Both the position numbers and the translations under genes were made by a program. From positions 16,500 through 80,499 of the forward strand of contig JAHJLI010000008.1 of assembly GCA_018821785.1 (NCBI GenBank): 64,000 nt of DNA, written 5' to 3'. The notes beneath the pieces were generated by a model. That model saw nothing but the letters and a program-made list of their open reading frames with translations, was not told the DNA's origin and searched no databases. Source of the stretch: Pseudomonadota bacterium. GTDB lineage: Bacteria > Desulfobacterota > Desulfobulbia > Desulfobulbales > Desulfocapsaceae. Positions 1 through 64,000 of the stretch are shown one piece after another (position 1 is the first letter of the stretch; every line of letters begins with the position of its first letter).

Positions 1-177
1 GCACTGGCGATCAACACCCTCGTCGCCGTCTGCCTTGGCGGCTCGCTGCCTCTTCTCTTGAAACGGCTAAAACTTGACCCGGCGCTGGTCTCAAGCCCCC
101 TGCTGACAACGGTTACCGACATGTGCGGCTTTTTCCTCGTCCTTAGTTTTGCCTCCATGGTCCTCGACAAACTATGA
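1..177 (+). CDS. mgtE: Magnesium transporter MgtE family, C-terminal fragment (truncated by window start)
   Basis: Frame 1 reads ALAINTLVAVCLGGSLPLLLKRLKLDPALVSSPLLTTVTDMCGFFLVLSFASMVLDKL*, typical of the MgtE C-terminal membrane domain. Confidence 0.75.
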   Translation, partial: ALAINTLVAVCLGGSLPLLLKRLKLDPALVSSPLLTTVTDMCGFFLVLSFASMVLDKL

Positions 178-291
178 GGGCCGTAACGAGGACCCATTTC
201 CCTTGTCAACTGATGAATGAAACGCCGCCAGCAAATTTTTAAGAGAAGCCCTTTTCAACAAAATATAAAAAACGACCAATGACACTGTCTG

Positions 292-300
292 TGCTATAAT
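292..300 (+). promoter_or_regulatory. Extended -10 promoter element (TGCTATAAT) upstream of citrate synthase
   Basis: TGnTATAAT about 52 nt upstream of the ATG at 352. Confidence 0.45.
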
Positions 301-351
301 CACACCGTTTCATTAGCAACCATTCTTTCACACCTATCTGGAGGTATCACC

Positions 352-1512
352 ATGTCAAATGCTGCTGAAAAGGAGCCCCCATCCCAAAATATTGGTCTTG
401 GGCTTGCCGATATTACCATCTGTGAATCCGAGATCTGTTATATTGATGGCGACGAAGGCCGGTTGGTCTATCGTGGCTACGATGCCATCGAACTCGCCAG
501 GCAGTCTACCTTTGAAGAAGTCGCCTACCTCCTCTGGTACGGAGCCCTGCCGCGGCCGACAGAATTCAAAGCTTTTCTTGCGGGCTTCACCGGCTCTATG
601 TCCCTCCCCGTTGAAACCGTTATGATCCTCCGCATGTTCCCGAAAGCAGCCACCCCGATGGAGGTTATCCGCACCGCCGTTTCCTCCCTAGGTCATTGGG
701 ACCCTGACAGCGGCAATACCGGCCTTGATGCCAGCCTGCGCAAGGCTCAACGCCTTACCCTGCGCATTCCTCTCCTCATTGCCGCCCACCAGCGGCTGCG
801 TGAAGGCAAGGAACCATTGAAACCAATTCCCGGACACGGCATAGCTTTCAATTTTCTCTACACCTTATTCGGAAAAGAGCCGGATGCCATAACCGAAAAG
901 GCCTTTAATGCGGCCCTCATCCTCCATGCCGACCATGAACTCAATGCCTCGACTTTTTCGGCGCGGGTGACCGCCTCGACCATGGCCGACATCTATTCTT
1001 CGGTAACATCAGCGATCGGAACCCTGAAGGGCCCACTGCACGGCGGTGCCAATATGGAGGTCATGCTCATGTTGCAGGAAATTGGCGACCCTGGGAAAGC
1101 ACGCGCCTATATTGAAAACAAACTGGAGAACAAGGAGAAAATCCCTGGATTTGGCCACAGGGTCTATCGCTGCGAAGATCCCCGCGTCGATCTTTTGCGC
1201 AATCACGCAAAAACATTAGCGGAAAAAGCAGGCAATAGCAGCTATTTCGAAATCACCCAGGAGATCCAGAAGATTGTGGTTGAACGAACCAAGGTATTCC
1301 CAAATGTTGATCTTTATACCGCCTCGCTGTATCATGCCATTGGCCTGCCGACTGAGCTATTCACCCCTATTTTTGCAATCAGCCGGACCGTAGGCTGGAC
1401 CTCACATATTCTTGAACAATGGAGCAACAACAAACTCATCCGCCCACGCGCCGAATACATCGGACCAAAATCGTATTGCTATATTCCGATAAAAGAGCGC
1501 GCCCGCGGCTGA
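352..1512 (+). CDS. gltA: Citrate synthase (citrate/2-methylcitrate synthase family)
   Basis: 386 aa; motifs LVYRGYDAIELA, LHADHELNASTF, GPLHGGAN, GFGHRVY. Confidence 0.93.
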   Translation: MSNAAEKEPPSQNIGLGLADITICESEICYIDGDEGRLVYRGYDAIELARQSTFEEVAYLLWYGALPRPTEFKAFLAGFTGSMSLPVETVMILRMFPKAATPMEVIRTAVSSLGHWDPDSGNTGLDASLRKAQRLTLRIPLLIAAHQRLREGKEPLKPIPGHGIAFNFLYTLFGKEPDAITEKAFNAALILHADHELNASTFSARVTASTMADIYSSVTSAIGTLKGPLHGGANMEVMLMLQEIGDPGKARAYIENKLENKEKIPGFGHRVYRCEDPRVDLLRNHAKTLAEKAGNSSYFEITQEIQKIVVERTKVFPNVDLYTASLYHAIGLPTELFTPIFAISRTVGWTSHILEQWSNNKLIRPRAEYIGPKSYCYIPIKERARG

Positions 1513-1604
1513 TTCACTGCATTGACAATGCAAACCACCTTATGTAACAATAACTCCATGCCGGCCCCCCAGAAACGGACTGGCCGGCAAACCAAGGTTT
1601 CACA

Positions 1605-3086
1605 ATGCAAACAACCCTGATTATATTGGACAGCGTTTCCGACTGGAAACCCTACTATGAAACCGACAGTATCATCACCGCGGGAGAGTACCTGCAAAAC
1701 GAACAATTGAGTCAGGAAGATCTTTTGATCATCAATTTGTGCAGTGATCTCAGCTATAATTCCGAAGGATACTATTGTTCTTTACTTGCTCAGGCGCGCA
1801 AGCACAAAGTCATTCCCTCAAGCGATGCCATCAACAGTCTCGAAAGTGACCGAACCATAAAACTGCAGGGCTTGCTGAAAAAAACCTGCCATTCTTGGGT
1901 CAGCGGAACCACCAGCCTTGACGGCAATGCTTCTCCCCGCACTATTGACATCTTTTTTGGCGATTGCGAAGACCCGTCGCTGAAACGCCTGGCCAAGTTC
2001 ATCTTTGACCAATTTCCTTTTCCCATGCTGAAGGCCACCTTCTCCAGCAGCAAGTTTACCCAGCTTGAACATTTCCGGACCATGGCCCTCAGCGAACTTG
2101 ACGATGCCCAGCAAACCCTTTTTGCCAACGCCATCGACCGTTTTAACAAAAAAATCTGGCGCTACCCAAAAAGCCGGAAAATGTTCGGCTACGACCTGGC
2201 AATTCTGCACGACCCGAAGGAAAAAATTCCCTGCAGCAACGCCTCGGCGCTGAATCTTTTTGTCTCCGAGGCCAAGAAAATGAATATCCACGCCGAACTG
2301 ATCACCGCCGACGATTCGGCTCGGTTGATGGAGTTCGACGCCCTTTTTATCCGGCAAACCACGGCGGTCAACCATATAACCTACCAGCTGGCAAAAAAAG
2401 CCCAACAGGCCGACATGGTGGTAATCGACGACCCGACTTCGATCATCCTCTGCACCAACAAGGTCTACTTGAAAGAACTTCTCGACCGGGAAAAGATCCC
2501 CTGCCCCCGTTCACGACTGGTCTTTAAAACCAAACCGGCGGGTTACGATGAACTGAGCCAGGTCCTTGGCGATACAATGGTGATAAAAGTGCCCGACGGC
2601 TCTTTTTCCGTCGGTGTAACCAAGGTCACTAATCAGCAGGAATATGAAAAAACTCTCGCCGAACTCTTCCTCAGTTCGTCGATTCTTCTGATCCAGGAAT
2701 TCCTACCGACCGACTTTGACTGGCGCATCGGTGTTATCGGGGGCGAATGCATTTATGGCTGCAAGTACTACATGGCTCAGGGCCACTGGCAAATAATCCA
2801 GCACCGGGCAAACCGCATTCCGCGTGGTGGCGCCTTTGAAACCATTCCCCTTTATAGTATCCCCTCCAAGGTGCGAAAACTTGCGATCAAAGCTACCTCC
2901 CTCATCGGCAAGGGCTTGTACGGTGTGGACATCAAAATGGTTGGTGAACAACCGATTATCATCGAGATCAACGACAACCCATCCCTGGAGCATGGGGTCG
3001 AAGATCAAGTCATGGGCAATGAACTGTACCGAATCATCCTCAGGGAATTTGTCGACAGATTGAACAGCAGGCAGCATAAGCGATGA
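1605..3086 (+). CDS. RimK-like ATP-grasp ligase with N-terminal RLAN-type domain
   Basis: 493 aa; N-terminal SDLSYNSEGYYCSLLAQARKHKVIPS is RLAN-like; C-terminal ATP-grasp (VIKVPDGSFSVGV, LIQEFLPTDFDWRIGVIGGE, IEINDNPSLEHGVED). Confidence 0.85.
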   Translation: MQTTLIILDSVSDWKPYYETDSIITAGEYLQNEQLSQEDLLIINLCSDLSYNSEGYYCSLLAQARKHKVIPSSDAINSLESDRTIKLQGLLKKTCHSWVSGTTSLDGNASPRTIDIFFGDCEDPSLKRLAKFIFDQFPFPMLKATFSSSKFTQLEHFRTMALSELDDAQQTLFANAIDRFNKKIWRYPKSRKMFGYDLAILHDPKEKIPCSNASALNLFVSEAKKMNIHAELITADDSARLMEFDALFIRQTTAVNHITYQLAKKAQQADMVVIDDPTSIILCTNKVYLKELLDREKIPCPRSRLVFKTKPAGYDELSQVLGDTMVIKVPDGSFSVGVTKVTNQQEYEKTLAELFLSSSILLIQEFLPTDFDWRIGVIGGECIYGCKYYMAQGHWQIIQHRANRIPRGGAFETIPLYSIPSKVRKLAIKATSLIGKGLYGVDIKMVGEQPIIIEINDNPSLEHGVEDQVMGNELYRIILREFVDRLNSRQHKR

Positions 3087-3588
3087 AAACCACTTTTTTT
3101 TTTTTGCCCCTGCCACGACGAAAGATGTCGACCAGTTGACCGCACTGGAGATCGCTCTCTTCCGCACCGACCGGTGCTCGAAAAAAAGCTTGCGATACCT
3201 GGTACAACATGCCCACGTTATTGTCGCGAGACAACAGGAGACACTGGAGATTGTAGGATATGCCATTTTGCTCGGCCGAAAGAACAGCCGTAAAATGCGG
3301 ATTTATTCGTTTGGCATTGTTCCCGCAGCAAGAAACCGGGGCCTTGCCGGAAAGATGATTGAACATCTTGAAGACATTGTTAAAATTTCACAGTGTCATA
3401 TGCTCACCCTGGAGGTGAGCGACAGCAACACTGCAGCTGTCAATCTGTATAAAAAACACGGTTTTGAACAATATGGCTTTCGCCTTGGCTATTACGAGGA
3501 CGGCGGCCACGCAATTCTTATGCGAAAGCACATACGCGAGGATTCCGGCGACGATGATCATACCCTGTACAAAAGTTGTATACATTAA
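3083..3588 (+). CDS. GNAT family N-acetyltransferase; 5' end frameshifted at a T12 tract (ORF track begins at TTG 3136)
   Basis: GNAT motifs YSFGIVPAARNRGLAGKMIEHL and LEVSDSNTAAVNLYKKHGFE; ATG at 3083 overlaps the upstream TGA (ATGA), but 12 T's put it out of frame. Confidence 0.75.
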
Positions 3589-4144
3589 CGAAGACAAAGG
3601 AAACGGGGTGGTGGCCACCGCAAGAATCCCGCAAGGTACTGTCACCTGGGTTTTTGATGACCTGGATCGGGAGATCCCCATGGACCGGTTGGAGCGCATG
3701 TCCCTGCCATGCCAAGAAGCGACCCTCACCTATTCCTACCGAAACAACAGAGGCCATCTGATTTTTTGCTGGGACAACGAACGGTTCATCAATCACAGCT
3801 TCAAACCAAACTGCTGCCTCACGGCCTACAATTTTGAAATTGCCATCAGAAACATCGAACCAGGCGAGGAGTTGACCAATGATTATGGTGCATTCAATAT
3901 AATCGCCCCCTTTGCTGTCGACTCCGAAGGCAGCGAGCGTACGACCGTTTATCCAGACGATCTTCTCCGCTACAACGGCCTCTGGGATGGTCAGTTGCAA
4001 GAAGCATTTAGCCGTTTTCTCCATGTTGAACAGCCGTTGCGACAAGTTTTCTCACCTGACGTCTGGAAACTTGCCGAATCCATCGCCCGGGGCGAAACTG
4101 CCATGGCATCCATTAGAAATTGTTACTATAGTGAAAGCAGGTAG
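3554..4144 (+). CDS. SET domain protein (predicted protein-lysine methyltransferase)
   Basis: Motifs GNGVVATARIPQGTV, RFINHSFKPNC, IEPGEELTNDYG; start overlaps the GNAT 3' end. Confidence 0.85.
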   Translation: MIIPCTKVVYINEDKGNGVVATARIPQGTVTWVFDDLDREIPMDRLERMSLPCQEATLTYSYRNNRGHLIFCWDNERFINHSFKPNCCLTAYNFEIAIRNIEPGEELTNDYGAFNIIAPFAVDSEGSERTTVYPDDLLRYNGLWDGQLQEAFSRFLHVEQPLRQVFSPDVWKLAESIARGETAMASIRNCYYSESR

Positions 4145-4222
4145 AAACTGCCGCGGATTGGGACGGCAGCTGATCGTACGCCCTCAACCTCCAGGACTCA
4201 TTTAACCTTTTGCCCGGTTTCT

Positions 4223-4810
4223 ATGGTCTCAGACATGAAAGATGAACTCGCCTCTCTTAATATCGGCAGTCAGATTCGCGCCCTGCGCAACAGAAGGGAC
4301 CTTACACTGCAAGATCTGGCTGATCTTACCGGCCTGTCAAAGCCCAACCTCTCGCAGATAGAAAATAATTTGGTTACCCCGCCTATTGCTACCCTGTTGA
4401 AAATCGCCACAGCCCTCGGCGTCTCCATTGGCCATTTTTTCCAGGGAGCAGGCTCGGACAGCAGCATGGTGGTGGTGCGCAAAGCCGACCGTTATGGGGT
4501 CGCCAAGGGACCGCATATCTCCCACATCGGCTATCAGTACGAACCCCTCGCCTATCCAAAAGTCGATAAAACCATGGAACCCTTCATTGTCCACATGGAG
4601 GAACGAGCAGCCGAAGCCATAGTTTACAACAACCACCGCGGCGAGGAGTTTCTCTATGTCCTTGAGGGCAGGCTCGAGTTTCGCCGCGGTGATAATGTGG
4701 TGATCCTTGAGGAAGGGGACAGCCTTTACTTCGACTCGGTTGTTCCGCACGGTTACCGGGGGATCGGTGGTCCTGCGAAAACCTTGGTAATCATCTACAA
4801 ACCGGATTGA
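4223..4810 (+). CDS. XRE-family HTH regulator with C-terminal cupin domain
   Basis: HTH LTLQDLADLTGLSKPNLSQIENN; cupin GEEFLYVLEGRLEFRRGDNVVILEEGDSLYFDSVVPHGY. Confidence 0.9.
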   Translation: MVSDMKDELASLNIGSQIRALRNRRDLTLQDLADLTGLSKPNLSQIENNLVTPPIATLLKIATALGVSIGHFFQGAGSDSSMVVVRKADRYGVAKGPHISHIGYQYEPLAYPKVDKTMEPFIVHMEERAAEAIVYNNHRGEEFLYVLEGRLEFRRGDNVVILEEGDSLYFDSVVPHGYRGIGGPAKTLVIIYKPD

Positions 4811-4896
4811 TCTCCGCTGATATTCTCACACCTTGGGTATAGATTCCCCTGTCGGGGAGGTATTGAAGCAGGTCGGATGAATCCGATCTATTTTAA

Positions 4897-5241
4897 TCAG
4901 GTGAGGGTCAATCTGTTTTCCGGTCGCTTCGCCGAAGGGCGATATGTTTGTGGCCGCAACGGCTTTATTTCCTGAGACAACGATGGAGCCGTTTTTTCTG
5001 TCTCGGATTTTCCAACCAAATCAGAACAGTGAAAAAAAACATACCAATCACTGCGCTGCTGTTTGGTCGTTTTGGTTGAAAAAGCAACCCCTTTGGCAGC
5101 CTGAGCCGGTTGTCCCAACAAGAGCTGCTTTCTGACCATGAATGCCTGCCCCCAGTTATGGATCTGACCACCAATGGTCACAGCCAAATGGATTACACAT
5201 ACAGCTAAGATACATATTGAAAAGTATTGATTCAACTCCAT
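4897..5241 (-). CDS. Small membrane-anchored protein of unknown function
   Basis: MELNQYFSICILAVCVIHLAVTIGGQIHNW (one TM); RBS GGAGGTGGGCG just upstream of ATG; follows the USP gene on the same strand. Confidence 0.55.
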   Translation of the reverse strand: MELNQYFSICILAVCVIHLAVTIGGQIHNWGQAFMVRKQLLLGQPAQAAKGVAFSTKTTKQQRSDWYVFFHCSDLVGKSETEKTAPSLSQEIKPLRPQTYRPSAKRPENRLTLT

Positions 5242-5344
5242 CGCCCACCTCCTTGCGGGAGAAAATACCATCCCTCCCGCAGTTTCCTTTACGCGGTAAA
5301 CATCCGGCTCAACTTCCATCAATTCTCCATGATGGCTAAAGGGC

Positions 5345-6265
5345 TCAGCAAGCCTGTTTATCTAAGACGAAATCACCAACACGAGCCAGATCACGAACAC
5401 CATTGCCAGCCAGTCTTTTTACTACCAAAATTGGCTTGCGGGAAAGTGCTGCAACCCGCTCAACCACACTCCCCGCAAGAAAGCGCCTGAGGGCGGTTCG
5501 TCCATAAGACCCGAGAACAATCAACTGGATATCTTTTTGCTCACAGTATTTGACAATTTGTTCGTAGGATGTGCCTTCCCAAATCTCAGTAGTCACCGGC
5601 ACGCCCAATGTTTGTGCTTGTCCTGCCAAGGTCTGCACCGCCATGGAACTCTTGTGTCGCGCCTCATCAAGCACACCATACAGCAAACTCCGATCAACGC
5701 TGACATCCACCACGGAAAGTGCATGAATTTTACCACCATATGCCAAGGCCAGATCGAGGGCACGCTGCCCGGCATCCATGCTGTGCCGAGAACCGTCCAA
5801 GCCTACAAGGATCCGGGCAAAGTCCACCTCAACCGCTTCAGGTACCAGCAACACATCACAGGGACTCAGTCCAAGCACATTGGCGATGGTACGCCCGAGC
5901 AGCATACGCTCGACATACGCCCGCTTTGGACACCCCATGAGCAAAAGGCCGGCCCCTATTTCTTCAGCAACATTAACTATCTCATCGACAGGATTGCCGA
6001 CTCTGTGCACCGCGCGCACTGTTTGGCCACACTCCGCCGCAGTGTGCACCACATCCTGAAGGCAATTTTTAAAAGGCAGGCTCATTTGATCGTTGGCATC
6101 ACTGATTGCCCATCTATTCATATTCCCCTCATATCGAGGGGTAACAGAAACAGCAACCAATTTTGCCCGCATTGATGCCGCCAGGCGAAGGGCTTGGAGA
6201 AAAGCGGCTTGACTGGCGGGGCCAGGATCAATAGCCACTAAAATGAATTTGACTGTATCAGACAT
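5345..6265 (-). CDS. Universal stress protein, two tandem USP domains
   Basis: 306 aa; two USP units ending GRTIANVLGLSPCDVLLVPE and GSYGRTALRRFLAGSVVERVAALSRKPILVVK. Confidence 0.9.
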   Translation of the reverse strand: MSDTVKFILVAIDPGPASQAAFLQALRLAASMRAKLVAVSVTPRYEGNMNRWAISDANDQMSLPFKNCLQDVVHTAAECGQTVRAVHRVGNPVDEIVNVAEEIGAGLLLMGCPKRAYVERMLLGRTIANVLGLSPCDVLLVPEAVEVDFARILVGLDGSRHSMDAGQRALDLALAYGGKIHALSVVDVSVDRSLLYGVLDEARHKSSMAVQTLAGQAQTLGVPVTTEIWEGTSYEQIVKYCEQKDIQLIVLGSYGRTALRRFLAGSVVERVAALSRKPILVVKRLAGNGVRDLARVGDFVLDKQAC

Positions 6266-6276
6266 GATTACCCTCT

Positions 6277-7323
6277 CTATGCCACTGCCTTCTCAAGGCT
6301 TCTCGCTCGGAACAGGCTGACGAGTATGATTGTCGCCCCGATGAGAAGTGCAAAACACATGACGGAAAAGCTTATTCGAGTCATAATTACCACACTGTCG
6401 GGGTCGACAGAGGTGAGGTTCAGGTTATTCAAATACTTGGGGATGGCAAAGAATCGACTGACGGCTACGATCAGCATGATGGTGCCCATAACATATTTGA
6501 TCATGTATTCTTTAACGTAGGTTGTACCAATTGCCCCCAACTGCACACCGAAAAGTGAACCACCGAGAATAAGCAGGACCAGGCGGATATCAACCATTCC
6601 ATAGTATGCCCAGAGAAGAGTGCCTCCCAAACCCATGACGAAGGCGATGACCAATTCGGTCGCCGATGCCACGATGCTGGTGGCCCCGATGATATACATC
6701 AGTCCGGGTACGCCGATAAAACCGCCAACAGCTATGGTTGCTGCCAGCATTCCAGTGGCCAGAGCAACCGGTACGAGAAACCACATGCTGATGCGCAGAT
6801 TGGCGGTCTTAAACGAAATCATCGGCCAAAGCTGGATCTTCTGAATGCGTCTGGCCAAAAGTGGTTCCGAGGTTGCGCCGCCCGCTTTTTTAGCTGTCAG
6901 GGCATCACGCATGACGATAGAGCCAACGATGACCAGGACACAGACAAAGATAAAACTGACATACAGATTGGATGCGGCCGGGCCCCAGGTGTCGAGGATA
7001 TGCTTCTGCAGCATAACGCCGATTTGGACACCAATTTCCGCGAAAAGCCCCATAATGATTCCCAATTTGATATCTACCTGGCCATACTTATAGCGCTTGA
7101 CAGCACCAACCAGGGCCTTGGGGAATTTATGGCACATATTGCTGGCAACCGCCACTGTTCCCGGTACACCAAGGCTCATCATGGCAGGAGTCAGGACAAA
7201 GGCGCCGCCGGAACCGATAAAACCACTAACAAGCCCGCCAACGAAACCAACTAAAACTAAAAACATTATTGAATAAGCGCTTAGGTCTATGAACTGAATG
7301 ACCTCATTAATTGGACCGTGCAT
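6277..7323 (-). CDS. Sulfite exporter TauE/SafE family permease
   Basis: Multi-TM; GFVGGLVSGFIGSGGAFVLTPAMMSLGVPGTVAVASNMCHKFPKALVG. Confidence 0.88.
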   Translation of the reverse strand: MHGPINEVIQFIDLSAYSIMFLVLVGFVGGLVSGFIGSGGAFVLTPAMMSLGVPGTVAVASNMCHKFPKALVGAVKRYKYGQVDIKLGIIMGLFAEIGVQIGVMLQKHILDTWGPAASNLYVSFIFVCVLVIVGSIVMRDALTAKKAGGATSEPLLARRIQKIQLWPMISFKTANLRISMWFLVPVALATGMLAATIAVGGFIGVPGLMYIIGATSIVASATELVIAFVMGLGGTLLWAYYGMVDIRLVLLILGGSLFGVQLGAIGTTYVKEYMIKYVMGTIMLIVAVSRFFAIPKYLNNLNLTSVDPDSVVIMTRISFSVMCFALLIGATIILVSLFRARSLEKAVA

Positions 7324-7409
7324 TTTGCCTCCAGAAACTGATATTTTTTATTATAAAGTTTTGCTTAAAATTCTCCGACAACCGAATTCCTTGAATCTCT
7401 CGCCTGATC

Positions 7410-8264
7410 TCAGGCGCTGACTTGGGCTCGTGGTCTGGTATCTTTTTTGACGGTTGGTACATCGGTTTTTTCCTGGCGAACATCTGCTTGCTTGGGTGCT
7501 TTAACGTTCGATCCTTCAATGCCCAGGGCGGCCCAGAAAGAATTTGTGAAATTTCCATGCATGTAGGATACGGTGAGAACTACTGCAACTGGCAGCAGGG
7601 CATAAAAGCCCCCTTTGGTTAAATAGGTCATAATAATGTCCGGATGGGAAAAGACTGCTGCATACAATCCGGCAGTGAGGCCGCCAAAGACAAAACAGTT
7701 TTTTACATGCCGTTTCCTGCTTGTAGTAGACATTCTAGAATCTCCTGTGTTCATTGGGTTAGAGTGAGTGGTCATTGCACCCGCCTTGGAGCGGGTATAA
7801 ATGACGCTAAAAACGGGAACAGGTGCCATAGAAGTCACCTCTTCCATACGAATTCCCTGATCAATTATGACAAACTCGATACGCTTTTCCGTGTGACACA
7901 ACCGTTTCACAATCTTGCCGATTTTCCCCGTTTCTCCGGTGTGTTCAACCTGCACATCCCTCGCTTCAGCCTTTTGCCTGAAGAGTGCTGAACTTTCCTG
8001 CATGGCTGCAGCAAAGAGTCGATTCCGTTCGCCACCATCGCGAAAGAAAGGCAGGGTATTGGTATGAACGGCGAGGATGGCGTACTTCAGACGGTCAGCA
8101 ACAGTTATGGCATAATCCATTACCGGCTCAGCCATATGACCGTTACGGGTAACGACCAGAATAAAGGATTTTTTCTTCATGCCTGGTGCAGCGGAGGTGT
8201 TTCCTTCCCTGTCAAGCTGGGTTGTTCTGTTTGCGGGAAAATTTTCTAATAACGGTTGAACCAT
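7410..8264 (-). CDS. USP-like domain protein with C-terminal membrane segment (an internal in-frame start at 7733 may give a separate small membrane protein)
   Basis: MKKKSFILVVTRNGHMAEPVMDYAITVADRLKY... is USP-like; C-terminal part FGGLTAGLYAAVF and YALLPVAVVLTVSYMHGN hydrophobic. Confidence 0.6.
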   Translation of the reverse strand: MVQPLLENFPANRTTQLDREGNTSAAPGMKKKSFILVVTRNGHMAEPVMDYAITVADRLKYAILAVHTNTLPFFRDGGERNRLFAAAMQESSALFRQKAEARDVQVEHTGETGKIGKIVKRLCHTEKRIEFVIIDQGIRMEEVTSMAPVPVFSVIYTRSKAGAMTTHSNPMNTGDSRMSTTSRKRHVKNCFVFGGLTAGLYAAVFSHPDIIMTYLTKGGFYALLPVAVVLTVSYMHGNFTNSFWAALGIEGSNVKAPKQADVRQEKTDVPTVKKDTRPRAQVSA

Positions 8265-8307
8265 AAATGTTACTCTCAGTTTGGATGGATAATCTTGACC
8301 TACTAAT

Positions 8308-8323
8308 TTCAAAAACCATGCCA
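8308..8323 (-). promoter_or_regulatory. Putative sigma54 -24/-12-like element upstream of the minus-strand USP/TauE operon
   Basis: Minus strand TGGCATGGTTTTTGAA (-12 dinucleotide is GA, not GC). Confidence 0.3.
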
Positions 8324-8396
8324 CCCAAATCAATCGCCGCATGTTATTTATATTATTATATATATTTATAGCGGCATGATCCTTTGGCGGCGTTGT

Positions 8397-8484
8397 GTTG
8401 CAATTAGCAACAACAACTCAATGATCTGAAGAAAAGTCCCTATCCAGCTATTGCAATTTGCAACAACACTATGCAACTTGCAAC
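8397..8484. promoter_or_regulatory. Three TTGC-N5-GCAA palindromes (candidate enhancer sites)
   Basis: GTTGCAATTAGCAAC (8397-8411), TTGCAATTTGCAA (8451-8463), ATGCAACTTGCAAC (8471-8484). Confidence 0.6.
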
Positions 8485-8646
8485 ACACCCCACCCCATCA
8501 ATGTAAAACTGCTTCGAATGGCAACAAAGGTTCGTTTGATCTTAACGACTCAGATGGAACATCTGACCTCTGTAACCTTGACTAAATCAAAAAACTCGAA
8601 AAATTTGCGACGATCTTCTTACAACGACAGTTGCAAAGGATGTATA

Positions 8647-8663
8647 TTGGAATTAAAATTGCA
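8647..8663 (+). promoter_or_regulatory. Putative sigma54 (-24/-12) promoter of the Lon-receiver gene
   Basis: TTGGAATTAAAATTGCA; GG and GC start 12 nt apart (8649, 8661). Confidence 0.5.
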
Positions 8664-8808
8664 TGATCGAAAGCACTGCACAGAAATGCGATAGATAAGC
8701 TGCGAGATGATGCAGGATCGTCGAAACTCTTTGAATTTCCTCCAACAATATTTATTGGGAAACCCATCACTTCAACACACTGAAAAATTGCTAAAGGAAA
8801 ATGTCGTT

Positions 8809-10854
8809 ATGTTCTTTAAAAGAAAAACTGAGCTACCTGAGGAACCTTCGCAAAACAGCCAGGACCCAGTAACACCGCTGACGAAACTTCGTACTCAGAT
8901 CGAAGAGGCCGAGCTTCCTCAGCAAATTTTTGAAACTGTTTCCAGAGAACTTGACAAACTTGACAAGACCGATCCCTCCGTAGCCGAATATGCAGTGGGC
9001 TTCAATTATATCGAGCTAGCTATAGCCCTGCCCTGGAATGAGTCGTCACTGAGTAAAATCGACATGGACAGAGCACAGGCGGTTCTTGAGGCCAGACATT
9101 GCGGCCTTTCCCAGGTCAAACAACGGATCCTTGAATTCCTTGCTGCTAAAACCCTGTGCAGCAAAGCACAGAAAAATATCCTGGTGGTTGACGATGAAGA
9201 AATAGCGCGATCGAATATGGAATATATGCTGTCAAAGGACGGATACAGCTGCAGGTCCGCTGCCAACGGTATAGAAGCCCTCAGGGTTCTTGCCGAGGAA
9301 GAGATTGATCTGGTTATCACCGATCTCAAGATGGACCGCATGGATGGCCTGCAACTCCTGCAGCAGATCAATCGCCTGGCGCCGGAGATTCCCGTCATCA
9401 TGGTTACCGGCTTTGCGACCGTCAGCTCGGCCGTAGAAGCCTTAAAAAAAGGCGCGGCCCATTATCTCGGCAAACCGGTAAATCTTGAAGAACTGCGCAA
9501 GACCGTCAAAGAAGTACTGAAGAAGAAACTCTTTGTCGAAATGGGCAAAGGCCCCATTCTCTGCTTTACTGGCCCGCCGGGGACAGGGAAAACTTCTGTC
9601 GGCAGGGCTATCGCCGAAGCCCTGGGACGTCAGTTTGTACGTATTTCTCTGGCCGGGCTGCGTGACGAAGCCGAACTTCGCGGCCACCGGCGCACCTACG
9701 TAGGTGCCCTGCCAGGCCGTATTATCACTGAACTGAAGCGCGTCGGTGTGAACAATCCGGTGTTTATGCTCGACGAAATAGATAAGATCGGCCAGGATTT
9801 TCGCGGTGACCCAGCCTCAGTGCTGCTTGAGGTTCTTGACCCTGAACAAAATGTCCGCTTCACCGACCACTACCTTGACATGCCCTTTGATTTGTCGCGG
9901 GTAATGTTTATCGCCACGGCCAACGACATCAGTAAGCTGCCCGGACCTCTTTTGGATCGGATGGAACGTATCGAGTTTGCAGGATACACCGAAAAGGAAA
10001 AACAGCAGATCGCCAAGCAGTTCATCCTGCCCCGACAGCTCCGAGCCGCCGGCCTGCCCAGGGCAATGCTGAACTTTACCCCTGAGGCCATTTCGCGAGT
10101 AATCAGCGATTACACCAGAGAATCAGGGCTGCGCAATCTGGAACGGGAGCTCGCCGATATTTGCAGAAAGATTGCCCTGTTATGCCTGAAGTCCGACACC
10201 CAGGGTCAGCCAATGGATATCGACGCCGATACCGTCGGCCGTCTCCTCGGACCACGAAAATTCCACCGTGAGGCAGCCGATGGCCAGGCCCATGTTGGTA
10301 TTGCCACAGGCCTTGTTTGGGCTGAATCCGGGGGTGAAATAATCAGCGTCGAAACGGCTTCTATGCGCGGTTCGGGCAAACTTATGTTGACTGGCTCTTT
10401 GGGGGAAGTGTTGCAGGAATCCGCTCATGCGGTTCTTAGCTATATTCGAAGCAGAACAAAGGAATATAGAATACTCGACACCTTTTTCCAAGATACCGAT
10501 ATCCACATACATTTTCCGTCCGGCGCCATATCAAAAGATGGCCCTTCCGCCGGCATTACCATTTTTGCAGCTCTCCTCTCTCTTCTCACTAAACGTCCGG
10601 CTCGTCGTGATGTCGCCCTTTCCGGGGAAATGACCTTAAGTGGTCGCATCCTTCCGATCGGTGGAATCAGAGAAAAAATTCTTGCGGCGAAAAGAGCGGG
10701 TGTGCAATGCGTGCTTCTCCCCCTTGCCAATAAAGAGGAAATTCAGGCCCTTGAACCCGACGTTACTGAAAACCTTGAATTGATACTAGTGGCAAATGCG
10801 GACGAGGTGGTTGACAGGGTGCTGGAGGCCCGCGCTTACATCCTGACACAGTGA
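8809..10854 (+). CDS. Lon-type (S16) ATP-dependent protease with embedded response-regulator receiver domain
   Basis: Receiver NILVVDDEE...DLVITDLKMDRMDG...MVTGFAT...LGKP (about 9174-9530); then AAA+ GPILCFTGPPGTGKT and proteolytic PSGAISKDGPSAGITIF; ATG 8809 preferred over the 8707 ORF start. Confidence 0.88.
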   Translation: MFFKRKTELPEEPSQNSQDPVTPLTKLRTQIEEAELPQQIFETVSRELDKLDKTDPSVAEYAVGFNYIELAIALPWNESSLSKIDMDRAQAVLEARHCGLSQVKQRILEFLAAKTLCSKAQKNILVVDDEEIARSNMEYMLSKDGYSCRSAANGIEALRVLAEEEIDLVITDLKMDRMDGLQLLQQINRLAPEIPVIMVTGFATVSSAVEALKKGAAHYLGKPVNLEELRKTVKEVLKKKLFVEMGKGPILCFTGPPGTGKTSVGRAIAEALGRQFVRISLAGLRDEAELRGHRRTYVGALPGRIITELKRVGVNNPVFMLDEIDKIGQDFRGDPASVLLEVLDPEQNVRFTDHYLDMPFDLSRVMFIATANDISKLPGPLLDRMERIEFAGYTEKEKQQIAKQFILPRQLRAAGLPRAMLNFTPEAISRVISDYTRESGLRNLERELADICRKIALLCLKSDTQGQPMDIDADTVGRLLGPRKFHREAADGQAHVGIATGLVWAESGGEIISVETASMRGSGKLMLTGSLGEVLQESAHAVLSYIRSRTKEYRILDTFFQDTDIHIHFPSGAISKDGPSAGITIFAALLSLLTKRPARRDVALSGEMTLSGRILPIGGIREKILAAKRAGVQCVLLPLANKEEIQALEPDVTENLELILVANADEVVDRVLEARAYILTQ

Positions 10855-10872
10855 GCACCAGGGAGAGTATTG

Positions 10873-10949
10873 AGAATCTTAGAAATTCGTTTCTTGTTTT
10901 TTATGAACGAACTTCGTTAATGTGCTTATCCCGCTTGTCGGGGTTAAAC
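10873..10949 (+). repeat. Intergenic stem-loop repeat, copy A
   Basis: TTAGAAATTCGTTTCTTGTTTTTTATGAACGAACTTCGTTAATGTGCTTATCCCGCTTGTCGGGGTTA; homologous to copies at 13867, 35001, 60759. Confidence 0.8.
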
Positions 10950-10972
10950 TTTGCTCTTCGCGTCGCTTGCCA

Positions 10973-12337
10973 TCAGGCGTCGGGATTCTCCAACCCGTAG
11001 CGTTTAATCTTGCGCCACAGGGAAACCCTATCAATTCCAAGGATCTTTGCGGCTGCCGATTTATTGCCTTCAACCTCATCCAAAACTTCGATAATATACT
11101 GTTTTTCGTGTTCCTCAAGCGGGTGCCAATTCTGCCGCTTCCCGCGGACGGCCTCAACCATACCCTCCCGCAAATCGGCTAAAAGATGCTGAGGTTCGAC
11201 AACTTCCCCGTCACAATACACAAGAATGCGCTGCACGATATTTTCCAACTCGCGAATGTTCCCCGGATACTCATAACGCATGAGCCGCTGTGCCGTCTCC
11301 ACCGCCAATCTGGGAACTCCTCGTCCCGGCCTTGTATGTTTGGCAAGAAAATGACTGGCGAGAAGAGGGATATCTTCCCTACGTTCGGAAAGCGATGGCA
11401 CGTTGATGGCAAGGACATCGAGCCTATAGAAAAGATCGGTCCTGAAGGCCCCTGCCTCAGTCTCCTTTTTCAGGTCCTTGTTGGTCGCCGCCAACACCCT
11501 GACATCTATCGAAATTTCCTCCGTCCCCCCAACCCGCATCAAGGTCCGCTCTTGCAACACCCGCAGGAGTTTCACCTGCATCGACATCGGTAACTCCCCC
11601 ACTTCGTCAAAGAACACCGTCCCGTTTTCAGCCAGTTCCAGGAGTCCTTTTTTAATCTTGTTTGCTCCGGTGAAAGCCCCACGCTCATGACCGAAGAGTT
11701 CACTGGTGATCAGTTCTTCGGAAAAGGCCCCGCAATTAAAGGCAACAAAACGATTCTTGGCCCGAGGACTGAGTTCATGGATGGTTCTCGCCACCAATTC
11801 CTTGCCGGTTCCAGTTTCACCCTGAATGAGCACATTGCAGTCGAGCTGGGCAACCTGGTGAATGGTCTCCCGCAATGCCTGATTTTTTTGACTTTGCCCG
11901 ATAATCCGCGAAGAAGCACCAGCCTCCGCCTGTACCCTCTGCCTTAAGGTTTGAATTTCTTTTCGTAATGAGTTTTTTTCCAGAGCTTTCTCGACGATTG
12001 CCCGTAGTTCATTTATCTTAAATGGTTTGGCGATATAGTGGTAGGCACCGTGCCGCATGGCCTCCACTGCGGTATCGACACTGGCGTAACCGGTTATGAC
12101 TACAACTTCTGTGGATGGCCACAGATTCTTGGTTTCGGTGAGAACTGCCATCCCGTCCCGCCCTTTCATCCGTAAGTCGGTGAGAACGAGATCCACCTCT
12201 TCCTGCCTGAGGATGTCAATCGCCTGCTCACCATTTTCAGCAAGTATTGGAGAGTATCCGTCTTTTTTTAAGATAAAAGCGAGGTTGTCACGGGCGATTA
12301 CTTCATCATCGACAACAAGAATTTTCCGATTTTCCAT
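10973..12337 (-). CDS. Sigma54-dependent response regulator (NtrC family: REC-AAA+-Fis)
   Basis: 454 aa; ILVVDDE, GETGTGKELVARTIHE, GAFTGA, C-terminal HTH NKSAAAKILGIDRVSLWRKIKRYGL. Confidence 0.93.
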   Translation of the reverse strand: MENRKILVVDDEVIARDNLAFILKKDGYSPILAENGEQAIDILRQEEVDLVLTDLRMKGRDGMAVLTETKNLWPSTEVVVITGYASVDTAVEAMRHGAYHYIAKPFKINELRAIVEKALEKNSLRKEIQTLRQRVQAEAGASSRIIGQSQKNQALRETIHQVAQLDCNVLIQGETGTGKELVARTIHELSPRAKNRFVAFNCGAFSEELITSELFGHERGAFTGANKIKKGLLELAENGTVFFDEVGELPMSMQVKLLRVLQERTLMRVGGTEEISIDVRVLAATNKDLKKETEAGAFRTDLFYRLDVLAINVPSLSERREDIPLLASHFLAKHTRPGRGVPRLAVETAQRLMRYEYPGNIRELENIVQRILVYCDGEVVEPQHLLADLREGMVEAVRGKRQNWHPLEEHEKQYIIEVLDEVEGNKSAAAKILGIDRVSLWRKIKRYGLENPDA

Positions 12338-12349
12338 ACCATCACGAAA

Positions 12350-13780
12350 TCAAATAGTGGTTTCCCTGGCCAAGGGGAGACTGATAAAGAATGAAGCCCC
12401 CTGGCCGGGCATGCTTTTCACGGTGATATTGCCGTTATGTTTTTGAATTATTCCGTAAACAACCGAAAGACCAAGTCCTGTGCCCTGTCCTTCTTCCTTG
12501 GTTGTATAGAATGGATCAAAAAGCCGGCCCTGAATCTTTTCAGGGATTCCCTCTCCTGTATCGTGTACTTCAATGACAATTTCTTCGGCATTTTCATTCC
12601 GGCTAGCGGAGATGGTTATCTTGCCACTTCCCCGGATGGATTGCGCGGCATTGATAATCAGATTGAGGAATACCTCCTGCATACGCTGGCTATCCATAGG
12701 AACCACAAGGACTTCTTCAATCTCTACACTCACGGTGATGTCGGCGGGAACCTGACTTTGTACAAGTCGCACTGCCCGCCTGACCACTTCGGCCAATTGC
12801 GAGGGACGGAGGGTAAAGTCCTGGACCCTGGAAAATTCTAGAAGTCCTTTGACGACATCCCTTGCCCTGAGTGTTTCCTGATCAATGTTATGCAACATGC
12901 GATTGATAAGCTCCATGTCTCCAGACCCTAATTCGGCAACGGCGATCTGGCAGGAGGTGGATATATTGTTGAGCGGATTGTTGAGCTGGTGCGCCACTCC
13001 TGCGGTCAGTGTACCGATTGATGACAGCTTTTTCGACTGAACCAGTTGATTTTGCCTTCGTTCCAGTTCTCGAACCATGGTATTGAAGGCCTCCATAACC
13101 TGCTGCATTTCATCCTGGGTGTTAATAACCTCAATGCGATTGAAGCGACCATGGGCAATATCTTCAGTCGCTCCTTTGATGATTGTCAACGGGTGGAAAA
13201 TTTTAAAGATCATCATCCAAGGCAAAATGACACCGAGACTTACTGCCATGACCGACCAGGCGATCAATTGTGATTTTAAGGTGTTGAGAATATCATGAAT
13301 CTGACTCCGCTCAAAGCGCACCAGTTCTTCACTCAGCTCGGTCATCCTTTTGCCCTCCTCCCGCAGGCTGTCGACCATCTGCAGGTACTCTGGGGTATTG
13401 GTTGACTCCTGCTGCGACACCAGTTCCATAGTGGTCTGATAGGCTATCAGTTGCTTTTCAAACTCCATGAGCATTGGGGCAATTTTTAACCGACCACCTC
13501 TGGCGATAATTGTTTTTTCGGTATCAAAGGCTTCTGCCAGGTATCTCTTGTTTTCTTGAAGAGCTTCCTCTTTATAGTAGAGGAAGAAATTTTTCTCATA
13601 TCGCCGTACTTCCAGGATGATATTATTCAGATTGTAGGCAAGTTCCAAAAGTTCGGTCTTTCTCTCGGTGGTATGCAGCTGATCGTAGGAGATTAGCCCC
13701 ATACTCAGGATACCGAGAATATAGCACCCGAGAATGAGCATGCTTTTGAACTTGAGAGTAAAGTGCGGGGATTTAATCAC
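12350..13780 (-). CDS. Sensor histidine kinase (TM, HAMP, HisKA, HATPase)
   Basis: GVAHQLNNPLNNIS H-box, DTGEGIPEKIQGRLFDPFYTTKEEGQGTGLGLSVVYGI; GTG at 13780 preceded by GGGAGGTGG. Confidence 0.9.
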   Translation of the reverse strand: MIKSPHFTLKFKSMLILGCYILGILSMGLISYDQLHTTERKTELLELAYNLNNIILEVRRYEKNFFLYYKEEALQENKRYLAEAFDTEKTIIARGGRLKIAPMLMEFEKQLIAYQTTMELVSQQESTNTPEYLQMVDSLREEGKRMTELSEELVRFERSQIHDILNTLKSQLIAWSVMAVSLGVILPWMMIFKIFHPLTIIKGATEDIAHGRFNRIEVINTQDEMQQVMEAFNTMVRELERRQNQLVQSKKLSSIGTLTAGVAHQLNNPLNNISTSCQIAVAELGSGDMELINRMLHNIDQETLRARDVVKGLLEFSRVQDFTLRPSQLAEVVRRAVRLVQSQVPADITVSVEIEEVLVVPMDSQRMQEVFLNLIINAAQSIRGSGKITISASRNENAEEIVIEVHDTGEGIPEKIQGRLFDPFYTTKEEGQGTGLGLSVVYGIIQKHNGNITVKSMPGQGASFFISLPLARETTI

Positions 13781-13866
13781 AGCAGACCACCTCCCTATGG
13801 TTAGCAATGAAGCGTGAAAGGCTTCATTTTTAGCTTAAGTCGTTGACCTAAAAGCAATACATCTCC

Positions 13867-13935
13867 TAATCCCGGTTAACGGAATAAGTTCCTTGACGAA
13901 ACTCGCAAAAAACAAGAAACGGTCTTCCAAGGTAC
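13867..13935 (-). repeat. Intergenic stem-loop repeat, copy B (diverged)
   Basis: Reverse complement GTACCTTGGAAGACCGTTTCTTGTTTTTTGCGAGTTTCGTCAAGGAACTTATTCCGTTAACCGGGATTAG. Confidence 0.7.
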
Positions 13936-14324
13936 TCAAAATGGGGCCTAAAGTAAATTGATACATTGAGTTCACCTGACGCTATGAGCATCAACCACGA
14001 GGATATAATATTCCCTGGAGAAATTGCAGCGAGCCTTTCATTACTCCCTTCCACGATTACACCCAGGATGCCTTCTTGCATTCACTCCCGGCAGGGGAAC
14101 TTTTCCTTCCTGCCAAGCAGGTTTATTGAAAAATAATTTTTTTTCATACAACAAAACCGTAAAATCGCCACAAAACACTTTATTTAACTGATATAATTTT
14201 CTTTTATATTATTTATTGCTGCCATCTCACCTCGGGTGGTATCGATAAAATGTTTCGCTATATTAAATATTTTTTTGTATAATAAAACCTTTCTATAATA
14301 ACCAACCACCAAGGGAGGTCAAAC

Positions 14325-14582
14325 ATGGCTGAATTAAAGGGCCGAGTTCGTATTGCCACCAATGTCTGCAAAGGATGCGGTCTGTGCACCGTCGCCTGTC
14401 CCGTAGACATCATGGTCTTCAACGGCAACAGTGTGAACCTGAAGGGATACCAGCCACCGACCATCACCGAACCAGCAAAATGCACAGGCTGCGGCAACTG
14501 CGCCCAGATGTGCCCCGATTCGGCCCTCACCGTTGAACGCTTTACCAGTAAAAAGGAGGATCCAGCATGCCTAAAAGCTTGA
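14325..14582 (+). CDS. 2-oxoacid:ferredoxin oxidoreductase, ferredoxin (delta) subunit
   Basis: Two 4Fe-4S motifs CKGCGLCTVACP and CTGCGNCAQMCP. Confidence 0.9.
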   Translation: MAELKGRVRIATNVCKGCGLCTVACPVDIMVFNGNSVNLKGYQPPTITEPAKCTGCGNCAQMCPDSALTVERFTSKKEDPACLKA

Positions 14583-15625
14583 TGAAGGGCAATGAGGCCC
14601 TGGCTCTTGCAGCCATCAAAGGCGGATGCAGCCATTTTTTCGGCTACCCGATCACTCCGCAAAACGAAATTCCTGAGTTTCTCGCACGCGAGCTCCCGAA
14701 GGCTGGCGGAGTCTTTCTCCAGGCAGAAAGTGAACTGGCGGCAATTAACATGGTTTACGGCGCGGCAGCCACCGGCGGCAGGGCAATGACCTCTTCTTCC
14801 TCGCCGGGTATCGCCCTGATGCAGGAAGGAATGTCGTCGCTTGCCGCAGCCGAACTCCCTTCGGTCATCGTCAATGTGCAACGCGGCGGCCCAGGGATAG
14901 GCACCATTCAGCCCTCCCAGGCCGACTACTACCAGATGACCAGGGGCGGCGGCAACGGCGACTACCGGATACTCTCCTTTGCCCCGGCCACGGTGCAGGA
15001 GGGTGCGGAAATGATGATGGCCGCCTTCGATCTTGCCGATTTTTACCGCACCCCGGTGTTCATCGTCAGCGACGGAATGCTCGGCCAGATGATGGAGCCG
15101 GTTGAGTTTCCCGAAAGGCCTCTCCGCACGCTTCCCGAAAAGTCCTGGGCGGCGGTGGGTCACGGCGGCAGCAGAAAACCCAACACCATCAAGACCCTGG
15201 TCCTCGACCCAGGCCTGCTTGAACAAAAGAATCTTCGTCTCCAGGAAAAATTCACCCGTATCGCGGCCACTGAAAGCCGCTTTGAAAACTACCGCACTGA
15301 TGAAGCTGAACTCGTCCTTTGTGCCTATGGCTCAACTGCCCGCATCGTAAAAAATTCCATCGATCTGTTGGCGGAGGAAGGTATAAAGGCTGGGCTCATT
15401 CGACCGCAGACCCTGTGGCCCTTCCCCAGTAGTGCCTTCCAGCAGCTACCCCCAACCTGCCGCACGATCCTCACCGTTGAGATGAGCTGCGGCCAGATGG
15501 TCGATGACGTGCGACTGGCGGTAAACGGGAGATTGCCGGTGGCCTTTTATGGCCGTTCCGGCGGCATCATTCCGGTTCCGGAAGAGATTGTCGCCCATAT
15601 TAAAGTTCTTCTCGGGAGGGTGTAA
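14567..15625 (+). CDS. 2-oxoacid:acceptor oxidoreductase subunit alpha (VorB/KorA type)
   Basis: KGNEALALAAIKGGCSHFFGYPITPQNEIPEFLARELP; GGPGIGTIQPSQADYYQ. Confidence 0.92.
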   Translation: MPKSLMKGNEALALAAIKGGCSHFFGYPITPQNEIPEFLARELPKAGGVFLQAESELAAINMVYGAAATGGRAMTSSSSPGIALMQEGMSSLAAAELPSVIVNVQRGGPGIGTIQPSQADYYQMTRGGGNGDYRILSFAPATVQEGAEMMMAAFDLADFYRTPVFIVSDGMLGQMMEPVEFPERPLRTLPEKSWAAVGHGGSRKPNTIKTLVLDPGLLEQKNLRLQEKFTRIAATESRFENYRTDEAELVLCAYGSTARIVKNSIDLLAEEGIKAGLIRPQTLWPFPSSAFQQLPPTCRTILTVEMSCGQMVDDVRLAVNGRLPVAFYGRSGGIIPVPEEIVAHIKVLLGRV

Positions 15626-15627
15626 CG

Positions 15628-16374
15628 ATGTCGGTGATCTTTGCAAAATCCAAGGGGCTGACCGACCAGGAAACCCATTATTGCCCCGGCTGCACCCATG
15701 GCATCATTCAGCGGCTGGTTGCCGAAGTGCTCGAAGAACTTGGCCTCTTGGGTGACACCATCGGCTGTGCCGCCGTCGGCTGCTCCATCTTGACCTACAA
15801 TTACCTCAACATCGACATGATTGAATCGGCACACGGCCGTGCTCCGGCGGTAGCCACCGGGGCAAAGAGGGTGCACCCGAACAAGACGGTTTTTACTTAT
15901 CAGGGTGACGGCGACCTCGCTTCCATCGGCACCGCCGAGATCGTCCATGTCGCCCATAGAGGCGAAAAAATCACCACCATCTTTGTCAACAACGCAATTT
16001 ACGGCATGACCGGCGGCCAGATGGCCCCAACCACCTTGCCGGGCCAGAAAGTCACCACCGCCCCGGGCGGTCGTGACGTGGCGCATAGCGGCATGCCGCT
16101 CAAAGTCTCGGAGATGATTGCCCAAATTCCTGGGGCCGTCTATGTGGAGAGGGTATCGGTTCACAACCCCAGAGCGGTTCGTCATGCTAAAAAGGCCATT
16201 CGCAAGGGATTTGAATACCAGATGGCCGGCAAAGGTTTTTCTTTAATCGAAGTGCTTTCCACCTGCCCTACTGGCTGGGGGCTCTCCCCGGTTGACTCCC
16301 TGACCTGGCTGCAGGAAAACATGATCCCCTATTATCCACTCGGGGTTTTCAAGACCCCGGAGGAGGCGAAATGA
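15628..16374 (+). CDS. 2-oxoacid:acceptor oxidoreductase TPP-binding subunit beta (VorA/KorB type)
   Basis: CPGCTHGIIQRLVAE, GCAAVGCS, GDGDLASIGTAE, NNAIYGMTGGQMAPTT. Confidence 0.92.
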   Translation: MSVIFAKSKGLTDQETHYCPGCTHGIIQRLVAEVLEELGLLGDTIGCAAVGCSILTYNYLNIDMIESAHGRAPAVATGAKRVHPNKTVFTYQGDGDLASIGTAEIVHVAHRGEKITTIFVNNAIYGMTGGQMAPTTLPGQKVTTAPGGRDVAHSGMPLKVSEMIAQIPGAVYVERVSVHNPRAVRHAKKAIRKGFEYQMAGKGFSLIEVLSTCPTGWGLSPVDSLTWLQENMIPYYPLGVFKTPEEAK

Positions 16375-16940
16375 TAAATGAAAGAATACTCTGTGCAGGC
16401 TTTGGAGGCCAGGGAGTCATGTCCATAGGACAATTGCTCGCCTATGCCGGCATGCTTGAAGACAAGCACGTAACCTGGCTGCCGTCCTACGGTCCGGAGA
16501 TGCGCGGCGGCACCGCCTATTGTAGCGTGGTGGTCTCCGACAAACCGGTGGGCTCACCAATCGTTACCGGCAACGCCACCTGTGTCATTGTCATGAACCT
16601 GCCTTCCCTCCTGAAATTCGAGGCAAGTGTCAAGCCCGGAGGCCTCCTCCTGATCAACAGTTCGCTGATAGATAAACCGGTCGACCGCCAAGATATTGAG
16701 GTGTATGGGATTTTGGCCAATGAACTGGCAGTAAAGTGCGGCATCCCTCGTGCCGCAAACATGGTCATGCTTGGCGCCTATCTGGCCCTCGCCGGGCCTG
16801 TCAGAATCGAAAGCATCGCCCTAGCCTTTAAAAAAGTCTTCGGCGCTAAGGCCGAACGCCTGCTTGACCCGAATATCCAGGCATTGCACCTTGGTGCCGA
16901 GGCAGTAACAGGTTTGCGACAGCAGTCCATCGCTGCATAA
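16371..16940 (+). CDS. 2-oxoacid:acceptor oxidoreductase subunit gamma (VorC/KorC type)
   Basis: GFGGQGVMSIGQLLAYAGM, WLPSYGPEMRGGTAYCSVVVSD. Confidence 0.92.
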   Translation: MINERILCAGFGGQGVMSIGQLLAYAGMLEDKHVTWLPSYGPEMRGGTAYCSVVVSDKPVGSPIVTGNATCVIVMNLPSLLKFEASVKPGGLLLINSSLIDKPVDRQDIEVYGILANELAVKCGIPRAANMVMLGAYLALAGPVRIESIALAFKKVFGAKAERLLDPNIQALHLGAEAVTGLRQQSIAA

Positions 16941-17009
16941 CAAATTTTTTCACAAAAACAAGGTAAAACTACAGACAAACCACTTCTCGCTATCAGCAAA
17001 GGAAAGGAC

Positions 17010-18050
17010 ATGAACAGATACACCCAACTCGACATACCTGGTTATGAGGAAGTTGTCAGGTGCGACAACCCGGAAGTCGGCTTCACCGCCTGGATCGCCA
17101 TCCACAATACCCATCGCGGCCCAGCCCTCGGTGGTTGCCGAGTGTGGCGCTACGAATCGGAGGATGCCGCCCTGATCGATGTCCTGCGGCTCGGCAAAGG
17201 CATGACCTATAAAAACGCCCTTGCAAGGCTCCCTCTCGGCGGCGGCAAAAGTGTTGTCCACTGCGACCTGAAGACGGTCAACAGGACAGCTCTTTTTACA
17301 GAAATCGGCAATTTTGTCGAAACCCTCGAAGGCCGATATATCACTGCCGAAGATGTCAACTCCACACTCGCCGATATGGTCGTGGTGCAACGCCGGACCA
17401 GGCATGTCGCAACCGTCGGCGCCAGCGGCAACCCCAGCCCCTTTACCGCCTACGGCGTATATTGCGCCATTAAAACAAGTGTGAAGCATAAGCTGAAAAG
17501 AGAGCGGCTAGACGGCCTCACCGTGGCTATCCAGGGTATTGGCGAGACTGGAGGCAGGCTTGCCGAAATGCTGAAAAAAGACAACTGCCGCATCATCGCG
17601 GCCGACATCAACACCGAACATGCTCACAGCCTGCGCGAAAAAATCGATTTCCACCTGGTGGCGCCGGACGACATCTACGGTGTCGCCTGCGATATCTTTG
17701 CCCCTTGTGCCCTCGGCTCGACTTTAAACAGCCGGACCATCCCCCAGCTCCTCTGCCAGATAGTAGCCGGAAGCGCCAACAATCAGCTGCAGAACAATGA
17801 AGACGGGGCAAAACTTTTCCGCCGTGGCATCCTCTACGCCCCTGACTATGTTGCAAATGCTGGCGGCGTAATCAACATCAGCTGCGAAATCGACCAAACC
17901 TACGACCCTAAAAAAGCCACGCAACTGACCGCCGCCATTGAACAGACCCTCATGGAGATCTACCGACAGTCGGCGCAGCAAAAACTGCCGACCAATGTCG
18001 TGGCTGATTCCCTGGCCGAAGAGCGGTTCGGGGCCACCCTGACCTGCTGA
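17010..18050 (+). CDS. ldh: Leucine dehydrogenase (Glu/Leu/Phe/Val dehydrogenase family)
   Basis: HNTHRGPALGGCRVWRY, GMTYKNALARLPLGGGKSVV; directly follows the VOR operon. Confidence 0.85.
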   Translation: MNRYTQLDIPGYEEVVRCDNPEVGFTAWIAIHNTHRGPALGGCRVWRYESEDAALIDVLRLGKGMTYKNALARLPLGGGKSVVHCDLKTVNRTALFTEIGNFVETLEGRYITAEDVNSTLADMVVVQRRTRHVATVGASGNPSPFTAYGVYCAIKTSVKHKLKRERLDGLTVAIQGIGETGGRLAEMLKKDNCRIIAADINTEHAHSLREKIDFHLVAPDDIYGVACDIFAPCALGSTLNSRTIPQLLCQIVAGSANNQLQNNEDGAKLFRRGILYAPDYVANAGGVINISCEIDQTYDPKKATQLTAAIEQTLMEIYRQSAQQKLPTNVVADSLAEERFGATLTC

Positions 18051-18252
18051 ATCCGAACCTCCAGCCGTTCAGTCCTTATCCCCCTCGGATCTGTCGGCTG
18101 GAGCTTATATTACCCCATCTCTCTCCTCTGCCTGGCCGGAAGGTCATGTCTTACTTCATTCACCACTCATTGCCATAGACGGCTAAGCGACAACACGGTA
18201 TAGTGCCTGAAGTTGTTCTTCCAAGACTCCACCCTCCACCCGTGCCCTATCT

Positions 18253-18765
18253 TTGATGTCCCATTTTATTATTTCCCAGATCCTCATAGGGATTGCCATC
18301 TGCTTTGATATTCTTTCCTTTCAATTCAAGGAACGGAAAAAAATTGTGGCATGCCTGCTGGTTTCCTGCACCCTTATTTCCATACACTTCATGCTGCTCG
18401 ACCACTGGACCGCGGCCTGCCTCGGCATTCTCGCGGCGTTCAGATTCACAGCATCAATGTTTTCCACTTCGAAGAAGGTTATGGGCTTCTTTGTCTTGAC
18501 GACGATTGCCATTTCCGTCTTTTCCTATGAAGGCTTGCTCAGCATCCTGGCCTGCAGCGGCGGCTGCTTCGGCACCGTTGCTTCTTTCTGCAAAGAGGAC
18601 AAGCAACTGAGACAACTCATGCTGGTCGGCACCAGTCTGTGGATCATCCACAACTATCTTGCCGGGTCCCCCGGGGCAGTGCTGATGGAAGCGATCTTTA
18701 TCGGCAGCAACCTTGTCGGGTACTTTCGCTATTACATCCGACCGAAAAAGCAGCGGCTCTCGTAG
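18253..18765 (+). CDS. YgjV family inner-membrane protein
   Basis: Five or six hydrophobic segments; LAAFRFTASMFSTSKKVMGFF, WIIHNYLAGSPGAVLMEAIFIGSNLVGYFRY. Confidence 0.7.
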   Translation: MMSHFIISQILIGIAICFDILSFQFKERKKIVACLLVSCTLISIHFMLLDHWTAACLGILAAFRFTASMFSTSKKVMGFFVLTTIAISVFSYEGLLSILACSGGCFGTVASFCKEDKQLRQLMLVGTSLWIIHNYLAGSPGAVLMEAIFIGSNLVGYFRYYIRPKKQRLS

Positions 18766-18816
18766 AAGACTTTCTCTACACACCATTAACAGAACGATTG
18801 CTATATAAAATACGCC

Positions 18817-19227
18817 CTACGGGATAGCATTGTGAGGCTTTTTCTTAAAGGCGCAGTAGCCTGAACGTGGTCCTATTCCCGGATGGTTGCGACAGGTATC
18901 GGGACGACTGAAATAAATGATACAGCGCCTGGTGCTGCAGTCGAGATAAATGCAGTCTCCATTGGCCCGCCTGGCCAATGTAAAGGTGGCCGTACGAGCG
19001 TGGAAATGATCAACCAACCGTTCTTTTATCAATCTTCTGGCAATGTATTTCGGATCTTCCTGGAGGGAAAACTCTTCTATAAGCTGCATGCGGACCAAAT
19101 CCTCCGTTTTCACCTCAACCGGCAGGCTGCAACAGGAGGCGACACAGTGACCACAAAGTTTCGAGGAATATTTTGCCCAGGTCCTCGTGTTCTCAAGATC
19201 GGCGTTCTGCTTTGGAAGGTGCAACAT
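18817..19227 (-). CDS. YkgJ family cysteine-cluster protein
   Basis: CGHCVASCCSLPVEV and CIYLDCSTRRCIIYFSRPDTCRNHP. Confidence 0.75.
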   Translation of the reverse strand: MLHLPKQNADLENTRTWAKYSSKLCGHCVASCCSLPVEVKTEDLVRMQLIEEFSLQEDPKYIARRLIKERLVDHFHARTATFTLARRANGDCIYLDCSTRRCIIYFSRPDTCRNHPGIGPRSGYCAFKKKPHNAIP

Positions 19228-19439
19228 GATCTACTTTATTGGAAGGTAGTTGAATGACTAAGGGGAACTGACGACTGCTAAAGGGGGAGCATTCCTACCA
19301 TGATCCGGCTGCTGACAGCAAGTTTTTTTTGCATTACAAAAGGAGGAAGAATGAGGAAAATGGGTGCAATTTCCTCATTCTCATGGATAATTGCAGATGA
19401 TTACAACAGTAACAGAGATGCGTCCTGCAACAACCACTC

Positions 19440-20210
19440 TTGATGACGGTGCCAAAACCTACTATGAGCATGGACAGATTTATTCGAACCCGACGGCTGC
19501 TTGGCGAAGAACGTTTTGCCCTCCTCCAGTCGCGGATGGTAACAGTGGTCGGCCTTGGCGCTGTTGGCGGCTATGTTGTCGAAGGGCTGGTGCGGGCCGG
19601 GATCAGGCACCTGCGTATTGTCGATTACGATACCATCCAGCCAAGTAACATCAACCGCCAACTCCTCGCCCTGGAAACCACCATTGGGAGATCCAAGGCT
19701 GAGGTTGCCGAAGAAAGGATCCTGGCCATCAATTCAGAATGCCGGGTCGAGGCCCTGCAGATCTTCGCAGGCGAAGAGACCCTCGAACAGATCCTCAGCC
19801 CAAAACCGGATCTGCTTATCGACGCCATCGACTCACTCAATCCGAAAACCCAGCTGTTGCATGGCGCCTATCTGAGCAACATCCCGATCATCAGTTCCAT
19901 GGGTGCAGCCCTGCGTACCGATCCAACCCTGATCCGTTCCGGCGACCTTTTCACCACCTCCAACTGTCCTTTGGCCAGGCATCTGCGCAAACGTTTGCGC
20001 AGGCGTGGCGTAGGCGAAGGCATCTCCTGCGTCTATTCTATTGAAAAAATTGATTTTGACTACCAGTTGCCGGAAGAAGACAGCCTCGACACTAGCCCCT
20101 ACGCCGATAGGGGCCGAAAACGCAATGTATTGGGCAGCCTGCCGACCATTACTGGTATCTTCGGGCTGACCATCGCCAACCAGGCTATTATGAAACTGTC
20201 TCAGCCCTGA
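19440..20210 (+). CDS. tcdA: tRNA threonylcarbamoyladenosine dehydratase (TcdA/CsdL, ThiF/E1-like)
   Basis: RTRRLLGEERFALLQSRMVTVVGLGAVGGYVVEGLVRAGIRHLRIVDYDTI; DAIDSLNPK. Confidence 0.9.
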   Translation: MMTVPKPTMSMDRFIRTRRLLGEERFALLQSRMVTVVGLGAVGGYVVEGLVRAGIRHLRIVDYDTIQPSNINRQLLALETTIGRSKAEVAEERILAINSECRVEALQIFAGEETLEQILSPKPDLLIDAIDSLNPKTQLLHGAYLSNIPIISSMGAALRTDPTLIRSGDLFTTSNCPLARHLRKRLRRRGVGEGISCVYSIEKIDFDYQLPEEDSLDTSPYADRGRKRNVLGSLPTITGIFGLTIANQAIMKLSQP

Positions 20211-20343
20211 AAACGATTCAGCTCAAAGGAGCCGATCAGTTTATGGGTTCAATGTCGAGCTGTGATTGAACAAATTCAGGGAAGTGTCCCTCATTTTAAC
20301 AACGCTAATTTACACCTAAAAACAAGATCTTCCCTTATTGGCT

Positions 20344-20793
20344 CTATTTTTGTAATTTATCGGCATCTATCGCCATCAAGGTGATAGTACTTTTGGAAAC
20401 CATTTTTTCATGAGTATCCCTGATATCAAATACAGTGGATTGGGCCACTATTATTTGTTTTCCTTGACTGACGATTTCTGATTTGCATTTTAATGCATTA
20501 CCATAGGCTGGTTTTAAAAAATTAATTTTAAACTCGATGGTCAATATCCTTATATTATCGGGGACAAGGGTATAGGCAGCATATCCGGCTGTATGATCAG
20601 ACATGGTCGCTATTAAGCCGGCATGAATAAAATTATCTTGAGTTTTGTGGTTTTCTCCTATCTTTAAAGTGGATTCAAAAAATCCCTTTTCTATTTTTGA
20701 TGCCTGAAATCCACAGAATTCAATAAATCCTCTTCGAAAATCCTTTTTGAGAAAATCTAGCCTCTCCTGAGTGAGTTCTAGTTGCATAACCAA
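20344..20793 (-). CDS. PaaI-type hotdog thioesterase
   Basis: FIHAGLIATMSDHTAGYAAYTLV; IEFKINFLKPAYGNALKCKSEI. Confidence 0.75.
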   Translation of the reverse strand: MVMQLELTQERLDFLKKDFRRGFIEFCGFQASKIEKGFFESTLKIGENHKTQDNFIHAGLIATMSDHTAGYAAYTLVPDNIRILTIEFKINFLKPAYGNALKCKSEIVSQGKQIIVAQSTVFDIRDTHEKMVSKSTITLMAIDADKLQK

Positions 20794-20876
20794 CCTCTAT
20801 TGGTAAAATCTGCTATCAAATTTTGCTATCCGCGCTGTACGAAATACATTCGATAGCCTGGGCCTTCGTGAATTCT

Positions 20877-21914
20877 TCAACGAAACGAATGGAATTGACT
20901 TGAGTCCTCTATGCTGAATAGTTCAACTGTCTTTTCTTTCCCTCTGAGTTGTATTTTTCCAAGACTGATGGCATCGTATTGGTCTGTCAAAAATACTCTT
21001 TTAAGAACTTCCTCTGAGACTATTAAATCCTTTCCAAATTTTTTACATGAACCTTGAATTCTTGAGGCGGTATTGACAGTATCACCGAGAAAAGCAATTT
21101 CACGTCTGAAATCTCCAATTTCTCCGACAACAACTACACCGCAATGAATCCCCACTCTGAAGTGAGGTACATATCCGAAAGTGCGTATATATTTTTCACT
21201 TTTTTGGTTGATGACTTGGCGTATTTCGAAAAATGTATTTATGGGGTTGTTGTTACGGGGTTTGTCCGATATTTTCCAACTAATTATTATTTCATCTCCG
21301 ACATATTTATAAATTTCTCCTCCATTTAGAAGAATGGCTTCAGTAATATCATAGAAGAAATCATTGAGAAACGTATGGAATTTCAAATGACCAATTTGCT
21401 CTGCAATCTCGGTTGAAGAAGCTATATCAAGGAACATGAATATTCGTTCTTCCTCAACAGGTTTATGGTAGCGGCCCACAAATAAATTGAACAACGTGGT
21501 TTGCCCCAACATTCTGTTTAACATTTGCAAGAAACTCACCAAAAAGCTTATCGACAACGTGATTACAATTCCTGAGAAAAGTATATCTTTCTGAAGCTCT
21601 GAGTTACCCTGTGGTGTTTTGATGAAGATATAACTGATTATTATTACAGCCAGCGAGATAATGGTAAAATACAATGTCTTGACGAGTAAATAAATCGTAA
21701 AAGGAAAGCGTTTAAACCATTGAAGAAAAATGAGATCGCCAATCGCACAGAAAAATGAAATGGAAAAACCGATAGTTCCACCTCGAAGGAATGATTCCCC
21801 TACAGAGTAGTCTCCGGAAATATAAGAAACTATTGTTCCGACAACGGTACTTATCAGGACTATAATGAGTAAAAATCCGCCTTCATGTCTCGTCTTTCGG
21901 GGAATGTCCATCAC
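20877..21914 (-). CDS. Membrane-anchored class III adenylate/guanylate cyclase domain protein
   Basis: N-terminal TMs; FMFLDIASSTEIAEQIG, YKYVGDEIIISW, FRVGIHCGVVVVGEIGDFRREIAFLGDTVNTASRIQ. Confidence 0.88.
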   Translation of the reverse strand: MMDIPRKTRHEGGFLLIIVLISTVVGTIVSYISGDYSVGESFLRGGTIGFSISFFCAIGDLIFLQWFKRFPFTIYLLVKTLYFTIISLAVIIISYIFIKTPQGNSELQKDILFSGIVITLSISFLVSFLQMLNRMLGQTTLFNLFVGRYHKPVEEERIFMFLDIASSTEIAEQIGHLKFHTFLNDFFYDITEAILLNGGEIYKYVGDEIIISWKISDKPRNNNPINTFFEIRQVINQKSEKYIRTFGYVPHFRVGIHCGVVVVGEIGDFRREIAFLGDTVNTASRIQGSCKKFGKDLIVSEEVLKRVFLTDQYDAISLGKIQLRGKEKTVELFSIEDSSQFHSFR

Positions 21915-22058
21915 TCACCAAGAACACTTTGGAATATTTTTGAAAACAACAGGACAAAGGGTTAGGTCTCGCAACATAATCGTTCTCACACCATAATGAC
22001 CCCCTAATTGCTTGTGCTCGTGTCCTCCATACAGGGACTTTGCCTAGAATGTTCGGAC

Positions 22059-22844
22059 TTATTCTTGAAGGAAACGCTCCAGTTCATTTTCATCGTAAAA
22101 CGCTTTTTCGAAAAACAACCCGGCCGCGGGGGCGGTGTGATTGAACGGTATATCAGAGTGGGTGTGCAGGAGCGCGGCTACCTCTTTTTCCGACAAGCGG
22201 TTGCATCCCACCTCCACCAAAACTCCAACCATCCGCCGCACCATGTGCCAGAGAAAATGCGATCCTACCACCCGCAGCCGTATCAGCTCACCATCGGCCA
22301 GGATCCTGACCTGGTGCACCATGACCTTGGTTGATTTTTTCAGCTCCTGTTTTTCGGCAAATGCTGCAAAATCATGCATCCCCTTCAACGCCGCACCGGC
22401 CCGCTGCATGACGGCAAGATCCATCTCATCGTGTACCCACCAGCTGTAGCGCTTGCCAAAGGCTGATTTTCGGTTACGCAAATGATACACATAACTCCTG
22501 GCGATGCAGCTGTGCCGTGCATGAAACCTCGGCTCTGCGGCCTCAACTGCCCGTACCGCCATGTCTTTCGGCAGGGTTTCCTCCAGCATCCGGGCAACTT
22601 CCTGCGGCGGCAGCAGGCTTGCGACCTCGAGGTGGGCAACATACTCGAGAGCGTGGACACCTGCATCGGTGCGGCCGCACCCCTGGATATCCATGGGAAT
22701 CTCCCCAAAGACGCGGACTGCCGCCTTGAGAAGATCACCCTGCACAGTGCGGGCGTCGGTCTGTTTCTGCCAGCCGCTGAAGTTGGTGCCGTCATACTCC
22801 AGAGTAAGGCGGTAGCGTCGGAGGTTTATTATTTTTTCAGCCAT
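22059..22844 (-). CDS. truA: tRNA pseudouridine synthase A
   Basis: LEYDGTNFSGWQKQTDARTVQGDL; CGRTDAGVHAL; HFLWHMVRRMVGVLVEVG. Confidence 0.93.
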   Translation of the reverse strand: MAEKIINLRRYRLTLEYDGTNFSGWQKQTDARTVQGDLLKAAVRVFGEIPMDIQGCGRTDAGVHALEYVAHLEVASLLPPQEVARMLEETLPKDMAVRAVEAAEPRFHARHSCIARSYVYHLRNRKSAFGKRYSWWVHDEMDLAVMQRAGAALKGMHDFAAFAEKQELKKSTKVMVHQVRILADGELIRLRVVGSHFLWHMVRRMVGVLVEVGCNRLSEKEVAALLHTHSDIPFNHTAPAAGLFFEKAFYDENELERFLQE

Positions 22845-22878
22845 GATGATCTTTCACCTTGAGCATCGAGAGTCACAA

Positions 22879-24990
22879 TCATTTCCGGTTTTTCTTCCAT
22901 ACTGTAACCTGACTGACAGAGTGCTGGAATTTGCGTTTTGTTTCTCTGATGACAAACTGCACGTCGCGCGGCTCAGTTATCATGGTAAAGTGGAGTTGCA
23001 ACAGATTCTTTAAGCCATCAAGAGTGGTGTACGGTTCTCCATCTTTGCGATAGCCACCGAGCCATTTGCCCCGGGCGGTAAACTCCGGCAGCCAGGTATA
23101 GGGCGAGGTCAAGACCAGGATGCCACCATGGTTCAGCCGTTCGTGCACTGAGGCCAGGAATTTTCCGGGATCTGACAGGCGATCGAGGAGATTTGCGGCA
23201 AGTATAAGGTCATAGTCGCAAAATTGCGGCTTCAGATTCAAGGCATCGGCCTGAAAAAATTCAACCCGTCTCGCCATATCAGCAAGCCCCAAATCATCCA
23301 GCCGCCTTTCGTGGTAGGAGACGATCTCCCCCTCTTCTGGCAATTCGTAACGAATGACTCCCTTTTCCCGCATTTGGTAGGCGATACGGATGAACCGAGC
23401 CGAGAAATCAAGCCCATCCACCATGCTGAATTCCCTCGCCAATTCGAAACTGGCACGGCCTACTGAACAGCCGAGGTCGAGAGCGCGGTTTTTCTTTTTG
23501 CCCGCCATAAACTCCAAGCAGATCTTTGCACACTTTTCAGGGAAATTGGCAACACCAAAGGAGTTCTGACCATAGTGGGCCTCACAATACTGGGAGACCG
23601 CCACGTCGCTTTCATACATCGCCTGCGCCACCTCCAGCGGTTGGTCGGATTCGACATAGCGAAACCCGGCATGCTGGAAGAAATGGCGACGAAAGGCGTA
23701 CCGGGCATCTCTGGTCGCCTCATTACCGGTTGAGATCCAGGACCCGCCCTTGATCAGGTTGTGCTGGGTGTCGAAGGTCGGCGTAGAAAAATCGTCGTAC
23801 CAGGGATGTACGGCAAAACCGTCAAAACCGGTAATAGGAGTTTCCGTCCACTGCCAGACATTGCCGATGATATCGTAAAAATCCCCGAATTTAAAATGAT
23901 CGACCGGGCAGGAAGAGGCCCAATGCTCAAGGTTGATATTGCCGGGCGCTTTCGACCAGAAGGGCTGATCAGGAATATTATGCAGGTCGTGCAGCCGGTA
24001 CCACTGGTCCTCGCTCGGAAAACGAATTGTTACTTTTTTTTTCTCGGCAAGCCAGTTGCAAAAAGCCTTTGCCTCAAGGTAGTTGACTTCAGCAGGCCAA
24101 TTCCACGGCATATCTATGACCCTGGCCAGGGTCCGAAACCTATAGCCTACCGCCTCACCCAGCCAGAACAGGGGATACCGGGCCTTGGTAAACTGCAGCC
24201 AACGCCAGCCTTCATCGGTCCAGTACTTTTCCTTCTGGTAGCCCCCGTCCTCGACAAAAAACAGGTATTCACCATTGGACACCAGATATTTGCCGGCCTT
24301 GAAATCCAATACCTCGCTTTGACGTCTGCCGAATTCATTGTCCCAGCCATACAGGGGATGATCTTTATCTTTCCCGAGGACAATCCTGCCGCCGGCAACC
24401 GGCACGAGGCTATTGACCGGAGCCTCACCGGAATGCGGACAATGATTCCAGCCGTCAAGGGGCCGAACCTCGTCAATCGGCAATCGGCGAATAATGACCG
24501 AGGAGGTCTCAATATGGATACGTTGATGTTCAATCCCCATCATGATCGCCCAGAAAGGCGAATCCCAGGTTATCGGCAAAGACAGGGGCAGACTCTCGAT
24601 AACCTCTGTTACCAGCTCTTTGACGTGGCGACGATACTCTCGGACCTCATCGACACCTGGCCAGTTGTAGTTCTTTGAGCTCAGGTCATCCCAGGACATC
24701 TCATCGACACCGATGGCAAACATCGATTCGAAGGCCGGATTGATCCTCTGGTCTATGAGTCTGGCGATATTCAGTTTATTGATATAAAAAGAGGCGGTGT
24801 GGCCAAAATAAAAAATGAGCGGGTGGCGCAACGGTTCAGCTCGCAGATAAAAGGTCGCATCAGTTGCCAGATGATCATACAGCTGTTCATCAAGGGCAAA
24901 GGTTCGAAAAAAATATTCAAGTATTTCTGCTCGTTTTTCTTCAACATTTCCAGCATTCAAAATGGTAGTACGGGTAATTTTATGATTCAT
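22879..24990 (-). CDS. ovoA: 5-histidylcysteine sulfoxide synthase / 4-mercaptohistidine N-methyltransferase (OvoA-type)
   Basis: 703 aa: DinB-like GIEHQRIHIETSSVIIRRLP; FGE-sulfatase-like GGSWISTGNEATRDARYAFRRHFFQHAGFRYV; C-terminal SAM methyltransferase RALDLGCSVGRASFELAREF. Confidence 0.88.
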   Translation of the reverse strand: MNHKITRTTILNAGNVEEKRAEILEYFFRTFALDEQLYDHLATDATFYLRAEPLRHPLIFYFGHTASFYINKLNIARLIDQRINPAFESMFAIGVDEMSWDDLSSKNYNWPGVDEVREYRRHVKELVTEVIESLPLSLPITWDSPFWAIMMGIEHQRIHIETSSVIIRRLPIDEVRPLDGWNHCPHSGEAPVNSLVPVAGGRIVLGKDKDHPLYGWDNEFGRRQSEVLDFKAGKYLVSNGEYLFFVEDGGYQKEKYWTDEGWRWLQFTKARYPLFWLGEAVGYRFRTLARVIDMPWNWPAEVNYLEAKAFCNWLAEKKKVTIRFPSEDQWYRLHDLHNIPDQPFWSKAPGNINLEHWASSCPVDHFKFGDFYDIIGNVWQWTETPITGFDGFAVHPWYDDFSTPTFDTQHNLIKGGSWISTGNEATRDARYAFRRHFFQHAGFRYVESDQPLEVAQAMYESDVAVSQYCEAHYGQNSFGVANFPEKCAKICLEFMAGKKKNRALDLGCSVGRASFELAREFSMVDGLDFSARFIRIAYQMREKGVIRYELPEEGEIVSYHERRLDDLGLADMARRVEFFQADALNLKPQFCDYDLILAANLLDRLSDPGKFLASVHERLNHGGILVLTSPYTWLPEFTARGKWLGGYRKDGEPYTTLDGLKNLLQLHFTMITEPRDVQFVIRETKRKFQHSVSQVTVWKKNRK

Positions 24991-25228
24991 GGTCTACTCC
25001 TCAGTGGCAGGCATCCGCGTGATAGCTACTTTACTGGGCAAAAAATGCTCAGATGCAACTCTATGTAAACAAAGAGGTCGTGTCAACAAGGGGAGTGCAT
25101 CAGGCAAACTATGCCTGCGTATCGCGATCTTGTTGTTGTCCGGCAACAGATTATTTCTTACAATCAACTGAGTGTGGTTTCACATCCCGAAGACACCAGT
25201 CAACACCCATTGCAGCTTGGAGGCGAAG

Positions 25229-25783
25229 ATGATACGTTTGTTCATTGCCATTGCCATTCCCGAATCAATCAAAAAAGAGCTTGCCGGCCTTGGTAGATCG
25301 ATTCCAGAAGCCAGACCTGTTCCGGTCGAGCAGATGCATCTGACTTTGAAATTTTTCGGCGAAGTGGAAGGCAGCAGGCTGCTTGATATAAAAGGAGCGC
25401 TTTCAGAGATTTCCCGGCCGCAGTTTACCCTGTGTCTGCATGGCGTCGGCACCTTTCCTCCGCGTGGCACTCCTCGGGTTCTCTGGGCCGGAGTGCAACA
25501 AGCGGACAACCTTCTTGCCCTCAGACAAGCTATTGAGAAAAAGCTTGTAGAAATCAATATCCCGCGAGAAAAACAGAAATACTCCCCGCACCTCACTCTG
25601 GCAAGACTCAACAATTCACCGCTCCAGCACCTGCAGCAGTTCCTTGCCGGCAATGCCTTCCTCCGATCTCCCGAGTTTTCCGTTGCAGCCTTCAATCTCT
25701 ATAAAAGCCAGCTAACGAGAAACGGCGCAATACATTCGCTAATAGAGACCTACGCCTTAAAACCGGTAATTGGCGCGGGGTGA
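25229..25783 (+). CDS. thpR: RNA 2',3'-cyclic phosphodiesterase (2H phosphoesterase)
   Basis: MIRLFIAIAIPESIKKEL, HLTLKFFGEV, YSPHLTLARLN. Confidence 0.9.
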   Translation: MIRLFIAIAIPESIKKELAGLGRSIPEARPVPVEQMHLTLKFFGEVEGSRLLDIKGALSEISRPQFTLCLHGVGTFPPRGTPRVLWAGVQQADNLLALRQAIEKKLVEINIPREKQKYSPHLTLARLNNSPLQHLQQFLAGNAFLRSPEFSVAAFNLYKSQLTRNGAIHSLIETYALKPVIGAG

Positions 25784-25789
25784 CGGTCT

Positions 25790-27829
<2,040 letters not shown>

Positions 27830-27941
27830 TTATCAGTGTCTTCCGCTGTTGGAAGGTTTTCTATTGCAGTGTAAGCCTTGTGTACTATAAATGAAGTTGA
27901 TTGAAGCGTCTCACTATAAACCATTTTTGTAAAATTAGATT

Positions 27942-28811
27942 ATGCACTATCAAGGTAATATTTTCCGACCACCGAGTGAAGCGTACTCGATTCTCCTGCA
28001 GATAACCACAGGCTGTTCCCACAACAAATGCACTTTCTGTGGCATGTATAAAGGCACACGGTTTTCTATTAAAAATGATGACACAATAATGGCGGATATA
28101 GACTTCGCCGCCCTGCACTGCCGCAACCAGGACCGGTTGTTTCTTTGCGACGGCGACGCCCTCATCCTGCCGCAGGAGCGACTTCTGTCGATTCTTGCTG
28201 CGGTCCGCGTCAAACTGCCCTGGGTTACCCGGATCGGCACCTATGCCAACACCAAGAGCATCCGCATGAAAACCCCGGAACAGCTTAAGGAACTGCATGC
28301 CGGCGGCCTGGCTATTGCTTATATGGGTCTTGAATCGGGGGATGATGTTACTTTGCAAAACATCAACAAGGGAGCGGATGCCGAAAAAATGATCGACATG
28401 GGCAAAAAGCTGCGTGCCGCCGGCATGAAACTGTCGATCACCGTCCTGCTCGGCATTGCCGGCAGGGAACGTTCGCACATCCATGCCCGGGAAACCGGCC
28501 GCGTCCTCTGTGCTATCGACCCGGAATATGTTGGCGCGCTGAGCCTTATGCTCACCCCGAATACCCCGCTTTTTCAGGCCTCGAACCGGGGCGAATTCTT
28601 TCTCCTTTCGTCCAAAGAAATGCTCGAAGAACTGGCAATCATGATTGCCGGCACCGAGCTGACGAACGGCTATTTCCATGCCAACCACGCCTCGAACTAC
28701 CTGCCGATCAAAGCCAAACTGCCGAAGGATAAAAAGGCCACCCTCCAGCTCATCGCCCGGGCACTAGATGGTAAAGTTGGTCTCAAGCCGGAATATATGC
28801 GCGGCCTTTAA
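27942..28811 (+). CDS. Radical SAM protein
   Basis: TTGCSHNKCTFCGMYKG (CxxxCxxC), LAIAYMGLESGDD. Confidence 0.9.
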   Translation: MHYQGNIFRPPSEAYSILLQITTGCSHNKCTFCGMYKGTRFSIKNDDTIMADIDFAALHCRNQDRLFLCDGDALILPQERLLSILAAVRVKLPWVTRIGTYANTKSIRMKTPEQLKELHAGGLAIAYMGLESGDDVTLQNINKGADAEKMIDMGKKLRAAGMKLSITVLLGIAGRERSHIHARETGRVLCAIDPEYVGALSLMLTPNTPLFQASNRGEFFLLSSKEMLEELAIMIAGTELTNGYFHANHASNYLPIKAKLPKDKKATLQLIARALDGKVGLKPEYMRGL

Positions 28812-28833
28812 AGACCTTTCCACTGCAAACGAC

Positions 28834-28872
28834 AAACCCCCTTGCTGCTGTCTGCAACAAGGGGGTTTTTTA
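28834..28872. terminator. Intrinsic terminator between convergent radical SAM and FadL genes
   Basis: AAACCCCCTTG...CAACAAGGGGGTTTTTT. Confidence 0.8.
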
Positions 28873-28892
28873 CTACTGACGTAAAAGACCTG

Positions 28893-30110
28893 CTAGAATC
28901 GGTAATTCAGACCAACTGTAACCAGTATTGCCGAAGCATCGGTAAACTCACCGTACACTGTATCGGTGGCATTAACCTCAACTTTTCGGGTCTCTTTGTA
29001 GTCATAAAGCATGGCGAAGCCAATATCCATTTTTTCGTTGAGCTTGTATTGAGCACCAATTGAATAGAGCCATGCGTTTGAGTCGGGCAATTCGAATCCG
29101 ATAGTTTCATCGATAGCGGGAGTATTGTCATAGCCAAAACCTGCCATGAGATCAAGTTGCTTGGTAACACCATAGGTCAAGCCGATACGGAATGCATCTG
29201 CGTCATCCCAGTCTTTGGCAACCGGAGCCTCGTAGGGATTTCCGGGGATGGCCGGCGAGAAATTGAAGTCGAGGCTCTCATACTTTGACCAGAAGGTTCT
29301 GTCCCAGGTCAACTCAACATTGAGGTTATCGAGCACATCATAGGCAACAGAGAGCGCAAACACTGCCGGTGCTGGAACACTCACCTCGGCATCAAGAGTC
29401 ATTCTTGTACCCATCAGATTCAACTTGGCTTTATCCTCAAACTCCATATCGATATGAGAGCGATAGGTTGCTGAAATATTCAGTTTATCCACTGGCTTGA
29501 CGGACACTGCGGCATTCCAACCCCATTCCACGGTATCCCCTTCCATTTGCCGAGAAAGAGGCCGTCCGATGCCGCTGGCATCGCTCTTGACAGTGGCGTC
29601 GGCATACAGCATCCGGACACCTGCAGCAACTGAAACCATTTTGCCAAAACCGTAAGCTACGGTCGGATTCGCTTCTATTGTCACCAACGAAAACTCTTCG
29701 GCAAATGCTTTCGCATACCGATCTTCCCAACGCTTAGACAAACCAAAGGGTTCAACTAACGCAAAACCGATTCGCGCTCCACCCAATGAGGGTGAAACCA
29801 TGAAGGCGGTTGGGCACAGGAAATGCTCGGGTTCCGACTCACTGTTATACGACGAAGATCGAGAATCTTCATACTTAATAGGAGATAGATAGATATACGA
29901 AGCATCCATCTCAACATGTAAGGTATCCGACATCCAGGCCATATTGGCAGGGTTATAATATGCCGAATCACCTCTGCTCGCTGAGGCTACGTTGGCCCCG
30001 ACCTTGGCAGTTGAATCAACCGACTGCTCCGGAATACGCCAGCCGGAAGCCATGGCCGACCCGGCCGTTAAAATGGATGTTAATGCCAATACGGAAATCG
30101 CTTTTTTCAT
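28893..30110 (-). CDS. OmpP1/FadL family outer-membrane transporter
   Basis: Signal peptide MKKAISVLALTSILTAGSAMA; SASRGDSAYYNPANMAW; C-terminal beta-strand YRF. Confidence 0.9.
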   Translation of the reverse strand: MKKAISVLALTSILTAGSAMASGWRIPEQSVDSTAKVGANVASASRGDSAYYNPANMAWMSDTLHVEMDASYIYLSPIKYEDSRSSSYNSESEPEHFLCPTAFMVSPSLGGARIGFALVEPFGLSKRWEDRYAKAFAEEFSLVTIEANPTVAYGFGKMVSVAAGVRMLYADATVKSDASGIGRPLSRQMEGDTVEWGWNAAVSVKPVDKLNISATYRSHIDMEFEDKAKLNLMGTRMTLDAEVSVPAPAVFALSVAYDVLDNLNVELTWDRTFWSKYESLDFNFSPAIPGNPYEAPVAKDWDDADAFRIGLTYGVTKQLDLMAGFGYDNTPAIDETIGFELPDSNAWLYSIGAQYKLNEKMDIGFAMLYDYKETRKVEVNATDTVYGEFTDASAILVTVGLNYRF

Positions 30111-30203
30111 ACCTTTCTCCCCTTCTGTGTTAGATTCTTGCTGCCGTGGCTAAAAAGATTTCGCCCAATAACCTCTTTTGCCATCGGCAGACGCTTCATT
30201 ACC

Positions 30204-30235
30204 TTCTATTCCATTGAAATATCAATGGAATAGAA
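30204..30235. repeat. Perfect 14-bp inverted repeat with 4-nt loop upstream of FadL
   Basis: TTCTATTCCATTGA-AATA-TCAATGGAATAGAA. Confidence 0.85.
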
Positions 30236-30257
30236 AGCTCTTCCTAAAAATATAACT

Positions 30258-30273
30258 TTTACGTTCAGGTTAA
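30258..30273. promoter_or_regulatory. LiuR-like MerR operator candidate upstream of FadL
   Basis: TTTACGTTCAGGTTAA resembles TTTACGTAAAGGTCAA in the MerR/acyl-CoA dehydrogenase intergenic region. Confidence 0.35.
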
Positions 30274-30437
30274 TCAGCGACTCAAAAAAAATTCTCCAGT
30301 CCTTATACTTGCTGATTAATATATAAACGCAATACATGTCAACTATAAATCCTGTTTGCTGGGCATGAAACCATTATAATATTGTAACCACCTAAACAGC
30401 GCAGACTGTAGCAACAAGAAGCTGCCCATGTCCATCG

Positions 30438-30836
30438 CTATTGCAGCTTTTCAACCTCCGTTCGGATTTCTCCATCCATGCTTACCGCCTTACCACTCCG
30501 GTCGGAAATGACAAAGGTGATGAGCGCATCGGCAGCCACTTCTCTGCTTTCCTTCAGGAGGATTTCTTGCTTAAGCACAACACTTCTATTACCGATTTTT
30601 TCAAGTTTTGTGGTGACAAGCACGGTTTCGCCAACCGGCACAGCCCTGCGATAATTAACATTGATATTGACCACGAGGAAGATAAGTCCTTTTTCCGCCC
30701 ACTTGCGAAGATCTATTTTCGACTCGAATTGCGCCCATCGATCTTCTTCAAAAAACTCAAGGTATCTGGCATTATTCACATGGCCATAAAAATCGGCATG
30801 ATAGCCACGGATCTTTATTTCAGTCAGGTGTTCCAT
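30438..30836 (-). CDS. Acyl-CoA thioesterase (hotdog, 4HBT-like)
   Basis: GYHADFYGHVNNARYLEFFEEDRW. Confidence 0.85.
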   Translation of the reverse strand: MEHLTEIKIRGYHADFYGHVNNARYLEFFEEDRWAQFESKIDLRKWAEKGLIFLVVNINVNYRRAVPVGETVLVTTKLEKIGNRSVVLKQEILLKESREVAADALITFVISDRSGKAVSMDGEIRTEVEKLQ

Positions 30837-30899
30837 CCGTTCATTTTCCTTTTGTTGTGTTACCGACTTTTATCGGAGGATGAGGCAAGAAAATCAGGC

Positions 30900-31220
30900 T
30901 CATTTGCCAAAACTGCGGAGGAAATCCTGCAGCGCCGTTGGGTTATTGGATTTAATGGTCCCAGTCATGAAATCTTTCATTCCCGGCCTATAGTTCTCCT
31001 GCCAGATCCGCAAAAAAAACTCCGGGCTGGTCTTGCAGACGCAGTCGGCGTTTTCGACCGCCTTGCCGTCCGTCACCCGGCAACTGTCACTACTCAACTC
31101 AACGGTCTTCTTGATATCACCCAAAGAAAAATAAAAACTTTTCGGCTGTGAAAGGGCTTTTGGCACAAAGGACTGCGACAGCGTCGCGAAAATTTCTTCT
31201 ATCATAAAACCACCCAACAC
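30900..31220 (-). CDS. SCP2 sterol-binding domain protein
   Basis: [45 protein letters not shown]; small SCP2-like protein in a beta-oxidation operon. Confidence 0.7.
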
Positions 31221-31224
31221 CCTG

Positions 31225-32142
31225 TTATAGGGATTTAATTTTCTCTGTGAGTAAGGGGACGAACTGTTTCAGATCAGCTACCACCAGAACGTCGGCAACA
31301 TCACCGATGGGGGCATCTTTATCGGTATTGATCGCCACGATGAACTCCGATTTTTTCATTCCGGCAAGGTGCTGGATGGCACCGGAAATGCCGCAGGCAA
31401 CGTAAAGCTTGGGGGTAACGGTCTGCCCTGTTGTACCAACCTGACGATTATGTTCTACCCATTCGGAATCGACAACGGGACGACTCGCTCCGTATTCTCC
31501 GCCCAAAGCCTTGGCGAGACCGGCGATCATCGCCACGTTCTCAGGCTTGCCGATACCTCGCCCGGCACTGACGATAACCTTCGCTTTGCCAAGATCTATT
31601 CCACCACTTGCCGCTTGCTCGTACCCGGTAAACTGGACCCGTCCACCGCCGGTAACAACGATTTTTTCTACAACTGGAGTACCGCTCGGCTCGTCGCTCA
31701 AACCAAAGGCCCCAGCCTGTAAGGTCACCACCGTCTTGGCGGTTTTGGCCTTCACATCACGACGCAATTTGGAGTTGCAGACAGGTACCACAGGCACCCC
31801 GTCGACCACGTCTACCACCTCGGAAACCTGGGCAGCTTTTAAGGTACAGGCGATGCGTGGAGCCAGATCCCACCCGTAGGAAGAATGACAAAAAGCCACC
31901 ATATCCGGATTCTCCTTGGCAATAAGGTCGAGAACCAGTTGCTTATGGACATCTGGGTTGTACTCGCCGACAGTTTTGCCGTCAGCCAGATAGAGTTTAC
32001 CATCATATTTCGGCAAAACACTCTCATCACCGACCAAAAACATCACACTCTCGGCGTTCATCTTGGCTGCGAAAGCTATCAATTCATACGTTCCACCAAG
32101 AACCTTGCCTTCCCTGCTTTCCGCAATAAGTAAAATCTTCAT
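31225..32142 (-). CDS. etfA: Electron transfer flavoprotein subunit alpha
   Basis: [74 protein letters not shown]. Confidence 0.95.
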
Positions 32143-32154
32143 TTTTATCTCCTC

Positions 32155-32928
32155 CTATGCCAAAACAGCAGTTTTTTCTTTCAAGATTTGGATCAATTTA
32201 TCAGCCATCTCGGCAATATCGCCTTCGAGAACCAAACCACCGCCTTTCTTTTCGGGAAAATATATCCTGGCCGTTTCCTGACGGGAATCAACCTTCAGCA
32301 ACTCCTGCACCGGTATGGACAGCAATTCTTTCTTCTTGGCCTTCATGATATTCGGCAGGGTGGGATAGCGAGGGGTATTCATGCCGAGTTGACAGGTAAT
32401 AACGACCGGAGCCTGGACCTTGACACAGGCCTTGATTCCACCCTCAAGCTCGCGTTTAGCCTCAACCGTGCCACCTTCATAGGCAAAATGGACGACGGTG
32501 GAAACACTCGGCAGACCAAGCATCTCGGCTACCAGGACACCAACCTGCGCGCTGCCACGATCCTGGGATTGCATGCCGGTGAAAATCAGATCGAAGTTTT
32601 TGTCCTTGGCATATTCAGCGATGATGCCGGCGATCTCGAACGGCTCCTTGCCGGATGCATTGTCGTCGGCGATATGGGCACCACGGTCGCAGCCCATGGC
32701 CAGTGCTTTCTTCATGGTTTCCTTGACCTGATCGGAGCCTATGCACAGAACCGTCAAATCTGCGTCCTTGACCTGCTCTTTCAGCTGTACCGACTGTTCA
32801 ACCGCATATTCGTCATATTCATTCATCCGCCAGGCCAGATCTGTCTTTGCGTACCAGGTACCGCCTGCGTCAACCTTAAATTTTGATTCCATATCGGGAA
32901 CCTGCTTTATACAAACAAGAATTTTCAT
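32155..32928 (-). CDS. etfB: Electron transfer flavoprotein subunit beta
   Basis: MKILVCIKQVPDME..., FDLIFTGMQSQDRGSAQVGVLVAEMLGLPSVS, PRYPTLPNIMKAKKKEL. Confidence 0.95.
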   Translation of the reverse strand: MKILVCIKQVPDMESKFKVDAGGTWYAKTDLAWRMNEYDEYAVEQSVQLKEQVKDADLTVLCIGSDQVKETMKKALAMGCDRGAHIADDNASGKEPFEIAGIIAEYAKDKNFDLIFTGMQSQDRGSAQVGVLVAEMLGLPSVSTVVHFAYEGGTVEAKRELEGGIKACVKVQAPVVITCQLGMNTPRYPTLPNIMKAKKKELLSIPVQELLKVDSRQETARIYFPEKKGGGLVLEGDIAEMADKLIQILKEKTAVLA

Positions 32929-32980
32929 ACTCTCCCTCCAGTTGTTATCTATTTACCTTGAACGTTTTGATAGTATTCGA

Positions 32981-34963
32981 TCAATGGATACGTTCCGCTA
33001 AAATCTCGGCGATGTCTTTCGGCCGGAGGGTCTCCTCGACCCCGGCACCCTTTACGCCGTCTTCAAACATGGTCAAACAGAACGGGCAGTTGGACAGTAG
33101 GGTCGAGGCACCGGTATCGGCTGCCATTTTTACCCTGACGATATTGATCCTCTCGCCTATCTTCTCCTCGGCGAGGATACGGCCGCCACCGGCGCTGCAG
33201 CAAAATGCCTCGGCGCGATTCTTCTCCATCTCCACCAAATGGCCGCCGGCTGCAGCAATGAGCTTTCTCGGTGCCTCGTAGATATCGTTATGACGTCCCA
33301 GATAGCAGGAATCATGGTAGGTGCAGGACAGATCAGCGGCATCTATTTTGAGTTTGCCGTCGGCAATGAGTTGCAAAAGGAACACAGTGTAGGATTCAAC
33401 CGCCACATCAAGACCGAGATCATGATAATCTTTGGCCAGGGTATTATAGCAGTGCGGACAGGTGGTGACTATTTTCTTCACTCCGTATGCCTTGATTTGT
33501 TCGATATTTTCAACAGCCAGGCTCTGATACAAGTATTCATTCCCCATTTTACGCATCGGCTCGCCGCAACATTTTTCTTCCTTGCCGAGGATGCCGACCT
33601 TTACACCCGCTGCCTGGCAAAGTTTCACAAAACTCTTGGCCACAGCAATATTCCGCTTATCAAAAGAGCCGTAACAGCCGACAAAAAAGAGCACATCGAC
33701 CTCGGCATCTTCGGCTAAGGGTTTAATGCCCAGACTTTGCGCCCAGTCGCCTCTTTCGGCATAGCCAATACCAAGGGGATTGCCGTTGACCTCGGTCGCT
33801 TCCATCGCCGTCATCACTTCTTCACCCGGGAACTCCCCTTCCATCAACACCATGGAGCGCCGCAGTTCAACAATCTTGCCGACATGCTCGATGGCTGCCG
33901 GACAAATCTCCTGGCAGGCCCTACAGGTGGTGCAAGACCACAGAACATCCTTGCCGATAACGTCTATCAGGTTGGCCTCAGGATTGTTAAAGGCGACCTC
34001 TCCCAGCTGATTAACGACTTTCATAGGTGACAGCGGCTTGCCGGTGACAAATGCCGGACAACGGTCCTGGCAACGCTTGCAGAGGGTGCAGGCATCGGCG
34101 TCAAAGATATCCTTCCAGGTCATCTCTTTGATGCTTGTTGCCCCAAAGGTTTCCGACTCTTCGTTTTCCAGATCAAGATTGATGAGTTTGCCCTTCGGCC
34201 CAAGGTCGGAAAAGAAATAGTTGCTGCTGGTGGTGAGAATATGACGGAATTTGGTGAGCGGAATGAGAATGAAAAAGCCCATCACCAGGAGGAGATGAAA
34301 CCACCAGGTGAGCTTATGCAGGAGGAGCAACCCGCTCTCGCCGATGCCACCGAGGATTTTGGCCACCACCAGTCCGACCGGGGACCAGATGGCAAGGGGT
34401 GTGCCCATTTCCGTCACCGCCATCCGCGAACCCTCGATAATAAAGCCAGTAATGAGGATGGTGAACATAAGGCCGTGCATAATCGCATCGTCTCTTTTTG
34501 TCTCAAGACCTTCCGGGGCAAAAAAATAGCGGCGCACCAGGAGGCCGCCGAGCATTATGATACAGACCAGACCGGCAACATCGAGGACTATGGAAAACAG
34601 TTTATAAAAAGTGCCTTTCAGAAATTTCACATTGAAGAGCAGATCGGTAAAATCGGCCTGAATGACGATGAGAGTCGTTCCGATGACAAGGAGCCCAAAG
34701 CCCCAGAAAAACAGACCATGGAGAAGCCCAGGCCACATCACCCTGGTCACTTTTTTTTGCAGCAGGACGTTCTCGATCATGATGGCGATGCGTCTGCCTA
34801 CCTGATCGGTTCGGTTGAGCGGCAGCCCCTGCTTGTACAGAGGAATCCTCTGCAAGGCTCCCCGTACCAACAACCCGATGGCGATCGCTGCCAAGAGATA
34901 CATGGGCACCAAAGTCAACGCGCCATGACCGACATTCCAATAAATTTCTCGGGTAAATTCCAT
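32981..34963 (-). CDS. Membrane heterodisulfide-reductase-related Fe-S oxidoreductase (predicted Etf:quinone oxidoreductase)
   Basis: N-terminal TMs, CTLCKRCQDRCPAF and CTTCRACQEICPA, two cysteine-rich CCG domains; adjacent to etfBA. Confidence 0.88.
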   Translation of the reverse strand: MEFTREIYWNVGHGALTLVPMYLLAAIAIGLLVRGALQRIPLYKQGLPLNRTDQVGRRIAIMIENVLLQKKVTRVMWPGLLHGLFFWGFGLLVIGTTLIVIQADFTDLLFNVKFLKGTFYKLFSIVLDVAGLVCIIMLGGLLVRRYFFAPEGLETKRDDAIMHGLMFTILITGFIIEGSRMAVTEMGTPLAIWSPVGLVVAKILGGIGESGLLLLHKLTWWFHLLLVMGFFILIPLTKFRHILTTSSNYFFSDLGPKGKLINLDLENEESETFGATSIKEMTWKDIFDADACTLCKRCQDRCPAFVTGKPLSPMKVVNQLGEVAFNNPEANLIDVIGKDVLWSCTTCRACQEICPAAIEHVGKIVELRRSMVLMEGEFPGEEVMTAMEATEVNGNPLGIGYAERGDWAQSLGIKPLAEDAEVDVLFFVGCYGSFDKRNIAVAKSFVKLCQAAGVKVGILGKEEKCCGEPMRKMGNEYLYQSLAVENIEQIKAYGVKKIVTTCPHCYNTLAKDYHDLGLDVAVESYTVFLLQLIADGKLKIDAADLSCTYHDSCYLGRHNDIYEAPRKLIAAAGGHLVEMEKNRAEAFCCSAGGGRILAEEKIGERINIVRVKMAADTGASTLLSNCPFCLTMFEDGVKGAGVEETLRPKDIAEILAERIH

Positions 34964-35000
34964 GGTCTTCTCCAGTAGCTGTAACTATTCCTTGATTGTG

Positions 35001-35076
35001 CTCACCCCGATGAACAGGGATAAGTACCTTAACGAAATTCGTATATAAAAAACAAGAAACGAATTTGTTAAGGTAC
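35001..35076 (-). repeat. Intergenic stem-loop repeat, copy C
   Basis: Reverse complement GTACCTTAACAAATTCGTTTCTTGTTTTTTATATACGAATTTCGTTAAGGTACTTATCCCTGTTCATCGGGGTGAG. Confidence 0.85.
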
Positions 35077-35085
35077 AAAATACTA

Positions 35086-36231
35086 TTATCGAGTCAGCGC
35101 ACTGCCGATGACCATGCGCTGAACCTCGCTGGTACCTTCATAGATTTCAGTAATTTTAGCGTCGCGCATCATCCGTTCAACCGGGAATTCCCTGGTATAG
35201 CCGTAGCCACCAAGGATCTGCACCGCCTGAGTCGAAACCCGCATGGCCGTTTCGCTCGCCATGAGCTTGGCCATCGCCGATTCCCTTGAATAGGAAAGAC
35301 CATGACTGGCCCGGTAGGCAGACTGATACACTAAGAGTCTCGCTGCTTCTATCTGGGTTGCCATATCGGCGAGTTGAAACTGTATCCCCTGAAAACGGCA
35401 GATCGGTGAATCGAATTGCTTGCGTTCCTTGGCATACCCGACGGCGACATCAAGTGCGCCCTGGGCTATCCCCAATGCCTGGGAAGCGATGCCGATGCGC
35501 CCACCATCAAGAGTTTTCATTGCCACCTTGAAACCCTCTCCCTCGCTACCTAACAGATTGTCAGCTTCGATGCGGCAATCCTGAAAAACCAGCTCCATGG
35601 TTGGTGAGGAGCGAATACCCATTTTCTGCTCTTTCTTGCCAAAGGAGAAACCAGGAGCGCCCTTTTCAACAATAAAGGCGCTGATTCCGTGATGTTTCTC
35701 GGCCGTCTTGTCGGTCCTGGCAAAAACAATATATATTTCCGCCTCACCGGCATTAGTTATAAAAATCTTCGTGCCGTTCAAGAGCCAATGGTCGCCCTCT
35801 TTGATCGCAGTGGTTTTAGTGCCGCCGGCGTCCGTCCCGGCCGATGGTTCGGTGAGGCCGAAGGCCCCCATTTTCCGCCCTTCGGCCAGAGGCATGAGAA
35901 ATGTTTGCTTTTGCGTTTCGCTGCCGAAAAGGTAGATGGGGTTGGACCCGAGCGACAGATGGGCCGACAGCGTCACCCCTGTCGAGGCACAGACCCGCGA
36001 CAACTCCTCCACGGCAATGGCATAGCTGATATAATCGGCTCCGGCGCCACCGTACTCCTCAGGAAAGACGATTCCGGTCAGGCCCAATTCCGCCAACCGA
36101 CCAAACATCAGAGGTCGATCAAACCGCTCTTCTTCATCCCGCTCCCTTGCCGACGGCGCGACCTCGTTTTCGGCAAACTCGCGAACCATGTCACGAAGAA
36201 GATTTTGTTCTTCAGTATGTTCAAAAATCAT
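35086..36231 (-). CDS. Acyl-CoA dehydrogenase
   Basis: [57 protein letters not shown]; start [12 protein letters not shown]. Confidence 0.93.
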
Positions 36232-36308
36232 ATTATTATCTCCCGTCGCAGGTGAAACAGGGTTAAAACGCACAAAATAAATTTCTTTACCTCTCTTTAT
36301 AAAATGTG

Positions 36309-36452
36309 TTTACGTAAAGGTCAAGATTTTTTCTCAAACTTTTTAAAGCTGCACGCAAAGGTAGATAAAACATGCTACTATCCTGTTTTTTTTATTTGAC
36401 AGGTGAATCGCTCGCATGCTACCTTTGGCGAAAGTTATTACGTAAAGGTAAA
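36309..36452. promoter_or_regulatory. Two LiuR-like MerR operator candidates in the divergent acyl-CoA dehydrogenase/MerR region
   Basis: TTTACGTAAAGGTCAA (36309-36324) and ATTACGTAAAGGTAAA (36437-36452). Confidence 0.5.
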
Positions 36453-36589
36453 TGTGAAACCATCCGGTCATCTTCCGCCAAATATCTTTCAAAATCACTG
36501 AAAACATGCGGCCCAAGACATTGCAAGATACCTGCAACACAGCACGGCAAGGTCAGCCATAGCTGTTGTTGCTTCAAAGGAAAACCAGC

Positions 36590-36994
36590 ATGAGCAAAAC
36601 TGAAATCAAACCGGTACAAATCGGCGAACTGGCAAAAACCCTCGATATCACCACTCGGACAATCCGCTACTATGAAGAGATAGGTCTTATGGGTAAAACA
36701 GAAAGACTTGGCGGTGGTACCCGAACCTATTCGAAGGACGAAGTACTTCGCCTGAAGTTCATCCTTAAACTGAAAACCATGGGCATATCCCTGAAAGAAA
36801 TGAAGGATCTTTCCGATATTTTCGATATTCACGCCAATGACTTCACCAAAATCACCCCAAAACTTATAGAAATACTCGACAACCACATTGCCAGGGTTGA
36901 TGAAAAAATAGCCAGCCTGTCATCGCTCAGGAAAGATATCGTCGATTACCGGGTTCGCATGACCGAATTCCTCACCAACCATGACCGGGAGTGA
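36590..36994 (+). CDS. MerR family transcriptional regulator
   Basis: IGELAKTLDITTRTIRYYEEIGLMGKTERLGGGTRTYSKDEVLRLKFI. Confidence 0.92.
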   Translation: MSKTEIKPVQIGELAKTLDITTRTIRYYEEIGLMGKTERLGGGTRTYSKDEVLRLKFILKLKTMGISLKEMKDLSDIFDIHANDFTKITPKLIEILDNHIARVDEKIASLSSLRKDIVDYRVRMTEFLTNHDRE

Positions 36995-37220
36995 TCCTCC
37001 GAATTACCCCTTTGCCCCTTATGCTTCATGAAAAATCCGACCCAAAAAGAGAAGCGGCGAAGATGAATACCATCACAAGCTGCACCCGCTCCGATTACAC
37101 CCGCCGCCGAATAACTGCCACCGGGTGCAGACATTAAACAGCTCTGAAAGCCTATTATCACCACATTACCGCTACCTTGACCACAACTTTGTGAATCAGT
37201 CCGACGAGGCCAGCGGCAGG
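36995..37220 (-). pseudogene. Degenerate remnants of EamA transporter 3' end and YhcH 3' end
   Basis: Aligns by eye with 45831-45925 (EamA 3' end) and 46775-46830 (YhcH 3' end), e.g. CCTTGACCACAACTTTGTGAATCAGTCCGACGAG vs CCTTGACCACAACCTTGTGGATCAACCCGGACGAG. Confidence 0.65.
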
Positions 37221-37418
37221 ATCGGGTCGGCTGAGAAAGGAAAAGGCATTGGCAACGCCTTCATACAGGGCTGTATCTCTTTGTGATTTCTGCAAAATAT
37301 CTTAAATCATGGGTAATCCCTCCAATTTTATTTGCAGGCGCTGAAAAGGTAGACAGCTTTTTCTGCAGGAAACAACATCGCATTATTTTTAAGCCAATTC
37401 TTCCCTGCCCTCTCACAC

Positions 37419-37435
37419 TTGGAACACTTTATGCA
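37419..37435 (+). promoter_or_regulatory. Putative sigma54 promoter upstream of the response regulator
   Basis: TTGGAACACTTTATGCA; GG 37421 and GC 37433, 12-nt register. Confidence 0.45.
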
Positions 37436-37504
37436 GTCTCAATGGCAACAATTGAATAAGGGACAACACTATTCCTTGGCCAATAATAAAGGAGGAGCAA
37501 GACA

Positions 37505-37981
37505 ATGAGGGCAAATGCGCTGGTGGTAGATGACGAAGTAATCCTTTTGGATTTATTGGAAAATATTCTTGAACAAAATGGCTATGTGGTCACTAGGGCC
37601 ACTGATGGAGATCAGGCTATCAAAGTATTAAATGCTGAAAATTTTGATTTGGTTATCACCGATCTTCAGATGGGGCAAACAAGCGGTTTTGACGTTGTCC
37701 GGAAAGCGAAAGACACCAGCCACAAAACAATTGTTATGATGATTACGGGCTGTTACGAAGAATCATGCAAGAGTGATGCTTTTCATTTCGGCGCCGATTA
37801 TTTTTTGCAGAAACCATTTTCCATAAGTGACTTGCTTGAGCGGATACAAGTGCAAAAATTGAAAGGGGTCACCCCATCTGCATCTCCGTTAGAAACAATA
37901 CAAAAGGCAGAGGAAGTGTCAGAAATATTTCCAAAGTGTAAAGCAATCGCTTTCCCGGAGCAGCATTATAGAATGCTGTGA
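37505..37981 (+). CDS. Stand-alone response regulator (REC)
   Basis: ALVVDDEVILLDLLENILEQNGY, DLVITDLQMGQTSGFDVV, YFLQKPFSISDLLERI. Confidence 0.9.
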   Translation: MRANALVVDDEVILLDLLENILEQNGYVVTRATDGDQAIKVLNAENFDLVITDLQMGQTSGFDVVRKAKDTSHKTIVMMITGCYEESCKSDAFHFGADYFLQKPFSISDLLERIQVQKLKGVTPSASPLETIQKAEEVSEIFPKCKAIAFPEQHYRML

Positions 37982-38119
37982 GCTTGGTTCCTGCCTTCGA
38001 GATGTAGAGTGGATAATCATATAGTATAATATTTTCAACAACTGGAGTCGAACTGCTGGAGACCGAACTCGGACGACATCAAGATCATGCCGCCTACGGC
38101 TATATAGGCTTGATGGTCA

Positions 38120-38270
38120 TCGAACGATGCTTCCGTTGCCCGACAGTAACAGGATGAATACCAAATTCCTGGCCAATCTCGTTGATCTTCTTTAACCCAC
38201 GCAATGCCTCCAGCCCAACCTTCGCCTTAAACTCTGGAGTATGGAACTTCCTCTTCTTCGATTCGCTCAT
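38120..38270 (-). pseudogene. IS3-family transposase OrfA remnant
   Basis: Minus strand MSESKKRKFHTPEFKAKVGLEALRGLKKINEIGQEFGIHPVTVGQRK, then divergence and a stop. Confidence 0.6.
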
Positions 38271-38428
38271 CGCTTCTCGTTCTTTTTTGATTCCGCACAG
38301 CTTAAACTGCTGTCTGCAAACTGGCGTCCACTATAGTTCTCGCCATGACCCACATCCCCGCAACGATCTCCAGGAAAAGAGGGGATAAGCTGAACTGTTT
38401 TGTCTTGCTTGATGTAACACTTGCAAAA

Positions 38429-38463
38429 AAATGGCCGGACCACAACTCATGGTCCGGCCATTT
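38429..38463 (-). terminator. Intrinsic terminator downstream of the minus-strand USP
   Basis: 14-bp perfect stem AAATGGCCGGACCA/TGGTCCGGCCATTT, 7-nt loop; T-run on the minus strand. Confidence 0.8.
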
Positions 38464-38596
38464 CCGCCGACGGGCGTTATTTTTCTTTGGAACTCGCTGG
38501 TTCCGTAGCCCCAATAAACGGGACTTATATCTATTCTTTCCGGGGGGGGGAGGTGGGGTGGAATAAAAACTTACAGTTACTTTTTCGAGAAAATCA

Positions 38597-39049
38597 TCAG
38601 TTTTTCTGCTTTTTAAAGGGATTCATGATCAGTACCGGGCAATGCGCCCGTTTTAAAACACGTTCCGCCACACTGCCCAGGAGGATTTTCTCCAAACCTT
38701 TCGCACCGTGGGTAGAGATAATTATCAGATCTGCATCGGCAGTCTCAGCCAGTTCTACGATCTTTTCGACAGGCTCACCGTTTACCACCTGTCCGGTACA
38801 ACCTGGGCATTTTTCCTTGGTATCGTCAACAAGATTGGCCATTCTTTCCTTAGCTGAGAAATGCACCTTGTCCCGATACTCCGCGGCGAAGGGGGCGCCG
38901 ACCATGGCATCACCCGGATAGGCTTCGACAATATGGACAAAATGGATGGTTGCAGCCAACTTTTCCGCCATGTAGCTGGCGTAACCAACCAATTTGCTGG
39001 TATTTTTTGCAAAATCAACAGGAACAACAATTTTCTCAATTGTTTTCAT
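38597..39049 (-). CDS. Universal stress protein (UspA family)
   Basis: MKTIEKIVVPVDFAKNTSKLVGYASYMAEKL; ADLIIISTHGAKGLEKILLGSVAERVLKRAHCPVLIMN. Confidence 0.93.
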   Translation of the reverse strand: MKTIEKIVVPVDFAKNTSKLVGYASYMAEKLAATIHFVHIVEAYPGDAMVGAPFAAEYRDKVHFSAKERMANLVDDTKEKCPGCTGQVVNGEPVEKIVELAETADADLIIISTHGAKGLEKILLGSVAERVLKRAHCPVLIMNPFKKQKN

Positions 39050-39669
39050 ACGGCAACCTCCTTTTCAGTGGAAAAACCCTCGCTTGCCCATTCTAGCGTA
39101 TAGCAGCTCTTCCCCATTTTTGCCACTCTGCCCGTCGGCGTGGCGGTTATCATTTCTTTGAAAATGTAATTACCTGTTTCCGGCAAACTGCACTCTTGCC
39201 AACTCCCCCAAACGAATTCTATTCTTTTGATCCCTGACACTCTTTAACTATTGCACAATATGTGCCAAATCATCCTTCTCCTTAAAAAACATCGATCCCT
39301 TCGTTTTTTAAGAGATGAACACGCTTTCGACACCGCCAACCCCGCAGGAAAACCATATGAATGGAACGCTTTGTGCCAAACTATTTCTCGTCGGATCACT
39401 TCGAGCAAAGATCGTTCTGGCCATCACACGTTGAGTAACACTCGTGAAAATCAAGAGATCATAATGATATCACAGGAAGAAGGATGCAAATAAGAGTGAG
39501 GTTCTAAAAGCCTGAAGAGGTCCCGAGGAAAACTTGAGAACAACAGCTGCGGCAACGAAAAAAAGGGGTACGATGTGACCTGTGTCAGATATTTTTACAC
39601 CCTGTAAATATTTCTGTCGCCAGAACAACACATCTATAAGAATCTCCTTATCAGAACTGGGTGACAATA

Positions 39670-39795
39670 ATGCGAACGCAACAACCTTTCCACATTATGG
39701 TCACCGACATCAATTATAACGTCAGAGATCTCCTGAAAGTGAAATGCCCTCAGTCCTATTCTCAAAAGTACTGGTCGCCAGTTCCTGCAATTTGA
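39670..39795 (+). pseudogene. Truncated receiver-like gene remnant, paralogous to the 42196 gene
   Basis: MRTQQPFHIMVTDINYNVRDLLK... vs MRPPELFHIVVTDINHHIRDFLQ... at 42196; stops after about 40 codons. Confidence 0.6.
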
Positions 39796-39936
39796 CAATA
39801 TGGGTTTCTTCAACAGAATTCTTCATTATCTAGGAAAAACTGACGATGGGAACAATACTCAGACAGAAAAATGCTATTCGCAGCCTTCTGCTGATTGTGT
39901 CGTAATATATATTTTTCCTTTCCATGGTAGCCTCTG

Positions 39937-40545
39937 TCAGTTATCTAAGACCGAGCGCAGTTGAACGAGCAATTGCTCGGTTGGCAGCGCATCGCTGACA
40001 ATAAGATCTGCTAATATATTTCCGAGTTCCTGCTCAACACGGTCTTTGCACAAGTTATCGACAAACAGGATTGCCTTCTGCTCTGGAAAGCGGGCCAGAA
40101 GGTTGAGTGTTTTAATGGTATTCTTGCTGTAGGACTTATGAAAAATGATCACCCAATCAGGAGAAAAAGTGAGTATATTCAGGTCTGCGAATCTGCCGGC
40201 AGTTGAAGTCTCGACGAGAATGTTATAATGGCTGGCAAAAAATCTGCAGATTATGTCAACCTGGTCGCACTTATCCTGAAATACATACTCATCGTTGGCG
40301 ATGAATAGGATTTTTTTGGTTTTCGGTGGAAGGAGCAACGCGGAAACAGGCATACCGTTTCTGACCAGAAACCAAACAACCTCTGCTGCATCAACAAAAT
40401 CAGGTCCCGTCTTTCCCGGCTTCTGTATCTTATCAGCAATCCATTTTTTCACTTCTTGGCTGGAAGTACAGCATGCCCCTGCTATTTCATCAATCGACAG
40501 GAGTCGTTTCCCGTTTTTACTGCTGTGATACCATCCTCTAATCAT
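39937..40545 (-). CDS. HTH-like N-terminus plus receiver-like (REC-fold) C-terminus, unknown function
   Basis: LLSIDEIAGACCTSSQEVKKWIADKIQKPGKTGPDFVDAAEVVWFLVRNGMPVS then KILFIANDE...WVIIFHKSYSKNTIKTLNLLARFPEQKAILFVDN. Confidence 0.6.
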   Translation of the reverse strand: MIRGWYHSSKNGKRLLSIDEIAGACCTSSQEVKKWIADKIQKPGKTGPDFVDAAEVVWFLVRNGMPVSALLLPPKTKKILFIANDEYVFQDKCDQVDIICRFFASHYNILVETSTAGRFADLNILTFSPDWVIIFHKSYSKNTIKTLNLLARFPEQKAILFVDNLCKDRVEQELGNILADLIVSDALPTEQLLVQLRSVLDN

Positions 40546-40607
40546 GATTCGTTTCCGCGCTGAGGCCTGATGTGTCAATTGCACCATTGAACTCTTACCA
40601 GGAGATA

Positions 40608-40623
40608 CGCAACCGCCGTGCCA
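40608..40623 (-). promoter_or_regulatory. Sigma54 promoter, near-perfect -24/-12, upstream of the 40545 gene
   Basis: Minus strand TGGCACGGCGGTTGCG matches TGGCACGNNNNTTGC. Confidence 0.7.
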
Positions 40624-40919
40624 CGACGACACCAGAAAATGTAAATAATATTTTCGACGTATAATCGCTGTATTACAAATCATGAAAGACAGTCTTCAAA
40701 CAACGGGACCAGATATTTTAAAATTACAGATGACCATAGCGTCCGAATCGTTAACACCATGTAAAGAGGACTGACACTCAACGAATCACCGACAATCATC
40801 CGTTACCGTCTTGGCCAGATGGCGGTGCTGAAAAAATCTGCGAGTAACGCCGTGCAAACCTTTATATCCAGGGCACTCTGCAATTCCTGCAGGGAAATCA
40901 CCTCAATGAAAACGATCTA

Positions 40920-40935
40920 TGGCATGTTAGTTGCG
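40920..40935 (+). promoter_or_regulatory. Sigma54 promoter upstream of the cytidylate kinase-like gene
   Basis: TGGCATGTTAGTTGCG, correct GG/GC register. Confidence 0.6.
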
Positions 40936-40982
40936 ACAGGTAAACTTGATATCAGAGCCCTACTTCAAAGGAGGAGAACATT

Positions 40983-41639
40983 ATGTGGTCAATAGCACTT
41001 TTTCCCTGTTCGTATACAAATGGAGCGACGATTATTGGTGAATTGATACACTCTCTGCATTTGCCGGTTTATACCGATGCAATGCTCTTTTCTGAGGTCT
41101 CAGAACAATTTGGGATCTCGGCAGAAAGGTTGCATAAAATTACATTTGAGAGACTACCGGCATTGCACCGATATCTCCTCAAGAAGGAAAAATATATAAA
41201 CTGCATGAAATGTTCACTTGGTGCTCAATTGATGAATCATCCCAAAGGCCGACTGCACTACGGGTTGCACACCAGTCTTCTCGACTCTCAAAATAACCTG
41301 GTTCTGAAAGTGCTTGTTTTCGACGATGAAGAGTGCCGTGTGAAAAGAGCTATGCAACAGGAGGGGTTTACAGAAAGAATCGCGAGGAACCAGGTCCGGA
41401 GAGATGATGAAAAGGTTTCTGATTGGACCAATTTTCTCTTTCATAAACAGGCGTATGACCGATCACTCTACGATGTCGTCATCAACCTGAGAAACAAGTA
41501 CGTGTTCGAAATAGCAACAGAGATTGTTGCATACTTTAGGGCTACTGCAAATTTGGAAAATCTGTTGCCAGATGATGGCGCTCTACCGGTTCTGGACAAT
41601 CAGCTCAATATGGGTGAACAAATGGGCTGGGTTGGATGA
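40983..41639 (+). CDS. Cytidylate kinase-like family protein
   Basis: LHLPVYTDAMLFSEVSEQFGISAERLHKITFE; RRDDEKVSDWTNFLFHKQAYDRSLYDVVINL; P-loop region PCSYTNGATIIGELI degenerate; AGGAGGAG RBS. Confidence 0.65.
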   Translation: MWSIALFPCSYTNGATIIGELIHSLHLPVYTDAMLFSEVSEQFGISAERLHKITFERLPALHRYLLKKEKYINCMKCSLGAQLMNHPKGRLHYGLHTSLLDSQNNLVLKVLVFDDEECRVKRAMQQEGFTERIARNQVRRDDEKVSDWTNFLFHKQAYDRSLYDVVINLRNKYVFEIATEIVAYFRATANLENLLPDDGALPVLDNQLNMGEQMGWVG

Positions 41640-41684
41640 ATATCTAAGAATCACCAATGAAGTAATTGAAAAATGGAAGAAATT

Positions 41685-42128
41685 ATGGAAACGGTCAGAA
41701 AAGATTTTGTAGTACGACGGGTTATAAGCTATGAACTGGCAGCATTTACTCTGATAATTGCCTTAATCTGGCTCGATGAATTGGCCGATATTCCTCATCT
41801 GCTACTTGGCGCAGAAAAAACACCAGTGAACTGGAGAGAATCACTCTTCGAGACCATGCTCATTACCCCTATCGGTGCAATAATTATCTATTACACCAAT
41901 ATATTGATTCGTAGAATGAAGTATCTTGAAGGTTTTTTGCCGATCTGTTCTTCCTGTAAAAAAATCAAGGACGAGAAAGACAATTGGCAGCCTATAGAAT
42001 CCTATATTCATGACAGAACCGAAGCTCAGTTTAGTCATGGACTCTGCCCATGCTGCGCGAAAAAACTCTATCCTGAAATATTTTCTGACAGTGATGATCC
42101 AAAACAATATGTCCCAACCAATCGATGA
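41685..42128 (+). CDS. Two-TM protein with C-terminal CxxCKK...CPCCAKKLYPE cysteine motif
   Basis: Two hydrophobic stretches then LPICSSCKKIKDEKDNWQPIESYIHDRTEAQFSHGLCPCCAKKLYPE. Confidence 0.7.
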   Translation: METVRKDFVVRRVISYELAAFTLIIALIWLDELADIPHLLLGAEKTPVNWRESLFETMLITPIGAIIIYYTNILIRRMKYLEGFLPICSSCKKIKDEKDNWQPIESYIHDRTEAQFSHGLCPCCAKKLYPEIFSDSDDPKQYVPTNR

Positions 42129-42195
42129 GCATATTGATAAGCACATACAACTAAACGATTAAAAAAAACAACACCAAAAGAACAAAGCCACAGCC

Positions 42196-42564
42196 ATGCG
42201 ACCCCCTGAATTATTCCATATTGTTGTGACCGATATCAATCACCATATTCGCGACTTTCTGCAACGAGAGTTGGAAAAAGAAGGTTGTACCGTTTGCAGC
42301 GTGAAAACAGGCGTTATGGCGTACGTCCGCATATTCAGTTCAGATCCTTTAGACTTAATCATTCTTGATCCGGAATTATTTCACCCTTTCGATCAGACTC
42401 TCATTGGAAAAATCGTTCATCGACGTTCTTCACTGCAAATAATCATTCATACCTACCTGGATTCAATCGATGGGATTAAGGCGGGTAACAATATTTATCT
42501 GGTTGAAAAAAGTGGGCAGAGCATTGGTTCATTGAAAGCTATTATCCGTAAATGTTTTGAGTAG
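42196..42564 (+). CDS. Receiver-like (REC) protein
   Basis: FHIVVTDINHHIRDFLQRELEKEGC, DLIILDPELFHP, NIYLVEKSGQSIGSLKAIIRKC. Confidence 0.65.
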   Translation: MRPPELFHIVVTDINHHIRDFLQRELEKEGCTVCSVKTGVMAYVRIFSSDPLDLIILDPELFHPFDQTLIGKIVHRRSSLQIIIHTYLDSIDGIKAGNNIYLVEKSGQSIGSLKAIIRKCFE

Positions 42565-42716
42565 TTCCAAGACAAAAAGACACTTTAATGGCACCATCTC
42601 CGATTGTAGGTTTTTACAAGATTGTCATGAGTGAAAGGAGTCTCACTCTTTTCAGCGGGCTTACTGTGAGAGACAGGTGCAAACGTGTCAGCCACCTATT
42701 ACTCTCCACAGCCGGA

Positions 42717-44126
42717 TCAGGTGTCAAGTTTATATTTGTCTATTTTTGCATGTAAGGTTGGTCTGGATATGCCAAGTATTTTTGCAGCGTTTGACCGGTT
42801 ACCGTGCGTGATAACAAGAGCTTCTCGCACTAAAAGCGCTGCGACATGGTCGAGACAGGAATCAAAAAGTTTTTCTTGTTTTTCTGAGTGCAGAACACCT
42901 CGGACCCATAACTGAATATCTCCGGCAACAGCCTGATCTACGTCGCCGTTCGGAACTGATCGTTCCTGGTTGAGGGTAATGTCTTCGGGTTGAAGAGGGG
43001 CACCTCTGTTAAAAATCAAGGCTTTTTTGATGACGTTGGAAAGCTCTCGGATATTGCCGGGCCAGTCATATTGTTTTGTCTTATTCAAAGCCTCGGCAGT
43101 AATACCAGGATTATTGAGCGACATTTCAGATGAAAGTCTGGCAAGAAGATATTCAACCAGGACATCAATATCCTCTTTGCGTTCCCTGAGGGGAGGTATG
43201 GTGAGGGTAACTACCCTGAGACGGTAGTACAAATCTTCTCTGAACGTCCCATCGGCTACTGCTGCTTCAAGATCCCGGTTAGTTGCGGCAACAACCCTTA
43301 CATCCACATCGATCGGGTCTTTCCCCCCTAGTCTTTCGATACTGTTTTCCTGCAATAATCGCAGGAATTTGGACTGGATACTGAGCGGCATATCGCCAAT
43401 CTCATCGAGAAATACTGTTCCTCCCCTTGCTTGCTCGATTTTACCGACCCGCCTGTGCATAGCACCGGTAAAGGTACCTTTTTCATAGCCGAAAAGTTCA
43501 CTCTCAAGCAATGTTTCCGGTATGGCTACACAGTTGACCACAACAAAGGGTTTATCCGCCCGGTTGGAGTGATTATAGATTGCCCGCGAAACGAGCTCTT
43601 TGCCAGTTCCGGATTCACCTCTGATCAAAACAGTGGCATCCGTTGGAGAGACTCTGCCAATCGCTTTATACACCTCCAGCATACTGCTGCCACTGCCGAC
43701 CAGGGCTTCCCTGCCTGAAAAGATTTCTCCATCGGGATTGACGTCCACCGGCGAGGACATGCACCGGCCTGCAACCACAGCCTTTTCCACAACCAAGAGC
43801 ATTTCAGGTACATCAAAAGGTTTATAAATATAATCAAAGGCCCCTCTCTGGATAGCTCCGATGGCGGTTTCAGTGCTGCTGTAGGCGGTAATGATGATCA
43901 CAGGAAGTTTTGGAAATACTTCATGTATGACTTCAAAAACCTCAAGTCCACCCATGTCAGGCAAACGAATATCGAGAATGACCACGTTCGGCCTGTTTCT
44001 TTTGACCGATTCAATCCCCTCACTGCCGGTAAAAGCGTTCGCTGTCTTATACCCTTCCTGAGAGAGAATTTTGGCAAAACTCAATCCCAACTGCTGGTCA
44101 TCATCAATGATCAGAATCTGATTCAT
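42717..44126 (-). CDS. Sigma54-dependent response regulator (NtrC family: REC-AAA+-Fis)
   Basis: ILIIDDDQQLGLSF, GESGTGKELVSRAIYN, GTFTGA, NRSNAAKILGISRPTLHAKIDKY. Confidence 0.93.
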   Translation of the reverse strand: MNQILIIDDDQQLGLSFAKILSQEGYKTANAFTGSEGIESVKRNRPNVVILDIRLPDMGGLEVFEVIHEVFPKLPVIIITAYSSTETAIGAIQRGAFDYIYKPFDVPEMLLVVEKAVVAGRCMSSPVDVNPDGEIFSGREALVGSGSSMLEVYKAIGRVSPTDATVLIRGESGTGKELVSRAIYNHSNRADKPFVVVNCVAIPETLLESELFGYEKGTFTGAMHRRVGKIEQARGGTVFLDEIGDMPLSIQSKFLRLLQENSIERLGGKDPIDVDVRVVAATNRDLEAAVADGTFREDLYYRLRVVTLTIPPLRERKEDIDVLVEYLLARLSSEMSLNNPGITAEALNKTKQYDWPGNIRELSNVIKKALIFNRGAPLQPEDITLNQERSVPNGDVDQAVAGDIQLWVRGVLHSEKQEKLFDSCLDHVAALLVREALVITHGNRSNAAKILGISRPTLHAKIDKYKLDT

Positions 44127-45600
44127 GATCGCCTTCTCCTGTCGGTAACAAGATAGTACATTGAGCTCCCCCATCCAGATTAGGGGCAACAAGGAATTTG
44201 CCGTTGTGTTCCCGCACTATTCTGTTAACGATGCTCAGGCCAAGCCCTGAGCCGTCCTCTTTGGTTGTAAAAAAGGGTGTGACCACTTTATCTCTGATCG
44301 CCTCCGGAATTCCAGGACCATTGTCACTGACAGTGACAGCAACAACATCTCCCATCTTCGGATGGCGTTCATGGGTTTCGGTGATGGAAATTTTACCACC
44401 AGTTTCCATCGCTTCGCAGGCGTTCATGACCAGATTCACCAGAGCCTCTTTGATCCTGTCCGCATCCACCCTTACCTTTGGCAGGTCCGGCTGAGTGACA
44501 TAGTGCAGTTCCACGTTATACGCCCTGAGGCGGTATTCCAGAAGCGTTATAACAGATTTAACAACATCACCCAGGCTACATTCTCTCAGTCTGAGCTTGG
44601 GTGATCTGGCAAATTCTAAAAAATTTTCAACTATCCTGTCTATCCTGGCAATTTCATCGGAGATAACCTGCAGATCCTCACCTTGAGCATCCGTCAGTTG
44701 AAGAGATCGTCCCAGGGAAAACATCCTCATTTTTATAGAGGTAAAGGGATTCCTGATCGTGTGGGCAACCCCTGCCGCCAATTCGCCCACCATCACCATG
44801 CGTTCTGCCTGCAGAAGATTTTTCCGACTCCTGGCCAGTTCATCACTCGTTTCACCCAGATCCTTCATCATGCTTTTAAACGAATGTGTCAGAGAGTCTA
44901 CTTCATCTCTGGAGCTATCCTCGGGAGTGCTGCCGGTCTCAATTGCGAGTTCGCGGATAGGGCCAAGAATATTTCTGTGAAGTATAAAAAGTAAGGCTGC
45001 ACACAATAAGGTAAACATGGCCGTGGCAATAAACACAACCATCTTCAGGTGCCGAGAAAGAACTTCACTCGCTTTTTGTTTGTTAACAATAACCTGCCAC
45101 TGATCCTGACTAAAAGCCCGGCAAAGCTCTAAAACTCCGAAAAAGACATCCCTCTGCTTTTCATGAAGGCTTGAAATAGCCCCCTGCAATTTCTTCGTTT
45201 TGTAATTGTCAATGGCAATATCTTTAGTCAGGACATAAGCATTGTATTTTTCGGAAATGACCTCAAGGGACTGTCTCTGTTTCGGAGTAAGCTCCAGACC
45301 CTTTGCCTGTTCAAGCATTTGGTAAAAAACCTGACGATACTCCCCGAGGGATTTAAGCCATGTCACATCACCATCAACGAGGTAATAGGTTAACAATCCT
45401 TTCTGATTGGCCAGGGCAAGCTCCATATCCTCGGCAATTTTATAGAGGTTGAATTCCTTTTCCACCATTGAGACCAACATTGTATCCATTTGGTGGGGAT
45501 AGTAGAGCATACTCGCCCCGCCAATAATCACGATGACGGCCATTGCACTAAAAATACAGCTAATTCTTGACCTTAAGCTTAAAGCAGCAAACACACTCAT
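44104..45600 (-). CDS. Sensor histidine kinase (TM, HAMP, HisKA, HATPase)
   Basis: GVAHTIRNPFTSIKMRMF, LVNLVMNACEAM, DNGPGIPEAIRDKVVTPFFTTKEDGSGLGLSIVNRI; overlaps the RR start. Confidence 0.92.
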   Translation of the reverse strand: MSVFAALSLRSRISCIFSAMAVIVIIGGASMLYYPHQMDTMLVSMVEKEFNLYKIAEDMELALANQKGLLTYYLVDGDVTWLKSLGEYRQVFYQMLEQAKGLELTPKQRQSLEVISEKYNAYVLTKDIAIDNYKTKKLQGAISSLHEKQRDVFFGVLELCRAFSQDQWQVIVNKQKASEVLSRHLKMVVFIATAMFTLLCAALLFILHRNILGPIRELAIETGSTPEDSSRDEVDSLTHSFKSMMKDLGETSDELARSRKNLLQAERMVMVGELAAGVAHTIRNPFTSIKMRMFSLGRSLQLTDAQGEDLQVISDEIARIDRIVENFLEFARSPKLRLRECSLGDVVKSVITLLEYRLRAYNVELHYVTQPDLPKVRVDADRIKEALVNLVMNACEAMETGGKISITETHERHPKMGDVVAVTVSDNGPGIPEAIRDKVVTPFFTTKEDGSGLGLSIVNRIVREHNGKFLVAPNLDGGAQCTILLPTGEGDHESDSDH

Positions 45601-45748
45601 CCTCCTCACACCACACCAATGTTATTATTATTTCTATCCCGAAAAACCGAGACTATTTTCAATACCCTCGAAATCGATCGTTTCCCTGAGGGGTTCTCGC
45701 TCCCTGACAGATACCGGTCTAGCAAACGACAGTGGGGAGAGTGAGAAA

Positions 45749-45830
45749 CAGCCTGTCATCGCTCAGAAAAGATATCCTCGATTGCCGGGTTCGCATGACC
45801 GAATTCCTCACCAACCATGACCGAGAATAA
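45749..45830 (+). pseudogene. Duplicated 3' fragment of the MerR gene
   Basis: 82-nt match to 36913-36994 (about 76/82 identical by eye). Confidence 0.85.
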
Positions 45831-45838
45831 TCCCCGTG

Positions 45839-46726
45839 TTATCCCCTCCTCCCTTCGTGCTTAACGAGAATCCGTCCCAAGAGTGAAGCAACTAGGATAA
45901 CCACCATTCCGAGCAGCACTCGACCCGACACAACCTGGTGGTGGACTACAGCTACCAGCAGCACCGCAAGCGGTGGCGTCAGATAGCTGAGAAAACCAAT
46001 GACCACGACGTTGCCTCCGGTCATAGCCCGATTCCATAGAAAAAAAGACAGCCCAAGTGGAACGCAGCCGAGATACACAGCCGAGGCCAAGGCGGCAAGT
46101 GATGGCATCGCATGGGGCATGGACAGCACAAAAAGAACTGCGGACAAAACCGCCGCATACAGGGTAAAGGCGGTCATCGGTTCTTTCCTTACCTTCACAT
46201 GGGCAAGACCAACTGAAAAGCTCGACCAGATGAGCCCGCAGATGAGCGCCAGCAAATAGCCCTTCATGTACCCAATATCGAAAGACAACTCCTTGCCGGA
46301 GCTGATCACCAGGCCCGCACCAAACAACCCGACCAGAGCGGTGACCACGATGGAAAGCTTAAGTTTTTTAAAAAGCAGCAGGGAGGAAAATACCACAATC
46401 CAGAACGACCAGGTGGTGGCTAGGATCGCCCCTTCGGCAAGTGGTGCACTGTTGAGGGCCAAATAGTAGATATAGTGGTAGAGAAATATGCCCCACACCC
46501 CCATAAGCGACGCCTTCAGCCCCGGCAGGTATACCTTGACGGTCCGCAGGGTGATAAGATCCAGGAGATAGAGGAAGGCAGCGGCACTGACAAAACTGTA
46601 AAACATCAGCTCCTCTGTGGAAAGCTCCTTCAGACCTGAACCTGTCGCTGCCGGAAGGCTCGACCAGCAGAGAATTGCCCCGAGAGCGTAGAAATAGAAT
46701 TTCATCAAGATGCTTCCTTTGCACAC
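45839..46726 (-). CDS. EamA/DMT family transporter
   Basis: Multi-TM, two EamA-like halves; LALICGLIWSSFSVGLAHV, FFLWNRAMTGGNVVVIGFLSYLTPPLAVLLV. Confidence 0.85.
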   Translation of the reverse strand: MCKGSILMKFYFYALGAILCWSSLPAATGSGLKELSTEELMFYSFVSAAAFLYLLDLITLRTVKVYLPGLKASLMGVWGIFLYHYIYYLALNSAPLAEGAILATTWSFWIVVFSSLLLFKKLKLSIVVTALVGLFGAGLVISSGKELSFDIGYMKGYLLALICGLIWSSFSVGLAHVKVRKEPMTAFTLYAAVLSAVLFVLSMPHAMPSLAALASAVYLGCVPLGLSFFLWNRAMTGGNVVVIGFLSYLTPPLAVLLVAVVHHQVVSGRVLLGMVVILVASLLGRILVKHEGRRG

Positions 46727-46762
46727 GACGGTATCACTGAATCCGTTCGACTATCTTCCCAG

Positions 46763-47218
46763 TCAGCCTTTCCCCACCGCCACCTTGACCACAACCTTGT
46801 GGATCAACCCGGACGAGATCAACGGCAGATGGGCATCCTCAGGAAAGAAGACTGCAAACATCCCCAATTCAACCGGTAACCAAGCGGCAGGCGGATCGGC
46901 GTAGAAGCGAATATCCCCGTCATGGTCGTACGGCCCTGTCGGCTTTAGGCAATGAGATTTCGGCTTCCACCCCATTTCATCAATGCCGGACAGCACCATC
47001 TGAATATCAATATATTTTTCGTGCACCTCCAACAGCCCCTCATCCTTGCTGCGCCCTTGGTCTCTTGCCACCATTGCAAAAACCCGATCTCCATCAATGG
47101 CGTATTTGTCCACCGCCAACTCCAGTAAATCCGAACGTCTGAGAAAGGCAAAGGCCTTGCCAAAGCCATCATGCAGGGCTGCATAACGATCAGTGTTTTC
47201 CAATATATCGTAAATCAT
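46763..47218 (-). CDS. YhcH/YjgK/YiaL family protein
   Basis: HEKYIDIQMVLSGIDEMGWK; FAVFFPEDAHLPLISSGLIHKVVVKVAV. Confidence 0.88.
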   Translation of the reverse strand: MIYDILENTDRYAALHDGFGKAFAFLRRSDLLELAVDKYAIDGDRVFAMVARDQGRSKDEGLLEVHEKYIDIQMVLSGIDEMGWKPKSHCLKPTGPYDHDGDIRFYADPPAAWLPVELGMFAVFFPEDAHLPLISSGLIHKVVVKVAVGKG

Positions 47219-47342
47219 CAGCATCTCCTTGTAGTTTGTGTGCACCAAGCCGGCAAGCATGACGAAAATTCATGTATTATTTAAAGAGTTTACGCATTCA
47301 ATTTATGCCATAGCCAGCTTCCCTCTGCAACGACCTAGAATT

Positions 47343-48104
47343 TCAGGAGTTGATGAGGACTGCGATGCGTGCCCATCTCACAGTGCCGTCATCCCACGAA
47401 AAATAGATCTGGGTGACTCTGCCGACGATATCCCGCATGTCGAGCGGTCCGAAGGTAGAGCTATCGATGGCCTCTTTGCTGGATCCCTTGACCATGACAG
47501 TGCCGTGCGGCACTGAATAAGTCGAGCCATCTTGGCCGGTGACGATCTCGCCCGGCAAGCTGGCGATCTGACGGATGAGTGCCTTGCTGCGGTCATCCGG
47601 ATAGACGGCAATAATGATATCACCCTTTTTTACTGCCCGGTTGCGATACGCCGGTTTTTTCACCAGTACGTAATCTCCAGGCAATACTGCGGGCATCATG
47701 CTCTTGCCGACTATTTTATAGGCCTCGACGGCATTGTCTCGCAGGTGTTGGTCAGAGGTGAGAATCATGACTGTGCCGACAAGCCATAGGGCCAGATAAT
47801 AAACCGGCCCATTATACTGGCGCAACTGGTAATATTCTCCGCTGGTCCTTGCCAGTCTCCAGCCGTCGACAAGAGCCCAGACATAACTTGTGAGGGCCAG
47901 GGCCACAGCTGCCCCCATTCCCGGCAACATCCAGTAATCTGGTAACATAACTGTGATGCGAGCCAGTAAAAGGGGAGAAAAAATAAAAAAGACCAGAAAA
48001 CATCCTCCCCGTATCAACTCCCCGCAATAGACCTGCCCAAGACCAGGCATAATCAGAGAGAGGAGAACGGCCAGCCAGTTTTTTCGAGCAGCAGTAATCG
48101 ACAT
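47343..48104 (-). CDS. Signal peptidase I-like (S26) membrane protein with substituted catalytic Lys
   Basis: KIVGKSMMPAVLPGDYVLVKKPAYRNRAVKKGDIIIA, ALIRQIASLPGE, FGPLDMRDIVGRV; extended N-terminal TMs. Confidence 0.8.
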   Translation of the reverse strand: MSITAARKNWLAVLLSLIMPGLGQVYCGELIRGGCFLVFFIFSPLLLARITVMLPDYWMLPGMGAAVALALTSYVWALVDGWRLARTSGEYYQLRQYNGPVYYLALWLVGTVMILTSDQHLRDNAVEAYKIVGKSMMPAVLPGDYVLVKKPAYRNRAVKKGDIIIAVYPDDRSKALIRQIASLPGEIVTGQDGSTYSVPHGTVMVKGSSKEAIDSSTFGPLDMRDIVGRVTQIYFSWDDGTVRWARIAVLINS

Positions 48105-48207
48105 AGTAACACCTCGCGCATCTCTTGATGGATTGGAAGGACGACAACAATACCCTGATTTGTTATATGATCTGCCAAACAGGCATCCTGTGCTGCTCAA
48201 ACCCCTA

Positions 48208-48420
48208 TCATCTACAGATAACCGGCGACAGCATCATGCCGATACGGACCAGGTTCCAGATGGCCCCAACTACTGCGGCAACAGCCATCAAGCCCCTGAT
48301 GGGCAACATGCTTATCAACGTTTCCATGAGGATCAGCGAGCGCTGTTGCCGTAGGTGGACTCTGCGTACCTGCACCATGACCCTTTCGGCAAAGTCCTCT
48401 GTCGGGATAAATTCAGCCAT
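48208..48420 (-). CDS. Small single-TM protein, candidate anti-sigma partner
   Basis: MAEFIPTEDFAERVMVQVRRVHLRQQRSLILMETLISMLPIRGLMAVAAVVGAIWNLV; 3 nt downstream of the ECF gene. Confidence 0.6.
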   Translation of the reverse strand: MAEFIPTEDFAERVMVQVRRVHLRQQRSLILMETLISMLPIRGLMAVAAVVGAIWNLVRIGMMLSPVICR

Positions 48421-48423
48421 TTT

Positions 48424-48966
48424 TCACCTCTTCAGTTCCGCCCTGAAAAGGGCGATGATCTTTTCCCTCGCCCGTACCAACCGCGATTTCACCGTTCCCG
48501 GCACAACCATTTCGTGGACAGCTATTTCCTCTATTGACCGGCCCCGCAGACTCTCCATCAGAGTTGTCCGATACGGTTCCGGGACACGAAGAAGACATTG
48601 GGCGAGTATTGCCCGATCTTCCCGGTGAATGAGCAGATCCGGAGGTCCTGGTCGATGATCACTTAACTCCTCACAAAGGGTGTCCACGGCCACATAACGC
48701 CGCTCTCTCCGGAGAGCATTGATGGCCAGATTACGGGCTACCGTAAATAGCCAGGCAGCGACCGGAGTGTGCAGCGTCTCGTCGTATCGGTCCAGGCTCC
48801 GGAAAAACGAGAGAAAAACAGCCTGACCTACGTCCTCTGTCAGCATACGATTGCGAGTGACACTGTGGATAAACCCAAGCAGGGATTGCTGATAGCGCTC
48901 CACAAGGAGCTTGAAGAGCTCGATCTCTCCCCGTTTAATCGCCGCGATTATTTCACGATCTTCCAT
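48424..48966 (-). CDS. ECF-type RNA polymerase sigma factor
   Basis: LFKLLVERYQQSLLGFIHSVTRNRMLTEDVGQAVFLSFFRSLDRYDE; region 4 PEPYRTTLMESLRGRSIEEIAVHEMVVPGTVKSRLVRAREKI. Confidence 0.9.
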   Translation of the reverse strand: MEDREIIAAIKRGEIELFKLLVERYQQSLLGFIHSVTRNRMLTEDVGQAVFLSFFRSLDRYDETLHTPVAAWLFTVARNLAINALRRERRYVAVDTLCEELSDHRPGPPDLLIHREDRAILAQCLLRVPEPYRTTLMESLRGRSIEEIAVHEMVVPGTVKSRLVRAREKIIALFRAELKR

Positions 48967-49157
48967 ATCCCTTCCGTCTGAAGGTTGAGCATCATGCCTT
49001 TACCCATACCACAATCGCCAGGGAAAAAGGTTCCCAACTTTTTTGCCATAAAAAAAAGAGGCCGAAGGAGCTGATGTCGAATTTTTAGCAAATGTTGCAG
49101 GAAGATCTGGAAAAGACCGAGAGGGTGAAAGCAGGACTGACAGGAGAGAAAAAAAAT

Positions 49158-49191
49158 AGCGTCTCGGACCTGTCGCGAAGTCCGAGACGCT
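49158..49191 (-). terminator. Intrinsic terminator at the end of the minus-strand beta-oxidation operon
   Basis: 12-bp stem AGCGTCTCGGAC/GTCCGAGACGCT, T-run on the minus strand. Confidence 0.75.
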
Positions 49192-49222
49192 CTAACAAGG
49201 CAGGCAAACCCCAGTTCGTTAC

Positions 49223-50404
49223 CTACCCCATTCCCAATGTGCGGCGTATCTTCTTCTTTATGCCGCTTACGATATAAGGTGTCAACCTTTTCTTTTCTTT
49301 AAGGATTTGCTTCATGAGATCCTTCTTCTTCTCAGGTGGCACCGGACGGCCGGGAATGTGGACCAATGACAGCGAGTTGCTCGGGCAGGCGCTGATGCAG
49401 GCCCCGCAACCCAGGCAGTTGTCGCCTATTACCTGCATACGTTTTTTGTTCTTGCCGTTATCGACTCCAACCGTTTCCAGTGCCGCAACATTGCAGGCCT
49501 TTTGACAGAGACCACAACCGAGACAGGTCTCGGAATCAACCTGCAGGGTGTAATTGGTCTTGGCCACTCCCATGGGATATCCCATAAGCACCCCGCCCAG
49601 CAATTCGCAGCAGCAGGAGCAGCAGTTACAGATAAAGGAAGGCTTGTGGCGAATATTGTCGGTTATATGGGTCAATCGCAGATCCCGCGCCTGGCTGAGT
49701 ATTGCCAGGAGCTGTTCGGTGCTGCGGTGTTCGGCAAATCCCCGGCGGACCATGAACTTTGCCGCGGTTCCAAGGGAGATGCATATTTCCTTGGTCGGCG
49801 CCTTTTTCTTGCAGCTCTCGTTCAGATGTTCTTTCTTGTGTCGGCAATAGCACATACCGATGGCGCCGTAACCGGCGTTTTTAACGATCTCCCGGGCGCT
49901 TTCATAGGTGGCCACCTGGGAACTTACCGGAACGTGTTCTTCATAGGGCAGCGAGCGGGTAAGAGGCGTCTTGCTGGTAAAGAATTCCCGGCCCATCTTC
50001 TGCTCGGGATCGCCATAGAGATATTCGGTCATGAGCTGGGCCAGTTCGACCACCGGCAGATCGTTGCGCTGCTTCATGAAAGTTAATTCAAAAAAACCAA
50101 TCAATCCAGGCATGAGCAGGTAGAAGTCTTTACCACCATAGGTTGTATCCATCACCAGGCCTTTCTCGGCCATCTGCTCAAGTATTGCCTTCAGTTTGGT
50201 ACTCTCCCAACCGGTCGCCCGGACAAGCTCAGGCAGAGTCGCCTCAGTCAGGGGAAAGCGCGAGGCAACAAAGGCCTCCTCCTCGGAAAAGAGGATGGCC
50301 AGAATCTGCCGCAGCTTGTCGCTGTCGGGCAGACCGATGGGATATTTATTCAAGCGGTCAATAAGTGGTACGATGCTGCTTTTGCCTTCAAGATGATGTC
50401 CCAT
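49223..50404 (-). CDS. 4Fe-4S dicluster ferredoxin-domain protein
   Basis: CLGCGLCQKACNVAALE and CLGCGACISACPSNSLSL; winged-helix-like N-terminus; CNCCSCCCELL. Confidence 0.8.
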   Translation of the reverse strand: MGHHLEGKSSIVPLIDRLNKYPIGLPDSDKLRQILAILFSEEEAFVASRFPLTEATLPELVRATGWESTKLKAILEQMAEKGLVMDTTYGGKDFYLLMPGLIGFFELTFMKQRNDLPVVELAQLMTEYLYGDPEQKMGREFFTSKTPLTRSLPYEEHVPVSSQVATYESAREIVKNAGYGAIGMCYCRHKKEHLNESCKKKAPTKEICISLGTAAKFMVRRGFAEHRSTEQLLAILSQARDLRLTHITDNIRHKPSFICNCCSCCCELLGGVLMGYPMGVAKTNYTLQVDSETCLGCGLCQKACNVAALETVGVDNGKNKKRMQVIGDNCLGCGACISACPSNSLSLVHIPGRPVPPEKKKDLMKQILKEKKRLTPYIVSGIKKKIRRTLGMG

Positions 50405-50459
50405 TTTGCTCCTTGTGCGTTCTTCTTTTCGCCGATTCCGATGTGCTTGGACCGCAGAA

Positions 50460-52160
50460 CTATTGGTTCATGACGTACTGATTGTTCAATCCGTATACCG
50501 TTTGCCAGACCCGCTCGAACCCTTCTCCATCCTTAACAGGTTTTTTGATCATTTTGTTAAAGATTTCCTCCTGAGCGGCGGAATTGTCTTGACCGAGGAT
50601 CATCTGCAGGGCATGGGTGGAAAAATCCTGGACCAGAAAAATGAAAATCTGCTCCAGCACGTCGGCATCGGTGCAATAGATCTTGGCATTTTCGAGGATC
50701 AACTGGGCATAAACGATGAGGGTGAAAAGTTCACCGGCGGCCAGCATATAATCGATGTTTTTGGCCTGTTCCTTGCTCGGCGGGGCAGTGACAAGGAGGT
50801 TTCTGAACAGCTCAACCTGCTCCCGGAACGCCAGGACATTGGGAGATTTCGCCCCCTCGTAGACCAGCCGGTAGTCGGGGAAAGTGACGGTTGCCAGCCC
50901 CCCGGTCTTCTGGTTGAAGAGATAACTGTCGTCTCCGGCCTCGTTTCTCTGTCCCACCTCTAGATAGGCAACCGGCTCAAAAAAATAGCTGCGGACAAAT
51001 TTGATGATGAGAGCCATGTTGACATGCTCGGTGCCTTCCAGCTTTGGCAGCATGCCAATATCGCGAATGGCCATCTCAAAATAGGTGTCCTGTTCAAAAC
51101 CCTTGGCGGCGATGATCTCATGCAGGCACTTGACCACCCTCTCACCCTGGCCGGTGACCTTCATTTTGACGATCGGGTTGAAGAGCAGGTAGCGGCGATC
51201 ATCATCGGAAGCCGCTCGCAGATAGTCCGCCGAGCGGAAGGCCACCAGTTTCATGGCGATCAGCCGAGCATAACTCTCGGTGAACATCTTTTTCACATGG
51301 GGAAAATCGGTGACTTGGCGGCCATACAGATTGCGACCCGCCGCATGGTTCAGAGCCTCGTAAAAACAGTGGGTGGCGATACCGATGGAGGCACAACCCA
51401 GCTCAAATTTGCCGATATTGATGGTGTTGAGCGAGGAGTTCCAGGCATGCTCGCCGCGCGACAAAATATCGGCATCAGTAATCGGATAGTCGTGCAAGGT
51501 GTATTCAGCGACATAGGCCTGACGAACTCCGGAGGTATCGATCTTTTTGACGCACTGGTACTTTTCATGGTTTGGATCGACCACGAAGAAAACGTATTCG
51601 CCGGTCCCTTCAATCTTGGCAAAAGTCGAGACAAGGGCGGCACAATTGCCGTTACCGATATAATACTTCGAACCCCTGGCCAGATAGCTGCCATCCGCCT
51701 GGGGAACCAGGAGCATCTCACTGGAATAGAGATCGGCGCCGTGCGCCCTCTCCGACAGGCCAAAGGCAAAGATTCCACCCGCCGCCAGGAGTTCGGCGGT
51801 TTTCTTCTTCACCTCCTCGTTCTTGCCCATCCAGATCGGCCCGAGGCCAAGAATTGTCACCTGCCAGGCATACCAGTAGCACAGCCCGTAGAAACCAAGC
51901 ACCTCGTTGAACTCGCTGATCCGCCACATGTCCCAGCGACCGCCATCCAGACTGTACTTTTGTGGAGTAAGAAAATCGGCAAAGATCTTTTCTTCCTTAA
52001 TGAACTGCAGAAAATCTTCGTACCAGATCATCGCCTGATCGTCGGCCTTGATACTCTTCAAGCCTTTTTTTTCAAAGAAATCTATGGTTTTCAGAACCAA
52101 TTCCCGCGAACGAGTATCGGCGTGATTACGTTGATATTTTTTTGGATTTAAAAGTTGCAC
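50460..52160 (-). CDS. Acyl-CoA dehydrogenase family protein (large, divergent)
   Basis: IFAFGLSERAHGADLYSSEM, YYIGNGNCAALVSTFAKI, KLEGTEHVNMALI; GTG start at 52160 with GGGAGG RBS. Confidence 0.85.
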   Translation of the reverse strand: MQLLNPKKYQRNHADTRSRELVLKTIDFFEKKGLKSIKADDQAMIWYEDFLQFIKEEKIFADFLTPQKYSLDGGRWDMWRISEFNEVLGFYGLCYWYAWQVTILGLGPIWMGKNEEVKKKTAELLAAGGIFAFGLSERAHGADLYSSEMLLVPQADGSYLARGSKYYIGNGNCAALVSTFAKIEGTGEYVFFVVDPNHEKYQCVKKIDTSGVRQAYVAEYTLHDYPITDADILSRGEHAWNSSLNTINIGKFELGCASIGIATHCFYEALNHAAGRNLYGRQVTDFPHVKKMFTESYARLIAMKLVAFRSADYLRAASDDDRRYLLFNPIVKMKVTGQGERVVKCLHEIIAAKGFEQDTYFEMAIRDIGMLPKLEGTEHVNMALIIKFVRSYFFEPVAYLEVGQRNEAGDDSYLFNQKTGGLATVTFPDYRLVYEGAKSPNVLAFREQVELFRNLLVTAPPSKEQAKNIDYMLAAGELFTLIVYAQLILENAKIYCTDADVLEQIFIFLVQDFSTHALQMILGQDNSAAQEEIFNKMIKKPVKDGEGFERVWQTVYGLNNQYVMNQ

Positions 52161-52212
52161 CTTATATCCTCCCTGGGAGTATTTTTTTTGTTTTGTCAAC
52201 AAATCAGGCAGA

Positions 52213-54216
52213 TCAACCGATATTTCTGCCAGCGTTATAGCCCTGGTGATTGGCCTCAAACACCGTGGCCGGAGCCAGGGCATCGCCCACCACTTGGCAG
52301 CTTATACCCAACTCTTCGGCAACCCTCTGCAGGGGATTGGCCGAGCGGGTGCCGACCGCAAGGACCACGCTGTCGGCCGCCAATTCTCGGACCTCGCCGT
52401 CATGTTCCAGGCGAACACCTTTATCGCTGATCGTAAGAACCTTGGCCTGTGTAAGGGTCTTCACCCCGTAGCGACCGACATCCTGGAGCATGCCCCAGCG
52501 AGTCGACTTGCCGAAATTGCTGCCAAGGGTGTCGACCATCTCAACCACGGTCACTTCTTTGCTTCCCTTCGTCGCCAGCTGGTACAATTTTTCCGGAGCA
52601 ACTGCCCCGTTGACAAGCAGAAATTTAATTTCTTCACCGGACAGCGCACCCTTTTCGGCGAGGAACAGGGCAGTTTCAATACCCACCGAACCACCACCGA
52701 CAATCGCCACCCTGCGGCCGGTAACCGCCTTCCCGGCAAGAACGTCCCATGCCTGAACCACATGTTCCTGCTGGGCACCTGGGATAGGCGGAGTAATCGG
52801 CTCACCACCGGTTGCCAGAATCAGGAAATCGGGTTTTTCCTCCGCCAGGATCTGGCCGTCCACCGATCTATTAAGTATCACCTTGATGCCGTGAAGGACA
52901 ACCTGGCAGGCCATGTCTTCGGCAAAAACCAAAAATTCGCCGCGGCCTGGAGGAGCTCCAGCCAGATGCAGCTGCCCGCCAAGCCGCAGACCGGTTTCGA
53001 AAAGGCTGACATGATGGCCCTGTTCAGCCGCCGCTATCGCCGCCGACATGCCAGCCACACCGCCGCCAACCACCATCACCTTTTTCGGTGTTTCGGTTTT
53101 TCCCGGCTGCACCTCGTATTCATGTCCGGCGCGGGGATTGCAAAGACACTCCACCGGTTTCATCTTGAAGACATGGTCAAAGCATCCCTGGCCACAGGCG
53201 ACGCAATGGACAATTTCTTTGTCCCGTCCGGTCCTGGCCTTTTCCGGGAAAAAGGGATCGGCGATGAGGGCCCTGCCGAGGGCAACCATGTCGCAGAACC
53301 CTTCCTCTACCAGCAACCTGGCAATGGACGGATCGTTAATGCGATGGCTGGCAATGACCGGCACCGACACCCGTTGCTTGATGTCACGGGCAAGGTAGGA
53401 AAAGACGCCGCGCGGCACTTGGGTGACGATCTGCGGCACCTGCGCCTCGTGCCAGCCGACATTGATGCACAGCGCATGAACGCCTTCAGCCTCCAGTGAC
53501 ACCGCAAACTCAAGGAGCTCCGCAGGGCCAATGCCGCCATCCATGAAATCGTTGCCGTTTATCCGCACCAGGATGGGAAAATCATCCCCAACCAGATTCT
53601 TAATTCCGCGAATGACCTCCAAGCCAAAGCGCATCCTGTTCTCCAGGCTGCCGCCATATTGGTCAAGACGATTATTGGTGAGCGGCGACAGGAATTCACT
53701 GATCAAATACCCAGTACCGGCAAGGATCTCAACGAGGTCAAAGCCTGCATCACGGACCCGCTTTGCGGCGGTTGCAAATCTCCGGACAGTTTCACGAATT
53801 TGCTCAGAGCTTAGCTCTTCTGGGGTTTCACGGGTCAGACGGGAAGGAACCGGCGACGGCGCCACTGGTTTTTTGCCGCCGAGAAAAAAAGACATATTAT
53901 AACGCCCGGCATGATTGAGCTGGACGGTGGCTTTTGATCCACCTTCATGAATGACACCAGCGAGTGCGGCAAGCCCAGGAACGTGTTCATCGAGATGGGC
54001 GCCGATATTCGACGGGGTGCCGGACAATTCGTCAACGGTAGCATAGCCGACGCTGATGAGGCCAACGCCACCCTTCGCCCGTTCCCGATAAAACTCACAC
54101 AGTTGCTCGGTGACCAGGAAGTTTTTGCACATATTGAGGTGCATGGCCGGCATGTACAGGCGATTCTTCAGCTTGACTTTACCAATACATATTTCTGTAA
54201 ACAACGGATCGTTCAT
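52213..54216 (-). CDS. NADH:flavin oxidoreductase / 2,4-dienoyl-CoA reductase-like (OYE + FAD)
   Basis: KLKNRLYMPAMHLNM, CVACGQGCFDHVFKMKPVECLCNPRAG, VMVVGGGVAGMSAAIAAAEQG. Confidence 0.9.
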   Translation of the reverse strand: MNDPLFTEICIGKVKLKNRLYMPAMHLNMCKNFLVTEQLCEFYRERAKGGVGLISVGYATVDELSGTPSNIGAHLDEHVPGLAALAGVIHEGGSKATVQLNHAGRYNMSFFLGGKKPVAPSPVPSRLTRETPEELSSEQIRETVRRFATAAKRVRDAGFDLVEILAGTGYLISEFLSPLTNNRLDQYGGSLENRMRFGLEVIRGIKNLVGDDFPILVRINGNDFMDGGIGPAELLEFAVSLEAEGVHALCINVGWHEAQVPQIVTQVPRGVFSYLARDIKQRVSVPVIASHRINDPSIARLLVEEGFCDMVALGRALIADPFFPEKARTGRDKEIVHCVACGQGCFDHVFKMKPVECLCNPRAGHEYEVQPGKTETPKKVMVVGGGVAGMSAAIAAAEQGHHVSLFETGLRLGGQLHLAGAPPGRGEFLVFAEDMACQVVLHGIKVILNRSVDGQILAEEKPDFLILATGGEPITPPIPGAQQEHVVQAWDVLAGKAVTGRRVAIVGGGSVGIETALFLAEKGALSGEEIKFLLVNGAVAPEKLYQLATKGSKEVTVVEMVDTLGSNFGKSTRWGMLQDVGRYGVKTLTQAKVLTISDKGVRLEHDGEVRELAADSVVLAVGTRSANPLQRVAEELGISCQVVGDALAPATVFEANHQGYNAGRNIG

Positions 54217-54226
54217 AGGTTCTCCT

Positions 54227-55174
54227 TCAACGCCCTGTGGCGGTGTGAAACAACTCCTTTACCTGGTCAAAAAGACCAATTTCCGCAAGCGCCCGCCGCA
54301 GCATCTCCGGCTGTTCAAGGAGGTCTTTCATGAACACTACCTCCGATACTTTAAGATAAAGATGAAAGGCTTCTCTAAGAGGTTCGCCCAGCAGTTTTTC
54401 AATCATCACAATCAGGTTTTTTTCATCTTTATGGGGGCGAAGCTGTTCTACCCGGAGGAGGAGTTTTGAAATGTAAAAAAGCAGGGTATGGTCGATACTG
54501 CCAATCGACTTGCGGTGGCCTGGCAGGATCAATCGGTCTCGCAAACTCGCAAGTTTGATAAGGGTTTCACAATACACTTGGTAATTATTAAACCGCTCTC
54601 CACTCTCAAGATCGACATCAAGGAGCGGCGATTGAAAAATTCCTCGCAACAGGGTATCTCCGGTGACCGCCCAATCTTCGCCTACGTACACAAGATCGCT
54701 CTGCGAATGGCCTGGACAATTGAGCACGGAAATCCCCAGTCGATCCGGGATATCTTTTTCCGCCACCAGGTATTTTTTCGGAAAAGGTGGGAACAACAGG
54801 CCACTGTTGAAAATCTGCCGCAACTCGTCTAGTGACTCTTGGCTGAAACCCAAAGAGGCCAAGAGATCGTGCATCCCCTCGATCCGTTTTTCATGGTTGG
54901 CGATTTTCAGGCAATCCCGATAGGGCAGGTAGATTACGGCATCGCTGTTCTGTTCAAGCCATGAGGCGAGGCCATAATGATCAATATGACAATGGGTGAT
55001 GATGACATGACGGAGATTTGCCACATCTACATGGTCCAGCAGATACCGCTCTGCCTCAGGGGTAGGCGGACCAGTATCGAAAAGCACCGGTTCTCCCGCC
55101 AGCACACCGGAGTAGCAGTGCATGGGACCTACCATATACGGAGTATTGATGGTATGCTGCGTTAATCCGGACAT
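54227..55174 (-). CDS. MBL-fold metallo-hydrolase
   Basis: HVIITHCHIDHYGLASWLEQ, NCPGHSQSDLVYVGEDWAVTGDTLL, LILPGHRKSIG. Confidence 0.9.
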   Translation of the reverse strand: MSGLTQHTINTPYMVGPMHCYSGVLAGEPVLFDTGPPTPEAERYLLDHVDVANLRHVIITHCHIDHYGLASWLEQNSDAVIYLPYRDCLKIANHEKRIEGMHDLLASLGFSQESLDELRQIFNSGLLFPPFPKKYLVAEKDIPDRLGISVLNCPGHSQSDLVYVGEDWAVTGDTLLRGIFQSPLLDVDLESGERFNNYQVYCETLIKLASLRDRLILPGHRKSIGSIDHTLLFYISKLLLRVEQLRPHKDEKNLIVMIEKLLGEPLREAFHLYLKVSEVVFMKDLLEQPEMLRRALAEIGLFDQVKELFHTATGR

Positions 55175-55253
55175 AGCTACCAGGTAGGGATTTAAAACCG
55201 GGCGGGAAACCGGTGTCTGTCAAAATTGGCAGACACCGGTAAAGATTCAATGC

Positions 55254-57032
55254 CTAGAATATATATTTTTCCGCTTCGCAGGCAGCCCGGGCGAGTGTCC
55301 GCTTGGCTGCGAGCAGGCCGGTGGCGTCGTACTTGCCGAAACGCCTGATACCTGAGAGAATCATATTCAAGGTGTCGCCTTCCTCGATATAGAAGGCGCC
55401 CTTGCGTGCCGAACTGGCGGCGATCTCCGAGGCCTCAAAGGCAAAGGTCTTGACGGCAGCCAAAACCAATTCCTGCTTGGCTTCACTTACCTTGGCAAGA
55501 TTTTTCTCAGCCCGCAAGACTACGCTTTCCAGGGCAAAAATCTGGATGGCGATGTCCGCCGCGGCAATAAGGATCTCCTGCTCATTGACCAGCTTGTCCA
55601 TGAATTTCTGGACGCCAACCCCTGAGAGGATGAGGAACAGGGTCTTGAGATTTTTAATGAGAGCCTTCTCCTTGACAAAGGGGATGGACTCGTCCAATTC
55701 CTCAAAACTCGGGGTCATGAGCGACTCGAATGCCTTCATCGCTTCGGCCTGGAGCGGCAACTCGCCTTTCATCGCCTTACGCAGGATCATGCCCGGAATG
55801 AGCAGTCGGTTGATCTCGTTAGTGCCTTCGAAGATGCGGTTGATCCGCTCGTCACGGTAGTAACGCTCGGCCGGATATTCGGCACAAAAACCGTAGCCGC
55901 CATGGATCTGCAGGACTTCATCGACAGTTCGGGCGAGTACTTCGCTGCAGAAGACCTTGGCAATTCCGCACTCGGAAGCATATTCCTCGATACCCTGCAG
56001 ATATTCCTCATAGTAGTTGTCGACGCCCTTATCGATGGTCGCAATCTTGTGGTCGAGGAGCCCAGCAAGACGATAGACAAGAGACTCAGAGGCATAGATA
56101 TTGGCGGTCAAGTCAGCAATTTTTTCGGCAATGGCGCCGAATTTGGCAATCGGGGTATTGAACTGCTTACGCTCATTGGCGTATTTGATCCCGGCGACCA
56201 TAGCCATTTTCGAGGCGCCGCAAACACCTGCACCAAGCTTGAACCTACCGATATTAAGGACATTGAAGGCAATCTTATGGCCTTTTCCCTTCTCGCCGAG
56301 GAGGTTTTCAACCGGTACCTTGCAGTTGTCGAGGATGATCTGGGTTGTCGATGAACCCTTGATGCCGAGTTTCTTCTCTTCCGGTCCGACAATCAGACCG
56401 GGGAAGCTCTTCTCAACGAGGAAGGCGGTAAAATGCTCCTTGTCGATCTTGGCAAAGACGGTGAAAAGTTGGGCAAAGCCGCCGTTGGTGATAAACTGCT
56501 TGGTGCCGTTCAGGATATAGTACTTGCCATCATCGGAGAGAACCGCGGAGGCCTGGGCACCAAGGGCGTCGCTGCCGGAACCCGGTTCGGTCAGACAGTA
56601 GGCGGCACACCATTCGCCGGAGATTATTTTCTCTAAGTATTGTTCCTTCTGCGCCTTGGTGCCGTAATAGACGAGCGGTAGAGTACCAATGCCCGTATGA
56701 CAGGAATAGGCAACGGAAAAAGAACCTCCCTGGGACATTTTTTCGCTGACCAGCATTGAGGAAGCCTTGTCGAGTTCCAGCCCGCCGTACTCTTCTGGAG
56801 AATCCATCATCAGGAGGCCGAGTTCGCCGCATTTCTTCATGCCTTCTACGACGATATCGAAATTCTGTTTGTCGATTTCTTCGGTCTTAGGATAGATTTC
56901 TGCAGTGAGAAACTGCTCGACGGTCTCGCCCATCTGCCGTTGCTCGTCGGTGAAATCTTCCGGAGTGAATACATCGGCACAGGGAGTTTCGGCAATCAGA
57001 TACTCGCCGCCTTTCATTATTTTTATAGCCAT
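55254..57032 (-). CDS. fadE: Acyl-CoA dehydrogenase, FadE-type with C-terminal extension
   Basis: AYCLTEPGSGSDALGAQA, QIHGGYGFCAEYPAERYYRDERINRIFEGTNEINRLLI. Confidence 0.93.
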   Translation of the reverse strand: MAIKIMKGGEYLIAETPCADVFTPEDFTDEQRQMGETVEQFLTAEIYPKTEEIDKQNFDIVVEGMKKCGELGLLMMDSPEEYGGLELDKASSMLVSEKMSQGGSFSVAYSCHTGIGTLPLVYYGTKAQKEQYLEKIISGEWCAAYCLTEPGSGSDALGAQASAVLSDDGKYYILNGTKQFITNGGFAQLFTVFAKIDKEHFTAFLVEKSFPGLIVGPEEKKLGIKGSSTTQIILDNCKVPVENLLGEKGKGHKIAFNVLNIGRFKLGAGVCGASKMAMVAGIKYANERKQFNTPIAKFGAIAEKIADLTANIYASESLVYRLAGLLDHKIATIDKGVDNYYEEYLQGIEEYASECGIAKVFCSEVLARTVDEVLQIHGGYGFCAEYPAERYYRDERINRIFEGTNEINRLLIPGMILRKAMKGELPLQAEAMKAFESLMTPSFEELDESIPFVKEKALIKNLKTLFLILSGVGVQKFMDKLVNEQEILIAAADIAIQIFALESVVLRAEKNLAKVSEAKQELVLAAVKTFAFEASEIAASSARKGAFYIEEGDTLNMILSGIRRFGKYDATGLLAAKRTLARAACEAEKYIF

Positions 57033-57068
57033 TATCGTTTCCTCGCAGGTTGAGAAGAGTACAGATTT

Positions 57069-58241
57069 TTATAATCTTTCGAAAATTCCAGCGGCACCCA
57101 TGCCACCGCCAATACACATGGAAACCATGCCGTAACGCAGTTTTCTCCGGCCCATCTCGTGCAGGAGAGTGGTGGTCAACTTGGCGCCGGTACAACCAAG
57201 CGGATGACCAAGGGCAATTGCTCCGCCATTGACATTGATAATATCTGGATTAAGACCAAGGGTTTTGATGACCGCCAGGGCCTGGGCGGCAAAGGCCTCG
57301 TTCAGCTCAATCAGCTGGATATCCTCCTGCTTCAACCCCGCCAGTTTCAGCGCAGCAGGAATCGCCACGATCGGTCCTATTCCCATCAGCTCAGGAGCAC
57401 AGCCGTTGGCTGAGAAGGCGAGGAAACGGGCAATCGGGCTCTTGCTGATTTTCTCCAGATACTCTTCCGACACAACCAGGGCAACGGCAGCACCGTCGGT
57501 CATCTGCGAGGAGTTGCCGGCGGTCACCGGACCACCGACTTTAAAGGCCGGACGGACTTTGGCAAGAGACTCTAATGTAGTGCCGGCACGTACTCCGTCA
57601 TCAACGGTAACCAGTTCCTTGGTCCGTTGCATCTTGCCACCTGCCAGGACATTTTTCTCTATCTCAACCGGGATAATTTCATCGGCAAACCTGCCTGCCT
57701 CGATGGCTGCGGCAGCCTTGGCGTTGCTGGCGACGGCAAAGGTATCCATGGCCAACCGGTCAATACCGTACTTTTCGGCTACCAATTCAGCGGTAACTCC
57801 CATGGAGGCGAATGCCTCGGGCCAGTCTACCATCATGCCCGGATTGGCACTGTATTTCAGTCCGCCAAGTGGAACGCAGGACATTGATTCTACTCCGCCG
57901 GCTACAATACAGTCGGCAAAGCCACTCATAACCCGCTCGGCGGCCATGGCTATGGTCTGTAGTCCGGCCGAACAAAAACGGTTGACGGTCAGGCCAGGCA
58001 CCTCAACCGGCAGGCCGGCCTTCATGGCCGCTACCCGGCCGACATTCATGCCCTGTTCGGCCTCGGGGAAGGCGCAGCCAAGATAGACATCATTGATGGT
58101 CATCGGGTCGATCCCGGTACGCTCAACTAGCCCTCTGATCGCCAGGGCCGCCAGATCATCCGGCCGTACATCTTTCAGTTTTCCTTTATTTGCCCGGCAG
58201 CCCGGAGTTCGGTAGCTTGCCAATATATATGCTTTTTTCAT
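57069..58241 (-). CDS. fadA: Acetyl-CoA C-acyltransferase (thiolase)
   Basis: VNRFCSAGLQTIAMAA, NVNGGAIALGHPLGCTGAKLTTTLLHEM, GMVSMCIGGGMGAAGIFE. Confidence 0.95.
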   Translation of the reverse strand: MKKAYILASYRTPGCRANKGKLKDVRPDDLAALAIRGLVERTGIDPMTINDVYLGCAFPEAEQGMNVGRVAAMKAGLPVEVPGLTVNRFCSAGLQTIAMAAERVMSGFADCIVAGGVESMSCVPLGGLKYSANPGMMVDWPEAFASMGVTAELVAEKYGIDRLAMDTFAVASNAKAAAAIEAGRFADEIIPVEIEKNVLAGGKMQRTKELVTVDDGVRAGTTLESLAKVRPAFKVGGPVTAGNSSQMTDGAAVALVVSEEYLEKISKSPIARFLAFSANGCAPELMGIGPIVAIPAALKLAGLKQEDIQLIELNEAFAAQALAVIKTLGLNPDIINVNGGAIALGHPLGCTGAKLTTTLLHEMGRRKLRYGMVSMCIGGGMGAAGIFERL

Positions 58242-58354
58242 TTTGATACTCCCTTGTTGGGTGATCTTTTAAGCTGGGTTATCGCGCCCAAGCGGAATCG
58301 ACGTACTACGAAAATTTTGCCGCGGGAAGCGTGCGGAAAAATTATTCTAAACGC

Positions 58355-60742
58355 CTAATTCCGCAACGGCTTGCCGGTCTTCAGCATATGTTGGATACGC
58401 TCAACGGTTTTCTTGTTGCTGATGAGTTTCAGGAAGTTTTCCCGCTCAAGCTGGAGGAGGTAGTCTTCACTGATCAGAGTGCCGGCATTGACATCGCCGC
58501 CGCACATGACCTGGGCGATTATTGCCCCCATCTCTGCCTCATAGTCGGTTATAAAATTACCCATCTTCATATTCCACAGCTGGCTCTTGATGGCAGCGGC
58601 AATGCCACGGCCCGGAGCCGGAAGATTCTCTACCGGACGCTTCGGACGATAATTGACCGCGAGAGCAAGAACCTTCTGCTTGGCATCACCGATCAACCGG
58701 TCGATATCCATGGTGATGCTGTCACCGTTCTGCATATAATCCATAGGGAACAGTTCGGCGGCACCCATGGACACTTTTGCCATGGCCAGCTGCTGGAAGT
58801 TCTTGATGATAAAGGGTTGAACATCGGTATTGAACTGCTGCGCCAGCTGAATTGCGCGCATGCTCATTTCCTTTGTGCCACCGCCGCCGGGCAGAAGCCC
58901 GACACCAATCTCAACCAATCCCATATAGGTTTCCGAATAGGCGTTGACTGCGTCAGCATGGAGACAGAATTCCGCCCCGCCACCAAGGGTCATGCCAAAT
59001 GGTGCGGCAACCACTGGCACCTTGGCGTATTTCACCGCCATGGTTGCCTTCTGGAAGGCCCGCAGAACCATGTTGATATCGTCATAGGCGCCTTCGGCAA
59101 GGGCCACGGCCATCATCATTAAATTGGCACCGACCGAAAAATTTGCGCCCTGGTTAGCAATAACCAAGCCGACGCCCTCTTCTTCCGCACGTTTGATGGC
59201 CTTGTGGGTCATGGCCAGGATGTCGCCGCTGATGGCATTCATCTTCGAATGGAACTCAAAGCCAAAGACGCCGTCGCCGAGATCGACCACCGAACAGCTG
59301 GCGTTTTTCTCCACCACCTTGCCGGCTTTCCTCAGAATCTCAAGACGAATTTCCCCGTCTTTTACTGGCACCGGAACGTATTCGCGCTTTGCCAGATCGA
59401 AGTATTGCTTGCCACCCTTCTCATCGTAACGATAAAAAGAGGTGATTCCTTTGAGGCTCTCCGGCACCTTGATGCCCTCTTTTTCCGCCCGTTTGACAAA
59501 ATCCTCAACGCCAATGGCATCAAACATTTCAAAGGGACCGATCTCCCAGTTGAAGCCCCAGCGCATGGCGTTATCGACATTAACCACGTCATCGGCTATC
59601 TCAGGGATGCGGTTGACCGCATAAATGAGGGTGTCACGGATACTCTTCCAGGCGAACTCGGCGCCTTTATCGCTGCCGCCGATGACCATCTTCACCTTCT
59701 GGCCGGGACCATCGACCTGCTTGACGGCCAGGGCGGAGGCGAATTTCGGCTTGGCCAGGGGCTTATAGTCACCGGTTGTATAATCGTAGTAGAAGAGGGC
59801 CTTCTTGCCGCCGACCATCTCTTTTTTATAGAAACCACCACCGCTCTTGTTGCCAAGGAGGCCGCCGTCGATCATCTTCTTCATGAAATCCGGCATCTTG
59901 AAGACATGGCGTTCTTCGTCATTGGGCAGGAGATCATGGGAGTTGGTGCCGACGTGACCGAGGGTATCGAGGCCGACCAGATCGGCTGTGCGGAAGGCGG
60001 CGCTCTTGGGCCTGGCAGTAGCCTGACCGGCGATGGAGTCAACCTCTTCGACGGTCATGCCCATCGCCACCATGTGTTCGATACCCTTATAAATAGCATA
60101 GGTGCCGATGCGGTTGGCGATAAAGTTGGTGGTATCCTTGGCGTAGACAATGCCCTTGCCGAGCCGCTTGCTGATGAAGTCGGCCATGCCCTGCATAATC
60201 GCCGGGTCGGTTTCCTTGCAGGGAACCAGCTCCATGAGGCGCATATAGCGGGGTGGATTGAAGAAATGGGTAGCAAGGAAGTTTTTCCGCACCTCGGCTG
60301 GTAATACCGCCGCCATTTCGTTGACCGAAAGACCGCTGGTATTGGTGGTGAGTATCGCACCGGGAGCAAGGTTTGGCACGAGTTTTTGCAGGAGGTCGAG
60401 CTTGATCGGCATATATTCGACGACCACCTCAATGATCCAATCACATTCCTTTAATTTCCCTAGGTCATCGACCAGGTTGCCGACCTGAATCTGGCCCGCA
60501 TACTGACTCAGGTAAAAAGGTGCGGGTTTCATCTTCAGCAAGCCCTGCAGGCCGTTTCTGGCGATCCGGTTGCGAACGACCGGGCTCTCGAGGGTCAATC
60601 CCTGCGCTTCTTCCTGCTTGTCCAGTCCTTTAGGAACGATGTCAAGCAAAAGAATTTCCAATCCCGCATTGGCGAGATGAGCGGCAATGGTGGCCCCCAT
60701 TACTCCGGCGCCAAGTACGGCTACTCGATTAATTTGCCTCAT
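58355..60742 (-). CDS. 3-hydroxyacyl-CoA dehydrogenase / enoyl-CoA hydratase fusion (FadN-like domain order)
   Basis: N-terminal VAVLGAGVMGATIAAHLANAG, NFLATHFFNPPRYMRLMELVP; C-terminal crotonase PFGMTLGGGAEFCLHAD. Confidence 0.93.
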   Translation of the reverse strand: MRQINRVAVLGAGVMGATIAAHLANAGLEILLLDIVPKGLDKQEEAQGLTLESPVVRNRIARNGLQGLLKMKPAPFYLSQYAGQIQVGNLVDDLGKLKECDWIIEVVVEYMPIKLDLLQKLVPNLAPGAILTTNTSGLSVNEMAAVLPAEVRKNFLATHFFNPPRYMRLMELVPCKETDPAIMQGMADFISKRLGKGIVYAKDTTNFIANRIGTYAIYKGIEHMVAMGMTVEEVDSIAGQATARPKSAAFRTADLVGLDTLGHVGTNSHDLLPNDEERHVFKMPDFMKKMIDGGLLGNKSGGGFYKKEMVGGKKALFYYDYTTGDYKPLAKPKFASALAVKQVDGPGQKVKMVIGGSDKGAEFAWKSIRDTLIYAVNRIPEIADDVVNVDNAMRWGFNWEIGPFEMFDAIGVEDFVKRAEKEGIKVPESLKGITSFYRYDEKGGKQYFDLAKREYVPVPVKDGEIRLEILRKAGKVVEKNASCSVVDLGDGVFGFEFHSKMNAISGDILAMTHKAIKRAEEEGVGLVIANQGANFSVGANLMMMAVALAEGAYDDINMVLRAFQKATMAVKYAKVPVVAAPFGMTLGGGAEFCLHADAVNAYSETYMGLVEIGVGLLPGGGGTKEMSMRAIQLAQQFNTDVQPFIIKNFQQLAMAKVSMGAAELFPMDYMQNGDSITMDIDRLIGDAKQKVLALAVNYRPKRPVENLPAPGRGIAAAIKSQLWNMKMGNFITDYEAEMGAIIAQVMCGGDVNAGTLISEDYLLQLERENFLKLISNKKTVERIQHMLKTGKPLRN

Positions 60743-60758
60743 GTTATTTCTCCGTTTA

Positions 60759-60835
60759 GTACCTTAGAAATTCGTTTCTTGTTTTTTATAAACGAATTTC
60801 GTTAAGGTAGTTATCCCGTTGACCGGGGTTAGATT
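60759..60835 (+). repeat. Intergenic stem-loop repeat, copy D
   Basis: GTACCTTAGAAATTCGTTTCTTGTTTTTTATAAACGAATTTCGTTAAGGTAGTTATCCCGTTGACCGGGGTTAG. Confidence 0.85.
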
Positions 60836-60877
60836 CTTATAACTTTGGTTTGTAATTTTTTATCTCAAAAGGGTGCT

Positions 60878-62716
60878 CTATTTTTTCTGTTGTGCACTAC
60901 TGCCAGCACCCTTGCTTGCATACAGGTCCTCAATAATATCTTTGTATTTCTCGAGAATAACCTTGCGTTTCAACTTCAGGGTGGGAGTAAGCTCCCCGCC
61001 TTCGATTGAGAAGTCATTGGCAATGACGGCAAAGAATTTTATTGTCTTGTACGGTGGATAACTCTTGTTCAATTCCTTGATACGGGTCGCAAACAGTTCC
61101 TTCACCTTGGGGTTCTGCACTAGCTCATCATTGTCTTTATAGCTGATCTTCTCTTCCTTTGCGTAGACCTCAAGTGTTTCGATATTTGCCGTGATAACCG
61201 CAACCAGGTAGGGTTTGAGGTCGCCGAAGACAATCGCCTGGGAGATATATTTATCAAGTTTCAACTCGTTTTCGATGGGCTGGGGGGCGATGTTCTTGCC
61301 GCCGGCGGTGACGATCAATTCCTTCTTGCGGTCGACGATATAGACAAAGCCCTGTTCATCGATCTTGGCAATATCCCCGGTTCTGAACCAGCCGTCTTGA
61401 ATGGAGTCGAGCGTTGCTTCATCGTTTTTATAATAGCCGCGCATGACCTGCGGCCCCTTGACCAGCAGTTCACCGTCCGGCTCAAGCTTCAACTCCGTCT
61501 CGCGCACTGCAATGCCGACCGAGTCAAAGCGTACTTCGCGGGCACCGCTGATGGTTACACAGGGACTGGTCTCGGTCAGGCCATAACCGTTATAAACCGG
61601 AAGACCGATGATCCACATGAACTCACAGATGGTCTTATCGAGCGGTGCCCCGCCACACAGAAAATAAGAAAGCCTGCCGCCGAACCGAGCACGAATCTTA
61701 GCGAAGACCAGCTTGTCAAAGAGTTTATATTTCAGACTGAGCAGCCCAAGGGGTTCTTTGGTAATGTATTTTTTATTGACATACTCCCGTCCTATCTCAA
61801 TTGCCCGATTAAAGATTTTCTGGCGAGCAGGCGGCATCTGGCTGACACCCTCATGAATACGGGAATAAATTTTCTCAAACAACCTTGGAACACTGACCAT
61901 AGCGGTCGGTCGTACCTCCGCCATATTATCCATAACCGTCAAAGGACTTTCAGCAAAGACGAAATGATTGCCGTTCATCAGCGTATTATAATAGCTGCCG
62001 GTTCGCTCCAGGACATGGCTGAGGGGCAGAAAACTGAGGGTTGTCATATTCTCCTGCGCCATGCCGAGTTGCTCGATAGCGTATTCGACATTGATCATGA
62101 TATTACGCTGAGTCAGAAGCACTCCCTTCGGCGGGCCTGTGGTTCCAGAGGTGTAGATGATGGTGATCAGGTCTTCGGGGGTGATTTGGGTGATCTGATC
62201 TTCAATCTGCTGACGATCCTCATCGGAAAGGGGGGTGTCGATGTCGGACACCTGGTATTGAGTAAAAACCGGAAAAGAACGATGTCCCAAGAAACTTTCA
62301 AAGGAAACCACCAGATCGACATTGGGAAGCTCATCCTTGATCAAATAGAGTTTTTCATATTGGGCCTGGGTAGAGCAGAAGACTATCCTCGCTTCGCAAT
62401 GGTTGATGACGTAGGCAGCTTGTTTGCCGGTATTGGTCGCATAAATCGGCACAGTGATGCCACCGGCGCACTGAATACCAAAATCGGAAATCGCCCAGCC
62501 AAGACGGTTTTCGGAAAAGATGGCCACCTTATCTCCCGGTGTCATCCCAAACTTGCGCAAGCCTCTTGCCAGCAACAGAACCCGTTCAAAAAACTCTTCA
62601 TAGGTCAGCGAATGATAAACCCCTTTCTTTTTGTAACTGATCGCAGTTTTCTTGGCATACTTTTTAGCGTTGTCTCTGACTACTGCCGGGATTGACTGAT
62701 ATGACATCATGCTCAT
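60878..62716 (-). CDS. fadD: Long-chain fatty acid--CoA ligase (AMP-forming)
   Basis: LITIIYTSGTTGPPKGVLLTQRN, YGLTETSPCVTISG, GWFRTGDIAKIDEQGFVYIVDRKKELIVTAGGKNIAP. Confidence 0.94.
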   Translation of the reverse strand: MSMMSYQSIPAVVRDNAKKYAKKTAISYKKKGVYHSLTYEEFFERVLLLARGLRKFGMTPGDKVAIFSENRLGWAISDFGIQCAGGITVPIYATNTGKQAAYVINHCEARIVFCSTQAQYEKLYLIKDELPNVDLVVSFESFLGHRSFPVFTQYQVSDIDTPLSDEDRQQIEDQITQITPEDLITIIYTSGTTGPPKGVLLTQRNIMINVEYAIEQLGMAQENMTTLSFLPLSHVLERTGSYYNTLMNGNHFVFAESPLTVMDNMAEVRPTAMVSVPRLFEKIYSRIHEGVSQMPPARQKIFNRAIEIGREYVNKKYITKEPLGLLSLKYKLFDKLVFAKIRARFGGRLSYFLCGGAPLDKTICEFMWIIGLPVYNGYGLTETSPCVTISGAREVRFDSVGIAVRETELKLEPDGELLVKGPQVMRGYYKNDEATLDSIQDGWFRTGDIAKIDEQGFVYIVDRKKELIVTAGGKNIAPQPIENELKLDKYISQAIVFGDLKPYLVAVITANIETLEVYAKEEKISYKDNDELVQNPKVKELFATRIKELNKSYPPYKTIKFFAVIANDFSIEGGELTPTLKLKRKVILEKYKDIIEDLYASKGAGSSAQQKK

Positions 62717-62760
62717 ATGTTCCTTGCTCCCTTTAAACTGTTGTTGCTGACCTGGTTATG

Positions 62761-62823
62761 ATAACGTTTACGTTAATCTCTCGTCCTCTTATTCTGTATA
62801 TCTCACCTTAACGTTTAAGTCAA
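62761..62823. promoter_or_regulatory. LiuR-like MerR operator candidates upstream of fadD
   Basis: ATAACGTTTACGTTAAT (62761-62777) and CACCTTAACGTTTAAGTCAA (62804-62823). Confidence 0.4.
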
Positions 62824-63235
62824 TATCAAAATAATATCTTTCAACAGCAAAAAATATTTTTGTTCTATCTCGAATATTCCTTGAAAGGAGAAATTATATT
62901 TTATCACCTTTCTACAATGTTTTAACACCTATATTTAATAACCACAATAGAGGCAAAAAGCAGTCGCCAAACATCGCCATCATGGAAACATCTCTCTTCC
63001 ATTCTTACTCTTTTACGTAAAAACGGGTGATCCTCTGCCGTGCAACCTTCTTCACCCTCCACTATTACAACTTTCAAACCACTTAGATGCCGGAAGGGGG
63101 AATTGCATCTTCAGAAAGAATTCCACCATATGCTCAACCTTTCATCATTAACTTGAATACTGATGTTTTCCCCCATCTCTTCTTTCCCGCCGCGATAAAA
63201 CCGGGTGAAACACTGGCTCCCTAACGTTTTCCACT

Positions 63236-63400
63236 CTATCTGGGGACAATCTTGCCTTCTCCTTCTGATGTTGCTTTTATTTCTTTCAAAAAATTGAGTA
63301 AATGCTCAAAATATTCATAATAGTCTGTACTCAATGATCTTTTTAGCAATTTATCCAGTCTATTCCTGGTCCGATTGATGAAATAATCAGAACACTCCAT
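63236..63400 (-). CDS. Small ORF (54 aa), possible remnant
   Basis: MECSDYFINRTRNRLDKLLKRSLSTDYYEYFEHLLNFLKEIKATSEGEGKIVPR*; frame open about 20 codons upstream of ATG; absent from the supplied track (<60 aa). Confidence 0.25.
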   Translation of the reverse strand: MECSDYFINRTRNRLDKLLKRSLSTDYYEYFEHLLNFLKEIKATSEGEGKIVPR

Positions 63401-63659
63401 GCGATATCTCTCATCCGCCAGTTGAATCGAGTAAGGAACCCATCCGAAAACCTTAAATATCTACACCATATCAGCGTATTACCAGATAATAGTTGTTTTC
63501 CTTTCTGCCATAAGCCAACTCGGTATGTTTTTTGCTACCTTCCACCCCAACCTCCCATCATCCAAGGGGGGGGAATACGTCATCCCTGTGGCAGGCAAAT
63601 ATCAAAAAATTTAGCGCTGAGCCGGGATTTTTCAACAAACGAAGAAAGAGGTTGGCTGT

Positions 63660-63884
63660 ATGGCTAAAAAAAGGCTCAAAGAGCTAGTGATCAACCGGGA
63701 TTGGTGCAAAGGCTGCGGCATCTGTATTGGTTTTTGTCCAAAAAAGGTGCTGGAACTTGACTCCAGGGAAAAGGCGATTGCGGTGCGCCCCGAGGGATGC
63801 ATCTGCTGTCGTCTCTGTGAATTTCGGTGTCCCGATCTGGCGATCGAGGTGCTGACCGACGAAGGTGACGACAATGAACAATAG
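63660..63884 (+). CDS. 2-oxoacid:ferredoxin oxidoreductase ferredoxin subunit (second operon)
   Basis: CKGCGICIGFCPKKVLEL and CICCRLCEFRCPDLAIEV; ATGA-type overlap with the next gene. Confidence 0.88.
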   Translation: MAKKRLKELVINRDWCKGCGICIGFCPKKVLELDSREKAIAVRPEGCICCRLCEFRCPDLAIEVLTDEGDDNEQ

Positions 63885-64000
63885 CATTAAATTTATCCAA
63901 GGCAACGAGGCCTGCGTCGAAGGAGCCCTCTACGCAGGCGTGGAATTTTTTGCCGGCTACCCGATCACCCCTTCCACCGAGATCGCCGAACTTCTTGCCG
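63874..64000 (+). CDS. 2-oxoacid:acceptor oxidoreductase subunit alpha, N-terminal part (truncated by window end)
   Basis: MNNSIKFIQGNEACVEGALYAGVEFFAGYPITPSTEIAELLA. Confidence 0.9.
   Translation, partial: MNNSIKFIQGNEACVEGALYAGVEFFAGYPITPSTEIAELLA

Follow-up and report, generated by a model that had tools for sequence, protein, structure and literature searches.

The window, a 64,000-nucleotide stretch of DNA, comes from the genome of a Desulfobulbales-like bacterium (G000), with a fragmented assembly of 5.47 Mb in 315 contigs. It contains the following features at the locus studied:

352-1512, + strand: citrate synthase II / 2-methylcitrate synthase paralogue (PF00285, 429 bits; TIGR01800, 465.7 bits, cutoff 421.3)
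1605-3086, + strand: RLAN + RimK-type ATP-grasp amide ligase, 493 aa (PF14401, 134.4 bits, cutoff 25; PF08443, 54 bits, cutoff 21)
3083-3588, intact frame 3106-3588, + strand: RimI-like GNAT N-acetyltransferase (PF00583, 56.6 bits)
3094-3105, + strand: T12 homopolymer between the ATG at 3083 and the GNAT frame, absent in relatives
3554-4144, + strand: SET-domain lysine methyltransferase, 196 aa (PF00856, 50.2 bits, cutoff 22.4)
4223-4810, + strand: XRE-cupin (PuuR-like) regulator (HTH_3 and Cupin_2), a neighbour and no conserved member

Profile matches confirmed the four genes named in the original prediction (ligase, GNAT, SET and XRE-cupin regulator), and the SET start at 3554 does lie inside the GNAT ORF, whose frame runs to 3588. 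The ligase, GNAT and SET genes form a real, conserved enzyme module. This part of the predicted gene set stood, but the citrate synthase gene at 352-1512, a conserved first gene, had been overlooked. A scan for consensus promoters and terminators returned about twice the chance expectation and gave no usable signal.

In the ligase, the RLAN domain is N-terminal to the ATP-grasp domain, and both are encoded in one ORF (PF14401 and PF08443). The ATP-grasp residues K328, R374, D442, E454 and N456 were invariant in 28 homologous sequences. An AlphaFold model of the protein (pLDDT 79.6) had D-Ala ligases, LysX/ArgX and RimK as its best solved relatives; among named records, the ligase is nearest to one from a Desulfobulbaceae MAG. 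No solved structure covering the RLAN domain was found by sequence, and no description of RLAN ligase function was found in the literature searched. Assignment to RimK, the S6--L-glutamate ligase, was rejected (NF007764, 46.9 bits against a cutoff of 331), as was assignment to the amino-group-carrier ligases LysX/ArgX (TIGR02144, 80 bits against 275.6); no LysW gene was seen in the unit. N-acetylglutaminylglutamine (NAGGN) synthetase was also discarded: its model, TIGR03103, was missing from the ligase matches (best 25 of 26), and the GNAT reached 19 of 569 bits.

The best NCBIfam model of the GNAT was RimI (TIGR01575). Its score of 74.7 bits lies below the cutoff of 86.4, and the protein was therefore not accepted as the S18 N-acetyltransferase RimI; a separate, true RimI is encoded elsewhere in the genome (110.8 bits). 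The protein nevertheless retains the Glu, Tyr and YY motif typical of RimI, with Glu103, Tyr115 and Tyr130 conserved (numbered from 3106).

The ATGA at 3083-3086 had been proposed as the junction of the ligase and GNAT genes. It does overlap the ligase stop, but its ATG is out of the GNAT frame as assembled and so is no GNAT start; reading from this ATG gives MKTTFFFLPLPRRKMSTS* in the assembled sequence. No stop interrupts the GNAT frame from 3064 onwards, and its first ATG, GTG or TTG is the TTG at 3136, from which, we infer, a protein would lack the first strand of the GNAT fold. The T12 run at 3094-3105 lies between the two frames, which would be joined if it had 10 or 13 T. It is the sole T12/A12 tract in the 5.47-Mb assembly besides a tract at a contig end, and the next in length within the window is a run of nine T. 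At the GNAT start, the relatives have at most six consecutive T and an in-frame start, and their N-terminus is short and Phe-rich, for example MEPRFFFVPA (L043) and MRAKTFFAPA (L049). Because A or T runs of at least nine are prone to slippage (PMC1088944), replication slippage with on-off switching, transcriptional slippage and assembly error are all candidate explanations, and the run is a candidate slippage or switching site.

The SET protein had been called a lysine methyltransferase, and at the sequence level its catalytic residues support that call: the RFINHS..PNC and GEELTNDYG motifs are conserved. N80, H81, S82 and Y111 were invariant in 11 homologues; the NHxxxPN and ELxxDY motifs were conserved in 11 sequences, apart from the P of NHxxxPN, which differs in some of them. 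An AlphaFold model built from seven sequences (pLDDT 49.4) was too poor for judging SAM binding or the lysine channel.

The original prediction made the ligase, GNAT and SET enzyme act together, and gene neighbourhoods upheld their linkage, with RLAN-GNAT-SET conserved in three genera. The order citrate synthase-RLAN-GNAT-SET occurs in three genera of the family (G409, G439 and G490, the last two from two further genera), and the four genes give correlated identity matrices (r = 0.83 to 0.97). Among 27 relatives, SET was present in 11 of the 11 genomes with a close ligase (at least 54% identity) and in 0 of the 16 without one (Fisher p 8e-8), and in a panel of 146 genomes from the Desulfobulbales-like order, 52 of them with RLAN, the ligase was found in all 8 genomes with a full-length SET gene versus 44 of the 138 others (p 2e-4); neither p-value is corrected for kinship, and both are optimistic because the compared genomes share ancestry.

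SET was also found with a second kind of RLAN operon. In G523, from another family, SET (2820-3434) and an overlapping GNAT-like gene are followed by C39, RLAN and GCS2 genes (L151:2820-7551); the GNAT-like protein belongs to a different GNAT family, as assigned by eye from sequence and alignment. The same SET-GNAT arrangement occurs on one contig of G434, where the homologue of the G523 GNAT has an apparent in-frame stop and C39-RLAN-GCS2 lies on a separate contig. SET also occurs without RLAN (G018), or alone amid signalling genes (G405, L094:7628-8230), with RLAN apart and lacking a GNAT (L095); the G405 SET protein most resembles its counterpart in G490, which belongs to another genus (72%). 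A SET remnant of 82 residues was seen in G473, from which RLAN is absent (L120, L153), and this looks like joint loss. SET was not beside RLAN in any Bacteroidales RLAN-GNAT locus examined and is therefore dispensable for the core reaction.

The RLAN-GNAT pair itself is distributed more widely. In Bacteroidales, the GNAT gene is directly downstream of the ligase gene in 11 of 13 loci (L050-L055, L057-L060, L068). The pair is also present in two loci of the gammaproteobacterium Panacagrimonas (L065, L067) and in G123 and G151 (L105, L106), and in G186 a GNAT and an RLAN-ATP-grasp protein are fused in one 649-aa ORF (L107:5704-7653), which gives independent support for the pair. Since it spans all these lineages, the RLAN-GNAT link is old and general. 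Another type of RLAN locus combines a C39-like peptidase and a GCS2 ligase, often with an N-formylglutamate amidohydrolase (L061-L063, L069, L101, L103, L108, L111-L113). In G404 (L102), the GNAT that accompanies RLAN is a fusion protein with a papain-like DUF3335 domain.

The flanking genes differ in their association with the unit. The citrate synthase gene, one of four in G000, has counterparts upstream of RLAN in L043-L046, L048, L049, L096, L099, L149 and L150. By coordinates, the gap between its stop codon and the ligase start in L043 is 15 bases, so the two genes plausibly share a transcript that begins with citrate synthase. It does not adjoin the RLAN units of Bacteroidales or G402. 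The XRE-cupin gene adjoins the unit in only four of the sampled genomes (G000, G397, G403 and G406), is on another contig in G402 and G409, and is carried by G404 and G410, both of which lack the SET unit. Adjacency in four sampled genomes only, together with occurrence without the operon, makes XRE-cupin a neighbour and no member of the unit, and the proposal that the cupin senses the product was rejected.

We tentatively read the whole as a synthesis-and-capping module, dedicated to forming amide (peptide) bonds and capping the product, in which the SET enzyme methylates a protein partner; this is a possibility short of an even chance. Judging from its family and conserved residues, the RLAN/RimK-type ligase would convert a carboxylate to an acyl phosphate and join it to an amine, and its product may be an amide-linked peptide or a peptide tag. 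The RimI-like GNAT would then cap this product by placing an acyl group, most likely acetyl, on a free amino group; a published study (PMC4431377) proposes that GNATs cap ATP-grasp peptide products in this way in other operons that pair the two enzymes. The predicted role of the SET enzyme is lysine methylation of a partner protein; the likeliest partner is the ligase, or else the protein or peptide on which it acts. The citrate synthase paralogue may link the unit to acetyl-CoA/citrate metabolism. The two SET-bearing RLAN operon types have GNATs of different families, and the ligase is the sole homologous enzyme in both, so the ligase, its target or its product is a likelier target of SET than any product peculiar to the GNAT described here. 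It is improbable that both parts of a bolder proposal hold, namely that SET is a dedicated part of RLAN amide-ligase systems, where it controls or marks either the ligase or the protein that the ligase targets, and that the GNAT can be switched on and off here via the poly-T run.

The main rival to the synthesis-and-capping module is a pathway that makes a small metabolite, an N-acyl dipeptide or a citrate amide, similar to N-acetylaspartylglutamate or beta-citrylglutamate. The GNAT would acetylate an amino acid first, or the citrate synthase would supply citrate; the ligase would add an amino acid, and SET would regulate one of the enzymes. The RimK-like ligases RIMKLA and RIMKLB, which make N-acetylaspartylglutamate and beta-citrylglutamate, provide a precedent, and both the dedicated citrate synthase paralogue at the operon head and the minimal RLAN-GNAT pair of Bacteroidales fit such a pathway. 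A salinity paper (PMC10219603) lists Collard 2010 as the beta-citrylglutamate reference. However, citrate synthase does not adjoin the units of Bacteroidales and G402, the NAGGN synthetase model is not among the ligase matches listed (best 25 of 26), and the GNAT most resembles RimI, an enzyme that acetylates protein N-termini. We consider this pathway rather unlikely.

Next comes a protein modification set paralogous to RimK and RimI and acting on ribosomal or other tails, with the ligase extending a C-terminus or side chain, the GNAT acetylating the N-terminus and SET methylating a lysine of the same protein. No target gene was seen in the unit, the ligase is far under the RimK S6-ligase cutoff (46.9 of 331) and the GNAT is under the RimI cutoff too, and GCS2 and FGase in the sister operons suggest free peptides. 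This explanation is unlikely, although the ligase and GNAT are both near the ribosomal-protein modifiers RimK and RimI, the true RimI is encoded separately, and SET enzymes modify protein lysines, their established substrates. The genes might also be coincidental neighbours, with RLAN-GNAT the sole functional pairing and with SET and citrate synthase fixed alongside by vertical descent in one family. Linked SET and citrate synthase genes were confined to one order or family among the genomes searched, and the SET genes of G018, without RLAN, and G405, located elsewhere, are consistent with coincidence. It is made very improbable by the co-presence and co-absence of SET and ligase in the relatives panel and by G523, where SET and a GNAT gene adjoin the second RLAN operon type and the genes are ordered differently.

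RLAN ligases are widespread, gut Bacteroides included, and the compact operons narrow the set for co-expression to two to four genes. A native operon setting for a SET enzyme from non-pathogenic bacteria would also open the long-standing question of the role of these enzymes in free-living bacteria to direct tests. No literature joining ATP-grasp, GNAT, SET domain and RimK was found in a search of incomplete coverage; within that coverage, the addition of SET to an RLAN ligase-GNAT pair appears to be unreported. RLAN-GNAT neighbourhoods were reportedly described by Iyer and colleagues in 2009, and the published RLAN family description (the Pfam family text) is said to name GNAT-papain neighbours.

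Compared with known systems, the window ligase shares the ATP-grasp fold and catalytic residues of RimK and LysX/ArgX, with a TM score (target) of 0.74-0.82 for its model; unlike them, it has an extra N-terminal RLAN domain, and its unit has no S6 or LysW partner. The GNAT has the RimI-type Glu and Tyr of the S18-alanine N-acetyltransferase RimI, and N-acetylglutaminylglutamine synthetase (TIGR03103) offers the same logic of GNAT plus ATP-grasp for an N-acetyl peptide. The SET protein has the catalytic motifs of the bacterial SET proteins NUE and RomA, but it is operonic with a ligase and carries no evidence of export or of host histones as targets. The C39 peptidase-RLAN-GCS2-FGase and RLAN-[GNAT + papain-like DUF3335] operons use the same ligase family (36-41% identity), and the latter (G404, L102) shares the GNAT linkage. 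In contrast to these operons, the unit in the window has a stand-alone GNAT of 160 aa without a peptidase domain, hence no GNAT-papain fusion; it lacks GCS2, C39 and FGase, and it adds SET and citrate synthase. The two-gene RLAN-GNAT unit of Bacteroidales likewise has the GNAT gene directly downstream of a ligase that is about 49-55% identical, but contains neither SET nor citrate synthase. The ligase-GNAT pair is thus already known elsewhere, and SET and citrate synthase are the additions here.
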